Source: a virus
Virus record (IMG/VR): IMGVR_UViG_3300008963_000004
Location: 1 to 54,374 of that record
Direction: 5' to 3' (one strand)
Length of the DNA stretch: 54,374 nucleotides
Position 1 is the stretch's first letter. Each line of letters begins with the position of its first letter. Of this stretch, positions 1 to 54,374 are shown in pieces. A program made the position numbers and the translations under genes. The notes below the pieces were generated by a model. The model did no database searches and was not told the DNA's origin. It saw only the letters and a program-made list of their open reading frames with translations.

Positions 1-2
1 AT

Positions 3-1082
3 AATGTAAGTAAAAAAGAAATAGAAAATAGATTTATTGTAAACAAAAAAGAATGGGATACTGTAGCCAGTACTCCAAAACCCTACAACAAATTTAATAT
101 AAACAGTTATGAAGATTATTTGCAGGCGTTTGAACAAAGCGAAACCGAAATGTTTTGGCTTATAAATCCAGATATTAAAATTAGAAATGATTTTAATTGG
201 AATTTTTATATCAGCCATCATAATCGATACGAAAGACAAACCAATCATGTTTGGCTTAATGGAAAATACTATGATGGAATTTTTTTAACTACTAAACAAA
301 CAGAACTATCCAAAAGAGAAATTGATTTTAGATTTTTAGCAAACAAAAAAGAACACACTACTGTAGCTAGCGATCCTTTGCCCTATGACGTTGTGTTTAT
401 AAGTTATGCAGAACCAAATGCAGATAAAAATTATGAATTGTTAAAACAAAGATATCCTTATGCTAAACGTGTACACGGCGTCAAAGGAATTCATCAAGCA
501 CATATAGAAGCAGCAAAATTAGCAAATACAGATATGTTTTGGGTAGTCGACGGCGACGCAGAAATTTTAGACAGTTTTAATTTTGATTATCAGATAGCAT
601 ATTACGACATTGACGGCAAAGACACTGTGCATGTTTGGAGAAGTTTTAATCCAGTAAACAATTTGGTTTATGGATATGGTGGTGTAAAACTTTTACCAAC
701 AGAGTTGACGTTAAATATGAATACACAAACATCTGATATGACAACCAGTATCAGCGACAAGTTCAAAGCAGTTCCAGAAATGAGCAATAGTACAGTGTTT
801 AATACAGATGCATTTAGTTCATGGAAAAGTGGTTTTAGAGAATGTTGCAAATTAGCCAGTAGGTCGATTTCTAGACAAATTGATAACGAAACTGAATTTA
901 GATTAAATGCATGGTGCACCAGAGGAGCCGATAAAGATTACGGACGTGAAGCCATACTTGGTGCTAGACAAGGCAGAGAATACGGTGAGCTAAATAAAAA
1001 TAATCCAGAGGCATTAAATTTAATAAATGACTTTGAATGGCTGTATAATCTTTTTAAAGAATCATGTCAATTAAACGTATAA
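3..1082 (+). CDS. Glycosyltransferase-like repeat protein, 5'-truncated by window edge
   Basis: The reading frame is already open at the first codon of the window and runs to a TAA, so the start lies outside. The visible ~359 residues contain repeated modules: the segment VSKKEIENRF...TVAS near the window edge reappears about 95 residues later as LSKREIDFRF...TVAS, and a phrase of the type MFWL-INPD / MFWV-VDGD occurs in each unit. The DGD triplet resembles the DxD metal-binding motif of GT-A glycosyltransferases. Large repeat proteins of this kind occur in marine T4-like phages. The substrate is unknown. The 3' end overlaps the convergent nudix gene by 29 nt. Confidence 0.6.
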   Translation, partial: NVSKKEIENRFIVNKKEWDTVASTPKPYNKFNINSYEDYLQAFEQSETEMFWLINPDIKIRNDFNWNFYISHHNRYERQTNHVWLNGKYYDGIFLTTKQTELSKREIDFRFLANKKEHTTVASDPLPYDVVFISYAEPNADKNYELLKQRYPYAKRVHGVKGIHQAHIEAAKLANTDMFWVVDGDAEILDSFNFDYQIAYYDIDGKDTVHVWRSFNPVNNLVYGYGGVKLLPTELTLNMNTQTSDMTTSISDKFKAVPEMSNSTVFNTDAFSSWKSGFRECCKLASRSISRQIDNETEFRLNAWCTRGADKDYGREAILGARQGREYGELNKNNPEALNLINDFEWLYNLFKESCQLNV

Positions 1083-1488
1083 CAGTTTCCAATTTGGTCA
1101 TGTTTGCTTTGTTGCGCAATGTATTATTCAATCCATAATGCAATGGTTTAGGCCATTTATGTAAACTGGCCCATGCATAACCATTGTGTTCGTGGTTTAA
1201 TTCTGGTAAAAATTCATGTTCGACTACACAAAGATATGTGTGAAAATTAAAGGATCTGTCATCTGATATAAAAGTTTCTAAAGGAACTGCTTTTTTTATG
1301 TTAGGCAATGATCCTATTTCTTCCTTGATTTCTCGTTGTAATCCTTCCCATGGAGTTTCTTGATCTTCAGTGGTTCCGCCTACTAAACCCCATAGATTTT
1401 TTTGTTTACCTTGAGTTCTGTGTAAAAACAAAAATCTCTTGGTATCAAGTGCATAAAAAAGTGCGCCGCTACAAATAATTTTGTTCAT
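1054..1488 (-). CDS. Nudix hydrolase
   Basis: 144 aa with a full Nudix box at residues 38-60: G-x5-E-x7-REIKEEIG. Family members hydrolyse nucleoside diphosphates linked to another group (damaged dNTPs, ADP-ribose, NDP-sugars or capped RNA); the substrate cannot be told from the motif. It follows gp15 on the minus strand with a 13-nt gap and probably shares its late transcript. Its C-terminus overlaps the convergent glycosyltransferase-like gene. Other T4-like phages also carry Nudix proteins (T4 NudE). Confidence 0.88.
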   Translation of the reverse strand: MNKIICSGALFYALDTKRFLFLHRTQGKQKNLWGLVGGTTEDQETPWEGLQREIKEEIGSLPNIKKAVPLETFISDDRSFNFHTYLCVVEHEFLPELNHEHNGYAWASLHKWPKPLHYGLNNTLRNKANMTKLETVIRLIDMIL

Positions 1489-1501
1489 ACAAATATATAT
1501 A

Positions 1502-3454
1502 CTATAAAATAATATCCCATGTTCCTCTTGGGTACCAACCGTCTACAGTAAGTTGCCAATATGATCCAGTCCACCAATATTGTTGGTTTTTAGCTAGGTT
1601 GGTTATTATTACTTCGTCGGTATCTTGGTATTCACTAGAATCAAACACAATGTGCCACTTAGACCCGTCCCATTCTACTATATCGTAAATATCAGCTACA
1701 AAATCAGTACCGTCTGTGTTTTTCCATGCATCCGGCCCATCTTCGTTTAAACTAAGAACATATCTAATTTTGTCTCCGGGTTGATACTCGTTATCTAAAA
1801 ATATAGTGTAAATACCATTGATATTTTGTGCTGAACTAGAAACCAATTGATCATTTACATAAACTTCGTGATATGTAACTTTTTCGATCATATTCCAATT
1901 ATTTGAATACTGATATACCCTGTTGTCAGTAGTTAGTAAAAATAAATCACCATTTTGAGGATTGTTTGGAAATTCACTTCCTGAATTAATTCCGCTAGAC
2001 GAAATTATTTGATTTTCAAAGTAATCAATTTCTGTATCAATTCTTGCACTGGATTGATCTGCTACAAACTTGTTTTCTGATTTAAATCCTAAAGGTCCGA
2101 CTAACAGTAATCTAAGTCCTGTAGATTTTTTTTGTTCAGGATTAAAACCTCTAGGGTTTATTATATAATCCACAGTACCATCATTTCTAGAAATACCGTT
2201 GATGTCAGTATCTGCAGGCAATGTGTCTTCGTCCCAGTTTATTAAGATTTCGGTTTCATTGTCAGGATTAAGTTCAAACGTTCCAAGAATAGGAGTAACT
2301 AAATCTCTAGATCCGGAACGCTTTAATCTTATTTGACTTATACCCGGTTGCAATACTGCCGAACCTTCAGCATTTAATACTCCTTTCCAATTTATTGTAC
2401 CTACAGTCGACGACAAGCTATCTGCAAGGAATGCACTTTCGTTTTCCACATACAATGCATAATTTCTGTAACTGATAGCAAGAGGATTCTCGAGATTAAT
2501 TTGATTGTTTTGATTTACTTTTACTATTTTGTTAATATAGATGCTGCGATTGTCTACAGTTGTGCCATCTTCTAAAATAACAGTTCCATCAGGCTTTTCG
2601 ATAGCACCATCAGGATATTGTATACTCCCGTCTGGTAATGTAACTGCTCCTGGCAATGGTCCGTTGTTGTCTATGTTTATATCGTCATTTCCTGTAAAAT
2701 CGTCGGGTAATGTAGTTTCGTTTGGATCAACAGCAACATCATCAGCTGTATCAGGATTAAAGCCTTCCAGTGCAATAGTTCCGGTATCGAGATCAAATAC
2801 ACTGGTTATAATATCTGTTATAACTCCTAACTTTTTAACTTTAGCAGGAGGGCTTATATAAATTGGTGCAGTAAAACCTAAAGTACTAACATCAATATCG
2901 CTTTCAGTCCCCATAGGAATACTTCTACTGGTCCATGTAATATTATCTAATTGTAGAACACTTAAACTGGTCCAGTCAATATAGTTGTCAGTGGTTTGAA
3001 ATTCCAAGTCTGGATTAAAAATCATTAATATTTGTTCTAATATTTGTAATTTTTGTTCAGTATTTGTGCTCCAAATATCAATATTGATACCGAGTGTGTA
3101 CGGTGTAGGGTGTAATCTTTCTACAGTGTAACTATTCCCTTGTGTATTTTCATATTCATTTGTATTATCGTTATATTGGCGTTCTCTTACATTAATTTTG
3201 CTTACAAAACTGCTATCGCTGAGTCTATTTCTATCCATTTCTAGATTGGTAATGTAAACTCCTATTCTAGGTGCACTGGGAATTTTGTTCTCTGAGTTTT
3301 CATTTATAATATTTGCAACTTGTCTAGTAATATCACCATACATAACAGGCACAGTTCTTAGCTGATTATCACCGTCTTTGTATTCAAAATTACTAAAAGC
3401 TCTCACAATTTGTGTAAGATATCTTCTTATTTGTCCATCGTAAAAAAATTTCAT
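1502..3454 (-). CDS. 15: Tail sheath stabiliser and completion protein gp15
   Basis: 650 aa. The N-terminal ~220 residues match the gp15 pattern: a start of the form FFYDGQIRRY...FSNF, a TVPVMYGD segment like the T4 RVPITYAS region, then PTPYTLGINIDIW and QILEQILMIFNP. In T4, gp15 caps the sheath and tube and joins tail to neck. The T4 protein is 272 aa, so over half of this one is extra. The extension includes a proline-rich TLPDGSIQYPDG repeat (about residues 270-300) and C-terminal modules of the type GDLFLLTT...YQYSNNW, also seen in gp14 and gp18 here. Start overlaps the gp14 stop (ATGA). Confidence 0.85.
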   Translation of the reverse strand: MKFFYDGQIRRYLTQIVRAFSNFEYKDGDNQLRTVPVMYGDITRQVANIINENSENKIPSAPRIGVYITNLEMDRNRLSDSSFVSKINVRERQYNDNTNEYENTQGNSYTVERLHPTPYTLGINIDIWSTNTEQKLQILEQILMIFNPDLEFQTTDNYIDWTSLSVLQLDNITWTSRSIPMGTESDIDVSTLGFTAPIYISPPAKVKKLGVITDIITSVFDLDTGTIALEGFNPDTADDVAVDPNETTLPDDFTGNDDINIDNNGPLPGAVTLPDGSIQYPDGAIEKPDGTVILEDGTTVDNRSIYINKIVKVNQNNQINLENPLAISYRNYALYVENESAFLADSLSSTVGTINWKGVLNAEGSAVLQPGISQIRLKRSGSRDLVTPILGTFELNPDNETEILINWDEDTLPADTDINGISRNDGTVDYIINPRGFNPEQKKSTGLRLLLVGPLGFKSENKFVADQSSARIDTEIDYFENQIISSSGINSGSEFPNNPQNGDLFLLTTDNRVYQYSNNWNMIEKVTYHEVYVNDQLVSSSAQNINGIYTIFLDNEYQPGDKIRYVLSLNEDGPDAWKNTDGTDFVADIYDIVEWDGSKWHIVFDSSEYQDTDEVIITNLAKNQQYWWTGSYWQLTVDGWYPRGTWDIIL

Positions 3455-4608
3455 GAATTATCTGCCTTTGCACGCAATGCTTTACTGATAGGCTGTCTTT
3501 CTTCAACTTGTTCGCCACCGATGTTATTAACATTATCATTATTAATAAACGAACCTTTTTGTGTATTTTTAGTATCAGTATGTGTCATATTAGTTCTAAC
3601 TGCATCTTCAACTTTTTTCCATACTTCGCCGTCATACCTGAACAATCGATTAGGAATAAAATCAGTTCTTAAAAAATAATCACCAGGTGCATTTTCAGCA
3701 GGAAACCCAGTTCCTGATCCAAAAGGAGATCCATTTGGCGGAAATCCGTCACCTACAAGATAGCCTGGATATCCACTGCGCAATGGAGTCTGAAATACAG
3801 CATCACTAGTAATCACACCATCGGCTGTTAATTGATCAGTGTCAGCACTTACCAAAGCAATTTCATTGTTTTCATCTAAAACAATAGTATAAAAATGACT
3901 GGTATCATAACCGCTTAATGGTGCATCGTTTTCTGCTTGATTAATTACAGCAGAATTAATCTGTAATTCTGTTTCGTAAGTGGATAGTACATCTCTAAGA
4001 GTTTGATCGCTTCCTTCCTCGACAGGTAAGTCAAGAATATCTTTGTATTCCTGACTGTCATAAATTTGTTTTAATTTCAGTCGGTATAAATGAGGATACC
4101 AAGTTTGACTGTATCCGTCGGCTGCACGATTTACATCTTCAACTACATAAAATCTTTTCAATGCTACACTGAGATCATTTAAAGCATATTCGTCTTTTAA
4201 ATGCGGTAATTCTACAACATCTCCGCTGAGTATTTTTCTACCTATGGTTTTTACACTGCTGTTAATGTGTACAGTAAGAAACAATGTATCATTGCTTAAA
4301 AATAAACCAAATTGACTGAGGTCAAAATCTGCATCTTGAACATTATAATGACCTCTAATGGTATAAACATCTTCGTCATACTTTCTATCTCTATTTTCTA
4401 AAAATAGCAAATCCTGTATATTAGTTTCATTTACTGCATCATAAACTGGTTGATCAGCTGACGAGTTTTCTTCAGAAGTAGTTTTAGGGCCAAGATATTT
4501 GTGAAGGACAACATCTGTACCTCCAACGGTAAATTGTTCAAATATAACTTTATCCATAAAGTCGTAATCTTTGCTTTTTTCTGACCTATATAAACTGAGA
4601 CGTGGCAT
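3451..4608 (-). CDS. 14: Neck protein gp14
   Basis: 385 aa. The opening MPRLSLYRSEKSKDYDFMDK, the phrase FTVGGTDVVLHKYLGP and the segment NIQDLLFLENRDRKYD are characteristic of cyanophage-type gp14, the neck protein that with gp13 seals the packaged head and receives the tail. T4 gp14 is shorter (256 aa). A C-terminal module PGDYFLRTD...RLFRYDGEVW resembles repeats in gp15 and gp18. A late-promoter octamer ends 5 nt before the ATG on the minus strand, so the mRNA may be leaderless. First gene of the minus-strand block gp14-gp15-nudix. Confidence 0.88.
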   Translation of the reverse strand: MPRLSLYRSEKSKDYDFMDKVIFEQFTVGGTDVVLHKYLGPKTTSEENSSADQPVYDAVNETNIQDLLFLENRDRKYDEDVYTIRGHYNVQDADFDLSQFGLFLSNDTLFLTVHINSSVKTIGRKILSGDVVELPHLKDEYALNDLSVALKRFYVVEDVNRAADGYSQTWYPHLYRLKLKQIYDSQEYKDILDLPVEEGSDQTLRDVLSTYETELQINSAVINQAENDAPLSGYDTSHFYTIVLDENNEIALVSADTDQLTADGVITSDAVFQTPLRSGYPGYLVGDGFPPNGSPFGSGTGFPAENAPGDYFLRTDFIPNRLFRYDGEVWKKVEDAVRTNMTHTDTKNTQKGSFINNDNVNNIGGEQVEERQPISKALRAKADNS

Positions 4609-4613
4609 AGTTA

Positions 4614-4622
4614 TATTTATGC
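4614..4622 (-). promoter_or_regulatory. Late promoter of gp14 (minus strand)
   Basis: The minus strand reads GCATAAATA, a T4-type late promoter (consensus TATAAATA), followed by only TAACT before the gp14 ATG. No Shine-Dalgarno site fits between them, so transcription would begin at or next to the start codon. Confidence 0.6.
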
Positions 4623-4677
4623 TACAATTAATTTACTGTATTTTATGATTTATACTATCTAATCTTGATACTTTTAC

Positions 4678-4685
4678 GATAAATA
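4678..4685 (+). promoter_or_regulatory. Late promoter of gp13
   Basis: GATAAATA 16 nt before the gp13 ATG, followed by a CGGAG ribosome site. Together with the opposing gp14 promoter it makes a divergent late control region at 4609-4701. Confidence 0.6.
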
Positions 4686-4701
4686 CTGCACGGAGTATAT
4701 T

Positions 4702-5463
4702 ATGGCAGATACCAACACTGAAAAAAAAGAAATTTTTGATTACGTTAATGCATTCTTAGGTGGAGGAATGATTGATGTTGAATTGGATCCTATTCATTAT
4801 GAAACTGCTTTAGACAAAGCATTAAGCAAGTACAGACAACGCAGTGAAAACAGTGTTGAAGAAAGTTATTTAACATTGCCTATTGAACAGGATAAAAATG
4901 AATATATATTGCCACAGGAAATAATCGAAGTTCGTAAAATTTACAGACGCAGCGTCGGTAGTCGATTGGGTGCTAGTGCTGATGGCGGCAGCTTATTTGA
5001 GCCGTTTAATTTAGCATATACTAATACTTATCTTTTAGCAGGTAGTGGCATTGGCGGACTTGCTACTTATGATATGTTTGCACAACAGCAAGAACTGGTT
5101 GGAAGAATGTTCGGTAGTTTTATGGAATTTACATGGAATACCAGTAATAAAAAATTAACTCTGTTGCAGCGACCAAGAGCAGAAGAAGAAATATTGTTAG
5201 AGTCATATAATTATAGACCAGACTTTGAACTTTATAGAGATTACAAAGTTTATCAATGGATAAAAGATTATACATTGGCAAATTGCAAATATATGCTAGG
5301 CGAAGCAAGAAGCAAATTCAGTACCATTGCAGGTCCTGGCGGCGGCACCACTTTGAATGGCGATACATTAAAGTCTGAAGCACAACAGGAAATGGAAAAA
5401 TTAGAAGACGAACTTGCAACAGCTCTTGCTGGCGGTGTGGGTTATAGTTTTCTTATAGGATAA
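4702..5463 (+). CDS. 13: Neck protein gp13
   Basis: 253 aa. It starts with a DYVNAFLGGGMIDVEL region and has ALDKALSKYRQRS and YRPDFELYRDYKVYQWIKDY segments typical of gp13 in cyanophages and pelagiphages. T4 gp13 is 309 aa. It is a head-completion (neck) protein that works with gp14 after DNA packaging. The placement opposite gp14 across a divergent promoter region fits the role. The C-terminus has a glycine-rich turn (GPGGG) and a short helix. It starts at an ATG with a CGGAG site about 8 nt upstream. Confidence 0.85.
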   Translation: MADTNTEKKEIFDYVNAFLGGGMIDVELDPIHYETALDKALSKYRQRSENSVEESYLTLPIEQDKNEYILPQEIIEVRKIYRRSVGSRLGASADGGSLFEPFNLAYTNTYLLAGSGIGGLATYDMFAQQQELVGRMFGSFMEFTWNTSNKKLTLLQRPRAEEEILLESYNYRPDFELYRDYKVYQWIKDYTLANCKYMLGEARSKFSTIAGPGGGTTLNGDTLKSEAQQEMEKLEDELATALAGGVGYSFLIG

Positions 5464-5486
5464 AATTATATTATATAATAAAAATA

Positions 5487-5515
5487 TTGACAAATGATCG
5501 ATCTTATAATAATAT
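5487..5515 (+). promoter_or_regulatory. Sigma-70-like promoter before dNMP kinase
   Basis: TTGACA (5487-5492), 17-bp spacer, TAATAT (5510-5515). The -10 box ends 5 nt before the ATG at 5521 and no Shine-Dalgarno site is present, which predicts a leaderless transcript. Confidence 0.6.
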
Positions 5516-5520
5516 AAATT

Positions 5521-6033
5521 ATGAAATTAAAGTTATTGATAATCGGCCATGGAAGACATGGTAAAGACACTGTATGTGAAATTTTAAGAGACAAATACAA
5601 TTATAGCTTTGAGTCAAGCAGTCGTTTTTGTTCTCGGAAATTTATTTTCAATGATCTAAAGGACAAATATGAATATGATAACGAAGAACAGTGTTATGCT
5701 GACAGGCATAATCACAGAGCAGAATGGTATGATGCTATCTGCAATTATAATGTTCCTGATGCAAGCCGTTTAGGTAGAGAAATATTTCAAGAACATGATA
5801 TCTATTGCGGACTGCGCAACAAAAAAGAATTTCATGCAATGCGTAATACAGGCGTTTTTGATTATGCCATTTGGGTTGATAGGTCAGACCATTTACCCAA
5901 AGAAGCAAAGACAAGTATGAGTCTTGAGCAATGGATGGCTGATTTTACCATTGATAATAATGGAACATTGCAAGAACTCGAATTTAATGTTTCTCAACTG
6001 CTTAAAAATATTGACTCATATTCAGTAAATTAA
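5521..6033 (+). CDS. Deoxynucleoside monophosphate kinase-like (gp1-like)
   Basis: 170 aa P-loop kinase: IIGHGRHGKDTV at residues 7-18 holds the Walker A GxxxxGKD/T. The late segment WVDRSDHLPKE and the TIDNNGTLQEL tail match the end of T4 gp1-type dNMP kinases (WVxR... and NDGSLEEL). Such enzymes phosphorylate dNMPs to supply DNA precursors. It lies between two virion genes but has its own sigma-70-like promoter, so it may be expressed earlier than its neighbours. It is shorter than T4 gp1 (241 aa). Confidence 0.75.
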   Translation: MKLKLLIIGHGRHGKDTVCEILRDKYNYSFESSSRFCSRKFIFNDLKDKYEYDNEEQCYADRHNHRAEWYDAICNYNVPDASRLGREIFQEHDIYCGLRNKKEFHAMRNTGVFDYAIWVDRSDHLPKEAKTSMSLEQWMADFTIDNNGTLQELEFNVSQLLKNIDSYSVN

Positions 6034-6084
6034 AGTTAATACACGCATTTTTAACGGTCAAACCCCTATTTTCTCTAAATCTCT

Positions 6085-6092
6085 GCTAAATA
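6085..6092 (+). promoter_or_regulatory. Late promoter of gp18
   Basis: GCTAAATA, a late-type octamer, followed by a leader of about 35 nt with an AGGAG ribosome site before the gp18 ATG at 6128. The stretch 6034-6084 shows nothing else. Confidence 0.5.
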
Positions 6093-6127
6093 ACAATAAC
6101 AGAGATGACTCATAGGAGAAAATAACA

Positions 6128-9100
6128 ATGGCATTAGTATCACCAGGTGTTCAGGTAAATGTAATAGACGAAAGTTTTTACACGCCAGCTGAACCAGGAA
6201 CAACACCAATAATTTTTGTTGCGACAGCAGAAAACAAACTCAACGGAGCCGGCGACGGTATTGCGCCAGGCACACTCAAAGAAAACGCTGAACGAGTATT
6301 TTTATTGAGTTCTCAAAGAGATTTAGTCGAAACTTTTGGTGATCCAGTATTCAAAACAGATGCTAACAATAATCCAATTCACGGCGGCGAGCAAAATGAA
6401 TATGGTCTACAAGCTGCGTACAGTTTTCTCGGCGTAAGTAATCGTGCATATGTTGTGCGTGCAGATACAGATCTTAATGCACTGACTGCTAGTGCAACTG
6501 AACCAGTCGGCGATCCTGCAGATGGTACTTGGTGGTTAGACACACAGAATACTCAGTGGGGCATATTCCAATGGGACGGTGCTAGCATTGTCACTGAAAC
6601 TGGCCAAACATTTCAAAATCAAGATACTATAGTTATAACTGACCAGAGTCAAACTACAGGAAGTTCTCCATTTGCTCCAAAAGCTTCAGTAGGAGCAATC
6701 GGCGAGTATGCTGTAGTAGCTGTTACTAATACTATTAGAATTTGGTACAAAAATGCAGAAGGCAACTGGGTAGAAGTAGGTTCACCTGAATGGAAAAGCA
6801 GTTGGCCAAGTGTAGTAGGGTCAACTAATCCTAATGACAGTACAAGTATTACAGATGTTAATGACACATTTACACTTAACGGTAATACTATTACCACTAC
6901 CGGTACAACATTACAGGACTTGGTTGACGATATAAACGGTGAAGGAATTCAAGGCATCAGTGCTGCAATAGTTGATGCTGCATTGGTTATTTATAACGAT
7001 GGTTCAGGACAAGATACAATTGTATTATCAGATGGAACAGGAACTCCGTTAGAAGCAGCTGGTGTTGAACCAGGTACATATTATGCTCCAAAACTTCAAA
7101 TTAGCGAACACACCGATGTTCCAGAATACAAAACCAACGACGTTAATCCTAGACCAACCGGCAGCCTATGGATAAAAACCACTGAACCGAATCTTGGTGC
7201 TAAATGGTCAGTCAAAATTTTCAATGGAGATACTGGTTTATTTGAATCTCGCACTACTCCTTTGTATGAAACAAATCATCAAGCCTTGTTTGCATTGGAT
7301 CGTAGCGGCGGCGGCACCAATATTTTACCGGGCAATGTTTATGCAAGTTATAATGTTGCAGAGGATACTCTTGAACTAGCAACATTTAAAATTTTTGTTA
7401 GAAGCTCATCAGGTCCTACTACAATAACATCTTCAAAAATAGAAGGTATCACAGCAGGTACACGTAGTTTTAGCATAAGAGAAAGTTTAGTTGGGTCAAG
7501 AGATCTAACACAAGGTAAATCAATTGAAGTTGAAACGAATAACGATGCAACAGATGCAGAAGCTATTGCAGCAGCTATAAACAGTGCTAATCTTGTTAAT
7601 GTTTCTGCAAGTGTTGATAGCCAGAACAGAGTTGTTATATCTCACAAAACCGGAGGCGAAATACGTCTAGTTGATACCAATGGATTGCTTGCTTTAGCAG
7701 GGTTTGATCCTGCTACAACTGTGAATCTTTATTATACACCGGGTACAGACAATACTACTGATCCTGCAGAATTTACAGGTAGCCTGTGGCAGCCTTTAGA
7801 ATATGTGGCCAGTGATGATACTCCATCAAGTATCCCTGAAACTGGTACGCTTTGGTATAGCAGTATCATTGACGAAGCGGATATTATGGTTCATAATGGA
7901 AATACATGGGTCGGATTATTGCATGATACTTCGCCATATTACAATATTGATTCCTCACTTGCACCAGATCCTTCTGGACCTTTTGTGCAAGCAACTGAAC
8001 CTACTGGAGCAGATCGTACTGTTGGATCTGCACTTGTAACGGGCGATATTTGGATTGATACATCTGATATTGAAAATTATCCGACTATATATCGTTACAA
8101 CAGTGTACTAGGAAAGTTTGTACAGCTCGATTCAACAGATCAAACCACCGAAAATGGTGTTTTATTTGCAGATGCAAGATATAATACCACAGGAGCAAAT
8201 TCAAGTGAAGCAGGATTAATTGAAAATCTACTAACAAGTGATTATCTAGATCCAGATGCTCCTGATCCTGCTCTTTATCCAAAAGGCATGCTATTGTGGA
8301 ATTTACGTAGAAGCGGATTTAATGTAAAGCGTTTTGAACGCAACTATATTGATGTTAATGCAGAAAATGTTAGATTTAATAATAACGAAGACATGACTGG
8401 TTACTACCCACATCGTTGGGTTACTGAAAGTGCCAACGATGCCGACGGTAAAGGCAGCTTCGGACGTAAAGCACAGCGTAAAGTAGTTGTTCAAAGTCTA
8501 CAATCATTGGTAAACAGCAACAACGACATTCGAGATACTGAATCAAGACTTTTCAACCTTATATCTTGCCCTGGGTATCCTGAACTGATTGGCGAAATGA
8601 TCAGTCTAAACAACGATCGAGGTTTAACTGGATTTATTGTAGGAGATACACCATTTAGACTTACTCCAGATGCTACATCATTAAACGAATGGGGATCAAA
8701 TGCAAATAATGCAGTTGAAGATAGCATTGAAGGTTTAGTAAGTACAGACGAATACCTAGGTGTTTATTATCCATCGGGCTTTACCAGTGATAATGCAGGT
8801 AATAACATAGTTGTTCCTCCAAGTCATATGGCTCTAAGAACACTGGCATTGAATGACCAAGTAGCATTTCCATGGTTTGCACCTGCTGGCACAAGACGCG
8901 GTAGTGTAACAAATGCAACTGCTACTGGCTATATCGACAACGAAGGTGAATTTGTTAGTGTAGCACTAAATGAAGGACAGCGAGATACTCTTTATCAAAA
9001 AAATGTTAATCCGATCACTTTCTTAACAGGCGCTGGTTTGGTTATATTTGGTCAAAAAACTCGTGCAAGAAATGCTTCTGCACTTGACAGAGTAAATGTT

Positions 9101-9403
9101 GCTAGATTGGTAATATATCTGCGCAGTCAGTTAAATCAACTTGCAAAACCTTTCTTATTCCAGCCAAATGATAGAGTAACTAGAGACGAAATTAAACAGC
9201 AAACTGAAAGTCTACTGGTTGAATTGGTAGGATTAAGAGGATTGTTTGATTTCTTAGTAGTTTGCGACGAATCAAACAATACACCAGCAAGAATTGACAG
9301 AAATGAGTTGTATCTAGATATTGCAATTGAACCAGTTAAAGCAGTTGAATTTATTTACATTCCATTGAGAATTAAAAACACTGGAGAAATCTCAGGTCTA
9401 TAA
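6128..9403 (+). CDS. 18: Tail sheath protein gp18
   Basis: 1091 aa. N-terminus MALVSPGVQVNVIDES and the C-terminal block (NPITFLTGAGLVIFGQKT, then ASALDRVNVARLVIYLRSQL and EPVKAVEFIYIPLRI) are the conserved ends of T4-like contractile sheath subunits. T4 gp18 is 659 aa; the extra ~430 residues lie in the middle (about 130-650). They include four modules of the form G-x-W-W/I-x-T...Y/W-x-G-x-W (around GTWWLDT, GSLWIKT, GTLWYSS, GDIWIDT), probably surface decoration. It has a good AGGAG site and is followed by a hairpin. Confidence 0.93.
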   Translation: MALVSPGVQVNVIDESFYTPAEPGTTPIIFVATAENKLNGAGDGIAPGTLKENAERVFLLSSQRDLVETFGDPVFKTDANNNPIHGGEQNEYGLQAAYSFLGVSNRAYVVRADTDLNALTASATEPVGDPADGTWWLDTQNTQWGIFQWDGASIVTETGQTFQNQDTIVITDQSQTTGSSPFAPKASVGAIGEYAVVAVTNTIRIWYKNAEGNWVEVGSPEWKSSWPSVVGSTNPNDSTSITDVNDTFTLNGNTITTTGTTLQDLVDDINGEGIQGISAAIVDAALVIYNDGSGQDTIVLSDGTGTPLEAAGVEPGTYYAPKLQISEHTDVPEYKTNDVNPRPTGSLWIKTTEPNLGAKWSVKIFNGDTGLFESRTTPLYETNHQALFALDRSGGGTNILPGNVYASYNVAEDTLELATFKIFVRSSSGPTTITSSKIEGITAGTRSFSIRESLVGSRDLTQGKSIEVETNNDATDAEAIAAAINSANLVNVSASVDSQNRVVISHKTGGEIRLVDTNGLLALAGFDPATTVNLYYTPGTDNTTDPAEFTGSLWQPLEYVASDDTPSSIPETGTLWYSSIIDEADIMVHNGNTWVGLLHDTSPYYNIDSSLAPDPSGPFVQATEPTGADRTVGSALVTGDIWIDTSDIENYPTIYRYNSVLGKFVQLDSTDQTTENGVLFADARYNTTGANSSEAGLIENLLTSDYLDPDAPDPALYPKGMLLWNLRRSGFNVKRFERNYIDVNAENVRFNNNEDMTGYYPHRWVTESANDADGKGSFGRKAQRKVVVQSLQSLVNSNNDIRDTESRLFNLISCPGYPELIGEMISLNNDRGLTGFIVGDTPFRLTPDATSLNEWGSNANNAVEDSIEGLVSTDEYLGVYYPSGFTSDNAGNNIVVPPSHMALRTLALNDQVAFPWFAPAGTRRGSVTNATATGYIDNEGEFVSVALNEGQRDTLYQKNVNPITFLTGAGLVIFGQKTRARNASALDRVNVARLVIYLRSQLNQLAKPFLFQPNDRVTRDEIKQQTESLLVELVGLRGLFDFLVVCDESNNTPARIDRNELYLDIAIEPVKAVEFIYIPLRIKNTGEISGL

Positions 9404-9411
9404 TATCATAA

Positions 9412-9441
9412 AGTAGGGGGTTAATTTTTTATTCCCCTACT
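9412..9441 (+). terminator. Hairpin between gp18 and gp19
   Basis: AGTAGGGG (9412-9419) pairs with CCCCTACT (9434-9441) around a T-rich 14-nt loop. There is no T-run after the stem on the + strand, so this may be a weak terminator or an mRNA 3'-end stabiliser. The gp19 late promoter starts 3 nt later. Confidence 0.5.
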
Positions 9442-9443
9442 AT

Positions 9444-9451
9444 GATAAATA
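9444..9451 (+). promoter_or_regulatory. Late promoter of gp19
   Basis: GATAAATA, 19 nt before the gp19 ATG, followed by GAAGGAG as ribosome site. It sits directly after the gp18/gp19 hairpin, so gp19 can be transcribed separately, as expected for an abundant tube subunit. Confidence 0.6.
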
Positions 9452-9470
9452 TTATTGAAGGAGAACATAG

Positions 9471-10100
9471 ATGGCAATCTCAACACTGACAAAAATTACT
9501 GTGCCGTTAGCAAATAATACCAGTGCTAATACTCAAGGCCTGTTGATGCCCAAGTTACAATATCGTTTTAGAATTACATTGGAAAATTTTGGAGTATCAA
9601 ACGAAACACAAGAACTTACGAAGCAAGTAACTGAAGCAACTAGACCTACTTTACAATTTGAAAACATTGAATTAAATGTTTACAATAGTAAAGCAAATAT
9701 TGCTGGCAAGCATACATGGAATGAAGTAAATGTTACTTTAAGAGATGATGTAAACGGTAATGTTAGCAAACTAGTCGGTGAACAATTACAAAAGCAATTT
9801 GACTTTTTTGAACAAAGCAGTGCTGCATCAGGCATTGATTATAAATTCACTGAGAGATTGGAAATTTTAGACGGTGGTAACGGAGTAAATGAACCAGCTG
9901 TGCTAGAAACATGGGAACTGTACGGTTGTTATTTGACCAATGTTGATTATGGTAGTTTATCATACGCTACTAGCGATCCTGCAACTGTTGCATTAACAAT
10001 CAAGTATGATAATGCAATTCAAACGCCACAAGGCGACGGTGTTGGCGCAGCAGTTCCAAGAAATCAAAGCAGTCTAGTAACAGGCGGCGGATCATCATAA
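9471..10100 (+). CDS. 19: Tail tube protein gp19
   Basis: 209 aa. Features typical of T4-like tube subunits: a central ENFGVSNETQELTKQVTEATRP segment interface, IELNVYNSKANIAGKHTWNEV and a C-terminal LSYATSDPATVALTIKYDNA beta motif. It forms the stacked rings of the inner tail tube through which DNA passes. It lies directly after the sheath gene as in T4, with its own late promoter upstream and a strong intrinsic terminator downstream, giving a monocistronic unit for an abundant protein. T4 gp19 is 163 aa. Confidence 0.9.
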   Translation: MAISTLTKITVPLANNTSANTQGLLMPKLQYRFRITLENFGVSNETQELTKQVTEATRPTLQFENIELNVYNSKANIAGKHTWNEVNVTLRDDVNGNVSKLVGEQLQKQFDFFEQSSAASGIDYKFTERLEILDGGNGVNEPAVLETWELYGCYLTNVDYGSLSYATSDPATVALTIKYDNAIQTPQGDGVGAAVPRNQSSLVTGGGSS

Positions 10101-10122
10101 TAGATATTTGATACTTTTTATT

Positions 10123-10150
10123 ACAAGGGGCCAATGTGCCCCTTGTTTTA
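10123..10150 (+). terminator. Intrinsic terminator after gp19
   Basis: Nine-bp stem ACAAGGGGC / GCCCCTTGT (10123-10131 with 10138-10146), loop CAATGT, then TTTTA. An upstream ATG-less start (TTG region, 10136) of the next frame would lie in this loop, which argues for the later start at 10181. Confidence 0.85.
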
Positions 10151-10168
10151 TATGTAGATTTTACTCTC

Positions 10169-10176
10169 GATAAATA
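10169..10176 (+). promoter_or_regulatory. Late promoter of the tube-like gene
   Basis: GATAAATA placed 4 nt before the ATG at 10181, right after the gp19 terminator. There is no room for a ribosome site, so a leaderless late mRNA is predicted. Confidence 0.6.
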
Positions 10177-10180
10177 CAGT

Positions 10181-11512
10181 ATGTCATATTTCTCTAAATA
10201 TCTAAATTTTTTTAACGGTGACAAAGGTATATTAGGCGATTATACCCACGCATCAGATTTGTATATTCGTAATAATTTAAGACTTGCTCCTAAAACTAAA
10301 TTTTTATATCATGTAGTCTTTGATATCAATGCTAATGCTATTAACAGTTTAGGCAGAAGTGTAGCAGGGGTGTTAGATACTAGAGAGTTTAATTTGTTAG
10401 TACAATCTGTTGAACTGCCCAGTTTTAGTGCAGATGTAGACACTAAAAATCAATACAATAGAAAGAGATTAATACAAACTAAATTTAATTACGAACCTAC
10501 AACATTAAATTTCCATGATGATAATGCAGGCTTAACTACTCTGCTATGGGAATCATATTTTAGATATTATTCACAGGATCCTAATTATGCAAGATTAGAC
10601 AGTACAGGAAATCCTTCTACAACTGTGCCTAGCAGTTACAGCAAAAATCCAGATAATATCTATGCAGGTGAAAACTCCAATAGATTTAGATACGGTTTAG
10701 ACAGATCAAGAATTACTAATGCACCTTTTTTTAATAGTATTACAGTATATCAGTTGCATCCGCAAAATATAAAAAGCACATTTACTAGTTTTACACTGAT
10801 AAATCCTTTAATTATTAGTTTGCAGCATGATCAAATGGATCAAGATGTTAACGGATTTTCAAAAACAACAATGCGTATTCAATACGAAAATGTAATCTAT
10901 GGAAGAGGATTAACTGACAGAGATAATCCTGCCGGATTTGCTAATCCTGATCACTATGATGTAACACCAAGTCCGTTGCAATCAAATTCTCCAATTGAAT
11001 CGCTGTCAGGATTAGAATCACTAATTGGTCTCTTTTCAAGTCTCTTTAACGATGAAAGATCTGCTAATTTTATACAAGCTCAGCTTAATACTGATCGGCG
11101 TTTGGCCAAGGGTGTTCCAAGTGTTATTGATACACAACAGCAGAGATTGTTACAACAACAAGAGAGCAGTCAACGATTACCTGAAAATATAGTAATTAAC
11201 AAAAGTGTAAATAATTCTGTTACGGTGTCTACACAAGCAGATGTAGATATTGTAAATAATTTATTTGTTCAGCCTACTAGACAAGCACAAAATATTTTAG
11301 AAGAAAATCAAATTGCAAGACAAAATTTTGCATTTTTTAGTGCAACTATAAATGATCCAGGAGTAAATGAATTATTACCTAGTCAATTTCCGACAAATGG
11401 AAATTTTCAAGATAAACGTGCGGCATGGAATGAATTGCCTGACAGTTTAAAAGAAAACATAGGTAATTATGCTGCTGAAAATTTTGTCGAAATAAGGAGT
11501 AAATTTAGATGA
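10181..11512 (+). CDS. Tube-fold structural protein (gp19-related or baseplate)
   Basis: 443 aa using the ATG at 10181, which follows the late promoter; a longer frame from 10136 would start inside a terminator. The N-terminal half looks like the tail-tube fold: FLYHVVFDINANAI, FNLLVQSVELPSF, RKRLIQTKFNYEPTTLNF-DD, LLWESYFRYY and later LISLQHDQMDQ. The C-terminal ~170 residues are rich in Q, N and S. The position after gp19 suggests a tube initiator, terminator or baseplate tube protein; T4 gp48/gp54 have comparable roles but I cannot assign it to either. First gene of a run ending with gp4. Confidence 0.6.
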   Translation: MSYFSKYLNFFNGDKGILGDYTHASDLYIRNNLRLAPKTKFLYHVVFDINANAINSLGRSVAGVLDTREFNLLVQSVELPSFSADVDTKNQYNRKRLIQTKFNYEPTTLNFHDDNAGLTTLLWESYFRYYSQDPNYARLDSTGNPSTTVPSSYSKNPDNIYAGENSNRFRYGLDRSRITNAPFFNSITVYQLHPQNIKSTFTSFTLINPLIISLQHDQMDQDVNGFSKTTMRIQYENVIYGRGLTDRDNPAGFANPDHYDVTPSPLQSNSPIESLSGLESLIGLFSSLFNDERSANFIQAQLNTDRRLAKGVPSVIDTQQQRLLQQQESSQRLPENIVINKSVNNSVTVSTQADVDIVNNLFVQPTRQAQNILEENQIARQNFAFFSATINDPGVNELLPSQFPTNGNFQDKRAAWNELPDSLKENIGNYAAENFVEIRSKFR

Positions 11513-11883
11513 GCTCAATCAACAGCGAGAGTATCGATCAAAAACAAGACAGTGCATCTGAAGTAAAAGAATTTTTTGACAAATATCTAGTTAAAAAAAT
11601 CAGTTTAACCAGTAATCAAGTTAATTCAGTAATCGGTTTTTTTGAAAAAAGAGGTTTTGGCAAACAAAGTGCTATTGCAATTTCTACAGTGCTATTACAA
11701 CAGGCAGACGTAGACGGAGTTAATGTATTTAAATTATTAGATACATTAAAAGGGTTAAACGAAGTACAACTTAATAATCTTGTGTCTACAATATTAAATT
11801 CCAATAGGAGTAGATTCAGTAGCATTGGATATCGCACAAATCTGCCTGCACAAACCAGAGAACAGAGAAATATACGAGTATAA
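11509..11883 (+). CDS. Conserved hypothetical protein, virion operon
   Basis: 124 aa, function not recognised. Its ATG overlaps the previous stop (ATGA) and its own stop overlaps the gp4 start by 1 nt, so translation of the three genes is coupled. The sequence looks helical, with a FFEKRGFGKQSAIAISTVLLQQA region and a polar, basic C-terminus. It is probably a small structural or assembly factor because of its place between a tube-fold protein and head-completion protein gp4. Confidence 0.7.
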   Translation: MSSINSESIDQKQDSASEVKEFFDKYLVKKISLTSNQVNSVIGFFEKRGFGKQSAIAISTVLLQQADVDGVNVFKLLDTLKGLNEVQLNNLVSTILNSNRSRFSSIGYRTNLPAQTREQRNIRV

Positions 11884-12320
11884 TGGCACAATTTGCACAA
11901 GGAAAATACACATTAAAAAATCCTGACAAATATATAGGAAACAAAACTCCTACATATCGCAGTGGTTGGGAATTTGCTTTTATGAGGTTTTGTGACAATA
12001 ACGAATATATAACAAAATGGGCCAGCGAAGCAATACGTATTCCTTATAGAAATCCTTTATCAGGAAAATATACAATATATGTACCAGACTTTTTTATAGT
12101 TTATGTTGATCGTAATAACAAACAGCATGTAGAGCTAATTGAAGTTAAACCAGCTAATCAAACTATTAAAGAAAAAGTAGGAAAAAGCAAAGTAAATCAA
12201 GCACATTGGATTGTAAATCAAGCTAAATGGCAAGCTGCTAGAGAATATTGTCAACAAAAAGGAATGGTTTTTAGAATTGTAAACGAAGGTGATATTTTTC
12301 ATCAAGGAAGACGTAGATAA
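11883..12320 (+). CDS. 4: Head completion protein gp4 (gp50), nuclease fold
   Basis: 145 aa. The run GKYTLKNPDKYIGNKTPTYRS, then WEFAFMRFCDNNEYITKWASE and a late NQAKWQAAREYCQQKGM segment are the hallmarks of T4 gp4-type proteins. The family has a PD-(D/E)xK-like, TnsA-related fold; here VPDFFIVY...ELIEVKP supplies the PD and ExK residues (about 65-90). In T4, gp4 is needed to finish DNA-filled heads before tail joining. The length matches T4 gp4 (about 150 aa). The following late promoter overlaps its stop codon. Confidence 0.85.
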   Translation: MAQFAQGKYTLKNPDKYIGNKTPTYRSGWEFAFMRFCDNNEYITKWASEAIRIPYRNPLSGKYTIYVPDFFIVYVDRNNKQHVELIEVKPANQTIKEKVGKSKVNQAHWIVNQAKWQAAREYCQQKGMVFRIVNEGDIFHQGRRR

Positions 12321-12323
12321 ATA
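12316..12323 (+). promoter_or_regulatory. Late promoter of gp16
   Basis: GATAAATA overlapping the gp4 stop codon (TAA is part of the octamer). It precedes gp16 by 26 nt. Confidence 0.5.
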
Positions 12324-12349
12324 ATATTAGTGTATAATGGAAATCACAT

Positions 12350-12829
12350 ATGACAAAAAATTTAGAAAACATGCTTAATCTTCCAGAAGATAATAAAAAA
12401 CAAAAAAAATCAACACCTGATGTAGAGCAACATGAATCCACTTTTAGAGACATTGCTGAATTTGATAAAATTAGTAATGCATTGCCTGCTGTAAAAGGTC
12501 TTGGTGATATGGCAGACAATGAACTTAACGAAGTAGCCGATAAAGCAATGACTGCATACGATGATTTAATGGATCTAGGAATGAATGTGGAAGCACGTTA
12601 TAGCGGCAGAGTTTTTGAAGTAGCCGGAACAATGTTAAAAACTGGTCTTGATGCTAAAGTTGCAAAACTGGATAAAAAACTAAAAATGGTCGAATTACAA
12701 CTTAAAAAAGAAAAACAGGACAAAGATTCATCAAAAAGTCCAGGCGGTATTCAAGAAGGCGATGGTTATATAGTCAGTGATAGAAACAGCTTGCTCGAAC
12801 AGCTAAAAGGCATTGATAAAGATAAATAG
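12350..12829 (+). CDS. 16: Small terminase subunit gp16
   Basis: 159 aa, close to T4 gp16 (164 aa). Largely helical, with DIAEFDKISNALPAVKGLGD and a lysine-rich coiled segment (AKVAKLDKKLKMVELQLKK, about residues 102-122) as in cyanophage gp16. The small terminase forms a ring that regulates DNA packaging and stimulates gp17 ATPase. It is separated from gp17 here by two extra genes. The ATG at 12350 follows a late promoter; a weak ribosome site (GGAAAT) precedes it. Confidence 0.78.
   Translation: MTKNLENMLNLPEDNKKQKKSTPDVEQHESTFRDIAEFDKISNALPAVKGLGDMADNELNEVADKAMTAYDDLMDLGMNVEARYSGRVFEVAGTMLKTGLDAKVAKLDKKLKMVELQLKKEKQDKDSSKSPGGIQEGDGYIVSDRNSLLEQLKGIDKDK
12821..12828 (+). promoter_or_regulatory. 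Late promoter overlapping end of gp16
   Basis: GATAAATA overlaps the last codons of gp16 (the TAG stop follows within it). It would drive the 12850 gene, with AGGAATTTATT before its ATG. Confidence 0.45.
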
Positions 12830-12849
12830 TACTATATTAGGAATTTATT

Positions 12850-13413
12850 ATGAAAAGTTTTATTGATTTTTTAGCCGAAAGTAAAAAAACATATGAATTT
12901 AAAATCGGTGTTGCAGGAGAATTACCTGAAGAATTCACTGATCATATGGAAACTGCACTACAAAAATTTGGTATACAAAAATTATCTCCGGGTAAAAAAA
13001 CACCAATTCAAGAAAGACCGCTGGATTTCCCTCAATTGCAAAATATGGAAGTTACTTATTATCAAGCTGAAGTTACATATCCAACTACACCTCATGTATT
13101 ACAGGAATACATAGGAAATGTGTGCGGAGTAGAACGCAGCCATGTTATCGTAAGATCACCAGATGAACCACAAGAACTATATCAAGAGGATCAAAGTGAT
13201 ACAGATGAAACATATGAAGTTAAATTGACCAAAGAAGAATTAGAAGGTATCAGTGCTCAGGAAAGTGTCGGCGAAGATAGAGTTATGAATTTATTAAAAG
13301 AGCTAGAATCTGCAAGAAAAGAAAATACTGTTGATCCAACAAAAGATGTTAAATCAGGTGAAAGCAAAGACATAGGTGATACTCAAAATACAAAAAGCAC
13401 ACTAGGAGCGTAA
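12850..13413 (+). CDS. Conserved hypothetical protein between gp16 and gp17
   Basis: 187 aa, function not recognised. The first ~110 residues look like a compact alpha/beta domain (YEFKIGVAGELPEEF, EVTYYQAEVTYPTT, CGVERSHVIVRSP). The C-terminal ~75 residues are acidic and low-complexity (EDQSDTDETYEV to the end), probably disordered. Homologues are often found near the terminase genes of marine T4-like phages, so a virion or packaging role is likely. One nucleotide separates it from the next ATG, which has an AGGAG site inside this gene's end. Confidence 0.7.
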   Translation: MKSFIDFLAESKKTYEFKIGVAGELPEEFTDHMETALQKFGIQKLSPGKKTPIQERPLDFPQLQNMEVTYYQAEVTYPTTPHVLQEYIGNVCGVERSHVIVRSPDEPQELYQEDQSDTDETYEVKLTKEELEGISAQESVGEDRVMNLLKELESARKENTVDPTKDVKSGESKDIGDTQNTKSTLGA

Positions 13414-13414
13414 A

Positions 13415-15124
13415 ATGAAAATTTCAGAAGTCAAAATTGTGCTAGAGAATCCACAATTTAACAGAGAAATTCGCAATCAAATTAGAGAGTTACGCAATCA
13501 ATTTCCCAGAGGATCTGATGAACGAACTCGGTTGAATAACTATATGAATAGTATCAGAAGAACTACTCCTTCTGAAATAACTCGCGAGTATGCTAGACTA
13601 GCTATGGAAAGAGACTATACTCCAGACACTTCTTTGAGTAGCGCCGATGAAGTATGGAATCAAATTAGAGATGCACGTAATGAATTACCTAGGAGGTCTG
13701 ACGAACGTGTTCGATTGAGCAATATTATGAATCGAATCAATAGAGAAACTACTCCTCCGGAAATAGCTGCAATGTGGCTTGATCGCGCTGGTCTAGGTGG
13801 AAATCAAACACCAGACCCAGATGCTGATGATCCACGAGGACGTGATCAAAGAGATGTACCTGCACAGCAACAGAGTGGCGATCTGACACCAGACCCAGAT
13901 GCTGATGATCCACGAGGACGTGATCAAAGAGATGTACCTGCACAGCAACAGAGTGGCGATTCGACACCAGACCCGGATGCCAGTGTTACACGCCGCCCTC
14001 CAACTAGACCCGGTCAAGAGCGCAGCGGACCGAGATTAGATCAAGTTAGAAGAAATTTACAACGTGGCAGCAGAGGTCAAGCAGTTAGAGTTGTTCAGCA
14101 AGCATTAGGTATTCCTGCCGATGGCATTTTTGGTCCGCAAACACAGCGTGCGGTAAGACAATTTCAACAAAATAATGGGCTACAAGTCGATGGTATAGTA
14201 GGACGACAAACACTTGCAGCATTAAGAAACTTTGCGCAATCCGGTAATGTCGGAAATGTTGATGTTACTCCGGGAAGAATAAGTGCAGCACCGCAAACCA
14301 GTCGTAGACCACAACAAAGACCAACGCAAAATTCAAGCAAAATAAACAATGGTCCTTTACTAGCAGAAAGCAATAATAACATGAGCAATATATCAAGAAT
14401 ACTAGAATTAGCCGGAACAAACAAAAAATCACTTAATGAATCACAATCGTTGGAAGAATGTCCACCAATGGAAGCCGGCACTGTGTCAGATAGCACAGGC
14501 TCTCCTGTTACAATGAATGTGAATTTGTCAGCATCAGGCAAAGAACACGTTGACGATTTGCTATCAATGATGAAAGCAGCAGGACTAAACAGTGCAGAGC
14601 CAGTATCCTCTAAAACTATTTCACAGATGCCTGACTTAGAACCTTGTCCTATATGTGATAAAATGCACGATCCAGAAACTGGAGGATGTTCATCTGATAG
14701 TTCAGAAATGGGCGATTATATAAGAATGTTATCTCAAGAAGCCGAAGAGGACGGCGGTTTTGAAGATGCTACTACAGAACCAGATGAAGAATACAGTGAT
14801 ATAAGTGCTAGTATACCCAGCGGGGATGATTTAAATAGAAGCAAAAAGCCTTATTCGCCAACCGACGGCGGCGATAATCCAATGGCACTGGAACAACAAA
14901 TTAAAAATAAATTAGCAGCAGCACTTGCTGAAAAAAAAGCAAAACCAGATTATATCGATTTAGATGGAGACGGCGACACCAAAGAGCCAATGAAAAAAGC
15001 TGCCAAGGATGCAGAGGACAAAGAAGTCAGCGAAGACGACGACGATCCATGCTGGAAAAACTATAAGATGGTAGGAACTAAAAAGAAAAATGGCAAAGAA
15101 GTTCCTAACTGTGTTCCTAAATAA
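13415..15124 (+). CDS. Virion-associated protein with peptidoglycan-binding domain
   Basis: 569 aa mosaic. Residues 1-125 hold two copies of a helical unit with (E/D)ERxRLxNxMxxIxR. Residues ~130-185 are a perfect 26-aa tandem repeat rich in PDPDADDPRGRDQRD. Residues ~210-270 form a PG_binding_1 domain (RGSRGQAVRVVQQALGI, ADGIFGPQTQRAVRQFQ, VDGIVGRQTLAAL). A C-rich pair (CPICDKMHDPETGGC, ~405) could bind zinc. The C-terminus is acidic then lysine-rich and ends CWKNYKMVGTKKKNGKE. It may help the particle meet the cell wall; the function is inferred from the domain only. Confidence 0.75.
   Translation: MKISEVKIVLENPQFNREIRNQIRELRNQFPRGSDERTRLNNYMNSIRRTTPSEITREYARLAMERDYTPDTSLSSADEVWNQIRDARNELPRRSDERVRLSNIMNRINRETTPPEIAAMWLDRAGLGGNQTPDPDADDPRGRDQRDVPAQQQSGDLTPDPDADDPRGRDQRDVPAQQQSGDSTPDPDASVTRRPPTRPGQERSGPRLDQVRRNLQRGSRGQAVRVVQQALGIPADGIFGPQTQRAVRQFQQNNGLQVDGIVGRQTLAALRNFAQSGNVGNVDVTPGRISAAPQTSRRPQQRPTQNSSKINNGPLLAESNNNMSNISRILELAGTNKKSLNESQSLEECPPMEAGTVSDSTGSPVTMNVNLSASGKEHVDDLLSMMKAAGLNSAEPVSSKTISQMPDLEPCPICDKMHDPETGGCSSDSSEMGDYIRMLSQEAEEDGGFEDATTEPDEEYSDISASIPSGDDLNRSKKPYSPTDGGDNPMALEQQIKNKLAAALAEKKAKPDYIDLDGDGDTKEPMKKAAKDAEDKEVSEDDDDPCWKNYKMVGTKKKNGKEVPNCVPK
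13808..13980 (+). repeat. 78-nt tandem repeat inside the PG-binding gene
   Basis: A 75-nt block at 13808-13882 recurs unchanged at 13886-13960 (period 78 nt, 26 codons), with the start of a third copy at 13964. The identical DNA implies recent duplication of a disordered, charged linker. Confidence 0.9.
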
Positions 15125-15155
15125 TATCAATAGCACTACTCGACGCTGTTTTTTT

Positions 15156-15163
15156 GATAAGTA
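15156..15163 (+). promoter_or_regulatory. Late promoter variant of gp17
   Basis: GATAAGTA, one base off the usual octamer, 5 nt before the ATG at 15169. No ribosome site is visible. It supports the ATG start over an in-frame TTG at 15154, which lies upstream of the octamer. Confidence 0.4.
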
Positions 15164-15168
15164 TTGAT

Positions 15169-16749
15169 ATGAGTAAAAGTCTCGACGGGGTATTAACAAA
15201 AAAAGCAAATCAACAGGAAACATACACAGAACAGCAGATTGAAGACCTTGTTAAGTGTATGGATCCTGATGATGGATATATGTATTTTTCAAAAAAATTT
15301 GCATATATACAACATCCAGTTAAAGGAAAACTGTTGTTTGAACCTTTTGAATATCAAGAAAGGTTAATGCATAGTTATCACAATTATCGTTTTAACATCA
15401 ATATGATGCCACGTCAAACAGGTAAGACAACATGCGCTGCTATCTATCTAGCTTGGTATGCTATGTTTCATCCTGATCAAACTATACTTATTGCTGCACA
15501 CAAATACACCGGGGCACAAGAAATTATGCAACGTGTACGTTATGTTTACGAATTGTGTCCAGATCACATTCGTGCTGGTGTTATCAGTTATAACAAAGGT
15601 TCAATAGATTTTGAAAATGGCAGTAGAATTATAAGTCAAACAACCACAGGCACTACTGGACGTGGTTTATCAATCTCTTTGTTATACTGCGACGAGTTTG
15701 CATTTGTACAACCTAACATTGCAGATGAATTTTGGACTTCAATATCGCCAACATTGGCAACAGGCGGTAAAGCTATTATTACCAGTACACCTAACAGCGA
15801 CGAAGACACATTTGCTCAAATTTGGAAACAAGCTGAAGACCGTTTTGATGAACATGGAAACGAATCACAAACAGGAAGAAATGGGTTTCATGCATTTAGA
15901 GCACACTGGAAAGAACATCCAGACAGAGACGACGAATGGATGAAAGCTGAAATAGGACGAATAGGCGAGGAAAGATTTAAACGTGAATACGAATGTGAAT
16001 TCCTAGTTTTTGATGAAACACTGATCAATAGTATAAAATTGGCAGAAATGGAAGGCATTGACCCACAGATGCACATGGGTCAAGTTCGCTGGTATAAAAA
16101 ACCGGACCCTCGTAAAAGTTATGTAGTTGCACTTGATCCTAGTATGGGCACAGGCGGTGATTTTTCAGCTATACAAGTATTAGAACTGCCTACCTACGAA
16201 CAAGTTGCTGAGTGGCAACATAATCAAACTGCAATACCAGGACAAATAAGAATACTAAGAGATATTTGCAGTTATCTTAAAGAAGTTTTAAAAACAGACA
16301 CCAGTATATATTGGAGTGTTGAAAATAACGGTCTAGGAGAAGCAGCACTGTTGGTTATACAAGATTTCGGTGAAGAAAATATTCCAGGATTGTTTATTAG
16401 CGAACCCATACGTAAAGGTCATGTAAGAAAATTTAGAAAAGGATTTAATACCACACATGGTAGTAAAACTACTACTTGTGCAAGATTAAAAACCATGGTA
16501 GAAAACAATCAAATTATATTACACAGTAAACCATTGATAAGCGAATTAAAAGCATTTGTTGCTGCTGGTAGCAGTTTTCAGGCAAAGCAAGGTTATACGG
16601 ATGATTTGGTTAGTTCACTGCTTTTGGCACTGAGAATTATCAATATTATGAAAGACTGGGATATAAATGTGTATAACACGTTTACACAAATAGAATTAGA
16701 AGACGATTATGAACCACCGATGCCAATATTTGTAAGTTCAAAATATTGA
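15169..16749 (+). CDS. 17: Large terminase subunit gp17
   Basis: 526 aa. ATPase: Walker A PRQTGKTT at residues 81-88 and Walker B LLYCDE near residue 170. Nuclease: RNase H-like VVALDPSMGTGGDFSAI near residue 320, with further acidic residues towards the C-terminus (YTDDLVSSLLLAL). It is the packaging motor and headful nuclease, and acts at the portal. T4 gp17 is 610 aa. The ATG at 15169 was chosen because a late-type octamer lies 5 nt upstream; an in-frame TTG start at 15154 would add MISID. Confidence 0.95.
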   Translation: MSKSLDGVLTKKANQQETYTEQQIEDLVKCMDPDDGYMYFSKKFAYIQHPVKGKLLFEPFEYQERLMHSYHNYRFNINMMPRQTGKTTCAAIYLAWYAMFHPDQTILIAAHKYTGAQEIMQRVRYVYELCPDHIRAGVISYNKGSIDFENGSRIISQTTTGTTGRGLSISLLYCDEFAFVQPNIADEFWTSISPTLATGGKAIITSTPNSDEDTFAQIWKQAEDRFDEHGNESQTGRNGFHAFRAHWKEHPDRDDEWMKAEIGRIGEERFKREYECEFLVFDETLINSIKLAEMEGIDPQMHMGQVRWYKKPDPRKSYVVALDPSMGTGGDFSAIQVLELPTYEQVAEWQHNQTAIPGQIRILRDICSYLKEVLKTDTSIYWSVENNGLGEAALLVIQDFGEENIPGLFISEPIRKGHVRKFRKGFNTTHGSKTTTCARLKTMVENNQIILHSKPLISELKAFVAAGSSFQAKQGYTDDLVSSLLLALRIINIMKDWDINVYNTFTQIELEDDYEPPMPIFVSSKY

Positions 16750-16755
16750 TAAATA
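16748..16755 (+). promoter_or_regulatory. Late promoter before the LysM protein gene
   Basis: GATAAATA overlapping the gp17 stop and ending 7 nt before the ATG at 16763, without a ribosome site between. Confidence 0.55.
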
Positions 16756-16762
16756 AAATACA

Positions 16763-19357
16763 ATGATTAAACTAGACGTAATAGCTGAAGAATTGTTTAA
16801 TAAAATTCGCACTCGCTTTCCTGAAGTAACTCTTGGCGATAGCGACGGAACAATAACCAATGAACCTTCTCAAGCAAGATTTTTAGATTTTAAATATGTA
16901 ATCGGTGATGATAAAAATTTAGGAAATGTAAGTATAAGTCTTGACGAAGAAGATGGAATGACTTTAATTTTCAGTAAAGATATAGTCGACGAAGCTTATG
17001 GTGTTGCTAAAGATCATTGGTATAATTTTTTAAAAGATATGCGTAGATTTAGCAAAAAACGTCTAATGAAATTTGAAGTAAGAGATATTAATAGATCAAA
17101 TCTAACCAAAAGAGATTATCAATTTTTAGCACAAAACCGTCCTGGAGATAGAGCAATGGCTGAATCAAGAATGTATGGCACATCAAAAACAAGTTATCAA
17201 AAAATTGGCAATGCTAGATTAGCAATTAAGCACAGTGCACCAATAAACAACGAAAGTGCCAATGGTAGAACACAAAAAATTAAAAGTATATATGTAGAAT
17301 CACCGGATGGCGAAAGATTTAAGTTTCCTTACAAGCATCTCAGTGGTGCTAGAGCAATGGCTAGACATGTCAGCGAAGGCGGTACTGCATACGATGAGTT
17401 TGGTAAGCATATCAGTAGTTTAAGTGAAGAACTTGGCAAACTAAGAAAGTTTAATCAATACTTAACAAAAAACAGCGTAATGGCTGAAACATTAAATGAC
17501 TATACTGGTGTTGTAAAAGAACGTGTTGAAGAAATTAAAAAAGAAATATCAAAGTTGCAAAAAGAATCTTATTATAAAGAGGCATTTGAATCATTTGAAC
17601 CAAAAAGTTTTAGTGAGGTTCCAAAAGACGTCGAAGAAACTTGGATAGATCAACTTACTATTAAACAATTTAATGAAGAACTCAAAGATATTTTTCCTTA
17701 TGTGTATAATCTCATAGGTGAAAAATACATACAAGAAGTGACACTGGAAGATGTTATAAACGAAAATAATACAAAAACACACACAGTGTCTCGTGGCGAG
17801 ACAGTGTATAGCATTGCAAAACAATATGGCGTATCAGTTGAAGACGTAATCGAAGTAAACAATCTAGACGACAGGGCCACTATATATCCAGGACAAGATT
17901 TAGTAATACCAGTACAAATAGGCGCAGGTGCAACAAGAGAACTTTCTCCGTCAGGACAGCCCACTGGCAGCACACGAGGTGTAAATCCTATGGAAGAATT
18001 TGAAAATATCATGAACAGCATTGTAGAACATTTTGTAGAAGACACTGTTGAACATGGGCAACTTTATGTAAAATTTAGACCTAAAAAGACTCCAGGTGCT
18101 ACAGGCGGCATGGAGTATCTTACAGGATTTGCAGACTTTGCTCAGGATCCTGCACAGGTAAAAGAAAAGACAGCATTACGAAAATTTACAACACTTAATA
18201 GCATGGAAAATATAGCAAATGCTATCAAAAAGATGATGAACGACGAAACATTTGTTTCAGCAAAGCAGATTGTTCTTTATAGAGATAGGCCAGGATTAGA
18301 AAAGAAACATCCACATTTAGAGGAATTTTACAATTGGATTGAAACCAGCTATACGGGTGATAAAATTAAAATTGAAGAACCAGCAGAAGATCTAGACAAA
18401 CCTGAAAGAGAAAAGGGCGCTGGCAAAAAAAGACTTCCAAAAGGACATGCAGCTTCAGGAGAAATGGATGTTACGGCTCCTGAAAAGAAAATGACTCGTT
18501 ATTTTTCTATCGATAATGATAGACTTTTAGATTTTTTAAGAAAACAAATGCCAGATTTTATGAACAAACATTACAGAGCTAACATAAAAATGTTTGTAAT
18601 GAACGATCGAGATTATCGTCAGTTTGAGAAATTTTTACAATCTGAAAAAGTTGTAGATAATTATGGTCCAACTAACATTGATGTTGATCAGGAACGTAGT
18701 TTTTCCGAAGATACCCACAGTGAATCCCCTGACACAATGTCATCTGAGAAAGAAAGTAAAACACCACTAGGCGAATTTGAAAATATCATGAACAGCATTG
18801 TAGAACATTTTGTAGAAGACACTGTTGAACATGGGCAACTATTTGAAAACACAAACAATATTATACAACCAACTAGTTTATCACCTAGAGAGTTACAACA
18901 ATTCAATAGGGCTGTAGACCAATGGTTAGCTACTCGTCCATGGAGCATGGATGTAGATGAATTAAACCAAATAGTTGATTTTTTTAATCGTGCATCAAGA
19001 CTTAGCAAAACTCCTCCGCTTCTTCCAGCGGTTTTAGATTTCATTCAAAACCATCCAGGCAGAGATGCTCCAACTGAATCCCCTGACACAATGTCATCTG
19101 AGAAAGAAAGTAAAACACCACTGGGCGAATTTATTCTCAGTTATTTTGACAGAGAAACAGGACAATTTCCTAAAGGCCCAACAGCAGTACTTACTATGGT
19201 TGAAAAAGAGTACGGTGACAAATACGTATCGCATGCAAAAAACTTCATGGAAAAAGTTAACGATCTTGTTGCTAAAAAATCCGTATATAGCGAAAACAAA
19301 TCAAATAAAAAAACATCAGAAGTTGGTAGAATTTCAGCGTTAGCTGGATTAAAATGA
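16763..19357 (+). CDS. Large virion-type protein with LysM domain and internal repeats
   Basis: 864 aa. Residues 1-150 form a conserved module of marine T4-like phages (LDVIAEELFNKIRTRFPEV to MRRFSKKRLMKFEV). A LysM domain at about 337-383 (THTVSRGETVYSIAKQYGV...LVIPV) should bind peptidoglycan or chitin-like glycans. The segment EFENIMNSIVEHFVEDTVEH occurs twice (about 412 and 671), as does ESPDTMSSEKESKTPLGEF. The middle (MEYLTGFADFAQD..., DLDKPEREKGAG) resembles proteins near the packaging genes of cyanophages. It is probably a structural or ejected protein; the exact role is unknown. The last gene of the late block. Confidence 0.75.
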   Translation: MIKLDVIAEELFNKIRTRFPEVTLGDSDGTITNEPSQARFLDFKYVIGDDKNLGNVSISLDEEDGMTLIFSKDIVDEAYGVAKDHWYNFLKDMRRFSKKRLMKFEVRDINRSNLTKRDYQFLAQNRPGDRAMAESRMYGTSKTSYQKIGNARLAIKHSAPINNESANGRTQKIKSIYVESPDGERFKFPYKHLSGARAMARHVSEGGTAYDEFGKHISSLSEELGKLRKFNQYLTKNSVMAETLNDYTGVVKERVEEIKKEISKLQKESYYKEAFESFEPKSFSEVPKDVEETWIDQLTIKQFNEELKDIFPYVYNLIGEKYIQEVTLEDVINENNTKTHTVSRGETVYSIAKQYGVSVEDVIEVNNLDDRATIYPGQDLVIPVQIGAGATRELSPSGQPTGSTRGVNPMEEFENIMNSIVEHFVEDTVEHGQLYVKFRPKKTPGATGGMEYLTGFADFAQDPAQVKEKTALRKFTTLNSMENIANAIKKMMNDETFVSAKQIVLYRDRPGLEKKHPHLEEFYNWIETSYTGDKIKIEEPAEDLDKPEREKGAGKKRLPKGHAASGEMDVTAPEKKMTRYFSIDNDRLLDFLRKQMPDFMNKHYRANIKMFVMNDRDYRQFEKFLQSEKVVDNYGPTNIDVDQERSFSEDTHSESPDTMSSEKESKTPLGEFENIMNSIVEHFVEDTVEHGQLFENTNNIIQPTSLSPRELQQFNRAVDQWLATRPWSMDVDELNQIVDFFNRASRLSKTPPLLPAVLDFIQNHPGRDAPTESPDTMSSEKESKTPLGEFILSYFDRETGQFPKGPTAVLTMVEKEYGDKYVSHAKNFMEKVNDLVAKKSVYSENKSNKKTSEVGRISALAGLK
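17996..18840 (+). repeat. 68-nt direct repeat pair in the LysM gene
   Basis: 17996-18063 and 18773-18840 are identical apart from the last base and encode EFENIMNSIVEHFVEDTVEH. Strict DNA identity shows recent duplication or gene conversion. Confidence 0.85.
18721..19132 (+). repeat. 58-nt direct repeat pair in the LysM gene
   Basis: 18721-18778 recurs at 19075-19132 with a single difference (encoding ESPDTMSSEKESKTPLGEF). The first copy abuts the second copy of the 68-nt repeat, so the two repeat families interleave. Confidence 0.8.
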
Positions 19358-19463
19358 CATGATCACTTATCAAAACCAAAACACTATATATTAGCTGACC
19401 AGTTGGATAACTGGATTAGACATAATAAACGTATAGATTTTGACAAATTTAATAAAAAATAAA

Positions 19464-19492
19464 TTGACAAGATAAATAATATTGTGTAGTAT
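19464..19492 (+). promoter_or_regulatory. Promoter region of gp32 (sigma-70-like plus late octamer)
   Basis: TTGACA (19464-19469), 17-bp spacer, TAGTAT (19487-19492). The spacer contains GATAAATA (19471-19478), so early/middle and late transcription could start from the same place. The leader is about 65 nt and ends with AGGAGG, a full Shine-Dalgarno site, suited to a very abundant protein. Confidence 0.5.
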
Positions 19493-19560
19493 TAACACAG
19501 TGCTGCACATATTAAGGCACAAAACACATAGAATTATAGGCAATAAAGGAGGCAAATACT

Positions 19561-20562
19561 ATGGCTAGTTTAGCAGAAATCAGAGCCAAGCTCAAAGAAC
19601 AGGAAACACGTTCACAAGGTGGTTCCACAGGTGGCGACAACGCAATTTACGCATTTTGGAATATGAAAGAAGGCGACCAGGCAACTATTCGTTTTCTTCC
19701 CGATGGAAACCCTGACAATACATTCTTTTGGGCAGAACGGTTAATGATTAAGTTGCCATTTGCAGGCATTAAAGGCGAAACTGATTCTCGTCCTGTACAA
19801 GTACAAATTCCTTGCATGGAAATGTATGGCGAAACCTGTAATATACTCAATGAAGTGCGTGGATGGTTCAAAGATCCTAGTCTCGAAGAAATGGGTCGTA
19901 AATATTGGAAAAAGCGCAGCTATATTTTCCAAGGCTTTGTTACAGAAAATCCTCTCACAGAAGATACAACTCCAGATAATCCAATACGTAGATTTATTAT
20001 CGGACCTCAAATTTTTCAACTTATTAAAGCAGCATTAATGGATCCAGATATGGAAGAATTGCCAACAGATTACACTGCTGGTGTTGATTTCCGTCTTTCA
20101 AAAGGTACCAAAGGTGGTTATGCTGACTACTCAACATCTAACTGGGCACGTCGTGAACGTCCTCTATCAGATGAAGAAATGTCAGCAATTAACACACATG
20201 GACTGTATAATCTAAGCGACTTCCTACCTAAAAAGCCTGAAGAAACAGCTATTAAAGTAATGCAAGAAATGTTTGAAGCAAGTGTTGACGGCGAACCATA
20301 CGATCCAGATCGTTGGAGTCAATATTTCCGTCCTGCAGGAATGGCAGCTAGAACTGGCGATCCGTCACAGACAGCAAGTCCGCAAGCAACTGCAACCAGT
20401 CAAAGTGCACCGACAACGACTGAAAACACTGTAGCAGAATCAACAAGTACACCAGCAGCTCAAGGCGCAACAGAATCAGCTTCAACTACTGATACTAACA
20501 CAAGCGACAATGCTGGCGTACAAAATGTGTTAGATTTAATTCGCTCTCGTCAGAACCAATAA
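19561..20562 (+). CDS. 32: Single-stranded DNA-binding protein gp32
   Basis: 333 aa, T4 gp32 is 301. The N-terminal LAEIRAKLKEQE is the cooperativity domain. The core has FWNMKEGDQATIRFLPDGNPDN, AERLMIKLPFAGI and CMEMYGETCNILNEVRGWF; only two of the T4 zinc-ligand cysteines are obvious, so the zinc site may be reduced. The C-terminal ~75 residues are rich in S, T, A and Q and end in NVLDLIRSRQNQ. gp32 coats ssDNA and coordinates replication and recombination proteins. It has a perfect ribosome site and a strong terminator, so it is probably monocistronic; UvsX follows. Confidence 0.93.
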   Translation: MASLAEIRAKLKEQETRSQGGSTGGDNAIYAFWNMKEGDQATIRFLPDGNPDNTFFWAERLMIKLPFAGIKGETDSRPVQVQIPCMEMYGETCNILNEVRGWFKDPSLEEMGRKYWKKRSYIFQGFVTENPLTEDTTPDNPIRRFIIGPQIFQLIKAALMDPDMEELPTDYTAGVDFRLSKGTKGGYADYSTSNWARRERPLSDEEMSAINTHGLYNLSDFLPKKPEETAIKVMQEMFEASVDGEPYDPDRWSQYFRPAGMAARTGDPSQTASPQATATSQSAPTTTENTVAESTSTPAAQGATESASTTDTNTSDNAGVQNVLDLIRSRQNQ

Positions 20563-20572
20563 TCAACACATG

Positions 20573-20603
20573 CAAAGGGTTGCATCTTGAATGCAACCCT
20601 TTG
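20573..20603 (+). terminator. Terminator hairpin after gp32
   Basis: Thirteen-bp perfect stem CAAAGGGTTGCAT / ATGCAACCCTTTG with loop CTTGA, followed by TATTT. Very stable, with only a short T-rich tail. Confidence 0.8.
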
Positions 20604-20635
20604 TATTTACAAGCTTTATATTTTAGGAGAAATTA

Positions 20636-21721
20636 ATGGCAACTAAATCATTTGATCCAACGAAATTTCGTAATTCGTTGACCAAATCTATAACAGGTAT
20701 GAGTGCTGGATTTAATGATCCAACTGATTGGATAAGCACTGGAAATTTTGCACTAAATTATCTTATTAGCGGAGATTTTCATCGCGGCATTCCTTTAGGT
20801 AAAGTAAGCTGCTTTGCAGGCGAATCGGGTGCAGGTAAAAGTTTCATTTGTTCTGGTACTTTGGTACGTGAAGCACAAAAACAAGGTATTTTTGTAGTAT
20901 TAATCGACAGTGAAAATGCACTGGACGAATCATGGTTGCAGGCACTTGATGTAGACACTTCTGAGGATAAATTGCTCAAACTCAATATGGCAATGATAGA
21001 CGATGTTGCAAAAACTATAACATTGTTTATGAAAGATTATAAAGATACGCCTGAAGAAGAACGTCCAAAGGTATTATTTGTAGTTGATTCATTGGGCATG
21101 CTTATGAGTCCAACTGAACTTAATCAGTTTGAAGCAGGTGATATGAAAGGCGACATGGGTCGCAAGGCCAAAGCACTAAAGGCACTGGTAACCAACTGTG
21201 TCAATATGTTTGGTGCACACAATGTTGGTCTAGTAGCAACTAATCACACATATGCAAGCCAAGATATGTTTGATCCAGATGATAAGATTGCAGGAGGTCA
21301 AGGTTTCATTTATGCATCAAGTATTGTTGTAGCAATGAAAAAGCTAAAACTAAAAGAAGACGAAAACGGCGTAAAAAGTTCAACTGTTCATGGTATCCGT
21401 GCCAAATGCAAAGTAATGAAAAGCCGTTATGCAAAACCTTTTGAAAGTGTAGAAGTGCGAATTCCTTATGAAACAGGCATGGATCCGTACAGCGGCCTAT
21501 TCGATCTGTTCGAAGCCAAAGGCTTATTAGAGAAAAAGGGCAATCGTTACAGCTATATTACCAGCGACGGTAACGAAATTATTGAATTTCGCAAAAATTG
21601 GAAGGGCGAATTGTTTGATAATGTAATGGCTGATTTGCCAAGAAAAGAAGAAGAACTACTAAATATAGTCGAATCTGAAGAATCAGAGGATGATTATATA
21701 GAGGAGCATGAAGCCGAATGA
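20636..21721 (+). CDS. uvsX: UvsX RecA-like recombinase
   Basis: 361 aa. Walker A GESGAGKS at residues 62-69, Walker B VLFVVDSLGML near 147-157, and a NHTYASQDMFDPDDKIAGGQG DNA-loop region near 200. It forms filaments on gp32-coated ssDNA and catalyses strand exchange for recombination-dependent replication. The C-terminus is acidic (EESEDDYIEEHEAE). AGGAG lies 6 nt before the ATG. It is followed by an overlapping small ORF and UvsY, which form one translationally coupled unit. Confidence 0.95.
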   Translation: MATKSFDPTKFRNSLTKSITGMSAGFNDPTDWISTGNFALNYLISGDFHRGIPLGKVSCFAGESGAGKSFICSGTLVREAQKQGIFVVLIDSENALDESWLQALDVDTSEDKLLKLNMAMIDDVAKTITLFMKDYKDTPEEERPKVLFVVDSLGMLMSPTELNQFEAGDMKGDMGRKAKALKALVTNCVNMFGAHNVGLVATNHTYASQDMFDPDDKIAGGQGFIYASSIVVAMKKLKLKEDENGVKSSTVHGIRAKCKVMKSRYAKPFESVEVRIPYETGMDPYSGLFDLFEAKGLLEKKGNRYSYITSDGNEIIEFRKNWKGELFDNVMADLPRKEEELLNIVESEESEDDYIEEHEAE

Positions 21722-21936
21722 ATGAAGAATTTGTTGCTGATATTTGGATGATGATGAAAGAATATCTAGATAAGAAACATGTTGAATTAGCAGCTGAAAG
21801 ATTTGTAGATGCTATAATTGATTATGGCATAAGTGACGAAGATCTCAAAGAAATGTTAGGAACAGATACACATCTTGATGCAGCAATTCAATATTATCTT
21901 GAAATGGATATTGATTTTGATAACGAGGATGATTAA
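21718..21936 (+). CDS. Small acidic hypothetical protein between UvsX and UvsY
   Basis: 72 aa, acidic, predicted helical (EEFVADIWMMMKEYLDKKHVELAAERF). Its ATGA overlaps the UvsX stop and its end touches the UvsY ATG, so it is translated with the recombination genes. The same small gene occurs in this position in other marine T4-like phages. It may be an accessory of UvsX/UvsY; there is no direct evidence. Confidence 0.75.
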   Translation: MNEEFVADIWMMMKEYLDKKHVELAAERFVDAIIDYGISDEDLKEMLGTDTHLDAAIQYYLEMDIDFDNEDD

Positions 21937-22391
21937 TGGGATGGTATAGTAGCGTTTCTCGTGACATTGGAAAAATTCCTGACGCTATTGCATATTTTGA
22001 AAATGAATTACAACAAGCTCGTATGGAAGTAAAACTTGTCGGTAATGTCGAACGTGCATCTGCAGAACTGCCTGGTATAGTCGAACACAGATTTAATCAA
22101 CTTCAAGAAATAGAAGCAATACTTGAATATCTTAATATAGAGTTGCGCAAATTGCGCAGCTCTTTCTTTAAACAGTATTTAGAAAACTATCAACGTGCTC
22201 TAAGCAGTCGCGATGTTGAAAAATATGTTGACGGTGAAAGTGATGTTTGTGATTACGAAAAAATCATAAACGAATTTGCGCTAATGCGTAACAAATGGTT
22301 AGGTGTACTGAAAGCACTTGATCAAAAGCAATGGCAAATTACAAACATTGTTAAACTACGTGTAGCAGGAATGGAAGATGCTACATTATAG
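21936..22391 (+). CDS. uvsY: UvsY recombination mediator
   Basis: 151 aa (T4 UvsY is 137), all-helical. Typical segments are ERASAELPGIVEHRFNQLQE, LEYLNIELRKLRSSFFKQYLE and a C-terminal NIVKLRVAGMEDATL. UvsY helps UvsX load on gp32-covered ssDNA. The position directly after UvsX and the small acidic gene supports the call. Confidence 0.88.
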   Translation: MGWYSSVSRDIGKIPDAIAYFENELQQARMEVKLVGNVERASAELPGIVEHRFNQLQEIEAILEYLNIELRKLRSSFFKQYLENYQRALSSRDVEKYVDGESDVCDYEKIINEFALMRNKWLGVLKALDQKQWQITNIVKLRVAGMEDATL

Positions 22392-22402
22392 GAATTTTTA
22401 AA

Positions 22403-22957
22403 ATGAGCAATATAAGCAATGAATATAAAAGTCAAATTAAAATATTATATTCTCAAAACAAAATGGGCAAAAATAGTAAAAGAAAAATACCCAAACTGTT
22501 TAATATGCCAGAGTTTTTAGAAAAATACAACCCAAATAGTATTATAGATTATGGTTGCGGATCTGGCGGAGTTGTTAATTATCTGTCAGAAACTTATAAT
22601 CTTGTAGAAGGTTATGACCCTTGTGTAGAAAGATACACTGTTTATCCAGACAAAGAATATGATGTTTTAGTTTCTATGGATGTATTAGAACATATAGAAC
22701 CTAAATTATTAGATGAGAATTTAAAGTCTATAAGTAAATTATTTACAAAAGCTGCATATTTAGATATTCATACTGGGTCATCACCGACAGTTCTTCCCGA
22801 TGGAAGAAATGCTCATTTAATACAAGAACAACCTGATTTTTGGCGTAAAAATATTTTAAAAAATATGAATGTAAAAATTGTAGATGAGTTTTGGAGAGAT
22901 CCGGTAAAAAAAGACGCTAAAATTTTAAATTATATTTTTATAGTTGAAAAAATATGA
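22403..22957 (+). CDS. SAM-dependent methyltransferase
   Basis: 184 aa class I methyltransferase: motif I IIDYGCGSGG near residue 46, and YDVLVSMDVLEHI (motif II region) near 85-98. The target may be a sugar, small molecule or protein. It starts the glycan cassette, so sugar methylation is the most likely role, though this is inference. The next gene overlaps its end by ATGA. No DNA-methyltransferase catalytic motif (DPPY or PC) is visible. Confidence 0.78.
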   Translation: MSNISNEYKSQIKILYSQNKMGKNSKRKIPKLFNMPEFLEKYNPNSIIDYGCGSGGVVNYLSETYNLVEGYDPCVERYTVYPDKEYDVLVSMDVLEHIEPKLLDENLKSISKLFTKAAYLDIHTGSSPTVLPDGRNAHLIQEQPDFWRKNILKNMNVKIVDEFWRDPVKKDAKILNYIFIVEKI

Positions 22958-23541
22958 AAATAATAATGTCATGTTCGTCTTCTCCAGACTTTATAAAAAA
23001 ATGGAAAAGATGTATAAATTCACAAAAAAAATATTGCCAATTACATGGATATGATTATGTAATTGATGACCGCCCTTTATTAGAAGGGCAAACTAATTCA
23101 GAATGGACTTGGAAGAAACATTATACATTAGATCAATATGAAGAAACGCATGACATATTTGTTGCAATTGATGCTGACTGTGAAATCAAACCTAACACAC
23201 CGCCGATTGAAAGTTTTTTAAACAAAAATAGCATATATTATGTATTAGGGGTTTCTAAAAGACCAAATGCAGGATTTATGGTTTATCGAAATGATTCTAT
23301 AAGAAAATATTTTCATACTGAACTTATAAAAAGACGTTTGCAAAAAGTTCCGTCAAAATTTAAGGTTAAACCATCTGGCGATAATGGACATGTAATATGG
23401 ATATTATCCGAAATGTCGGAAGGACTGCAAGAACTTCCTTTGGAATGGAATTGTAGTCAACCTAAATATAAAGATAGTGCATATATATTGCATTATACAA
23501 ATCATCTAAGAAAATATTATAATGATTTACGAAGTTCATAG
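22954..23541 (+). CDS. GT-A type glycosyltransferase-like protein
   Basis: 195 aa. An N-terminal IMSCSSSPDFIKKWKRCINSQ and a DIFVAIDADCEI segment with a DAD triplet (about residues 68-76) suggest a small GT-A nucleotide-sugar transferase of the type common in marine phages. A later LHYTNHLRKYY fits the metal-ligand histidine near the C-terminus of such enzymes. It overlaps the previous gene by 4 nt and the next one by 20 nt. Donor and acceptor are unknown. Confidence 0.65.
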   Translation: MKIIMSCSSSPDFIKKWKRCINSQKKYCQLHGYDYVIDDRPLLEGQTNSEWTWKKHYTLDQYEETHDIFVAIDADCEIKPNTPPIESFLNKNSIYYVLGVSKRPNAGFMVYRNDSIRKYFHTELIKRRLQKVPSKFKVKPSGDNGHVIWILSEMSEGLQELPLEWNCSQPKYKDSAYILHYTNHLRKYYNDLRSS

Positions 23542-24280
23542 AAAAGTATACAATAATATAGGAGATTACTACTGTAATCCGAGTAAATATTTTAATTTTT
23601 CAGAAGTCACCTCTGGTGAAATAATGTATAATGATTTTCCTGTAAAAGACAACATTTTAATTATTGGCGGCGGTGGACTTATTCACAAAAAATTTCAACT
23701 ACATATTCAAAATATATTAAATAAATCTCCTAAATTCAGCGTATTATGGGGTATTGGACATAATTTTGGAAAAAAACATGTAAAAAAACAAGGCAGCAAT
23801 GTTTACTATCCTAAATGGATTGACGAAGTTGATTTAGTAGGAATTAGAGATTGGATTCCTGGTCAAGAAAAATACTACCTTCCTTGTGTTAGTTGTATGC
23901 ATAATACATTTAATAAGTCATACAAAAGTCAATATGAATTTGTGTATTTTACACATGCTTTTAAATCTAAATATACTCTTAACAATTATCCTCATATGTC
24001 AAACAACGAAATGAACTTTGACAAGGTTATAGAATTTTTAGGTAGTGGAAATACAGTCATAACAGACAGTTATCACGGAGCATATTGGGCACAGTTATTA
24101 GGAAAAAATGTAATTGTATCAAGCTGGAGTGTTAAGTTCGATCACATGAAATATCCACCAAAATTTATAAACTCAATTAACGATACTCCGATTATTATTA
24201 ACAATAGACTCGATGGGTTTTTAGAAGAATGTAGACATCTAAATGAAGTTTTCTATCAAAAGTTTTTAAGCTGTTTATAA
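23522..24280 (+). CDS. Polysaccharide pyruvyl transferase-like protein
   Basis: 252 aa. Family signs: an N-terminal NNIGDYYCNPSKYF, ILIIGGGGLIHKKF (about 40-55), VGIRDW and a C-terminal VITDSYHGAYWAQLLGKNVIV. The family transfers a pyruvyl ketal from PEP to surface sugars; some relatives use other donors. It is shorter than bacterial CsaB/WcaK proteins. Its start overlaps the previous gene by 20 nt. It supports the view that the cassette builds a decorated glycan. Confidence 0.75.
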   Translation: MIYEVHRKVYNNIGDYYCNPSKYFNFSEVTSGEIMYNDFPVKDNILIIGGGGLIHKKFQLHIQNILNKSPKFSVLWGIGHNFGKKHVKKQGSNVYYPKWIDEVDLVGIRDWIPGQEKYYLPCVSCMHNTFNKSYKSQYEFVYFTHAFKSKYTLNNYPHMSNNEMNFDKVIEFLGSGNTVITDSYHGAYWAQLLGKNVIVSSWSVKFDHMKYPPKFINSINDTPIIINNRLDGFLEECRHLNEVFYQKFLSCL

Positions 24281-24284
24281 CACT

Positions 24285-24292
24285 TATAAATA
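24285..24292 (+). promoter_or_regulatory. Late promoter before the cytidylyltransferase-cupin gene
   Basis: TATAAATA, exactly the T4 late consensus, 5 nt before the ATG at 24298. Predicts a leaderless late transcript for the middle of the glycan cassette. Confidence 0.65.
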
Positions 24293-24297
24293 TCTAC

Positions 24298-25080
24298 ATG
24301 AACAAAGTAGTTTTAACCACGGGAGGCTTCGATCCTCCTCACTCGGGACATATCGAATACTTCAAAGCAGCACGAGAACTTGGTGATCATTTAGTAGTCG
24401 GTCTCAATTCAGATGCATGGTTAACTCGTAAAAAAGGCAGGCCGTTTATGCCCGTCGAAGAACGAGCTGCTATTATCAAAGAGTTAGAGTGTGTTGACGA
24501 AGTTATTACATTTAACGACAACGATGACAGTTCTTGTGCAGCTATTATGCAGGTTTTACAAACCAAAAGTACCAGCTGGAAAATTGTTTTTGCCAACGGT
24601 GGCGATAGAGACAGTGCTAAAAATACGCCAGAATTCGAAACATATGGCGATCATCCTGACGTAGAATTTCGCTGGGGTGTCGGCGGCAAAAACAAAAAGA
24701 ATTCCAGCAGTTGGATTCTAGATGAATGGAAAACTCAAAAAACCGAACGAGATTGGGGATACTGGAGAGTGCTAGACGATAAGCCTGCAAAAGGTTATAA
24801 AGTTAAAGAATTGGTAATTTATCCAGGTAAGAGTCTTAGCAATCAGCGACATTTTAAAAGATCTGAACACTGGCATGTTCTTGAAGGCGAAGTAAAGATG
24901 GACACAGAATATCAAGGTAGAAACGAAACAGTTCATCTTTTTCCTGAAAACGTTCACGGTTATCTAATTGAAAAAATGGTTTGGCACCAAGCTAGTAATC
25001 CAGGAAATAAAAATGCTCACATACTTGAAATACAATGGGGTACTGAGTGTATTGAAAATGATATTGAAAGGAAAAATTAA
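24298..25080 (+). CDS. Cytidylyltransferase-like domain fused to a cupin
   Basis: 260 aa in two parts. Residues 1-130: TTGGFDPPHSGHIEYFKAARELGDHLVVGLNSD, split here only by the HxGH nucleotidyltransferase motif (PHSGH), as in RfaE/TagD-type enzymes that make CDP- or ADP-activated polyols and heptoses. Residues ~155-255: a cupin beta-barrel (QRHFKRSEHWHVLEGEV; HLFPENVHGYLIEKM; WGTE) like the isomerase end of type II mannose-6-phosphate isomerase. A fused enzyme could activate and isomerise a sugar phosphate. Late promoter at -5; the stop overlaps the next ATG. Confidence 0.78.
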   Translation: MNKVVLTTGGFDPPHSGHIEYFKAARELGDHLVVGLNSDAWLTRKKGRPFMPVEERAAIIKELECVDEVITFNDNDDSSCAAIMQVLQTKSTSWKIVFANGGDRDSAKNTPEFETYGDHPDVEFRWGVGGKNKKNSSSWILDEWKTQKTERDWGYWRVLDDKPAKGYKVKELVIYPGKSLSNQRHFKRSEHWHVLEGEVKMDTEYQGRNETVHLFPENVHGYLIEKMVWHQASNPGNKNAHILEIQWGTECIENDIERKN

Positions 25081-25784
25081 TGAAAATATTTGTAGGATGG
25101 GACAGCAGAGAAGACATTGCATACCAAGTGTGTAAACACAGCATTGTAAGCAAACAACCCGAAGCAGAAGTGGTTCCTTTAAAGCAGCACGAACTTAGAG
25201 AAAAAAATCTCTATTGGAGAGAACGAGATCTTATGGCCAGTACAGAATTTACCTTTACTAGATTTTTACTTCCAGAATTAACCGAGTACAAGGGCTGGGC
25301 GTTGTTTATGGATTGTGATATGATACTCACTACAGACATCAAAGAACTATTTGATCAAGCAGATGATCAGTATGCTGTGATGTGTGTACAACATGATTAT
25401 ACTCCCAGAGAAGGTGTTAAAATGGATGGCCAAAAGCAAACAGTTTACCCAAGAAAAAATTGGTCAAGTGTAATGTTAATCAACTGTGGTCATCCTAGCA
25501 ATCGTGCATTAAACCGAGAACTTGTAAATGATCCTGAAATCGGCGGTGCATATTTACATCGATTCAGCTGGCTAGATGACAGTGAGATTGGAGAACTAGA
25601 TCACACGTGGAATTATCTAGTTGGTGTTTATGATGATATTAAAAAACCCAAACTGATACACTATACCGAAGGCGGTCCCTATTTTAAGGATTATTTTTAT
25701 TGTGACTATCATCAATTATGGAAAGATGAATACAAAGGTATGACTGGGAATATTTTTACCGAAGATAATGTTTTAGATAAATAA
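25080..25784 (+). CDS. GT8-like glycosyltransferase
   Basis: 234 aa. It begins MKIFVGWDSREDIAYQVCKHS and has FTFTRFLLPEL, then WALFMDCDMI with a DCD (DxD-type) motif near residue 78 and an IHYTEGGPYFKDY end that can hold the C-terminal metal histidine. This is the pattern of GT8-like phage glycosyltransferases. The start overlaps the previous stop. The last codons contain the late octamer of the following endonuclease gene. Confidence 0.75.
   Translation: MKIFVGWDSREDIAYQVCKHSIVSKQPEAEVVPLKQHELREKNLYWRERDLMASTEFTFTRFLLPELTEYKGWALFMDCDMILTTDIKELFDQADDQYAVMCVQHDYTPREGVKMDGQKQTVYPRKNWSSVMLINCGHPSNRALNRELVNDPEIGGAYLHRFSWLDDSEIGELDHTWNYLVGVYDDIKKPKLIHYTEGGPYFKDYFYCDYHQLWKDEYKGMTGNIFTEDNVLDK
25776..25783 (+). 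promoter_or_regulatory. Late octamer before the homing endonuclease gene
   Basis: GATAAATA overlapping the stop of the GT8-like gene. The endonuclease ATG follows 24 nt later behind an ACGGAG site. Confidence 0.45.
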
Positions 25785-25806
25785 CATTATACTAACGGAG
25801 GCCTCT

Positions 25807-26496
25807 ATGTATTATGTTTATGAACTGATTGATCCTAGAACTAACATTCCTTTTTATGTAGGAAAAGGTACAGGTAGTCGAGCAAATATGCATTATAAAG
25901 AATCAGAATGGTGGTATAATAAAAGAAAGGCTGGAAGAATTAAAAAGTTATTAGATTTAAATTTAAATTATAAAGTTAAAAAAGTTTTCTTTACAGATAA
26001 TGAAGAAGAAGCAAAGATTTTTGAAAAAAGATTAATAGAACAATATGGCAGGATAGGATTTGAGGATGAAGGAGTTTTATTAAACTTAACATTAGATTCA
26101 AATCCTCCCAGTCGAAAAGGAAATCCTGGAACATTTAAAGGTAAAAAACATACTGAAGAAACCAAAGAAAAATTAAGAGAACATAATAAAAAACAATTTG
26201 AAGATCCTAAGCAGATTGAGTTAAGAAGAAATAAAACAAAAGAACTTTGGAAGAACGATGAATATCGTGCTAAACAAAAAATAGCAAAGAAAAATCAAAT
26301 AGCAACTAAGCCGGCTAGATATAAAGTATATTTTCCAGACGGAAGTACTAAAATAATAATTAATCTATCAAAGTGGTGTAAAGAAAACAATTATCCTTGT
26401 GGTACATTAAGAGATACCCTGCCGCAAAGGAAAAATGATATTCCTTCTAGGGGTAGAGCAAAAGGAATGTATATAAGGATATGTAATGATACTTAA
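25807..26496 (+). CDS. GIY-YIG homing endonuclease
   Basis: 229 aa. Residues 1-90 are the GIY-YIG nuclease domain: YYVYELIDP...FYVGKGTGSR gives the two tyrosine motifs, and the catalytic Arg/Glu region follows (RIKKLL, EKRLIEQYG). Residues ~105-125 hold a NUMOD3-type DNA-binding motif (GTFKGKKHTEETKEKLREHN), and the C-terminal part is basic. It resembles T4 Seg proteins, which cut related phage DNA and spread their own gene. It stands free between two glycan genes, with a 23-codon ORF after it. Confidence 0.9.
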   Translation: MYYVYELIDPRTNIPFYVGKGTGSRANMHYKESEWWYNKRKAGRIKKLLDLNLNYKVKKVFFTDNEEEAKIFEKRLIEQYGRIGFEDEGVLLNLTLDSNPPSRKGNPGTFKGKKHTEETKEKLREHNKKQFEDPKQIELRRNKTKELWKNDEYRAKQKIAKKNQIATKPARYKVYFPDGSTKIIINLSKWCKENNYPCGTLRDTLPQRKNDIPSRGRAKGMYIRICNDT

Positions 26497-26557
26497 TTAT
26501 ATAAATTGTCCTCTAGCAGAATACTGGAAAAACGAATTGTTTGATATGATGAAATGA
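26486..26557 (+). CDS. Very short ORF after the homing endonuclease
   Basis: 23 codons starting ATGATACTT, ending in a TGA that overlaps the next ATG (ATGA). The start overlaps the end of the endonuclease gene. The peptide reads like part of a folded protein (NCPLAEYWKNELFDMM). It may be a leftover of a gene displaced by the endonuclease or a leader peptide coupling translation of the next gene. No family was recognised. Confidence 0.35.
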   Translation: MILNYINCPLAEYWKNELFDMMK

Positions 26558-27336
26558 TCTGTTTAAGTAAGAATCTTACTGATGAATATGTAAACTTATT
26601 TGCAAAAGGTGCAAATTTACCTATAAGAGATTACAGCGACGATATAGGTGATTCACCTGTGCTTATTCGTAGCATTGCAAAAAGAAACTTGATTCAACAG
26701 AGATTAAAAGACAATCAAACGTTTTATTATATGGATAGCGGGTATATCGGGAACTATCCAGGAGAAATAAATCCGCGCGGAATCAAAATATTTCACAGAA
26801 TAGTAAAAAACGGACTACAACACAATGAAATAATACCAAGACCAGCTGATCGTTGGGAACGATTAAAAACAAAAGTGCATAAACAAAAACGCAATGGCAA
26901 TCATATATTATTAGTATTGCCCAGTGAAAAACCATGTAAATTTTACAACATTGATTTAGAAACTTGGACATCAGAAACAATCGACAAAATCAAAGAAAAC
27001 ACAGATAGGCCCGTAGTTGTTAGGAAAAAACCTTCAAGGTCAGAACGTATAAAACAAAAGTCAATATACCAAGATCTTGAAAAATGTCATGCAATGGTTA
27101 CGTTTAATAGCATTGCTGCTGTTGAGAGTGTAATCTATGGAGTACCTGCATTTACACTTGCTCCAACTGCTGCCGACCCTGTGTGCGACAAGGATTTAAC
27201 ATTATTAGAAAATCCTACACTACATCATATAGATAAATTACATGCCTGGGCTCATCATTTAGCATATGGACAGTTTCACATAGACGAAATGAAAAATGGC
27301 ACAGCTTATAGGATATTAACAAATGAAAACAGTTAG
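26554..27336 (+). CDS. Capsule-type glycan biosynthesis protein, paralogue 1
   Basis: 260 aa. Shares with the genes at 27323 and 29840 a HILLVLPS-x-KP...W...T-x-DKI-x-NTDRPVVVRKKPS core and a MVTFNSIAAVESVIYGVPAF segment, the pattern of GT-B/Kps-type capsule proteins, where the last motif lines the donor site. In this copy the histidine of the R-x-HP motif is replaced (VRKKPS), and TFNS stands for TYNS/SWNS. It overlaps the next gene by 14 nt. It is probably a glycosyltransferase; substrate unknown. Confidence 0.6.
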   Translation: MICLSKNLTDEYVNLFAKGANLPIRDYSDDIGDSPVLIRSIAKRNLIQQRLKDNQTFYYMDSGYIGNYPGEINPRGIKIFHRIVKNGLQHNEIIPRPADRWERLKTKVHKQKRNGNHILLVLPSEKPCKFYNIDLETWTSETIDKIKENTDRPVVVRKKPSRSERIKQKSIYQDLEKCHAMVTFNSIAAVESVIYGVPAFTLAPTAADPVCDKDLTLLENPTLHHIDKLHAWAHHLAYGQFHIDEMKNGTAYRILTNENS

Positions 27337-28234
27337 AGTTTACTATGCAGGTATTCCTAAAAAAAATACCAAGCCAGAAAAAAGAAATGTTTTAAAATAT
27401 TTTCATCAAGGTGTTCCATATAATCAAAGCAAAGAAATTGAAAAAATGCAGTGGGAACCGAGTGATCTTGCAGTGATGCAAGGTTGGGTTCATGAAAACA
27501 GTGAAAGTGTACCTCATCTAAATTTTCGAAAAACAATTATACATGAACAGAGAAGAATCGGAAAACACACATTAGCTATTGATTCAAATCTATTTTTGTA
27601 TAGAGATCCAAACAATACAAAAAACTATTTGAGATTTAGTTTAGATGATGTATTTCCTACCACAGGAAATTATTTTACTGATAACATAGATCCCTGTCGT
27701 TGGCATAAAATTAAAACAGACATAGGGTTTGATTTACAGCCATGGCGTACCTCAGGCGAACACATTTTAATCTGTTTACAAAGAAACGGCGGCTGGAGTA
27801 TGTCGGGACTTGATATTATGAAATGGTGTAATCAAACCATTGAAAAAATAAAACAACACACTGATAGACCTGTTACGGTTAGAGCACACCCGGGCGACAA
27901 ACGAGCAAAACAATATTTAAAATTAAAATATCCTAATGTAAAAATATCTAAAAACTCTAATATATTAGAAGACTTCGAAAATTGTTGGGCAACAGTTACA
28001 TATAACAGTTCACCTGGAGTTGCAAGTGCTATAGAAGGAATACCGGTTTTTGTTACAGATAAAAATCCAAAACGCAGTCAGGCATTTGATGTAGCAAATG
28101 TCGATCTTATAAATATCGAAAATCCTAAAACAGTTGAAAGACAACAGTGGGTAGAGAAACTTGCAATGAGTCATTACAACTTTGAAGATTTAAAAAATGG
28201 TACAGCATGGAATACAATTAAGGATTACATATGA
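27323..28234 (+). CDS. Capsule-type glycan biosynthesis protein, paralogue 2
   Basis: 303 aa. Segments: GEHILICLQRNGGWSM, DRPVTVRAHPGDKRAKQY and CWATVTYNSSPGVASAIEGIPVFV, then QWVEKLAMSHYNFEDLKNGTAW. The same order appears in the paralogues at 26554 and 29840. It keeps the R-x-HP motif that paralogue 1 lost. Similar proteins are encoded next to surface-sugar genes. It overlaps both neighbours, so the run 26554-28956 is translationally coupled. Confidence 0.62.
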   Translation: MKTVRVYYAGIPKKNTKPEKRNVLKYFHQGVPYNQSKEIEKMQWEPSDLAVMQGWVHENSESVPHLNFRKTIIHEQRRIGKHTLAIDSNLFLYRDPNNTKNYLRFSLDDVFPTTGNYFTDNIDPCRWHKIKTDIGFDLQPWRTSGEHILICLQRNGGWSMSGLDIMKWCNQTIEKIKQHTDRPVTVRAHPGDKRAKQYLKLKYPNVKISKNSNILEDFENCWATVTYNSSPGVASAIEGIPVFVTDKNPKRSQAFDVANVDLINIENPKTVERQQWVEKLAMSHYNFEDLKNGTAWNTIKDYI

Positions 28235-28956
28235 CAAAATATGCAGCAATAACCAGTATGGATCAAAAATATTATGATCATTGCGGAAAATCTATGCTAA
28301 GCAGTTACAAAAAATTCTGGTCAAAAAATATTCCTTTGTATGTTTACAACGAAGACAATTTTAATATAAAAATCAAAAATGTAGAATCAGTTGGATGGAA
28401 TTTATCAAACGATTATTGGGATTTTCAAAATAGACACACTAACACAAAAGTAAAAACTTTTGCCAAAAAAGGATTTCCGATTATAGATGCAATGCAGAAC
28501 ATCGAGTGCGACAGACTAATCTGGCTTGATGCTGATACAATTCTTCAACGCGAAATTCATTTACAATTGTTAAATTTAATTGCACCCGATGATGTGCTTA
28601 GCACACACTTTTCTGTATGGCACGTCAAAGACAATATTGAGTATCACAGTTGTGAAACAGGATTCTTTATATTAAATCGTCGCCACAAAGGATTTGAAGA
28701 CTTTTACGACACATATAGAGATATCTATATAAATGACAAAACTGATGGATTGAGAAGATTTTATGATGGTGAAGTATATGGTAAAACTGTTGAACTTATG
28801 CAAGACAAAGGTTATAAAGTTTTGAACTTAAATCCTGGTAAACATAAAACCCCTATACCAAGAAGCATTCTTTCACCTTATGTTACTCATTACAAAGCAG
28901 GTCTTAAAGATACGCTCGACAATAATATTCTTGAAGAAAGACACAATCTTGATTAG
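28231..28956 (+). CDS. GT-A type glycosyltransferase
   Basis: 241 aa. An N-terminal YAAITSMDQKYYDHCGKSML, CDRLIWLDADTILQREI with a DAD motif (about residue 90), a HSCETGFFILNRRHKGFEDF acceptor-side segment and a late SPYVTHYKAG with the C-terminal histidine. This is a GT8/GT24-like arrangement. Overlaps the previous gene (ATGA) and ends 4 nt into the convergent next gene. Confidence 0.72.
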   Translation: MTKYAAITSMDQKYYDHCGKSMLSSYKKFWSKNIPLYVYNEDNFNIKIKNVESVGWNLSNDYWDFQNRHTNTKVKTFAKKGFPIIDAMQNIECDRLIWLDADTILQREIHLQLLNLIAPDDVLSTHFSVWHVKDNIEYHSCETGFFILNRRHKGFEDFYDTYRDIYINDKTDGLRRFYDGEVYGKTVELMQDKGYKVLNLNPGKHKTPIPRSILSPYVTHYKAGLKDTLDNNILEERHNLD

Positions 28957-29801
28957 TATTTCCAATAACTTTCAGTTCTGTTAATCATTAGATCTTTTGG
29001 CAAACTTTTGCCTTTGTTTTTACGATCGCCTTTCATGTGATCAATCCATTTTCCTAATTTGGTATTGATTAAAGGGTGGCCCCCGCCTCCGGTTTTAGCT
29101 TCGCGCAAATACATTTCAGCTGAATAGTCTAGAACGTTTGGTGCACTCTGTTTCATTTGGTTTACAATGTGTCCAAATACATAACTATCATGCCATTCGT
29201 CTAATTCAAAAATGCCTTGATCTGCATCTTCGTACATTCTTTCAAATTCAGCTAAAAATTCTTTACAAACTGGATCATTTAAATTTAACCCGTAAAATCC
29301 GCATTCAGGCCAAGTTTGTGATCCCCGGCCCCGTCCTACATAGGTCACCCAACTGGTGCTGGGTAATAGTTCTAAGAACTCCTCGTAACTCCAATCACTG
29401 TGTACCACAGTGTCTGCATCCATCCATACACACCAATCTTTGCCTACTTTACTACATGCATCAAATACAGCATAAACTTTATTAGCAAATCTTATTGCAT
29501 CCCATTTGAATGTTTTGTGATAATCTCTAGGACGTCTGCGCTTAATATCATCGGGCGGTATGCCATTTGCTTTAGGAACATCTCTCCAATGCTGTTTGAA
29601 TGCATTTAATTTAGGCAACGCAGTTTCTGCGTTGAGTATTTCTATTCTAGACGGATCAGGATTAACTGGTTTGCAATTTTCTGCATACACAATCAGTTTG
29701 ATTCTTTTATCAACATGCCGGGCAAAACTTTCTAAAAATCGTTCTCCGTACAGTGAATATCCTTCGGGATGGAATGTTGTTACCACAGTTATAGCAGGCA
29801 T
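28953..29801 (-). CDS. GT-A type glycosyltransferase, opposite strand
   Basis: 282 aa on the minus strand within a + strand cassette. ITVVTTFHPEGYSLYGERFLESF at the start and KDWCVWMDADTVVHSDWSYEEF with DAD near residue 128. The end of the protein contains a glycine run (TGGGGHPL). AAAGGA lies before the ATG. A divergent region with GTAAATA in both directions (29815-29837) may serve this gene and the one at 29840. Strand inversion suggests independent acquisition. Confidence 0.72.
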   Translation of the reverse strand: MPAITVVTTFHPEGYSLYGERFLESFARHVDKRIKLIVYAENCKPVNPDPSRIEILNAETALPKLNAFKQHWRDVPKANGIPPDDIKRRRPRDYHKTFKWDAIRFANKVYAVFDACSKVGKDWCVWMDADTVVHSDWSYEEFLELLPSTSWVTYVGRGRGSQTWPECGFYGLNLNDPVCKEFLAEFERMYEDADQGIFELDEWHDSYVFGHIVNQMKQSAPNVLDYSAEMYLREAKTGGGGHPLINTKLGKWIDHMKGDRKNKGKSLPKDLMINRTESYWKY

Positions 29802-29814
29802 TTATGTTTCCTTT

Positions 29815-29837
29815 GTAAATAGTATACGGATATTTAC
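29815..29837. promoter_or_regulatory. Palindromic divergent late-type promoter
   Basis: GTAAATA (29815-29821) and TATTTAC (29831-29837) are an inverted pair, giving a late-like octamer core in each direction between two divergent glycan genes. The match to the octamer is partial. Confidence 0.35.
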
Positions 29838-29839
29838 TC

Positions 29840-30688
29840 ATGAAGTTTAGTTTATTTAAAAAATATGGTGCACAGAATTCAAGACCTGTGTTTGAAGCAT
29901 TTGAAAATAGTTTGATTGCAGCTGGTCATACAGTTTGTAATGATGATATGTACAGTGATGTTGCTGTTATATGGAGTGTATTATGGCATGGTAGGATGTC
30001 TAGAAACAAGTCTGTGTGGGATCATTATCGTAAAACTGGCAGGAATGTTATAGTATTAGAAGTAGGTGGTATACAAAGAGGTACAACCTGGAAAGTAGGT
30101 TTAAACGGAGTTAATCGTGATGCCTACTTTGGCACCACAGGCAACAGCTCAGATCGTGTTCAAAAGTTAAACTTGCACAAAAAACCATGGCGTTCCAGTG
30201 GCGATTATATATTAATATGCGGACAACACAATAAAAGTCTTCAATGGGAAGGACAACCGCCAATGAGTCAATGGATAATGGATACCATTGATATTATACA
30301 AAATTACAGTGATAGACCTATTGTGTTTAGACCCCATCCGAGATGTAGACTAGATGCAATTGAATTACAATATAAAAATGTATATCGTCAAGAACCAATA
30401 AAACAAGCAAATAGTTACGATACTTTTGACATGCATTTTGATAATGTGTATGCCACTGTTAGTTGGAATAGTAATCCAGGAGTGCATAGCGTAATTGAAG
30501 GCATACCTGCTTTTGTAGGACCTGCATCCTTAGCTTATCCTGTTGGCAATAGCGATTTGAAAAAAATTGAAACTCCATTGATGCCAGATAGAACACAATG
30601 GTTAAATGATTATGCATGGACCGAGTTTACAATAGAAGAAATTGCACAAGGAATACCCCTTGAAAGATTGACAACCGCACTTGTTTAA
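29840..30688 (+). CDS. Capsule-type glycan biosynthesis protein, paralogue 3
   Basis: 282 aa. SGDYILICGQHNKSLQWEG, SDRPIVFRPHPRCRLDAI, YATVSWNSNPGVHSVIEGIPAFVGP and a C-terminal WLNDYAWTEFTIEEIAQG align with the two paralogues upstream. It is the copy with the most complete motifs. It lies across a divergent promoter from the minus-strand glycosyltransferase. The last codons contain the -35 box of the next gene's promoter. Confidence 0.62.
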   Translation: MKFSLFKKYGAQNSRPVFEAFENSLIAAGHTVCNDDMYSDVAVIWSVLWHGRMSRNKSVWDHYRKTGRNVIVLEVGGIQRGTTWKVGLNGVNRDAYFGTTGNSSDRVQKLNLHKKPWRSSGDYILICGQHNKSLQWEGQPPMSQWIMDTIDIIQNYSDRPIVFRPHPRCRLDAIELQYKNVYRQEPIKQANSYDTFDMHFDNVYATVSWNSNPGVHSVIEGIPAFVGPASLAYPVGNSDLKKIETPLMPDRTQWLNDYAWTEFTIEEIAQGIPLERLTTALV

Positions 30689-30696
30689 GCTATAGT
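30668..30696 (+). promoter_or_regulatory. Sigma-70-like promoter before the 30703 gene
   Basis: TTGACA (30668-30673), 17-bp spacer, TATAGT (30691-30696). The -10 box ends 6 nt before the ATG at 30703, again predicting a leaderless mRNA. The -35 box lies inside the previous gene. Confidence 0.6.
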
Positions 30697-30702
30697 TAGG
30701 TT

Positions 30703-31941
30703 ATGAATAAGAATCTGTATACCATTGAAGACCTTCTTGAAATTTTGTCTGGACTCAAAGGCAACAGCAGGATTCAAATAGAATCCAGCGATGCGAATAT
30801 ATTGCATAGCATTGCAAGACAAGTATTTAAAGGTGTTGCTTTAACTGACAGGCAATTTGAACTTTGTAAACAAAAATTAGTCAAATACAAAGATCAATAC
30901 ACTGCATTAGAGTATGACTTCGATAATGCAATCGAAAATCTGCGACTGCCTCTGAGGCAAATTGATCGTACTAAATCTGTTACTATTATAGATGATGCTG
31001 ATCTAAAAATTCCTCGTACAGTTTACGAATATTACAAGAACAAATGGAAATGGATTAAAATTAAGTTTCCGTTTAGAAAAAAAGACATAATTGCTATTAA
31101 AAAAATTGTAGAACAGATATCTCGTAATGAATATTTTCATAAGCCCGGATCGCATGAGCATTTTATTAGATTTACAAATCTAAATTGCTATCATGTTTCA
31201 TCTGCTTTGCAAAACAGGAATTTTTCTATTGATACTATTGTGTTGGACTGCTCACAGGAAACTAAAAAGATTTTAGAAAATCCAGATGATTATCAACCAA
31301 AAATAGTCAACAACAGTTTTAAAAATATTCCTAAAATTACTGTTGAAGCTATAAAATCAAATGTTGATGATCTTAATAACGATTCTTTGATTGCGCTGGA
31401 CCGGCAAATAAGATTTTCTTATACTATGCCAGACAACAATACTGAGTCTTATTCGGATCTTACTAATTTAGTTGTACATAGAGAAAAGTCTTCTGTGTAT
31501 ATCGATCCTGAGCAGTATAGTTTAACAGAAATTGCCAACACGTTAAACTCCTTAAATAGATTTCCACTATTGATTGCACTTGACGAAGAAAACAGTTTTG
31601 AACAGATTACACAATCTTACAATGCCTTTAAAAACATCATTGAAAATACGCAACAAAGTGTTCTATTTAGAATAGACAATACTGATACTAAAAATAAAGA
31701 ACTCAATAACTTTGTTAAAGACAATTCTTTAAATAATTGGGTTGACAATAATACTAAAATAGTTTATATTAAAAAGAAAAAATTGCCAAAAATTTTACTA
31801 ACCAGTGATTTTGTTCCAGTTACTATGCTAACACTTACTAGCTATAGAATGAACAAATATGTAGAAACTTATACAAAGTTTAACTGTGATCTAATTGTTA
31901 ATCATGACAAACAACCTAGTATTTTTGGCAATATATTTTAA
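30703..31941 (+). CDS. Conserved hypothetical protein upstream of UvsW
   Basis: 412 aa, not recognised. An N-terminal helical region (YTIEDLLEILSGLKG, GVALTDRQFELCKQKLVKYK) is followed by mixed alpha/beta sequence with many N, D and K residues, ending with LTSYRMNKYVETYTKFNCDLIVNHDK. The pairing with UvsW (8-nt gap) and the promoter they share suggest a DNA-repair or helicase partner, but no catalytic motif is seen. Confidence 0.7.
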   Translation: MNKNLYTIEDLLEILSGLKGNSRIQIESSDANILHSIARQVFKGVALTDRQFELCKQKLVKYKDQYTALEYDFDNAIENLRLPLRQIDRTKSVTIIDDADLKIPRTVYEYYKNKWKWIKIKFPFRKKDIIAIKKIVEQISRNEYFHKPGSHEHFIRFTNLNCYHVSSALQNRNFSIDTIVLDCSQETKKILENPDDYQPKIVNNSFKNIPKITVEAIKSNVDDLNNDSLIALDRQIRFSYTMPDNNTESYSDLTNLVVHREKSSVYIDPEQYSLTEIANTLNSLNRFPLLIALDEENSFEQITQSYNAFKNIIENTQQSVLFRIDNTDTKNKELNNFVKDNSLNNWVDNNTKIVYIKKKKLPKILLTSDFVPVTMLTLTSYRMNKYVETYTKFNCDLIVNHDKQPSIFGNIF

Positions 31942-31949
31942 GGAAATAA

Positions 31950-33443
31950 ATGCCAAGTTGTAAGTTAATTATTGAAGACGAAGTTAATATCAAATTTGAA
32001 GGTTTACCAGTTGATATCAGAAGAAAAATTTCCAATGCATTAAAATATGAACTTCCTTATGCAAAACACATGCCTCAATACAAACTAGGAAGATGGGATG
32101 GCAAAGTTGGATTCTTTGGCATAGGCGGTCATGGTTTTATTAATCATTTAGATATTATTACAGGTATTTTAGAATCAAACAACATAGTAATATCAGAAAT
32201 CGAAGATAAAAGAAAGTCATTTAATCTTGATTTTAAATCTATAAAAGAAGATTTTTGGAAAAATACCTGTTGGCCAAAAGGACACCCTGCCGAAGGAGAA
32301 CCTATTAAACTGAGAGATTATCAAGTTGAAGTAATCAATAATTTTTTAAAAACTCCTCAAGCTCTGCAAGAAGTTGCCACTGGTGCAGGAAAAACCATTA
32401 TCACTGCAACACTATCAAAAATCTGTGAACCCTATGGTCGAAGTTTGGTAATTGTTCCAAACAAAAGTCTAGTCACACAAACCGAAGAAGACTATCGCAA
32501 CTGCGGACTTGATGTTGGTGTTTACTTTGGTGATAGAAAAGAGTTAGGCAAGACACACACAATATGTACTTGGCAAAGTCTTAACACACTTGAAAAGAAA
32601 AGCAAAGATATAACGGAACCTTATAGTACAAGATTACTTAAAGATCCAAATAATGTCACTCTTGATGAATTTTTAGAAAATATAAACTGTGTTATTGTTG
32701 ATGAGGTGCACCAAGCAAAAGCTGATGTGTTGAAGAAACTGCTCACACAGAACCTTCGCAATGCTCCTATACGCTGGGGATTAACCGGCACAGTACCTAA
32801 AGAAGATTTTGAGTTTCAAGCAATACATGCCAGTCTTGGGCCAGTAGTAGGGCATGTAAGCGCAAAAGAATTACAAAACAAAGGTGTATTATCCAATTGT
32901 CATGTAAATGTATGTCAGCTAATTGATACAGTTGCACACAGAAGTTATCAAGAAGAGCTTAAATATCTTGTTACAGATAAAAGCAGGATTGAATATATTG
33001 CAAAAATGTTAAATACTGTTAAGGAATCAGGTAATACATTGATTCTTGTTGACAGGATCTCAGCAGGCGAAATGTTACATGAGTTAATTCCGGATTCGGT
33101 ATTTGTCAAAGGTGATGTAAAACTAAACGACAGAAAAGACGCTTATGATGAAATTAACAAAGGTACAAACCACGTTGTTATTGCTACTTATGGTGTTGCT
33201 GCTGTCGGTATTAATATACCTAGGATTTTCAATTTGGTTCTTTTTGAACCTGGTAAAAGTTTTGTCCGAGTTATTCAGTCCATAGGCAGAGGCGTAAGAA
33301 AAGCAAAAGATAAAGATTTTGTACAGATATGGGATATTACTAGCACATGCAAATATGCAAAGCGTCATTTAAGAGAACGTAAACGATTTTATAAGGAAGC
33401 CGAGTACCCATTTACTATAGAAAAAATAGATTGGCAAAAATGA
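31950..33443 (+). CDS. uvsW: UvsW-type RNA-DNA/DNA helicase
   Basis: 497 aa (T4 UvsW 503). SF2 motifs in order: Q-like LRDYQVEVINNF, I ATGAGKT (residues 143-149), II DEVH (about 250), III LTGT, IV-V VVIATYGVAAVGIN, VI RVIQSIGRGVRK. The N-terminal CKLIIEDEVNIKF and KLGRWDGKVGFF match UvsW. In T4 it unwinds branched DNA and R-loops and helps switch from origin- to recombination-driven replication. AAGGA precedes the ATG. Confidence 0.93.
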   Translation: MPSCKLIIEDEVNIKFEGLPVDIRRKISNALKYELPYAKHMPQYKLGRWDGKVGFFGIGGHGFINHLDIITGILESNNIVISEIEDKRKSFNLDFKSIKEDFWKNTCWPKGHPAEGEPIKLRDYQVEVINNFLKTPQALQEVATGAGKTIITATLSKICEPYGRSLVIVPNKSLVTQTEEDYRNCGLDVGVYFGDRKELGKTHTICTWQSLNTLEKKSKDITEPYSTRLLKDPNNVTLDEFLENINCVIVDEVHQAKADVLKKLLTQNLRNAPIRWGLTGTVPKEDFEFQAIHASLGPVVGHVSAKELQNKGVLSNCHVNVCQLIDTVAHRSYQEELKYLVTDKSRIEYIAKMLNTVKESGNTLILVDRISAGEMLHELIPDSVFVKGDVKLNDRKDAYDEINKGTNHVVIATYGVAAVGINIPRIFNLVLFEPGKSFVRVIQSIGRGVRKAKDKDFVQIWDITSTCKYAKRHLRERKRFYKEAEYPFTIEKIDWQK

Positions 33444-33946
33444 ATATATTACTAATAGACAACCAACCATATAACTTAAATACTATTCCAGAAGAAGTTG
33501 ACGATAATTTAAGATTTTCTGTTTTAGATAACAGCAATCCACAGGATCCTGATTTTTTCTTTATGCCTTTGATTTTTTTAGAAAGTTTTAACTCTCCTGC
33601 TGTAGTTTTAGAAATAGACGGAAAAGAACTAACCATGCCGCTAGACTGGCGTATTGCAGTAGGATGCAGTGAAGCAGGCAGTGATTTAGAAGTTTTAAGT
33701 TTAACCAGTTTAAATCAGCGAGGATTTGAGGCATTCTTATTTAATCCATTAACCAGTTACAAAGCTGAATTTGCTCATATCGAAATAACAAATTTTTACA
33801 ATGATGTTAAATGGTACTTTCCAAAAATGAAAAATGGTCAACTGTTAAGTGTACCAATTGAAAGCAAAAAAGATTCGTTGTGTGCACACTTTGTTAAAGA
33901 CATAAGTAGGCAAAGTGAATTAATTGACTTTGGTAAGCTTTTGTAG
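33440..33946 (+). CDS. Conserved hypothetical protein after UvsW
   Basis: 168 aa using the ATG that overlaps the UvsW stop (ATGA); a longer TTG start at 33431 is less likely. No family was recognised. It opens NILLIDNQPYNLNTIPEEVDD, with a hydrophobic core (FFFMPLIFLESF, AVVLEIDGKELTMPLDW), and resembles small proteins conserved near UvsW in marine T4-like phages. Translational coupling suggests a related role in replication or transcription. Confidence 0.7.
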   Translation: MNILLIDNQPYNLNTIPEEVDDNLRFSVLDNSNPQDPDFFFMPLIFLESFNSPAVVLEIDGKELTMPLDWRIAVGCSEAGSDLEVLSLTSLNQRGFEAFLFNPLTSYKAEFAHIEITNFYNDVKWYFPKMKNGQLLSVPIESKKDSLCAHFVKDISRQSELIDFGKLL

Positions 33947-34023
33947 AAACGTTGATTAATTTATAAAAAATTTTCTAATTGTATTATTGAAGTAAAAAAT
34001 TATATTAAATAAAGGAGACTAAT

Positions 34024-34302
34024 ATGTTTAATTGGATAAAACGACTTTTAGGATTTACAGAAGAAAAAAGAGAACCATTAGTTCTAACTGATCCTATAAA
34101 ATACGAAGACGAAATAAAAGTTCAAGAACGTCCACCTGAACCAAAGCCTACAAAACCTAAAAAGAAAACAAGTAAGAAAAAATCAGTCGATCTTGATTCA
34201 ATGACTAAAACACAACTTCTTGCAGAAGCAAAAAAGCGTGGTATTAAAGCCAATGCCAGTTTAAAAAAGAACGAGATTCTTGACCGACTCAACGCCCAAT
34301 AA
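34024..34302 (+). CDS. Small protein with SAP/HeH-like DNA-binding motif
   Basis: 92 aa. An amphipathic start (MFNWIKRLLGF), a basic P/K-rich linker (PPEPKPTKPKKKTSKKK, about 40-57), and a C-terminal SMTKTQLLAEAKKRGI...NEILDRLN typical of SAP/Rho-N-like nucleic-acid-binding helix pairs. It has an AGGAG site at -7. The 77-nt gap before it is very AT-rich without a clear promoter. It is probably a transcription or DNA-associated factor; the name cannot be given. Confidence 0.65.
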   Translation: MFNWIKRLLGFTEEKREPLVLTDPIKYEDEIKVQERPPEPKPTKPKKKTSKKKSVDLDSMTKTQLLAEAKKRGIKANASLKKNEILDRLNAQ

Positions 34303-34558
34303 ATTAATTCCAGGTGCAGCACTTATACATGAATGTGTTGACGGAGTTATATATACTAGATATAGAGATCCGCCTTATAATCAAATAGAACGGTGGATTT
34401 CTGGCGGCGACCCTGATGCAGTTGCTAATGCCAACGGCGAACTTTTAAGTTATTTTCAGTGGCAAGAAATATTTAGATTATCAGAAGAAAATCCAACGCT
34501 AAAAAAACAATTGGATCAACTTTTAAACACATATTACATTATAAAAGATCAAAAATAA
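34280..34558 (+). CDS. Conserved hypothetical protein (TTG start)
   Basis: 92 aa starting with a TTG inside the end of the previous gene (23-nt overlap); no ATG is available before the conserved-looking GAALIHECVDGVIYTRYRDPPY. It contains WISGGDP and a helical C-terminus (EENPTLKKQLDQLLNTYYII). Function unknown. The start codon is uncertain. Confidence 0.6.
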   Translation: MTDSTPNKLIPGAALIHECVDGVIYTRYRDPPYNQIERWISGGDPDAVANANGELLSYFQWQEIFRLSEENPTLKKQLDQLLNTYYIIKDQK

Positions 34559-34562
34559 AAGG

Positions 34563-34591
34563 TTGGCAAATTAATATAAACCTTGTAAACT
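34563..34591 (+). promoter_or_regulatory. Sigma-70-like promoter before gp62 candidate
   Basis: TTGGCA (34563-34568), 17-bp spacer, TAAACT (34586-34591), followed by a leader with AAGGA before the ATG at 34619. Confidence 0.45.
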
Positions 34592-34618
34592 TTAAAACAT
34601 AATATAAGGAATTCAATT

Positions 34619-35083
34619 ATGTCACAAGAAAAATTAACATTAAAACAAATACTTGGGTGCATCGATATGAATTATAAAGGTGCATGGAATGAATTCACTG
34701 AGGAAGAACGCAAAAGTATAAATTTTTGGTTATTGAATAGGTATGTTAGCAGTGTCTCAGGAAGTAGAGAAAAACAAGAAGCTGCTATACAAAAAACAAA
34801 CAAATACTATAACAGACATTATCTTACTTTGCAAAAAAATCATAAACCTTTGCTGTGGAAATTGTTGTGTATATCAGGAGCGACAAATAATATTGAATAT
34901 CATCCATGGATTGGGTTAAAGCAAAAGAAAAATACCAATAACAAAACAATAAAATTGCTGATGAAAATATATCCTAATATGAAAATAGACGAGATAGAAA
35001 CACTTGCTAAAATATCTACAAAATCAGAAATCAAACAACTTGCAGAAGAGCATGGATACGAAAAGAAAGACATTGACATCTAA
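34619..35083 (+). CDS. 62: Probable clamp-loader small subunit gp62
   Basis: 154 aa. It lacks a decisive motif, but the order of features follows marine T4-like gp62: an early FWLLNRYVSSV, a central YNRHYLTLQKNHKPLLWKLL, a basic-tryptophan patch (HPWIGLKQKK) and a final helix IDEIETLAKISTKSEIKQLAEEHG. gp62 with gp44 loads the sliding clamp. gp44 is not in the window. Its end overlaps the next gene by 32 nt. Confidence 0.5.
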   Translation: MSQEKLTLKQILGCIDMNYKGAWNEFTEEERKSINFWLLNRYVSSVSGSREKQEAAIQKTNKYYNRHYLTLQKNHKPLLWKLLCISGATNNIEYHPWIGLKQKKNTNNKTIKLLMKIYPNMKIDEIETLAKISTKSEIKQLAEEHGYEKKDIDI

Positions 35084-35756
35084 GCCATATACCTGTGAAT
35101 ATTGTAAAAAATCGTTTACTAAAGAAAGTACAATAACTTCTCATTTATGTGAAAAAAAGAGACGAGCTTTACAAAAAAACGAAAGGCGGGTACAATTAGG
35201 ATACCAAGCATTCATAAGATTTTATCAATTAAGTGCAGGATACAAAGGTATAAAAACCTATGAAGAATTCTGCAACAGTAGTTTTTATAATGCATTTGTA
35301 AAATTTGGTAGCTTTTTATCAAATGTAAAACCGTTGTATCCAGAAAAATACATAGACTGGATTGTAACCAGTAATGTAAAGTTAGATAAATGGTGTCAAG
35401 ATGAATTATATGAAAAATATGTAATTGAATTAATTAAAAAAGAAAATGTAGAAACAGCATTAGAAAGATCAATAAAAACCATGGACACTTGGGCAAAAGA
35501 AAAAAACAGTGTGTGGAATCATTATTTTATATATGCGTCACCAAACAGAGTTACTTGGGATCTCAAAGATGGTAAAATATCACCATGGTTAATATTAAAC
35601 AGTGAAACTGGAAGAAATATGTTAAACAATTTCAATGATGAACAATTAAATTTGTTGAACAAAATATTAGATCCAAAACACTGGTCGTTAAAATTTAAAA
35701 GACATCCCAAAGATGTTGAACTAGTTAAACAAATTGTACAGGAAGCAAAACTATGA
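35052..35756 (+). CDS. C2H2-type zinc-finger protein
   Basis: 234 aa from the ATG at 35052 (a frame open further upstream would start in the previous gene). The N-terminus YTCEYCKKSFTKESTITSHLCEKKRR has C-x2-C and H-x-C spacing of a classical-like zinc finger, followed by basic residues. The rest is unrecognised, with many aromatic residues (VWNHYFIYASPNRVTWDLKDG). Similar proteins occur in marine T4-like phages; a nucleic-acid-binding role is likely. The stop overlaps the next ATG. Confidence 0.7.
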   Translation: MDTKRKTLTSKPYTCEYCKKSFTKESTITSHLCEKKRRALQKNERRVQLGYQAFIRFYQLSAGYKGIKTYEEFCNSSFYNAFVKFGSFLSNVKPLYPEKYIDWIVTSNVKLDKWCQDELYEKYVIELIKKENVETALERSIKTMDTWAKEKNSVWNHYFIYASPNRVTWDLKDGKISPWLILNSETGRNMLNNFNDEQLNLLNKILDPKHWSLKFKRHPKDVELVKQIVQEAKL

Positions 35757-35944
35757 GAACATTAAAAGACGGAGTACAAGTGTACGAACTTGATAATCCT
35801 GTAGATCTAGTTATTAAAACTAAAGCGCCAATGAAATGGTTATTGATTGACAGAGAAACTGGCGAACAATACATAGGTAATACGCCACAAGAAAACAGAT
35901 ATCATTGGAGCAAAGTTCCAGAAAGGTATCACAAAGATGCCTGA
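35753..35944 (+). CDS. Small conserved hypothetical protein
   Basis: 63 aa; phrases VKT/IKTKAPMKWLLIDRETGEQYIGN suggest a small beta-rich fold. It starts 4 nt inside the zinc-finger gene (ATGA) and ends 8 nt inside the DnaE-like gene, so the three are coupled. Function unknown. Confidence 0.7.
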   Translation: MRTLKDGVQVYELDNPVDLVIKTKAPMKWLLIDRETGEQYIGNTPQENRYHWSKVPERYHKDA

Positions 35945-36506
35945 TATTGATTTAGATTTTTCTAATAGAGACGAAATATTAGAAAAACTATTGCACAGAG
36001 CTGCTAAACTTCCTAATGGCAAAAAACACAACACTGGCATTTATGTTACAGAAATACCGAACAATCCAATTGATAATGTTGCAACAATAGATCACAAGAC
36101 AGCAGAGGATCGGGGATATTTTAAACTGGATTTTCTAAATGTAAGTATTTACAAGGACATTCGAAACGAAGAACACCTGCAAAATCTTATGAACAAAGAA
36201 CCAATCTGGGACTTGTTGTTGCACAAAGAATTTGTTGATCAATTATTTCATTTAAATGGCCATGATAATATTTTAAAGAAAACCAAACCCGATTCAGTGG
36301 AAAAATTAGCCGCGGTATTGGCTATGATTAGACCATCAAAAAGACATTTAGAAAATAAAAGTTGGAAAGAAATTTTCGAAGAAGTTTGGAAAAAACCAGA
36401 AAACGGTGAATACTACTTTAAAAAATCACACGGAATTGCTTATGCATTTGTTGTTGTTGTACACATGAATCTACTGTGCGAAAAAGCTATTGAGGCTTCC
36501 TCATAA
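35937..36506 (+). CDS. Miniature DNA polymerase III alpha (DnaE)-like protein
   Basis: 189 aa that line up, in order, with widely separated DnaE motifs: PDIDLDF at residues 2-8 (bacterial PDFDVDF, catalytic Asp pair), GYFKLDFLNV at 60-69 (bacterial LVKFDFLGL, third catalytic Asp, here D65), EPIWDLLLH...MIRPSKR (bacterial FDMLQ...LFRPGPL) and YYFKKSHGIAYAFV (bacterial FNKSHSAAYALV). The PHP domain, most of the fingers and the C-terminus are absent. Full DnaE has about 1100 aa. Whether it polymerises is unknown. Its 3' end overlaps the convergent next gene. Confidence 0.7.
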   Translation: MPDIDLDFSNRDEILEKLLHRAAKLPNGKKHNTGIYVTEIPNNPIDNVATIDHKTAEDRGYFKLDFLNVSIYKDIRNEEHLQNLMNKEPIWDLLLHKEFVDQLFHLNGHDNILKKTKPDSVEKLAAVLAMIRPSKRHLENKSWKEIFEEVWKKPENGEYYFKKSHGIAYAFVVVVHMNLLCEKAIEASS

Positions 36507-36855
36507 CTTGTACGCTTTTTCGTTTTACACGTTTCAGTGAAAGATTGTTGAGATTAACACATGGCCCTATACTGACCTTAACATCTTTGCTGTTCATACT
36601 GATCATACAATAATTTAATTCAACAATATCTTTCTTTAAGAAAATGTTGATGGGAATCATTCTATTTGATTCCCACCACCATATTTCGCCTAAATCCAGC
36701 AACAACTTCTTGTGCTCATCTGACTTCAGTTTGTCATAAACGTACATAGTAGTAATGGTATTATCTTGGTTAGAGATAATACCAACATATTCGTTGCCCC
36801 CGTATGCAACAACACTAATAAATGGAAAATTATTTTCAATATTTTTTAATAACAT
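36487..36855 (-). CDS. Conserved hypothetical protein, minus strand
   Basis: 122 aa. The segment LLLDLGEIWWWESNRMIPINIFL (split at the W run) is found in many marine T4-like phages as an uncharacterised small protein. It is convergent with the DnaE-like gene (20-nt overlap) and divergent from the 36890 gene. No clear promoter was found on its own strand. Confidence 0.72.
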   Translation of the reverse strand: MLLKNIENNFPFISVVAYGGNEYVGIISNQDNTITTMYVYDKLKSDEHKKLLLDLGEIWWWESNRMIPINIFLKKDIVELNYCMISMNSKDVKVSIGPCVNLNNLSLKRVKRKSVQVMRKPQ

Positions 36856-36860
36856 ATTAC

Positions 36861-36868
36861 GATAAATA
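36861..36868 (+). promoter_or_regulatory. Late promoter of the 36890 virion-type gene
   Basis: GATAAATA, 21 nt before the ATG, with AAAAGG as a possible ribosome site. Confidence 0.55.
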
Positions 36869-36889
36869 CTTATACAAAAGGTTTCAATA

Positions 36890-37897
36890 ATGCAAAAAAC
36901 TTACAGATATTTAGCAAAGAACAAAATTATTGTAGTAGCAGATTTGAACGGATTTGTAACGGAGTATAAACCAGTGTATCAAAGAACTTTAGAAGTTTAC
37001 AAAGGCATAGATAATTTATTATATTTTGAAGTAAAAAACCATGATCAAAAAAATGTAGACCTAGATGGATATACTCCTACTTTGGTGGTGTTTGACGAAA
37101 ACAATAATATGGTGTTAAAAAAATCAGGCACTGTTTTAGATGATACAGTAACAGTAAATACTGCAACAGAAGAACCAAAAAACAATACGGTATTAACATT
37201 TGCCAGCGTCGAAGGAATCGAATCAGGACAGCGTGTTACAGGATTTAACATACAAGACAAAACATTGGTATCTAATGTAAACAATACAACTGTAACTATT
37301 AACAAACCTATAATCAATGATATTCCTGTTGGAACTCCGATAACATTTCAAACCAAAAACAAAAAAGGTGTATTTACTGTTAACATAACTGAACACGAAT
37401 TGTTGAACCTTCGGAGTCAATATCTCAATTATGCAGTTTATCTCATTGACGAAAATTCGCAAAAAGTTTTAACTTACAGTGATTCACATTTTGGTGCAGA
37501 AGCAACAATAAATCTCAAAGATACTGTAATGCCAGGTCCAACAGATACATTTAGTATTTCTCAATTTTTAAGAAACGCGCCAAATGAAGATGTGTGGGTA
37601 AGCGAAAGTATAACAGCACAACCTGCATTAAACGGAAATACTGCATTGCACACAGCAGCAATATATAGTAAAAATTATATAGGTACTGTAACTGTACAAG
37701 GAACCTTACAACCGCAAGTTACTAACAATACAGTATGGGCTGATATTACTACATTATCATTGGATAATGAAACTGAACCAGTGCCTGTAAATTTCAATGG
37801 AGTATTCAGTCATCTAAGGTTTAAATTAGAACCACAAGAAGCTGACGAAGATTATATAATCGGCGACAAGGTATTTAAAATTCTATTGAGAAACTGA
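36890..37897 (+). CDS. Virion-type beta-rich protein
   Basis: 335 aa, beta-rich, with an N-terminal YKPVYQRTLEVYKGIDNLLYFEVKNHDQ (split by short stretches) and Ig-like or adhesin-like phrases (TVLTFASVEGIESGQ, SGVFTVNIT-like repeats). Conserved in marine T4-like phages and expressed from a late promoter, so probably structural (fibre or baseplate decoration). It lies among replication genes, away from the main virion block. Confidence 0.62.
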   Translation: MQKTYRYLAKNKIIVVADLNGFVTEYKPVYQRTLEVYKGIDNLLYFEVKNHDQKNVDLDGYTPTLVVFDENNNMVLKKSGTVLDDTVTVNTATEEPKNNTVLTFASVEGIESGQRVTGFNIQDKTLVSNVNNTTVTINKPIINDIPVGTPITFQTKNKKGVFTVNITEHELLNLRSQYLNYAVYLIDENSQKVLTYSDSHFGAEATINLKDTVMPGPTDTFSISQFLRNAPNEDVWVSESITAQPALNGNTALHTAAIYSKNYIGTVTVQGTLQPQVTNNTVWADITTLSLDNETEPVPVNFNGVFSHLRFKLEPQEADEDYIIGDKVFKILLRN

Positions 37898-37926
37898 TTG
37901 ACTATTGCTCAATGTGTTGTTAAAAT
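37898..37926 (+). promoter_or_regulatory. Sigma-70-like promoter of primase gp61
   Basis: TTGACT directly after the previous stop, 17-bp spacer, TAAAAT (37921-37926). The -10 box ends 6 nt before ATG, so the mRNA should be leaderless. TGTTGTT and AACAACA form an inverted repeat around the -10 box, as in the early promoters of the right arm. Confidence 0.6.
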
Positions 37927-37932
37927 AACAAC

Positions 37933-38922
37933 ATGAGTCTAGTTTCTGATCTTGTTATAGCATATATTTCTGGAAAGAAAAAGACTACACCCAGCGGCTG
38001 GACAAGTTTTGATGCTCCTTGTTGTATACACAATGGAGAAAATGCAGATAAAAGACAACGCGGCGGAATAATTACCAAAGACGATACATTCAGTTATCAT
38101 TGTTTTAATTGTGGATATAAGGCCAGTTGGCAACCAGGAAGAAATCTCAGTTACAAAATGCGAAAGCTGTTGCAATGGTTAAATGTTCCAGACAGCGAAA
38201 TTAATAAACTAGCATTGGATGTTCTTAAAATCAATGAAAATGTTTCAGTTTCGCGTAATGATATAGGGTTGCCGCAATTTGATTCAGTTTCGTTGCCTGA
38301 AGATGCTAGGTTAATAACAGATGATCCTTGTAACGAATCAGAATATTTGTTTAAAGTAAAACAGTACATGAAAAGCAGGCAAATGTGGATAGACCAAGAA
38401 GATTATGATTATTATTGGAGTCCTAGCCTGATGTACAGAGAACGTGTAATAATACCTTTTACATACAACAACAGAATTGTTGGATGGACTGCCAGGCGAG
38501 TTACAGACGGAAATCCTAAATATTTAATGGAAACACAGCCTGGGTATGTATACGGATTAGATCAACAGCGTCCTGAAAAAATCTTTTGTATAGTGTGCGA
38601 AGGTCCTATTGATGCACAATATATCGAAGGATGTGCACTAATGGGATCAGAAATATCCCAGCAGCAAGCACTGTTACTGAATAGATTAAACAAGGATATT
38701 ATTGTTGTACCTGATAAAGATAGCAAAGGTCAGCAATTGGTAAATCAAGCTATAGATTTAGGTTGGAGCGTTAGTATGCCAGACTGGGGTACAAATTGTA
38801 AAGATATAGGCGATGCTGTACTTAAATATGGTAGGCTTTATACACTGTACAGTATTGTCACTGCTGCCGAAAGCAGTAACTTAAAAATTAGATTGAGAGA
38901 GAAAAAATGGTTTCAATACTAA
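37933..38922 (+). CDS. 61: DNA primase gp61
   Basis: 329 aa (T4 gp61 342). An N-terminal zinc-binding region with CC-IH (DAPCCIHNG) and HCFNC, then a basic region, and a Toprim-like IFCIVCEGPIDAQYIEG near residue 220 and IIVVPDKDSKGQQL near 260. gp61 makes RNA primers for lagging-strand synthesis with helicase gp41. Its end overlaps the 41-aa gene. Leaderless promoter as described. Confidence 0.93.
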   Translation: MSLVSDLVIAYISGKKKTTPSGWTSFDAPCCIHNGENADKRQRGGIITKDDTFSYHCFNCGYKASWQPGRNLSYKMRKLLQWLNVPDSEINKLALDVLKINENVSVSRNDIGLPQFDSVSLPEDARLITDDPCNESEYLFKVKQYMKSRQMWIDQEDYDYYWSPSLMYRERVIIPFTYNNRIVGWTARRVTDGNPKYLMETQPGYVYGLDQQRPEKIFCIVCEGPIDAQYIEGCALMGSEISQQQALLLNRLNKDIIVVPDKDSKGQQLVNQAIDLGWSVSMPDWGTNCKDIGDAVLKYGRLYTLYSIVTAAESSNLKIRLREKKWFQY

Positions 38923-39032
38923 AAAAGATTTGGCATATTTTAATATGGCCATATACTAGAATCAAAGAAAAGATTCAACTTCGTAAAAAATTAAAAGAAC
39001 TAAGAAAAAAGGATCCTTTTATATATCGATGA
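38907..39032 (+). CDS. 41-aa basic protein after primase
   Basis: Start ATGGTTTCA inside the primase end, stop overlapping the carbamoyltransferase ATG (ATGA). The peptide is W/P-bearing then strongly basic (IWHILIWPYTRIKEKIQL, then RKKLKELRKKDPFIY). Short proteins ending in LKKRDPFIY are recurrent in marine T4-like phages, and coding is supported by overlaps on both sides. A membrane-surface or nucleic-acid role is possible; function unknown. Confidence 0.7.
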   Translation: MVSILKKIWHILIWPYTRIKEKIQLRKKLKELRKKDPFIYR

Positions 39033-40531
39033 TTACTTGGGGAATATCAGCAAACAGTCATGATGCTGCATTAGCAGTATTCAATGATGATGGATTAGAA
39101 TTTGCCAGTCATAGCGAAAGATTCAGTGGAATAAAGAATGACCCTAATCTGCACAGTGATTTAATTGATTATGCTCGTCAATGGGGAGAACCAGACGAAG
39201 TTGTTTGGTATGAACGTCCTTTGGCTAAAAGCTTTAGACAACTTCGAGCAGGCCAAGGATTTAAATTTTTTGAAAACAACATCAAAGGTTATTTGCGTTC
39301 TTATGGAATAGACACTCCTATTCATTATATTGACCATCATTATTCACACGCTGCTGGTGGCTATTACACTTCACCGTTTGAAAAAGCCACTGTGCTTTGT
39401 TTGGACAGTATTGGCGAATTTGATACTATGACTGTATGGGATGCTACAGAAGAACAAGGTTTAAAAAAGATATTTTCGCAGAAATATCCTCATAGTATAG
39501 GATTGTGGTACAGTGCTATGACACAGAGAATAGGATTAAAGCCACAGGAAGACGAGTATATACTAATGGGTATGGCTGCATATGGCGATCCTCTTAGATT
39601 TTTTAATGAAATATTGCAGGATTTTTTCTATCCTGTAGACAGTAGCACTGGTTTGCATAGCTGGATACACATGTTACATGATACTCCTACAGTTAGATTG
39701 CGTCATAATTTACACAAAGGATGCATGTGGTGGAGGCCAGAACTTAACAACAAAAAAGATATCATAGATATAGCAGCCGCAGTCCAAGCAATATACGAAT
39801 ATCTGCTAAAATACATCAGTAACTGGGCTAGATCAAAATCGTCATCAGGCAATCTAGTTTTCGCAGGAGGTTGTGCACTGAATTGTTCGGCCAATAGTAA
39901 AATATACAAAGATTGGAACAATGTGCACATCATGCCCAATCCAGGCGACGCAGGCAGTGCAATAGGTGCAGTGCTTGCACACAAAAAACAATTCATGCCT
40001 ATGCCGCATGTTTTTACAGGTTATAACATTGTAGGAGATTATCCAGTTGAAGAAATTTTACACGAGTTGTTGGACACTGGTATTTGTGGTGTGGCCAACG
40101 GTCGAGCTGAATTTGGACCTAGAGCATTGGGCAACCGCAGCTTATTGGCAGACCCACGAAAAGATCATATCAAAGACACAGTTAATGCTATTAAACAGCG
40201 ACAGCAGTTTAGACCATTTGCGCCAGCAGTTTTGGAGGAACATGCATCTTCCTATTTCCACGGACCTGTCAGCCCATACATGCAATACACTGCAACTTGC
40301 ACGGATCCTGGATTACCTGCAATCACGCACAGGGACGGCACCAGTAGGGTACAGACAGTTTCTGCAAAAGAAAGCATGGGCTTTAGAAAACTGTTAGAAC
40401 GATGGTATGAAGAAACTGGCTGTCCTGTATTACTAAATACCTCGCTCAATATCAAAGGACGTCCTATGGTAAACACAGCCGATGATGCTAGAGAATTTGA
40501 AAACACATACGGAGTAAAAGTTTTTACATGA
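39029..40531 (+). CDS. NodU/CmcH-family carbamoyltransferase
   Basis: 500 aa. N-terminal WGISANSHDAALAVFNDDG and HHYSHAAGGYYTSPFEKATVLCLD (Kae1-like fold, with His ligands for metal), the EDEYILMGMAAYGDP loop, and a C-terminal ANGRAEFGPRALGNRSLLADPR (YrdC-like carbamoylation signature). Family members move a carbamoyl group to sugars or antibiotics. It probably acts on surface or DNA-modifying sugars (see glycan cassette). Slightly shorter than bacterial homologues (about 550-600). Confidence 0.88.
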   Translation: MITWGISANSHDAALAVFNDDGLEFASHSERFSGIKNDPNLHSDLIDYARQWGEPDEVVWYERPLAKSFRQLRAGQGFKFFENNIKGYLRSYGIDTPIHYIDHHYSHAAGGYYTSPFEKATVLCLDSIGEFDTMTVWDATEEQGLKKIFSQKYPHSIGLWYSAMTQRIGLKPQEDEYILMGMAAYGDPLRFFNEILQDFFYPVDSSTGLHSWIHMLHDTPTVRLRHNLHKGCMWWRPELNNKKDIIDIAAAVQAIYEYLLKYISNWARSKSSSGNLVFAGGCALNCSANSKIYKDWNNVHIMPNPGDAGSAIGAVLAHKKQFMPMPHVFTGYNIVGDYPVEEILHELLDTGICGVANGRAEFGPRALGNRSLLADPRKDHIKDTVNAIKQRQQFRPFAPAVLEEHASSYFHGPVSPYMQYTATCTDPGLPAITHRDGTSRVQTVSAKESMGFRKLLERWYEETGCPVLLNTSLNIKGRPMVNTADDAREFENTYGVKVFT

Positions 40532-40827
40532 TAACAGAAGAACAAGTAAGAGAAGCACTAAGAGACGTATACGATCCTGAAATTTCAATAAATGTACAGG
40601 ATTTAGGACTTATATATGAAGTAAACATCGACGGCAGCACTGTGGAAGTTGTACACACATTAACATCAATGATGTGTCCGTTTGCGGACGAAATTTGTGA
40701 AAACATCTATCTTGCTGTTGCTGCACTGGACGGAGTTGACAAAGTTATACCCAACTTGGTGTTTGATCCACCGTTTAGTATTGATCAAGTTCCTGAAGAA
40801 ACTAGAATACTAATGGGATGGTATTGA
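40528..40827 (+). CDS. MIP18/SufT-like (DUF59) protein
   Basis: 99 aa. The segment VREALRDVYDPEISINVQDLG, with the invariant DPE and a DLGLIYEV stretch, then TSMMCPFADEI with the conserved cysteine, is the whole DUF59 domain found in SufT/PaaD and MIP18 proteins of Fe-S cluster assembly. Phage copies may help mature a phage or host Fe-S enzyme. It is coupled to the carbamoyltransferase by an ATGA overlap. The role here is inferred. Confidence 0.85.
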   Translation: MITEEQVREALRDVYDPEISINVQDLGLIYEVNIDGSTVEVVHTLTSMMCPFADEICENIYLAVAALDGVDKVIPNLVFDPPFSIDQVPEETRILMGWY

Positions 40828-40856
40828 TTGACAATTTTTGAAATAAAGCATAAATT
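40828..40856 (+). promoter_or_regulatory. Sigma-70-like promoter of helicase gp41
   Basis: TTGACA (40828-40833), 17-bp spacer, TAAATT (40851-40856), ending 6 nt before the gp41 ATG. No ribosome site; leaderless transcript predicted. Confidence 0.65.
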
Positions 40857-40862
40857 AACAGT

Positions 40863-42284
40863 ATGAGCACAAGACAAAACACAGATTACGGATATGATAT
40901 ACAGCGAGTATATCTAGAAATGATGTTGACAGACGCAGAAACTTTTGTGAGATGTCAGTCAGTGTTTGACCAAAATGTATTCGACAGACGGTTACAGCCG
41001 GCAGCACAGTTTATCAATGAATACGTAACCAATCACAATGCCATGCCCACATTTGATATGGTAAATGCAGCAACACAAGCAGATCTCAAAGATCCTGGAC
41101 AGTTACAGGAAAATCACTATGATTGGTTGCTCACAGAGTTTGAAACATTCTCAAGACACAAAGCACTGGAAGCTGCAATTCTCAAAAGTGCTGATTTGTT
41201 GGAACGAGGAGAATATGGACCAGTTGAGGATTTGGTTAAAAAAGCTGTGCAGATTGGTCTACAAAAAGACTTGGGCACTGACTACTTTGCTGATCCAAGA
41301 ACCAGACTGGAAGCAATCAAAGACAAAAACGGACAGATCAGCACAGGCTGGGCAGCATTGGACAAAAAACTGTTTGGTGGTTTCAACAGAGGCGAACTGA
41401 ATATTTTTGCTGGTGGATCTGGTTCAGGTAAAAGTCTGTTCCTGGCCAATCTAGGAGTTAACTGGGCACTGGCAGGCCTAAATGTTCTGTATCTCACGTT
41501 TGAACTGTCAGAACAGTTGGTAAGCATGCGAGTTGACAGCATGGTTACAGATATACCCAGCAGAGACATTTTCAAAAGCATCGACGACGTTGAAATGCGA
41601 GTAAAAATGATTGGCAAAAAATCAGGTGCATTTCAAGTTAAGTACATGCCCACTGGCAAAACTGCCAATGACCTGCGCAGCTATATCAAAGAATACGAAA
41701 TCAAAACCGGCAAAAAGCTGGATGTTATACTTGTGGATTATTTGGATCTAATGCATCCAATTGGTCAAAAAATTTCAGCAGAAAATCTGTTTATCAAAGA
41801 CAAATATGTGTCAGAAGAATTGAGAAATCTAGCAATGGAACTGAACACTATTTTTGTCACTGCTTCGCAGTTGAACAGAAGCTCAGTTGAAGAAATTGAA
41901 TTTGATCACAGTCATATATCCGGAGGTATCTCCAAAATCAACACAGCTGATAACCTGTTTGGTATCTTTACCAGCAGAGCAATGAGAGAACGCGGCAGGT
42001 ATCAGTTGCAGCTGATGAAAACTCGTTCCAGTTCAGGTGTAAACAGCAAAATTGACTTGGAATTCGATGTGGACAGTTTGAGAATCACAGACATCGACGA
42101 AGACGACGAGGCCCAAGCTGAAAACAGCAACAGCACAGTTTATAACCAATTGCGTCGGCAGAACAGCAGTGATCAAACAGAAACAGACTTCACTGACACC
42201 ACAGCACCCACAGCGGACACTGCGCCTGTGCGAGCTGAAGCAGACAGCACTGCGTTGAGAAGTTTTTTGAACAATCTGCGATGA
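40863..42284 (+). CDS. 41: Replicative DNA helicase gp41
   Basis: 473 aa (T4 gp41 475). RecA-fold SF4 helicase: Walker A GGSGSGKS at residues 184-191, an FELS motif near 220, Walker B VILVDYLDLM near 290, VTASQLNRSS near 340 and an arginine-finger region later. The C-terminal ~60 residues are low-complexity, acidic, then S/T-rich. It unwinds the fork ahead of gp43 and works with gp61. Codon usage drifts along the gene towards CTG/CAG, and CACTG/CAGTG becomes frequent near its end. Stop abuts the next gene. Confidence 0.95.
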   Translation: MSTRQNTDYGYDIQRVYLEMMLTDAETFVRCQSVFDQNVFDRRLQPAAQFINEYVTNHNAMPTFDMVNAATQADLKDPGQLQENHYDWLLTEFETFSRHKALEAAILKSADLLERGEYGPVEDLVKKAVQIGLQKDLGTDYFADPRTRLEAIKDKNGQISTGWAALDKKLFGGFNRGELNIFAGGSGSGKSLFLANLGVNWALAGLNVLYLTFELSEQLVSMRVDSMVTDIPSRDIFKSIDDVEMRVKMIGKKSGAFQVKYMPTGKTANDLRSYIKEYEIKTGKKLDVILVDYLDLMHPIGQKISAENLFIKDKYVSEELRNLAMELNTIFVTASQLNRSSVEEIEFDHSHISGGISKINTADNLFGIFTSRAMRERGRYQLQLMKTRSSSGVNSKIDLEFDVDSLRITDIDEDDEAQAENSNSTVYNQLRRQNSSDQTETDFTDTTAPTADTAPVRAEADSTALRSFLNNLR

Positions 42285-42799
42285 TCACAGCACTGGCACT
42301 GTTCGCACTGCCAACGCTGTTTGAGGATCATAGCTGTCATAGCTTACACTGTTCTGTTGATTGCCACCCAGTATGATCCACAGTGTTTGACCATCTCTGT
42401 TTGTGAAAGAACCTGCGAAAATCCCACGTGCCCTTGCCAGCCTGCACTGCCTCTGGGAAACACCACAACGTCGCCGATTCTGGGTTCTCCTGTTCTGGGT
42501 TCACCCCAGTGCAGAAAACTGCGAGCCAGCAGAGGATGTGGGTGTACACTGTCACTGCCAGCTATGCTGTGCTGTGCAAGCACACTGTTTACAAAAGCAG
42601 CACACCAAGCTGTGGTCACAGGATCCACTGAGATGAATTCTCTCAGCAATTGTCTGTGATGGTGTTCGTTTTTGCCCAGATATTGATCAGCAGTGTGCAT
42701 CCATGGCACAGTGTGCTGAGATTTTGGTTCACTGAAAATCCCAGTGCCACAGCCACTGAGCAGCATAACAAAAAACAAATAACACAGACCAGCCCTCAT
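42285..42799 (-). CDS. Frameshifted cell-wall hydrolase lipoprotein (TIGR02594-like)
   Basis: Start at 42799 gives MRAGLCYLFFVMLLSGCG, a lipoprotein signal with lipobox LSGC. The body TTAWCAAFVNSVLAQHSI, LARSFLHWGEP and GDVVVFPRGSAGWQGHVGF is the NlpC/CHAP-like TIGR02594 family with catalytic Cys and His. After GHVGF (about 42418) the frame yields an unrelated 25-residue tail ending at 42344. The -1 frame continues with FAGSFTNRDGQTLWIILGGN and QQNSVSYDSYDP to a TGA at 42285, next to the gp41 stop. One missing T in a TTTT run explains it. Probable lysis or wall-remodelling protein. Confidence 0.7.
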
Positions 42800-42820
42800 G
42801 ATTTCTATCCTTGCCCTGTG

Positions 42821-42830
42821 TGTATTTAGT
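42821..42830 (-). promoter_or_regulatory. Late promoter of the lipoprotein gene
   Basis: The minus strand reads ACTAAATACA, a late-type octamer, about 20 nt before the ATG at 42799, with AAGGA as ribosome site between. It supports the start at 42799 over the ATG at 42841, which lies upstream of the promoter. Confidence 0.5.
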
Positions 42831-42841
42831 GGAAAATTCAC

Positions 42842-43014
42842 AGAGCCTCAAAAGCCACGAAGTGGCTTGCGCAGCAAGCCGCAAAGCGCAAAAATTCACA
42901 AGGTCAGCGTCACAGTGCACAAACAATATAAAAACAGAATTTTGTCTCAACCTGGTCGTACGGTACCGTATGAAGCGTCGTACGACCCCGTACGGACCCA
43001 GACACTGTTTTAGC
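42842..43014. other. Structured noncoding spacer upstream of the lipoprotein gene
   Basis: No gene. Two hairpins share bases and exclude each other: AAGCCAC/GTGGCTT (42852-42858 with 42862-42868) and GGCTTGC/GCAAGCC (42864-42870 with 42874-42880). Next to the upstream gene's stop there is a third inverted repeat GGTCGTACG/CGTACGACC (42954-42962 with 42979-42987) in a run of GTAC palindromes. It may end the minus-strand transcript of the 43015 gene. Confidence 0.5.
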
Positions 43015-43479
43015 TCATTTTAAACGAAATCGCGCTTGCACTGATCGTATGTACACTGTGTTTCTACTGGGGTATTCAGTGTGCGGTCCAAGATCTATCA
43101 CAAAGCCTGTGCTGCTGTTCACAGAAATGTTGAGATCTCGCACAGTGTACACATGATGATCTTCAGCAGTGAGATCACTGAGATTGTCACTGAGCCAACC
43201 TTCACTGTCTCGCATGCGTATCAATCTGTCCTGTGTTCTGCCCAGTCTGCTGACATGCAAGTGTAATTGTGCAGCAAGCACAGTGGATGACAGATCAAAA
43301 TCTCTGTACAGTATGGCCTGAGTCTCCACAGTGTTCAAACGTCCCTGTGACACTGCTACACTGACGCAGGGCTCCAGAGAAACTGTGGCAGTGTCTGTGT
43401 TGAGATTGTCAAACTGTATCCTGTCTGTTTCTGCATATTCTGCGATTCTGGGTCGCAGCCAAGGTGTCCACTGTGCCAT
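43015..43479 (-). CDS. Hypothetical protein with late promoter
   Basis: 154 aa starting at 43479, 1 nt from a late octamer, rather than the ATG at 43518 upstream of it. Beta-rich, with TATVSLEPCVSVAVSQGRLN, a central LHLHVSRLGRTQDRLIRM and a C-terminal IDLGPHTEYPSRNTVYIRSV. No family was recognised; a virion or baseplate part is possible given the late promoter. Its base composition is unlike the AT-rich late genes and it is full of CACTG/CAGTG pentamers. Confidence 0.6.
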   Translation of the reverse strand: MAQWTPWLRPRIAEYAETDRIQFDNLNTDTATVSLEPCVSVAVSQGRLNTVETQAILYRDFDLSSTVLAAQLHLHVSRLGRTQDRLIRMRDSEGWLSDNLSDLTAEDHHVYTVRDLNISVNSSTGFVIDLGPHTEYPSRNTVYIRSVQARFRLK

Positions 43480-43480
43480 G

Positions 43481-43491
43481 CAGTATTTAGC
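43481..43491 (-). promoter_or_regulatory. Late promoter of the 43015-43479 gene
   Basis: The minus strand reads GCTAAATACTG next to the ATG at 43479. Same core as the gp18 late promoter (GCTAAATA). Leaderless start predicted. Confidence 0.5.
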
Positions 43492-43518
43492 TGATCTGAT
43501 CAAAGTGAAAATTTTCAC

Positions 43519-43911
43519 AGAGGAAACAGTGCAGATGAGGATTCTTGCGTAGAGTGAAATTCAGTTTGCAGAGAAAAAATCTCGTGCGCAAAAAATTTAG
43601 GGGTATAAAGTTTACAGGACCCCAGGGGTGTTTTTGCTGGAAAAAAACTCCGCGCAAAAAAATTCGGGTGGAGTACTTACAGATTCACGGTGGTGATTTT
43701 TTCTCCCCGTGAAAAACGTTTGTCAACGGAAAAATTTTTTTATTTTTTTATTTTTATACGCCGGCCGGTGAAAAAAATCGTTTGTCAACGAAAAAATTTT
43801 TTATTTTTAGATTTTTATACGCCCCGAGAGAAATTTTTTACACTTTTCAGTTGTTACACTCGCAGGTTGTGCGCATAAAAAAGCACACTCCGACTCAGAG
43901 TATGTTCTTGT
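43519..43911. other. AT-rich repeat region without genes (candidate origin or ncRNA)
   Basis: On the minus strand no ATG begins an ORF longer than 8 codons; + strand frames are repeat artefacts. The region holds diverged repeats: GCGCAAAAAA-ATT twice (about 43585 and 43652), a 54-57-nt tandem pair (43709-43824), a GGGGT/ACCCC inverted repeat near 43600-43623 and TTCACGG/CCGTGAA around 43684-43711. A minus-strand sigma-70-like promoter at 43912 points into it. A replication origin or a noncoding RNA are both possible; neither is shown. Confidence 0.5.
43709..43824. repeat. Tandem AT-rich repeat with TTTGTCAACG core
   Basis: Two imperfect copies (43709-43762 and 43768-43824). Each has GTGAAAAA, TTTGTCAACG, a long A/T tract and TTTTTATACGCC. 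On the minus strand each copy reads TATAAAAA then GTTGACAAACG, in the wrong order and spacing for a sigma-70 promoter. Confidence 0.75.
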
Positions 43912-43940
43912 GTTATAGCTTAAACTGCTGTGCTGCGCAA
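43912..43940 (-). promoter_or_regulatory. Minus-strand promoter facing the gene-free region
   Basis: Minus strand TTGCGC (43935-43940), 17-bp spacer, TATAAC (43912-43917). The spacer sequence CAGCAGTTTAAGC is shared with the promoter at 44356. No ORF of note follows before 43479. Confidence 0.55.
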
Positions 43941-43968
43941 GCACTGAATGCGCTTGCGCTGCTGTTTT

Positions 43969-44091
43969 TTAAGTATTTTGTTCCCATGTTCCCATGTGTG
44001 TTTGCAGTTTAAGTGCTGCGAGCTGTATGCGCGGGCACAGGCGCGGGTTAACAGTTGCTTTTGCGAGAGTGATGTAAAGCAGTTTACGCAT
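43969..44091 (-). CDS. 40-aa early protein
   Basis: ATGCGTAAA start at 44091 behind GAGGAG, stop TAA at 43969. The protein is basic and mostly helical (LLYITLAKATVNPRLCPRI, then QLAALKLQTHMGTWEQNT). Function unknown. A hairpin at 44139-44169 and TTGCAA-17 bp-TAAAAC (weak promoter) lie upstream. Coding is supported by the strong ribosome site and clean spacing. Confidence 0.6.
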   Translation of the reverse strand: MRKLLYITLAKATVNPRLCPRIQLAALKLQTHMGTWEQNT

Positions 44092-44138
44092 AGTGTGCTC
44101 CTCTGTTGCTACACTGTTGTTTTAACAAAAACTGTGGT

Positions 44139-44169
44139 GCATTGCAAGCACTTTTTGCACTTGCAATGC
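44139..44169 (-). terminator. Terminator between the 46-aa and 40-aa genes
   Basis: Ten-bp stem GCATTGCAAG / CTTGCAATGC (44139-44148 with 44160-44169). On the minus strand the stem is followed at a short distance by TTTTT. Confidence 0.55.
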
Positions 44170-44182
44170 AGTTGTGTTTGTG

Positions 44183-44323
44183 TTAAAGTATGCGCACGCT
44201 TTCCCACACGCGATGTCCCCCCATGCGCTTAACAAAGTAGTTAATTGCAGTGCGCTTGCTCTTAAACTTGCGCGCTACAGTTTCCCACTCGTTTGCGCTG
44301 TTAAGCACTTGCATAGTATACAT
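44183..44323 (-). CDS. 46-aa basic early protein
   Basis: ATG at 44323 behind AGGAGC, stop TAA at 44183. It has a compact helical, DNA-binding-like look: NSANEWETVARKFKSKRTAI, then NYFVKRMGGHRVWESVRIL. It has its own promoter (44356-44384). The function is unknown, but a small, basic early protein in T4-like phages is often a host-takeover factor. Confidence 0.65.
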   Translation of the reverse strand: MYTMQVLNSANEWETVARKFKSKRTAINYFVKRMGGHRVWESVRIL

Positions 44324-44355
44324 ATTGCTGCTCCTGCTGCTGTTGCTATACATGT

Positions 44356-44384
44356 GTTATAGCTTAAACTGCTGTAGTGTGCAA
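44356..44384 (-). promoter_or_regulatory. Early promoter of the 46-aa gene
   Basis: Minus strand TTGCAC (44379-44384), 17-bp spacer, TATAAC (44356-44361). Twin of the promoter at 43912. Confidence 0.65.
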
Positions 44385-44487
44385 GTGTTTTTTTAGAAAA
44401 AAGCAAAAAAATCTGTGCAAGCTGTGCGTGTATATACAGCCGAGCCAATGCACTTTTAGCGTGTAACACTCGCAGGTTGTATTAAAA

Positions 44488-44511
44488 CACACGCTGCAAT
44501 TGCAGCGTGTG
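44488..44511. terminator. Bidirectional-looking terminator palindrome
   Basis: A perfect 24-nt palindrome made of CACACGCTGCAA and its complement. On the minus strand TTTTAAT follows, so it ends the 44548-44856 transcript; on the + strand TTTGTTTT follows nearby. Confidence 0.75.
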
Positions 44512-44547
44512 CTTTGTTTTATTGCAGCACTGCCTGGATCAGTTTGG

Positions 44548-44856
44548 TCAGTCTGCGTAAACTGTTCTGTGCTGTTCGATGCAGTCCTGCACCAGCTGTT
44601 CTGCGCGACTGTCCTTGCCGCCCACGTGCCAGTCATACCAGCCATCGGGCGTTGTTACTGTCTTCCAGTCGTATATCGTAACCAGCACACCGTTGATCAA
44701 CAGTGTCCATTCTGTGTTGACTTTGCCGTCACCGCTGGCATCCGTGTAAGTGGGCTCGCCAAATACCTCAGTGAGCTCTGCCAGCGTTGTGTGCACATAA
44801 CCCTGCAAGCTGGTGCCGCCTGGGTTGAGTTCTTCACTGTTTACGATGCTGTGCAT
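44548..44856 (-). CDS. Conserved hypothetical early protein
   Basis: 102 aa. The phrase LAELTEVFGEPTYTDASGDG, then VNTEWTLLINGVLVTIYDWK and WHVGG recurs in small proteins of many T4-like phages of the sea; function unknown. Single-gene unit: sigma-70 promoter at 44891, GAGAGG ribosome site, terminator palindrome downstream. Confidence 0.78.
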   Translation of the reverse strand: MHSIVNSEELNPGGTSLQGYVHTTLAELTEVFGEPTYTDASGDGKVNTEWTLLINGVLVTIYDWKTVTTPDGWYDWHVGGKDSRAEQLVQDCIEQHRTVYAD

Positions 44857-44890
44857 GTTGTTTTCCTCTCTTGTGTTGCCCTATGTGTGT

Positions 44891-44919
44891 GTTATAGCAA
44901 ACGCACAGAGCTGTGTCAA
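44891..44919 (-). promoter_or_regulatory. Early promoter of the 44548 gene (hairpin type)
   Basis: Minus strand TTGACA, 17-bp spacer, TATAAC. GCTCTGTGCGT upstream and ACACATAGGGC downstream of the -10 pair imperfectly (including G.T pairs). Confidence 0.8.
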
Positions 44920-44928
44920 CTGTTGTTT

Positions 44929-45144
44929 TTAGATTTTTGCAGGATCGCCGTATGCACCTGCATCACACTTGCTGCGATAATACTGTGCAGTGCGGCGTGT
45001 AAGCCCGCACACAATAGGCTGTGCCTCGCCCCAGAAGATGATTGAGCCTTTGCCTTTGACGTCTGCTTTGCGGAATACTGCATAGCTTTCCGCCGAGTCA
45101 CCGTCATACTTCTTAACAGTAAACTTGCTTTTGTTCGTCGCCAT
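44929..45144 (-). CDS. Hypothetical early protein
   Basis: 71 aa, rich in K, S and A (TNKSKFTVKKYDGDSAESYA, WGEAQPIVCGLTRRTAQYY). No family recognised. Ribosome site AAGAGGGC at -8. Its own hairpin-type promoter lies at 45180. Confidence 0.65.
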   Translation of the reverse strand: MATNKSKFTVKKYDGDSAESYAVFRKADVKGKGSIIFWGEAQPIVCGLTRRTAQYYRSKCDAGAYGDPAKI

Positions 45145-45179
45145 CGTGTTGCCCTCTTGTGTGTGTTGCCCTACGCCGT

Positions 45180-45208
45180 TTTATAGCATAGGGCAACATC
45201 ACGGTCAA
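45180..45208 (-). promoter_or_regulatory. Early promoter of the 44929 gene (hairpin type)
   Basis: Minus strand TTGACC, 17-bp spacer, TATAAA. Arms GTTGCCCTATGC and GCGTAGGGCAAC pair over 12 bp with one G.T, leaving the -10 box in the loop. Confidence 0.8.
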
Positions 45209-45414
45209 CCGTAATCTTTAAAATGTCCCAGCTGTTCGTTCTCTTCGTAGCCTGCCCAGTAAGCAGCAATCTCGTCTGCTGTCATGTCCTCCTGCTCGAC
45301 ACGCTCGCTCCGGCCAGTGCCGCCTTTGTAGTAGTGCGGACGAGGAAGACGCCCGTAGTAGCTGTCTGCTGAGCCGCGATCAAATGCTCCGCCGTGTCGT
45401 TGATCGTATGCCAT
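45205..45414 (-). CDS. Hypothetical early protein
   Basis: 69 aa. A charged, tyrosine- and glycine-rich N-terminus (YDQRHGGAFDRGSADSYYGR) and an acidic helical C-terminus (DMTADEIAAYWAGYEENEQL). No family recognised. GAGGAG ribosome site; promoter at 45455. Its stop overlaps the -35 box of the next promoter. Confidence 0.62.
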   Translation of the reverse strand: MAYDQRHGGAFDRGSADSYYGRLPRPHYYKGGTGRSERVEQEDMTADEIAAYWAGYEENEQLGHFKDYG

Positions 45415-45454
45415 AGCGTGTATCTCCTCTGCTGTGTTGTTGCCCTATATGTGT

Positions 45455-45483
45455 GTTATAGCATCTCACAAAACAGTGTGCAA
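45455..45483 (-). promoter_or_regulatory. Early promoter of the 45205 gene
   Basis: Minus strand TTGCAC, 17-bp spacer, TATAAC. No convincing inverted repeat around the -10 box here. Confidence 0.72.
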
Positions 45484-45555
45484 CCGAAAAATTAAACTGT
45501 TTTCGTTTGTGAGCACACAACCCACAGTTGTAACAACCCACAGTTGCAAGCCACA

Positions 45556-45584
45556 AAAAAACGCAACCTGAAGTTGCGTTTTTT
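45556..45584. terminator. Intrinsic terminator after the 45596 gene
   Basis: Stem AAAAAACGCAAC / GTTGCGTTTTTT, loop CTGAA. Works on both strands; on the minus strand it ends the 45596-46102 transcript. Confidence 0.85.
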
Positions 45585-45595
45585 CGTTGTGGTGT

Positions 45596-46102
45596 TTAGG
45601 TCCACTTCAGGCCATATGCTCTCAGCGCCGTCACGTTCTCCAGTTTGAAAGTGCGGATCACAACCTTGCGTTCAAGCCCGCCCTGTCCTGTGCTCTCACG
45701 TGCCTCCGGAAGCCCTTCAATCTCGCTTGCTTGCACGGGCTGCCCGTCCAGCATATACTGCACCTCGCCTGCCTTCAGGAAGATCACTTCCAGGTAGTGT
45801 TCGCCTTTGTGAGTAACGAACGGAGTGCCCTCAATGCGCTCGCCCCATGCGCGAGGGCTGAGTTGAAAGCTGTCTGCGTCCTTGCCTTCTGCCTCCAAGC
45901 GGCGCCGCACCATTTTGTCGTATGCGCTGCCGTTGGTGTTTGAAAAGCTCATTACCTGTGCGCCTGTCATCACCTTTGTGACGCGACCTTGCTGCGGATT
46001 CTTCTTGCCGCCTTTGAGCTTGACCGGTGTCGCCGTGTCCAAACCTACGAATGTGCCGCCTTCCAGTGCTGCGAACGCTCTCTGTGCAGTTTCCAGTTTC
46101 AT
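45596..46102 (-). CDS. Hypothetical early protein
   Basis: 168 aa using the ATG at 46102 (AAGGA 8 nt upstream); the ATG at 46111 is too close to the ribosome site. It looks like a compact globular protein: GGTFVGLDTATPVKLKGGKK, ERIEGTPFVTHKGEHYLEVI, then a beta segment with MLDGQPVQASEIEGLPE. A single-gene early unit. No family recognised. Confidence 0.7.
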   Translation of the reverse strand: MKLETAQRAFAALEGGTFVGLDTATPVKLKGGKKNPQQGRVTKVMTGAQVMSFSNTNGSAYDKMVRRRLEAEGKDADSFQLSPRAWGERIEGTPFVTHKGEHYLEVIFLKAGEVQYMLDGQPVQASEIEGLPEARESTGQGGLERKVVIRTFKLENVTALRAYGLKWT

Positions 46103-46136
46103 TGCAATCATCCTTTTTGTGTTGCCTTATGCGTTG

Positions 46137-46165
46137 TTTATAGCAAACGCACAGGGCAGTGTCAA
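46137..46165 (-). promoter_or_regulatory. Early promoter of the 45596 gene (hairpin type)
   Basis: Minus strand TTGACA, 17-bp spacer, TATAAA; arms TGCCCTGTGCGTT and AACGCATAAGGCA pair at 12 of 13 positions, counting one G.T. Confidence 0.8.
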
Positions 46166-46167
46166 TC

Positions 46168-46299
46168 CTATTTTTTGACTTTTTCGATGATCAGTTTGGG
46201 ATCTCCGGGCAACTGTTGACGAATCATTGCCAATGCGTCCTCATGCCGGCTCACCACAGCCACAGTCTCGTCAGTCATATAGTCTTTGATTGCATACAT
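46168..46299 (-). CDS. 43-aa early protein
   Basis: ATG at 46299 with GGGAG just upstream, inside the end of the preceding gene. A small helical protein (YMTDETVAVVSRHEDALAMI, then RQQLPGDPKLIIEKVKK). It shares a transcript with the 46303 gene (3-nt gap) and its end adjoins the -35 box of the 45596 promoter. Function unknown. Confidence 0.6.
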   Translation of the reverse strand: MYAIKDYMTDETVAVVSRHEDALAMIRQQLPGDPKLIIEKVKK

Positions 46300-46302
46300 G
46301 AT

Positions 46303-46557
46303 TTACACTCCCCACAACACTCGCAGACTCTCAGCAGCAGCAAAACCATCGCCCAGTTCGTTCCAGGCATGCTCTGCATCTTCCAATGCCCGAGCACGAG
46401 CATCTACGATACGCTGATCCAGCAGCTCGTTGTGAGCGTCTTCGGCAACGCAGTCTGCGCTATACGTCAGTGCCTGGCAGATGTCGTCTTCGTCGCCGTT
46501 CCAACCAAACTCCAGCAGGTCCCGAAGCTGACGGTTTTCGACATGAGCAAAACGCAT
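46303..46557 (-). CDS. Hypothetical early protein
   Basis: 84 aa starting MRFAHVENRQLRDLLEFGWN at the ATG 46557 behind AAGGAG; the open frame extends further upstream but lacks a ribosome site. Acidic and helical (DDICQALTYSADCVAEDAHN, ARALEDAEHAWNELGDGFAA). First gene of a two-gene unit with the 43-aa gene. Confidence 0.65.
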   Translation of the reverse strand: MRFAHVENRQLRDLLEFGWNGDEDDICQALTYSADCVAEDAHNELLDQRIVDARARALEDAEHAWNELGDGFAAAESLRVLWGV

Positions 46558-46582
46558 TTGTATCTCCTTTTTTGTTGTGTTC

Positions 46583-46611
46583 ACTGTAGCGCATGCACGA
46601 AACAGTGTCAA
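46583..46611 (-). promoter_or_regulatory. Early promoter of the 46303 gene
   Basis: Minus strand TTGACA, 17-bp spacer, TACAGT. CACTGT and ACAGTG form a short inverted repeat that includes the -10 box. Confidence 0.68.
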
Positions 46612-46642
46612 CCTGCTTGTGCATGCGCGTCAGTGGATTTTG

Positions 46643-47101
46643 TTACCAACTGGCTCGGTAGTAGAAGTCCCAGCCTTTGAGAGCATCCAGTGCTTCCTTT
46701 GTGAGGAATCCGTTCAGCCAACGCAGTGTGCGTTCCACATCGTCAAAGTAGTATTCGTCGTATGCCGTGCTGCCAAAGAAGAATCCGCTTTGCACAGGCA
46801 GCAGCTTTTCAGCTAGGGAGTGATCCTCTGATACCTGTTTGCAGATATCTCTGAGATCGTGCAGATCTTCTATGGACACAGATGACTCCTGGCATTCGTC
46901 GACGCCCTCTTGCACTGTATCCACAAACCAACGATGGATTGCGTTGGCCTTGCGCCAATACATGAACTCTGCGCTGACTTCGTTGATCCGTGCGCCAGCA
47001 GCTTCCGGAAACAGTCGTGCCACACCTGCGATTCGGTCCTGGTCTGCATCACCAAAGTCCCAAAGGTAACGCTTACCAGTGAAAAACATATCCAGTCCCA
47101 T
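46643..47101 (-). CDS. MGLDM-family conserved hypothetical protein
   Basis: 152 aa starting MGLDMFFTGKRYLWDFGDAD at the ATG 47101 with GAGAGGAG at -8. Proteins beginning MGLDM(F/Y) are widespread uncharacterised proteins of phages and bacteria. An aromatic, acidic later part (FFGSTAYDEYYFDDVERTLR) ends GWDFYYRASW. Single-gene early unit. Confidence 0.75.
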   Translation of the reverse strand: MGLDMFFTGKRYLWDFGDADQDRIAGVARLFPEAAGARINEVSAEFMYWRKANAIHRWFVDTVQEGVDECQESSVSIEDLHDLRDICKQVSEDHSLAEKLLPVQSGFFFGSTAYDEYYFDDVERTLRWLNGFLTKEALDALKGWDFYYRASW

Positions 47102-47137
47102 GTTGTGCTCCTCTCTTGTGTGTTGCCCTATGCGTTG

Positions 47138-47166
47138 TTTATAGCAAACGCACAGGGCTGAGTCAA
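47138..47166 (-). promoter_or_regulatory. Early promoter of the 46643 gene (hairpin type)
   Basis: Minus strand TTGACT, 17-bp spacer, TATAAA. Arms GCCCTGTGCGTT / AACGCATAGGGC pair over 12 bp with one G.T. The same module is copied almost exactly at 47632. Confidence 0.85.
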
Positions 47167-47172
47167 CCGTTT

Positions 47173-47595
47173 TTATGCGATTAAACGCTGTTCCCACTGT
47201 GCCCAATGATCAATGCGACCTGCGTTCAGCAGCTGATCAAGGTCGAAGTAGTAGTCAGGTTCGTCGTCGGGTGTGTCCAACACTCGTTTCCTTACGCCCC
47301 ACGGAGCAGGCTCAATGATCTCTTCTCTCTCTGACAATGTCTCAAGTTGAGCATCAGTGAATATATCTTCCTTTGTCATCTGATCACAAACTGGCAGATA
47401 TTGGCCATATGCGACAGTGATTAGAATACAACCCGTATCAGAACCGTCGTTGAACCAGTAAAGGTCCCAACCAGCATAGTCGCCCCAGGGTTCGTCGGTG
47501 TTGGCGTGACATTCTTCGATGAGGAACAGAATAACAGTGCCATCGTCAGGCTGTTCGTCTAGGTACTCTCGGGGTGAACCAGTGACTGCATACAT
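47173..47595 (-). CDS. Hypothetical acidic early protein
   Basis: 140 aa, pI clearly acidic, tryptophan-rich (EPWGDYAGWDLYWFNDGSDT, EPAPWGVRKRV). No family recognised. Ribosome site GAGGG at about -9. Its stop adjoins the -35 box of the 46643 promoter. Confidence 0.68.
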   Translation of the reverse strand: MYAVTGSPREYLDEQPDDGTVILFLIEECHANTDEPWGDYAGWDLYWFNDGSDTGCILITVAYGQYLPVCDQMTKEDIFTDAQLETLSEREEIIEPAPWGVRKRVLDTPDDEPDYYFDLDQLLNAGRIDHWAQWEQRLIA

Positions 47596-47631
47596 CCGAA
47601 GTTTCCCTCTTGTGTGTTGCCCTATGCGTTG

Positions 47632-47660
47632 TTTATAGCAAACGCACAGGGCTGAGTCAA
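47632..47660 (-). promoter_or_regulatory. Early promoter of the 47173 gene (hairpin type)
   Basis: Minus strand TTGACT, 17-bp spacer, TATAAA; same 32-nt module as at 47138 including both arms. Confidence 0.85.
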
Positions 47661-47661
47661 C

Positions 47662-48117
47662 TCAAAAGTTGGGTTCGAGATCGCCAAAATGTTTCTGATT
47701 GCAGCTTGCTTGGAACCGTGTAATCTCAAGTATCTGCTCATCACTGTTCGATGGAAACAGTTGACGCTTCTCTGCAAGGATCTTCTGGAAGCTGTCTGAC
47801 TCTTCGTCGTATGCAACCTCGCCCTGTGCCAATTTTGCAAGCATCGCTTCATCACGCTTGCGCGCCGCTGTATCAGGTTTCTGCTTTGCTGGTGCTGCTC
47901 GCCTGCCTGCAGGACGGTCTTCTGTAAGCCTTTTTGCCACGAGGAATTCAGTTGCCTGTTCCTTGGTCATTGCCGAGCCCAGTTCCCAGAACTCTATGTC
48001 AGTGTGTCCAGCTTTGACCAGCACAGTCTCACGATTGAGATCGTTGGTGAAGCGGAAACGAGTGCGACCTTTTTCGCAAGTGCTGCGGCCTGCGCGAGTG
48101 AAAGTCTTGTTGCTCAT
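47662..48117 (-). CDS. Hypothetical early protein
   Basis: 151 aa. A basic N-terminal region (SNKTFTRAGRSTCEKGRTRF), a middle linker rich in A, P, K and R (RPAGRRAAPAKQKPDTAARK), and a helical C-terminus. It could bind nucleic acid. No family recognised. Ribosome site AGAGGGAAACACA-ATG. Confidence 0.65.
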   Translation of the reverse strand: MSNKTFTRAGRSTCEKGRTRFRFTNDLNRETVLVKAGHTDIEFWELGSAMTKEQATEFLVAKRLTEDRPAGRRAAPAKQKPDTAARKRDEAMLAKLAQGEVAYDEESDSFQKILAEKRQLFPSNSDEQILEITRFQASCNQKHFGDLEPNF

Positions 48118-48153
48118 TGTGTTTCCCTCTGTTGTGTGTTGCCCTGTGCAGAC

Positions 48154-48182
48154 AACTTAGCATCTGCACAGAGCAGTGTCAA
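48154..48182 (-). promoter_or_regulatory. Early promoter of the 47662 gene (hairpin type)
   Basis: Minus strand TTGACA, 17-bp spacer, TAAGTT. Arms TGCTCTGTGCAGA / TCTGCACAGGGCA pair over 13 bp with a single T.G. Copied at 48400. Confidence 0.82.
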
Positions 48183-48189
48183 CTGATTT

Positions 48190-48363
48190 CTACGTTTTCA
48201 GTCCCAGACGCTGATTGAAAATTGAGTTGATTTTGCGAGCAACAAGATCTTTCACCCACTCCGGAGCAGGATCAGACTCCATAGCATCAAGCGCCTCGTA
48301 GAGTTGCATATCAGTGAGATTTTCGAGCCGCTTCAGCTCAGCGTCAAGAGCGGTCTGTGCCAT
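48190..48363 (-). CDS. 57-aa early protein
   Basis: ATG at 48363 behind AAGAGGGAAACAG, stop TAG at 48190. A helical acidic protein with a basic end (TALDAELKRLENLTDMQLYE, ALDAMESDPAPEWVKDLVAR, NSIFNQRLGLKT). Own promoter. Function unknown; clearly coding by position and ribosome site. Confidence 0.68.
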   Translation of the reverse strand: MAQTALDAELKRLENLTDMQLYEALDAMESDPAPEWVKDLVARKINSIFNQRLGLKT

Positions 48364-48399
48364 TCTCTGTTTCCCTCTTGTGTGTTGCCCTGTGCAGAC

Positions 48400-48428
48400 A
48401 ACTTAGCATCTGCACAGAGCAGTGTCAA
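48400..48428 (-). promoter_or_regulatory. Early promoter of the 57-aa gene (hairpin type)
   Basis: Minus strand TTGACA, 17-bp spacer, TAAGTT, the same module as at 48154, arms included. It overlaps the end of the next gene. Confidence 0.82.
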
Positions 48429-48758
48429 TATGGAAAATATTCAATCTCAGCTTTGGTTTCAGGATCTCTCCATTCACTGAGAATACTATCTCGGTTCACT
48501 CCTATCTTGCGAAGTGTGAATTCATTCATATGAGCAATCACTTCAGTTGGGCACAGTTCTCCTTGTTCCGCCAACTCCGTGGGATTTTGCAAAGTGTAAA
48601 AACCCAAACGATAGGGTTTTCCATCCAACCATTTGCAAGTCGTTGATGCCGTCGAGCCGAGCTTGCTGCAAAAATTCAAAGCGATCCTGCTCAACCCACA
48701 GTTCAACTCCTTGGAATTTGACCATAACATATTCAGGTTTTTGAAGGAAAAAATTCAT
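48425..48758 (-). CDS. Early gene broken by a one-base insertion
   Basis: From ATG 48758 (ribosome site GAGGG) the frame runs MNFFLQKPEYVMVKFQGVEL to LDGIND and then degenerates to a stop at 48543. In the other frame the sensible continuation WLDGKPYRLGFYTLQNPTEL leads to EIEYFPY and a stop at 48425. Removing one A from the AAA at 48632-48634 joins them into a ~110-aa protein (...INDLQWLDGKPY...). So the real product spans both frames. The function of the intact family is unknown. Confidence 0.65.
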
Positions 48759-48787
48759 CCTGTTGCCCTCTGTGTTGCTGTGTGTTT

Positions 48788-48816
48788 ACATTAGCACTGA
48801 CGCGGACGAAGTTCAA
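48788..48816 (-). promoter_or_regulatory. Early promoter of the 48425 gene
   Basis: Minus strand TTGAAC, 17-bp spacer, TAATGT, then GAGGG. The 48791 gene ends within it. Confidence 0.65.
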
Positions 48817-49048
48817 CCTCTAAATTCACTGCGTGTCGTGCTTCAGGCTTCAGCACATACTGGTCTCGTTTGCTGTATGCATACCGTATCAGTGACCGCT
48901 CGTCGTCGTTTAGATTATCTATCTTATCCAACATCTCCAGATCCACTGAGAGTTGACTTGCACGGTTTGCTACAATATCATCAGGGTCAACTTCTGCGAC
49001 GTTGCGTAGAAGCTGTTTGATTTTTTGGATTTCAGATACTGTGAACAT
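48791..49048 (-). CDS. Hypothetical early protein
   Basis: 85 aa, helical and charged: TVSEIQKIKQLLRNVAEVDP, QLSVDLEMLDKIDNLNDDER, YAYSKRDQYVL. No family recognised. The ribosome site is poor (AAGAAG) and the promoter is unclear (a TTAAAC box at 49078 without a good -35), so it may be transcribed with the 49137 gene. Confidence 0.6.
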   Translation of the reverse strand: MFTVSEIQKIKQLLRNVAEVDPDDIVANRASQLSVDLEMLDKIDNLNDDERSLIRYAYSKRDQYVLKPEARHAVNLEVELRPRQC

Positions 49049-49136
49049 TCTGCTTCTTTTTTTTGTGCTGCGTATGCGTTTAACAGCGGGGCCTCATAGT
49101 GTGTGCAGCGCAGTTGCCTGCGCTGCACCTTGCTGC

Positions 49137-49388
49137 TTACCGAGCAAAGTTGATCACTGCCTGGCCTTTGGGAGTCAGCTTGGTGTTGTGCCGCGGGCGC
49201 CCACGCCCTTCCTGCTTCACAGCCACAAAGCCCACGTAACCAGCTTCAGCCAGCTGACGCTTGTGGTAGTAGCTGGGCTCAGCATAGCCTTCCATGCCTT
49301 TGATGCCTTTCAGTGCAGCCAGCAGCTTGTCCTTGCGATCGAAAATGCTGGGGGCGCCGCGCTTGGAGTTGGAGTTGGAGTTGGTCAT
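49137..49388 (-). CDS. Small basic winged-helix-like protein
   Basis: 83 aa from ATG 49388 (AGAGGG ribosome site); a longer frame starts at 49418 without one. Basic, beginning with an N/S repeat (MTNSNSNSKRG). The middle and end (LAALKGIKGMEGYAEPSYYH, LAEAGYVGFVAVKQEGRGRP, LTPKGQAVINFA) resemble winged-helix DNA-binding domains, in which a strand-turn RGRPRHN would be the wing and LTPKG is a common end. A possible early transcription regulator. Confidence 0.65.
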   Translation of the reverse strand: MTNSNSNSKRGAPSIFDRKDKLLAALKGIKGMEGYAEPSYYHKRQLAEAGYVGFVAVKQEGRGRPRHNTKLTPKGQAVINFAR

Positions 49389-49417
49389 TTTGTATTTTCC
49401 CTCTTGTGTGTGTTGCA

Positions 49418-49492
49418 CTAGCTCTTTGCTAGCATGTTTAACTTAAACTGTTGTGCCTTCAGTGTCAACAGTTTTTTTCGACGTTCGATGAT
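49418..49492 (-). CDS. Possible 24-codon ORF without normal start
   Basis: A clean early promoter and an AAAGGAG site lie upstream, yet the frame behind it opens with ATC ATC rather than ATG: IIERRKKLLTLKAQQFKLNM, then LAKS and TAG. The -35 box of the next promoter lies inside it. It is either a gene that lost its start codon or a rare AUC start. Low confidence. Confidence 0.25.
   Translation of the reverse strand: MIERRKKLLTLKAQQFKLNMLAKS
49440..49468 (-). promoter_or_regulatory. Early promoter of the 49137 gene
   Basis: Minus strand TTGACA, 17-bp spacer, TAAGTT. Downstream CTAGC / GCTAG form a small inverted repeat that could be an operator. Confidence 0.75.
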
Positions 49493-49531
49493 TTTTTTGT
49501 ATCTCCTTTGTGTGTTTCTGTTTGTTCAAAC

Positions 49532-49560
49532 TTTATAGCACAGCACTGAGCCGTGATCAA
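49532..49560 (-). promoter_or_regulatory. Early promoter without an intact gene
   Basis: Minus strand TTGATC, 17-bp spacer, TATAAA, followed by AAAGGAGAT and no ATG. See the 49418-49492 ORF. Confidence 0.7.
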
Positions 49561-49580
49561 CAAAAAAATTACCAAATGTC

Positions 49581-49617
49581 AAAAAAAGCCCTTGCTGCGA
49601 GGGAACACAGCAAGGGC
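49581..49617 (-). terminator. Strong intrinsic terminator after the AAA ATPase
   Basis: Ten-bp stem GCCCTTGCTG / CAGCAAGGGC (49588-49597 with 49608-49617); on the minus strand seven T residues follow (49587-49581). Confidence 0.92.
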
Positions 49618-49786
49618 CTAGTGTAGGAGCAGAGCGTGAGGGCAACGTTTGCTCCTAGTGCACAGTTGGTCGAGGGCGGACCAACCATGTGTTACAGCAG
49701 CACCTGAGGGCACAAGGGCTACTGTTGTGCAGCACAGGAGCAGTGCTCAACTGTGCTGATTCGCCGTGCTGTCCACGGTCTTTTTG
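49581..49786 (-). ncRNA. Multi-hairpin RNA with CCCTC loops, ending in a terminator
   Basis: A ~200-nt gene-free segment between the AAA ATPase stop and a terminator, here read on the minus strand. Stems: CCGTG/CACGG near 49763-49777; CAGCACAG/CTGTGCTG (49730-49758); GTTGGTC/GACCAAC (49665-49685) with loop CGCCCTC; TAGGAGCA/TGCTCCTA (49624-49657) with TTGCCCTC in the loop; the terminator with TTCCCTC in its loop. CCCTC occurs four times at spacings of 34-39 nt. Many early mRNAs carry GAGGG as ribosome site. A regulatory RNA from the ATPase 3' UTR is inferred, not shown. Confidence 0.45.
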
Positions 49787-50797
49787 TTATCTGCTCATCA
49801 CAGTGTTTTCTGCAAACGCTTTCCAGTTCTGCGGGAACGCTTTTGCCAAGTCAGCAACTTTGAGAACAGTTCGAAGACTGAGTTCTCGCAGTCTGTGTTT
49901 GTGTTCGTCTACGAAATCAATGATTTCCATCTTGACATCCTGTGCTAAATCGTAATTATCCAGCATGCCGTCCTGAACAACTTGACGAATACGCAGCATC
50001 TTTTCTCGCTCTGTGTCAATGGTCAAGTCAATGTAGTGACAGCGCGATTCCAGTGCTTCCAGATGATCCTTCAACTTTTTGCTCTTGACACGATCAAACT
50101 TCAAGTTTGTGATAAAGATAGCCGAACCTTCAAAACGAAAGCTGTCAGGTACACCTTCATTGCGCAACTTGAAACTGTCTGTGTTCCAATGAATAGTGCG
50201 ATGCTTTTTTGAGTCCAGTGCTGCTTTCATGATGTTGAGACTGAGTTCATCTGAAAACACAGAATCACAGTCGTCGAACACAATCACATTGTCTCGGTCT
50301 GCATACTTGTAGAGTTTGACATACAAGCCGATTGCGCTCATTGCACCTTTCACGACTTCGTATTTCTTGGCGCCGCCCAGCGTCTCAACCATCTGATAAC
50401 GATCCAGCACTTCCTCTACACCGTGGCTCTTGCCAACACCTGGAGGACCTGATACGATCATTGCTCGAACATCGCCCTTCTTCACAGCTTTGGTCATTTC
50501 GTTGAGCATGCCAAAGCGAGTTCTCAGTCGTTCTACAATCTCGTCATCAGTCTCTTCGATCACTGGTTCCTTAACAGCAACAGCGGGGCCTTCAGTGACT
50601 TCGTAATCATCCTCACTGTCACAGAGGATCTTGATGTTGTGATCAGGAAAGCCAGGATGTGAACTGCCGTTTACAGTAACATAGCCACCGCGCTTGCCTG
50701 TTTTGAACCCTTCGACCAGCTCAAAGCTCATGCCGTTTACGTCGGTAGGAACTCCGCGCAGTTTGTAGCGTCCGTTGATGATAGTGATTGTGCTCAT
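49787..50797 (-). CDS. AAA+ family ATPase
   Basis: 336 aa. An N-terminal ~70-residue domain (small beta-type, INGRYKLRGVPTDVNG) is followed by an AAA+ core: Walker A GPPGVGKS at residues 117-124, Walker B NVIVFDDCD near 170, sensor IFITN near 228, and an arginine-rich segment near 250. ATPases of this kind are common in T4-like marine phages. The role, protein remodelling or DNA-linked, is not known. Own promoter (50822), GAGGG ribosome site, strong terminator. Confidence 0.85.
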   Translation of the reverse strand: MSTITIINGRYKLRGVPTDVNGMSFELVEGFKTGKRGGYVTVNGSSHPGFPDHNIKILCDSEDDYEVTEGPAVAVKEPVIEETDDEIVERLRTRFGMLNEMTKAVKKGDVRAMIVSGPPGVGKSHGVEEVLDRYQMVETLGGAKKYEVVKGAMSAIGLYVKLYKYADRDNVIVFDDCDSVFSDELSLNIMKAALDSKKHRTIHWNTDSFKLRNEGVPDSFRFEGSAIFITNLKFDRVKSKKLKDHLEALESRCHYIDLTIDTEREKMLRIRQVVQDGMLDNYDLAQDVKMEIIDFVDEHKHRLRELSLRTVLKVADLAKAFPQNWKAFAENTVMSR

Positions 50798-50821
50798 GCA
50801 TTTCCCTCTTTGTGTTCAATC

Positions 50822-50850
50822 AGTATACTGTGATTGTTCTCTGTTGTCAA
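50822..50850 (-). promoter_or_regulatory. Early promoter of the AAA ATPase
   Basis: Minus strand TTGACA, 17-bp spacer, TATACT. CAATC ... GATTG and the CAGTATACTG palindrome centre on the -10 box. Confidence 0.78.
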
Positions 50851-51011
50851 CCAAACAACAGTGCCAAAATAACGCCAAAGCCAATGATATACCCAACGAA
50901 CCCGATCACTTCGAACATGATGTGATCGCCCACTGAGGAACTGTGTGTGCAATGCGAGCAGTGCGATGCAAACATTGGCTTTTCCTTGTGACACTTTGGA
51001 CAGTATGCCAT
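50847..51011 (-). CDS. 54-aa zin-ribbon membrane protein
   Basis: ATG at 51011 behind AAGGAG (the longer frame from 51050 is unlikely). MAYCPKCHKEKPMFASHCSHC has two CxxC pairs typical of a zinc ribbon, followed by one hydrophobic helix (MFEVIGFVGYIIGFGVILAL). Small zinc-ribbon plus transmembrane proteins are of unknown function. Own promoter at 51038. Confidence 0.72.
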   Translation of the reverse strand: MAYCPKCHKEKPMFASHCSHCTHSSSVGDHIMFEVIGFVGYIIGFGVILALLFG

Positions 51012-51037
51012 GATGTTCTCCTTGTGTTGTCCATTGC

Positions 51038-51066
51038 AGTATAGCAGCAATTCTTGTGTATGTCAA
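51038..51066 (-). promoter_or_regulatory. Early promoter of the zinc-ribbon gene
   Basis: Minus strand TTGACA, 17-bp spacer, TATACT. ATTGC/GCAAT bracket the -10 box. Confidence 0.78.
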
Positions 51067-51072
51067 CTCGCA

Positions 51073-51135
51073 TAGCAGGAGGATCGTCAGCAAAGCGCGA
51101 GACCAACACTCTCAATGCGAGATCAACTCCTGCTA
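51073..51135 (-). other. Long-stem structure next to tRNA-Arg
   Basis: TAGCAGGAG-GATC (51073-51085) pairs with GATC-AA-CTCCTGCTA (51121-51135) enclosing about 35 nt. It begins 2 nt after the CCA end of tRNA-Arg on the minus strand. It could be a processing or termination structure; there is no T-run. Confidence 0.45.
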
Positions 51136-51137
51136 AC

Positions 51138-51214
51138 TGGCGCTCCCGGAAGGACTCGAACCCTCAACCTAGGCATTAGAAGTGCCTTGCTCTTTCCAGT
51201 TGAGCTACAGAAGC
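51138..51214 (-). tRNA. tRNA-Arg (anticodon UCU)
   Basis: Minus strand. Acceptor GCTTCTG / CGGGAGC, D-arm GCTC...GAGC, anticodon arm AGGCA-CTTCTAA-TGCCT (UCU at positions 34-36), T-arm GAGGG-TTCGAGT-CCTTC, discriminator G and encoded CCA. Reads AGA/AGG. The same promoter as tRNA-Leu (51328). Confidence 0.92.
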
Positions 51215-51219
51215 GTATA

Positions 51220-51305
51220 TGGTGCGGGCGGTGGGACTCGAACCCACAATCCATTAAGGCGACAGATTTTAAGTCTGTTGAGTATACCAATTCCTCCACG
51301 CCCGC
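51220..51305 (-). tRNA. tRNA-Leu (anticodon UAA)
   Basis: Minus strand. Acceptor GCGGGCG / CGCCCGC, anticodon arm ACAGA-CTTAAAA-TCTGT (UAA), a long variable arm as in leucine tRNAs, T-arm GTGGG-TTCGAGT-CCCAC, discriminator A and encoded CCA. Reads TTA and TTG. Five nt before tRNA-Arg. Confidence 0.93.
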
Positions 51306-51327
51306 GTCTTTCTCTGTCTACTTGTTT

Positions 51328-51356
51328 AATTTAGCGTCGTTCTGTTTCTTTGTCAA
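51328..51356 (-). promoter_or_regulatory. Promoter of the tRNA pair
   Basis: Minus strand TTGACA (51351-51356), 17-bp spacer, TAAATT (51328-51333), about 20 nt before tRNA-Leu. Confidence 0.75.
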
Positions 51357-51392
51357 GTTCTTTTGACGGATTGCTTCTGCTATCTTACGCTT

Positions 51393-51420
51393 GTGCTCTA
51401 ACCAATTGAGCTAATCCCCC
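51393..51420 (-). pseudogene. tRNA 5'-half relic
   Basis: Minus strand GGGGGATTAGCTCAATTGG then TTAGAGCAC is a complete acceptor 5' strand plus D-arm of a tRNA. The following 40 nt cannot form an anticodon stem and there is no T-arm, so the 3' half is missing. Confidence 0.8.
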
Positions 51421-51432
51421 GTTTGTCCTTTT

Positions 51433-51463
51433 CTGATGTGTCTACCAATTCCACCACGCAGGC
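51433..51463 (-). pseudogene. Second tRNA 5'-half relic (Leu-type)
   Basis: Minus strand GCCTGCGTGGTGGAATTGG then TAGACACATCAG, the 5' half of a leucine-type tRNA (compare the intact tRNA-Leu). It stops after the D-arm, 12 nt before the other relic begins. Confidence 0.78.
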
Positions 51464-51474
51464 TCTGTGCCTAT

Positions 51475-51693
51475 TTACTTGTTCTCCTTGTAAACAGGCT
51501 TTGGTTTCGGTTTGATGTTTGCCTGTGCTTGATCAATCATGTCGTTGAGCATAGATACTTGTTCTTTGACAATCATAAGCTCGCACTGTTGAACAGTGAT
51601 CATTTTGGTTGGCTTTACTGGAGTCTTGTCAGCAAAAGCTGGAAAAGCCAACATTGCCATAACACCAGCAGTGAGAATGATTTGATTTTGCAT
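51475..51693 (-). CDS. Small exported protein
   Basis: 72 aa. Signal peptide MQNQIILTAGVMAMLAFPAFA with an AFA cleavage site, then a mature part of 51 residues with one cysteine and a proline-lysine tail (IKPKPKPVYKENK). Expected in the periplasm. AGAGGATATACA-ATG ribosome site. Promoter at 51717. The early expression of an exported protein suggests a role at the cell envelope; unknown. Confidence 0.75.
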   Translation of the reverse strand: MQNQIILTAGVMAMLAFPAFADKTPVKPTKMITVQQCELMIVKEQVSMLNDMIDQAQANIKPKPKPVYKENK

Positions 51694-51716
51694 TGTATAT
51701 CCTCTTCTACTCGCAC

Positions 51717-51745
51717 AGTGTATGACAGGGCCGAAGCCCTGTCAA
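51717..51745 (-). promoter_or_regulatory. Early promoter containing a TTCG-tetraloop hairpin
   Basis: Minus strand TTGACA, 17-bp spacer, TACACT. The -35 to -10 stretch holds GACAGGGC-TTCG-GCCCTGTC (51724-51743), a perfect 8-bp stem with a stable tetraloop. It may also terminate the 51756 gene, which ends just upstream. Confidence 0.72.
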
Positions 51746-51755
51746 CTGTTTTGTT

Positions 51756-52028
51756 TTATGCTGCGTCGACCACAGCAAGCATTGCAGCCGGCACGTTCCA
51801 AGTGGTGAAGCCTTCACGCACCTTCACGTTCTTGCGATTCACTTTGACAACTTCACCGGTGATCACACGCCCGCGAGCAGTGAATTCAACAGTGTCGCCA
51901 ACGTTAACCGAACGGATGTTCTGCATGGAGATGAACTGTCGCTGAAGCTTCACAGCGTCAATGATCTGCGCCAGTTCGTCGTTGTTGTTGCAGTTGCGAA
52001 TTGCAGTGATTGCAGTTTGAACACTCAT
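51756..52028 (-). CDS. KOW/SH3-like small early protein
   Basis: 90 aa. A helical N-terminus (TAITAIRNCNNNDELAQIID) followed by an SH3-like barrel: RSVNVGDTVEFTARGRVITG, VVKVNRKNVKVREGFTTWNV, PAAML. Similar small proteins are conserved in cyanophages. The fold suggests RNA or ribosome binding; the role is unknown. Ribosome site GAGGGAATACACA-ATG. Confidence 0.72.
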   Translation of the reverse strand: MSVQTAITAIRNCNNNDELAQIIDAVKLQRQFISMQNIRSVNVGDTVEFTARGRVITGEVVKVNRKNVKVREGFTTWNVPAAMLAVVDAA

Positions 52029-52064
52029 TGTGTATTCCCTCTTTGTGTGTTGCTCTATGTGTTA

Positions 52065-52093
52065 GTTATAGCACCGGATTTAGAACTCGTCAA
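52065..52093 (-). promoter_or_regulatory. Early promoter of the 51756 gene
   Basis: Minus strand TTGACG, 17-bp spacer, TATAAC. The 52080 gene ends inside it. Confidence 0.72.
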
Positions 52094-52271
52094 TGAGATA
52101 TTCTTCCTCAGGCTCATAAACCACACAGCCGTCAGCGTCATAGACTTCTACATCTCGTGAGCCTGAGTCAAACTCTTCGTCTGCTCGAGCACAGGCCGCT
52201 TCCAGTGTGCGGCACTCAGCGATCAGTGCTTCGTTGGCATAGCCTCGTGCGAAATAGACGTAATACATCAT
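52080..52271 (-). CDS. Hypothetical early protein
   Basis: 63 aa, acidic: YYVYFARGYANEALIAECRT, then ARADEEFDSGSRDVEVYDAD, and YEPEEEYLIDEF. Starts at ATG 52271 overlapping the previous stop (TGATG). Last gene of a five-gene unit running from 53166. Confidence 0.65.
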   Translation of the reverse strand: MMYYVYFARGYANEALIAECRTLEAACARADEEFDSGSRDVEVYDADGCVVYEPEEEYLIDEF

Positions 52272-52528
52272 TCCATCTCCTCTAGTTGCTCGTAATGGGC
52301 TTCAAGCTCGCGCACCATTTGGTTGTGGGTTGGCGTGTTAAGGTGCACCAACCCCACATACATCGAATCGTTGAATCCAACTTCAGTGATATACACGTCT
52401 TTGAGGCCAAGGTCTATGTCCAGGAAGTTCTGTAGATAACGGAACTCGTGATAGTCATCCGCAGTGATCACACGCGGCAGATCCAGCGTGACCTGTGCAT
52501 CAGTCTTGATGTTGTCAGGATCGATCAT
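52268..52528 (-). CDS. Hypothetical acidic early protein
   Basis: 86 aa from ATG 52528 (AAGGAG at -8; the ATG at 52534 is too near that site). It has LDLPRVITADDYHEFRYLQN, VYITEVGFNDSMYVGLVHLN and ends in an acidic helix (RELEAHYEQLEEME). Function unknown. Part of the 53166-52080 unit. Confidence 0.65.
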   Translation of the reverse strand: MIDPDNIKTDAQVTLDLPRVITADDYHEFRYLQNFLDIDLGLKDVYITEVGFNDSMYVGLVHLNTPTHNQMVRELEAHYEQLEEME

Positions 52529-52540
52529 CGTCATTCTCCT

Positions 52541-52690
52541 TTAGTCGCACATTCCCATGAAAGCAGCAGCACCAGCGCCGTTGCCCAACAGCAGAGCCCG
52601 CGCCCCACATTCTTTGAAAGTAAATACAGCCATGCTCACAGCAAGCACAAACCATACAGCTATTACAAAGTATACCCAGCGTGGAAACAT
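52541..52690 (-). CDS. 49-aa membrane protein
   Basis: ATG at 52690, stop TAA at 52541. One hydrophobic helix (WVYFVIAVWFVLAVSMAVF) then a glycine-alanine-rich end (LLLGNGAGAAAFMGMCD). The start overlaps the previous gene by a few bases of spacing. Probably in the inner membrane. Confidence 0.6.
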   Translation of the reverse strand: MFPRWVYFVIAVWFVLAVSMAVFTFKECGARALLLGNGAGAAAFMGMCD

Positions 52691-52691
52691 G

Positions 52692-52844
52692 TCAATCCTC
52701 CAGTTTGCGAGTAGTGCCATAAGCCACAGTCAAAACAGCATTGGCTAGACAGATAGCCCAAAACTCCCAACCACCGCCTGGGAACGCTTGTCCTGCTGTG
52801 TAGCCAACAAGTCCGCCTTGGACGATTATAATAATGTTATTCAT
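52692..52844 (-). CDS. 50-aa membrane protein
   Basis: From ATG 52844, with GGGGGG just before (52848-52853), immediately after the previous stop. Two hydrophobic segments (NIIIIVQGGLVGYTAGQAF; FWAICLANAVLTVAYG) joined by a glycine loop. It could be a small holin- or antiholin-like membrane protein, but nothing shows it. Confidence 0.6.
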   Translation of the reverse strand: MNNIIIIVQGGLVGYTAGQAFPGGGWEFWAICLANAVLTVAYGTTRKLED

Positions 52845-52845
52845 A

Positions 52846-53166
52846 TCACACCCCCCGTCCGTAGTAATGTTTCTCAATCAGTGACCGTGCAGCATCGTAG
52901 TCGTCTTGGATCTTTGAGCTAACAAAGTAAAAGCGACGCGAGCCGTTGCCTCCAGGACCAACTCCAGCGTTCTCTCCGTCGCCGAATACTGCGGCGTTGT
53001 CGAGATAACGGAAGCCGCGATAGTTGCCAGTGTCAAACAGCACGCCTTCGACGAAGGTGCACATCACCTCCCGCTCCTCTGCGGTTGAGTTCTCCGAAGC
53101 GAGGAAATAGTTTACGCGGTGCAGCAGTGTGCCAACTTCTACAGTCTTGCGCTTAGTCTTAGCCAT
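52846..53166 (-). CDS. Hypothetical early protein
   Basis: 106 aa from ATG 53166, ribosome site AAGAGGG. A basic start (MAKTKRKTVEVG), then LLHRVNYFLASENSTAEERE, and a glycine-rich middle (FGDGENAGVGPGGNGSRRFY). Function unknown. First gene of the unit transcribed from 53202. Confidence 0.68.
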   Translation of the reverse strand: MAKTKRKTVEVGTLLHRVNYFLASENSTAEEREVMCTFVEGVLFDTGNYRGFRYLDNAAVFGDGENAGVGPGGNGSRRFYFVSSKIQDDYDAARSLIEKHYYGRGV

Positions 53167-53201
53167 TTGCAAACCCTCTTGCTGTGTTGCCCTACCCTTA
53201 T

Positions 53202-53230
53202 ACTATAGCACAAGGGTAGAGCAGTGTCAA
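53202..53230 (-). promoter_or_regulatory. Early promoter of the 53166-52080 unit (hairpin type)
   Basis: Minus strand TTGACA, 17-bp spacer, TATAGT. Arms TGCTCTACCCTT / AAGGGTAGGGCA pair over 12 bp with one T.G; the arm sequence differs from all other copies. Confidence 0.85.
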
Positions 53231-53237
53231 CCAGTTT

Positions 53238-53480
53238 TTACCAGTGATGACTGCTGCCTAGATCACAGTAGTCCGCAGTGTAGGGGCTCCACTCCTCGTC
53301 CTCGTCCTCGTCCTCTTCATCCTCTTCTTCCCACATAAAGAACTCTTCGTTGTGTGCCATGTCAGCAACTTCGTCTTCGCTCATGTAGCCCAGCGCAGCT
53401 TGTGCAACCTGCTCCCAAGTCAGCAAGCCTTCATCAACAGCGTCGTAAATCCGGATTGTCATTTGACGTGCATTAGCCAT
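53238..53480 (-). CDS. Conserved acidic early protein
   Basis: 80 aa from ATG 53480 (AAAGGA). The core IYDAVDEGLLTWEQVAQAAL, then GYMSEDEVADMAHNEEFF is a helix-turn type unit found in many T4-like early proteins. The C-terminus is a very acidic run (EEEDEEDEDEDEEW), which might mimic DNA or bind basic proteins. Function unknown. Confidence 0.72.
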   Translation of the reverse strand: MANARQMTIRIYDAVDEGLLTWEQVAQAALGYMSEDEVADMAHNEEFFMWEEEDEEDEDEDEEWSPYTADYCDLGSSHHW

Positions 53481-53516
53481 TGTGTAGTTCCTTTGTATGT
53501 GTTGCCCTATACGCTT

Positions 53517-53545
53517 ACAATAGCAAACGCATAGGACAGTGTCAA
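53517..53545 (-). promoter_or_regulatory. Early promoter of the 53238 gene (hairpin type)
   Basis: Minus strand TTGACA, 17-bp spacer, TATTGT. Arms TGTCCTATGCGTTT / AAGCGTATAGGGCA pair over 14 bp if three G.T pairs are allowed. Confidence 0.85.
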
Positions 53546-53547
53546 CA

Positions 53548-53694
53548 TCAAACTTCAGTGTTGACGTCAATCAGTTCCATGTTCTTGATTTGATCCTCAT
53601 ATGTGAAGTCATAGTCCATCTCGGCAATTACTTCGCTGACGTCTGCGTCTTCCTCCAAATACAGTGCAACAGTAACGTGAATCATCCGGGCCAT
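53548..53694 (-). CDS. 48-aa acidic early protein
   Basis: ATG at 53694 behind AGGAG, stop TGA at 53548. Sequence RMIHVTVALYLEEDADVSEV then IAEMDYDFTYEDQIKNMELI, a beta-helix-like pattern ending DVNTEV. Function unknown. Its end lies next to the -35 box of the following promoter. Confidence 0.65.
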   Translation of the reverse strand: MARMIHVTVALYLEEDADVSEVIAEMDYDFTYEDQIKNMELIDVNTEV

Positions 53695-53725
53695 ATCAGT
53701 CTCCTATGTCGTTGTGTGTGTCTGT

Positions 53726-53754
53726 GTTGTAGCATATGACGGGCAGCGTGTCGA
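53726..53754 (-). promoter_or_regulatory. Early promoter of the 48-aa gene
   Basis: Minus strand TCGACA, 17-bp spacer, TACAAC. The -35 box and part of the spacer lie in the 16-bp hairpin at 53740-53777. Confidence 0.6.
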
Positions 53755-53777
53755 CTCCATTGTCGACACGCTGCCCG
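53740..53777. terminator. 16-bp perfect hairpin between 53784 gene and next promoter
   Basis: CGGGCAGCGTGTCGAC (53740-53755), loop TCCATT, and its exact complement (53762-53777). No T-run follows on the minus strand, so it may be a terminator of a Rho-independent variant, an RNase site or an operator on the next promoter. Confidence 0.7.
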
Positions 53778-53783
53778 GAAGGA

Positions 53784-54311
53784 TCAGTAATAGTATTCGT
53801 CCTCTTCTTCCTCTTGGTCCTCTGCCAGCTGCTCGTCCTCACAGTAGTGGCACAGGCTGCTATACAGCCCGCCTCCGTCTACTTCGTCGCCGCACTCTTC
53901 GCAGAAGTTCTGCTCCGGCTCTTCGTATTCGAACATGTCTTCCGTGTTCTCAGCATTGACGAGCTCCGGCCGCTCCAGGATGTGCTCCACAGTGCTGTCA
54001 ATCATGCGCTCTACAGCAACCTGCAAGCTGTCGCCTTCGTAGCGCCCGTCATACAGCAAGCCTCGTGTGTATTCGTAGATGGTGCCGTGTGTCTCAGCGT
54101 CAATGACACCTTTATGGAGCAGGAAGTTCACAGCGCCACTGGTGTTGTTGCCCATGCCGTTGTTATACAGGTCGTGAGCAAGGCGTGTTGCTGAGCGCAG
54201 CATCTCGCCAGCTACAGTGTCGCAGTTGCCCATCAGCGGAATGAGCTCATCGCACATCCGATCAAAGTCTGCTTGGTAAGCGCCCTGCTTGTTCCAGTAA
54301 GTGTTCTGCAT
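53784..54311 (-). CDS. Hypothetical early protein with zinc ribbon
   Basis: 175 aa. A helical N-terminal part (QADFDRMCDELIPLMGNCDT, RLAHDLYNNGMGNNTSGAVN), then an acidic stretch and a C-terminal four-cysteine ribbon NFCEECGDEVDGGGLYSSLC-HYC, ending in a glutamate/tyrosine tail (EEEEDEYYY). Zinc ribbons often mediate nucleic-acid or polymerase contacts. Ribosome site GAGAGGG. The hairpin of 53740 lies downstream. Confidence 0.7.
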   Translation of the reverse strand: MQNTYWNKQGAYQADFDRMCDELIPLMGNCDTVAGEMLRSATRLAHDLYNNGMGNNTSGAVNFLLHKGVIDAETHGTIYEYTRGLLYDGRYEGDSLQVAVERMIDSTVEHILERPELVNAENTEDMFEYEEPEQNFCEECGDEVDGGGLYSSLCHYCEDEQLAEDQEEEEDEYYY

Positions 54312-54339
54312 AGCGTGTATCCCTCTCTGCTATGTGTTG

Positions 54340-54371
54340 CCCTATGTGTAAGTTATAGCAAACACATAGGG
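54340..54371 (-). promoter_or_regulatory. Early promoter of the 53784 gene, cut by window end (hairpin type)
   Basis: The -10 box TATAAC (54352-54357) is visible; the -35 box would fall just outside. CCCTATGTGT and ACACATAGGG are perfect 10-bp arms (12 bp with flanking bases), the clearest copy of the module. Confidence 0.75.
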
Positions 54372-54374
54372 CAG

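Follow-up and report, generated by a model that had tools for sequence, protein, structure and literature searches.

A folded RNA behind an ATPase gene of giant-phage relatives carries loops complementary to early ribosome sites and is probably a built-in switch for early genes

The early gene cluster and the RNA behind the ATPase gene

The DNA that we analyzed, hereafter called the window, is one linear IMG/VR virus contig of 54,374 nt. It is from a contractile-tailed phage, whose terminase shares 55% identity with the terminase of Pseudomonas phage PA5oct. The first ~42 kb mostly contain structural and replication genes, chiefly on the plus strand. The region from ~44 to 54 kb contains small genes on the minus strand, several of which are preceded by a TTGACA-17-TATAAT-like promoter, and we call them early on the basis of their size, position, and promoters. 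One of them encodes an AAA ATPase, and the segment directly behind it folds into a chain of hairpins, hereafter called the array. The features of the contig that concern us are as follows.

39029-40531, plus strand: gene for a carbamoyltransferase of the nodulation type (Nol-like; phrog_1601, E 1.8e-101)
51141-51214 and 51223-51305, minus strand: two tRNA genes (Rfam tRNA) within the early cluster; tRNAs lie near the ATPase gene in several relatives as well
50822-50850, minus strand: sigma-70-like promoter TTGACA-17-TATACT of the ATPase/array transcript, at the same position in 86 of 89 relatives
49787-50797, minus strand: AAA ATPase gene (T4 NrdC.10-like; phrog_1250), a homolog of nrdC.10 from Acinetobacter phage Acj9
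49581-49786, minus strand: RNA of several hairpins that forms the 3′ UTR of the ATPase mRNA; its predicted fold has a terminator and four apical loops with CCCUC, and it is kept downstream of the ATPase gene in relatives
49764-49778, minus strand: predicted hairpin 1 (CCGUG/CACGG), without CCCUC
49730-49758, minus strand: predicted hairpin 2 (CAGCACAG.../CUGUGCUG), without CCCUC
49694-49725, minus strand: predicted hairpin 3, loop UGCCCU(C)
49661-49689, minus strand: predicted hairpin 4, loop CGCCCUC
49624-49657, minus strand: predicted hairpin 5, loop UGCCCUC in the context GUUGCCCUCAC, the complement of GAGGGCAAC
49580-49618, minus strand: predicted hairpin 6, the intrinsic terminator, loop UUCCCU(C), the complement of GAGGGAA

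The original prediction, made from the letters of the window, described a string of hairpins with a strong terminator on the minus strand behind the ATPase gene, and the computed fold agrees with it. Six hairpins lie between 49786 and 49581, and the last is a 13-bp terminator with a T-run. The minimum free energy of the stretch 49560-49800 is -101 kcal/mol, as compared to a shuffled mean of -72.6 ± 4.4 (z = -6.5), and none of 200 shuffles folds as well. The four copies of CCCTC start at 49710, 49676, 49642, and 49603, with the predicted spacing of 34 to 39 nt (34, 34, and 39). The prediction also placed three of these copies in loops; the loop placement is correct but the count is too low, as all four are apical. 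Elsewhere in the window, CCCTC is nearly absent on the strand of the array RNA.

How is the array transcribed? A strong sigma-70-like promoter, of the same kind as those of the early genes, precedes the ATPase gene in 86 of 89 lineages, while none of the 89 has a promoter for the array itself in the 150 nt before the ATPase stop codon. The array is thus the 3′ UTR of the ATPase mRNA, and since its promoter is of the early type, it is probably made early, together with its targets. In the relatives with CCCUC loops (the C class), a new promoter follows the array in 32 of 35 cases.

The sequence complementary to the loops, GAGGG, occupies the Shine-Dalgarno (SD) position at 10 of the 24 minus-strand early starts, and at none of the 41 late genes. 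The ten sites are listed below.

54321-54325, minus strand: GAGGGAT site of gene 53784, 6-nt best complementarity
53174-53178, minus strand: GAGGG(T) site of gene 52846, 5-nt best complementarity
52037-52041, minus strand: GAGGGAA site of gene 51756, 7-nt best complementarity
50804-50808, minus strand: the ATPase gene's own GAGGG(AA) site (candidate autoregulation), 7-nt match to the terminator loop
49399-49403, minus strand: GAGGGAA site of gene 49137, 7-nt best complementarity
48766-48770, minus strand: GAGGGCAAC site before ATG 48758, 8-nt match to the hairpin 5 loop
48373-48377, minus strand: GAGGGAA site of gene 48190, 7-nt best complementarity
48125-48129, minus strand: GAGGGAA site of gene 47662, 7-nt best complementarity
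47605-47609, minus strand: GAGGGAA site of gene 47173, 7-nt best complementarity
45152-45156, minus strand: GAGGGCAAC site of gene 44929, 8-nt match to the hairpin 5 loop

The match of the terminator loop to GAGGGAA, which had been predicted for the genes 47173, 47662, 48190, 49137, 49787, and 51756, is present at all of them, and in these six genes, including the ATPase gene, the best complementarity is 7 nt. The sites of 52846 and 53784 come in addition to the predicted ones. Another loop had been matched to GAGGGCAAC in two genes; this holds for 44929, but the second site does not belong to 48425, as it precedes ATG 48758 of an ORF in another frame (48543-48758). In the minus-strand region 48425-48758, this ATG is out of frame with the longer ORF 48425-48730, and the two ORFs look like the N- and C-terminal parts of one gene, split by a frameshift or a sequencing error.

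The best loop-site duplexes at the GAGGG sites of the window have predicted energies of -11.4 to -14.9 kcal/mol, as compared to -6.3 to -7.0 kcal/mol for the 16S anti-SD at the same sites and about -9 kcal/mol at the ordinary sites of the cluster. The fit in the window is incomplete: most of the sites read GAGGGA and three of the four loops GCCCUC, so that only the terminator loop, UUCCCUC, offers a partner for the sixth base.

Loop and site codes in related phages

A folded RNA behind the ATPase gene, with loops complementary to early ribosome sites, is found in many uncultured giant-phage relatives. The search with the ATPase yielded 80 loci, nearly all of which carry a chain of GCCCUC-loop hairpins right after the ATPase stop codon, and the ribosome sites at these GCCCUC-array loci read GAGGGCAA. 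In a more distant set (L058 and L064-L076), the loops are (GA)UUCGCUCC(C) and the sites are GGAGCGAA. A pattern search for paired GATTCGCTCCC, which is independent of the ATPase, found 67 stretches, and the C-terminus of the ATPase lies directly upstream in 45 of the 45 examined. The same scan of genome contigs, made for host copies, returned 34 stretches; several are dispersed repeats, and GGAGCGA start sites occur at none of them. One such repeat, CGCGAATCACAGATTCGCTCCCACA, occurs on Natronospirales MAG22 contigs (L185, L191, L202, L204, L211, L214, and L216); it contains GATTCGCTCCC by coincidence, and GGAGCGA starts are absent there.

We counted loops and sites after dereplicating the contigs at 93% ATPase identity; the gene caller prefers starts with an SD-like sequence, equally in both classes. 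The 43 contigs with (G)CCCUC arrays have 273 GAGGG and 6 GGAGCG sites (42 concordant, 1 tie), whereas the 31 contigs with (A)UUCGCUCC arrays, the G class, have 7 GAGGG and 105 GGAGCG sites (28 concordant, 3 ties). In the C class, GAGGGC lies upstream of 219 of 973 genes, more than any other 6-mer, and the 6-mer that occurs most often in the loops is its reverse complement. The leading upstream 6-mer of the G class is AGGAGC, followed by GGAGCG, which overlaps with it. Other lineages carry mixed or further codes. L058 and L297 have both kinds of loops together with both kinds of sites (GGAGCGAA and GAGGGU). In L299 and L300, the loop AUCCUCGCUCC is complementary to both of their sites, GGAGCGA and AAGCGAGGA. 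The L295 loop UUACCCUCGCU matches GAGGGUAA and AGCGAGG, and UUUACCCUCGCUC occurs there together with AAAGCGAGGU and GAGGGUAA. L425 combines UGCCCU loops with AAAGGGCAAA.

Up to ~18 genes per locus share a loop-matching site. In seven contigs of 98-365 kb, analyzed in whole or in part, these sites are found chiefly in the ~20 kb surrounding the array, and the sites elsewhere are ordinary. The tail of the 16S rRNA reads 3′-AUUCCUCCACU-5′. The conserved extension of the sites (GC.., CGAA) has no partner in this tail, while it pairs with the loops. In several relatives (L315, L316, L322, L324, L354-L356, L401, and L403-L412), some GGAGCGAA sites appear within the loop of a 7-12-bp hairpin on the mRNA strand, seen as TTCGCTCC hairpins on the minus strand; such a placement would favor loop-loop kissing with the array.

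Are the loops and the sites also lost together? For 119 ATPase loci at which no array follows the ATPase gene immediately, we looked further downstream. Among them, a hairpin CC-GAUUCGCUCCC-GG occurs ~600-930 nt past the ATPase gene, after the next gene and just before a terminator. Hairpin and sites are both present at 80 of these loci, neither at 28, sites only at 11, and a hairpin only at none. Among the loci listed, at least 10 of the 11 with sites only show less than 940 nt after the ATPase gene. In one large clade (L301-L373), the ATPase gene and the hairpin are separated by a second, conserved gene that ends in ...GITL or GITI and lies ~50-800 nt past the ATPase gene.

The same tally was made for 118 representatives at 90% identity or less, leaving out two truncated contigs. 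The loop and the sites are both present in 85, four of which (L016, L017, L038, and L049) escaped the automatic stem rule and were classified manually, as they contain CCCTC. Nine have the loop with fewer than two matching sites; several of these are short contigs, and L150, L182, L382, and L024 are not short. Neither is present in 22. No lineage is crossed, the two loop classes match the two site classes, and the comparison of related phages that the original prediction had proposed comes out in its favor. Loops lost from relatives that keep the GAGGG sites would have spoken against it; sites without a loop occur in none of the representatives tallied, and the idea is not refuted.

These counts have to be read along the ATPase tree. 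The CCCUC type falls into one group of 39 rows (99*), with three array-less, site-less rows inside, and the UUCGCUCC type falls in two places, with the array-less L364 nested among UUCGCUCC rows. The tree has about one well-supported code switch and ~2-4 independent pairs for presence and absence, and we dropped the claim of many independent switches after the tree tests. The one to four independent contrasts are nearly always concordant and never opposed. As they are so few, the pooled Fisher p values (7e-17 and 3e-24) overstate independence.

Pairing, its outcome, and other explanations

Several properties favor RNA over DNA as the form in which the array motif would act. It is complementary to the sites in every copy (CCCTC 112 of 112, TCGCTCC 90 of 90; orientation 202:0), and it is unpaired in 177 of the 191 copies in the single-class arrays of relatives, with median z values of -4.0 and -2.8. 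The UUCGCUCC stems of the G class covary: pair 2 is canonical in 99%, as compared to 69% after shuffling, with five pair types and compensatory changes. In the CCCUC hairpins, the stem registers differ between arrays, which limits a fixed-register comparison. The site motif is fixed relative to the start codon and centered on the SD core. Moreover, the sixth site base opposite a loop G is U rather than A in 21:11 cases, as compared to 53:88 at ordinary SDs (p = 0.005), which fits a G-U wobble with the loop G.

The loop-site covariation in the relatives lends strong support to the idea that the loops pair with ribosome sites of the same phage, and from the sequences we consider this pairing very likely. 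The RNA is probably a built-in switch for the early genes, and we propose the following mechanism. The ATPase mRNA would present several identical single-stranded loops in its structured 3′ UTR, which is probably released as a small RNA. Each loop would pair in trans over 6-9 nt with the phage-specific extended SD sequence that the genes of the surrounding early cluster, including the ATPase gene, have in common, and the pairing would block 30S binding. The RNA, made from an early-type promoter along with its targets, would accumulate as a stable species and damp or shut off early-gene translation as well as its own synthesis, and the late genes, which lack the extension, would be unaffected. 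In relatives, the ATPase gene's own site usually matches the loops over 6-9 nt, which predicts autoregulation. We infer this outcome and its timing chiefly by analogy with RNAIII and LhrC and, functionally, with T4 RegB (see below), and we consider it likely that masking of the SD represses the early genes in a delayed negative feedback. Given the array's transcription, such delayed feedback probably describes it better than a late-expressed switch.

The strongest alternative accepts the pairing and gives it a different outcome: the loops might shield the early sites from a RegB-like SD nuclease, or stabilize or tether the early mRNAs, so that the RNA helps or times the early genes. In T4, RegB cleaves early translation initiation regions at GGAG (PMC3014915), a sequence that is also part of the G-class sites, and all of the sequence evidence for pairing fits equally well. 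The loop, however, covers the SD core, which must be free for 30S binding, and known RNAs whose C-rich loops cover the SD core repress (PMC2837412, PMC4132741). We therefore regard a non-repressive role as unlikely.

Less probable still is a phage or host RNA-binding protein that reads the C-rich loops, the SD extension having separate causes (ribosome preference or duplicated leader cassettes) and the complementarity arising by chance in two clades. The switches that are phylogenetically independent are indeed few, and the early leaders look duplicated, as promoter-SD cassettes. Against this reading stand the perfect complementarity over 6-9 nt, which is seen in several different codes and for two codes side by side within one lineage, the joint loss of loops and sites, and the absence of a 16S rRNA match to the extension.

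We give an even smaller chance to an ordinary terminator or stabilizing 3′ UTR with no role in trans and, at most, an action in cis on the ATPase gene's own SD. The array is in fact the ATPase 3′ UTR. In the divergent L447, scored as array-less, a hairpin loop CUAGCUCCU at +56 after the ATPase stop codon has a 9-nt match to the SD of the lineage's own ATPase gene, with few other matching sites. In the divergent L440, an unpaired ACACACUCC at +5, outside the predicted loops, matches GGAGUGUGU of its own ATPase SD. Against an effect confined to one gene stand the matching sites in up to ~18 genes per locus and the array-less lineages, which lack the matching site throughout the locus. The single case of L447 suggests that the proposed lock-and-key system may have grown from the autoregulation of one ATPase mRNA.

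Finally, the motif could be an operator in double-stranded DNA to which a regulator of the early genes binds, with the array copies as extra or decoy sites and the RNA irrelevant; its copies do occur close to early promoters and within a single cluster, and phages use repeated DNA sites, but we rejected this least credible reading because it explains neither the one-way orientation, nor the apical loops of covarying hairpins, nor the start-fixed, SD-centered sites, nor the preference for U over A that fits wobble pairing.

Known systems and significance

The closest parallels to the proposed repression come from bacteria. In Staphylococcus aureus RNAIII, the C-rich hairpin loops 7, 13, and 14 block translation initiation on several mRNAs by binding to their G-rich ribosome sites (PMC2837412). 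The array resembles RNAIII in that one structured RNA has several C-rich unpaired loops, complementary to several SD regions beyond chance. RNAIII, however, is bacterial and quorum-induced, mixes long duplexes with loop-loop contacts and RNase III, and has a handful of host-gene targets, whereas the array is phage-encoded, with near-identical loops, a private extended SD of the phage's own early regulon, and lineage-specific codes. The UCCC sites of Listeria LhrC, which lie in loops and in a single-stranded stretch, are redundant, and any of them can bind to an SD region (PMC4132741). LhrC and the other UCCC-motif sRNAs (RsaE, SprD, and FsrA) are host sRNAs with multiple gene copies and without a genome-wide matching SD extension, while the array is a phage 3′ UTR. 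A protein sponge of the CsrB/RsmZ type, whose GGA loops are identical to the SD targets, is excluded, as the array motif is complementary to the SDs in 202 of 202 copies.

Among phages, T4 inactivates many early mRNAs post-transcriptionally at their ribosome sites through RegB, and regB is autocontrolled via its own SD (PMC3014915). RegB and RegA are proteins, a nuclease and an RNA-binding repressor, respectively, whereas the array is a candidate antisense-loop RNA. Cluster K mycobacteriophages carry an extended SD, GGGATAGGAGCCC (SAS/ESAS), of unknown function before many non-structural genes, and its outer bases cannot pair with 16S rRNA (PMC3203893). It is likewise a phage-specific extended SD with conserved bases that 16S rRNA cannot read, but the phages and the sequences are unrelated (13 bp there, GAGGGCAA or GGAGCGAA here), and no complementary loop RNA was found in ~48-50 kb of TM4 and of Adephagia.

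The search with Rfam 15 for homology to RNAIII/LhrC-type or phage RNA families gave no match above the gathering score, other than tRNA, in the window and ten relatives. In the nearest named phages (PA5oct-like, Straboviridae, and Vibrio D479), the ATPase is present, and the array and the extended SD are absent from the stretches examined; a direct DNA search of named phages gave nothing relevant. In the open-access papers covered by our search, we found no report of a phage RNA whose loops are complementary to SDs of the same phage. The working principle is thus known from bacterial sRNAs, and the virus-encoded, regulon-wide, lineage-coded form appears to be new.

What is known of early-to-late control in lytic phages concerns mainly transcription factors and proteins that act on RNA, among them RegA and RegB. 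If our proposal is correct, the array would be a regulon-wide antisense switch, in which a phage RNA reads a tag in the phage's own early ribosome sites. The codes of the relatives would form a naturally occurring set of orthogonal loop/site pairs: GCCCUC/GAGGGC, UUCGCUCC/GGAGCGAA, UCCUCGCUCC/GCGAGGA, and UUACCCUC/GAGGGUAA. The switch would also offer a testable reason for conserved SD extensions that the ribosome cannot read, a point raised for the Cluster K mycobacteriophages (PMC3203893). More broadly, we lean toward the view that this is a widespread form of virus-encoded translational control, in which a lineage-private, multi-loop 3′ UTR RNA and an SD tag of the early regulon co-evolve, switch, and vanish together.
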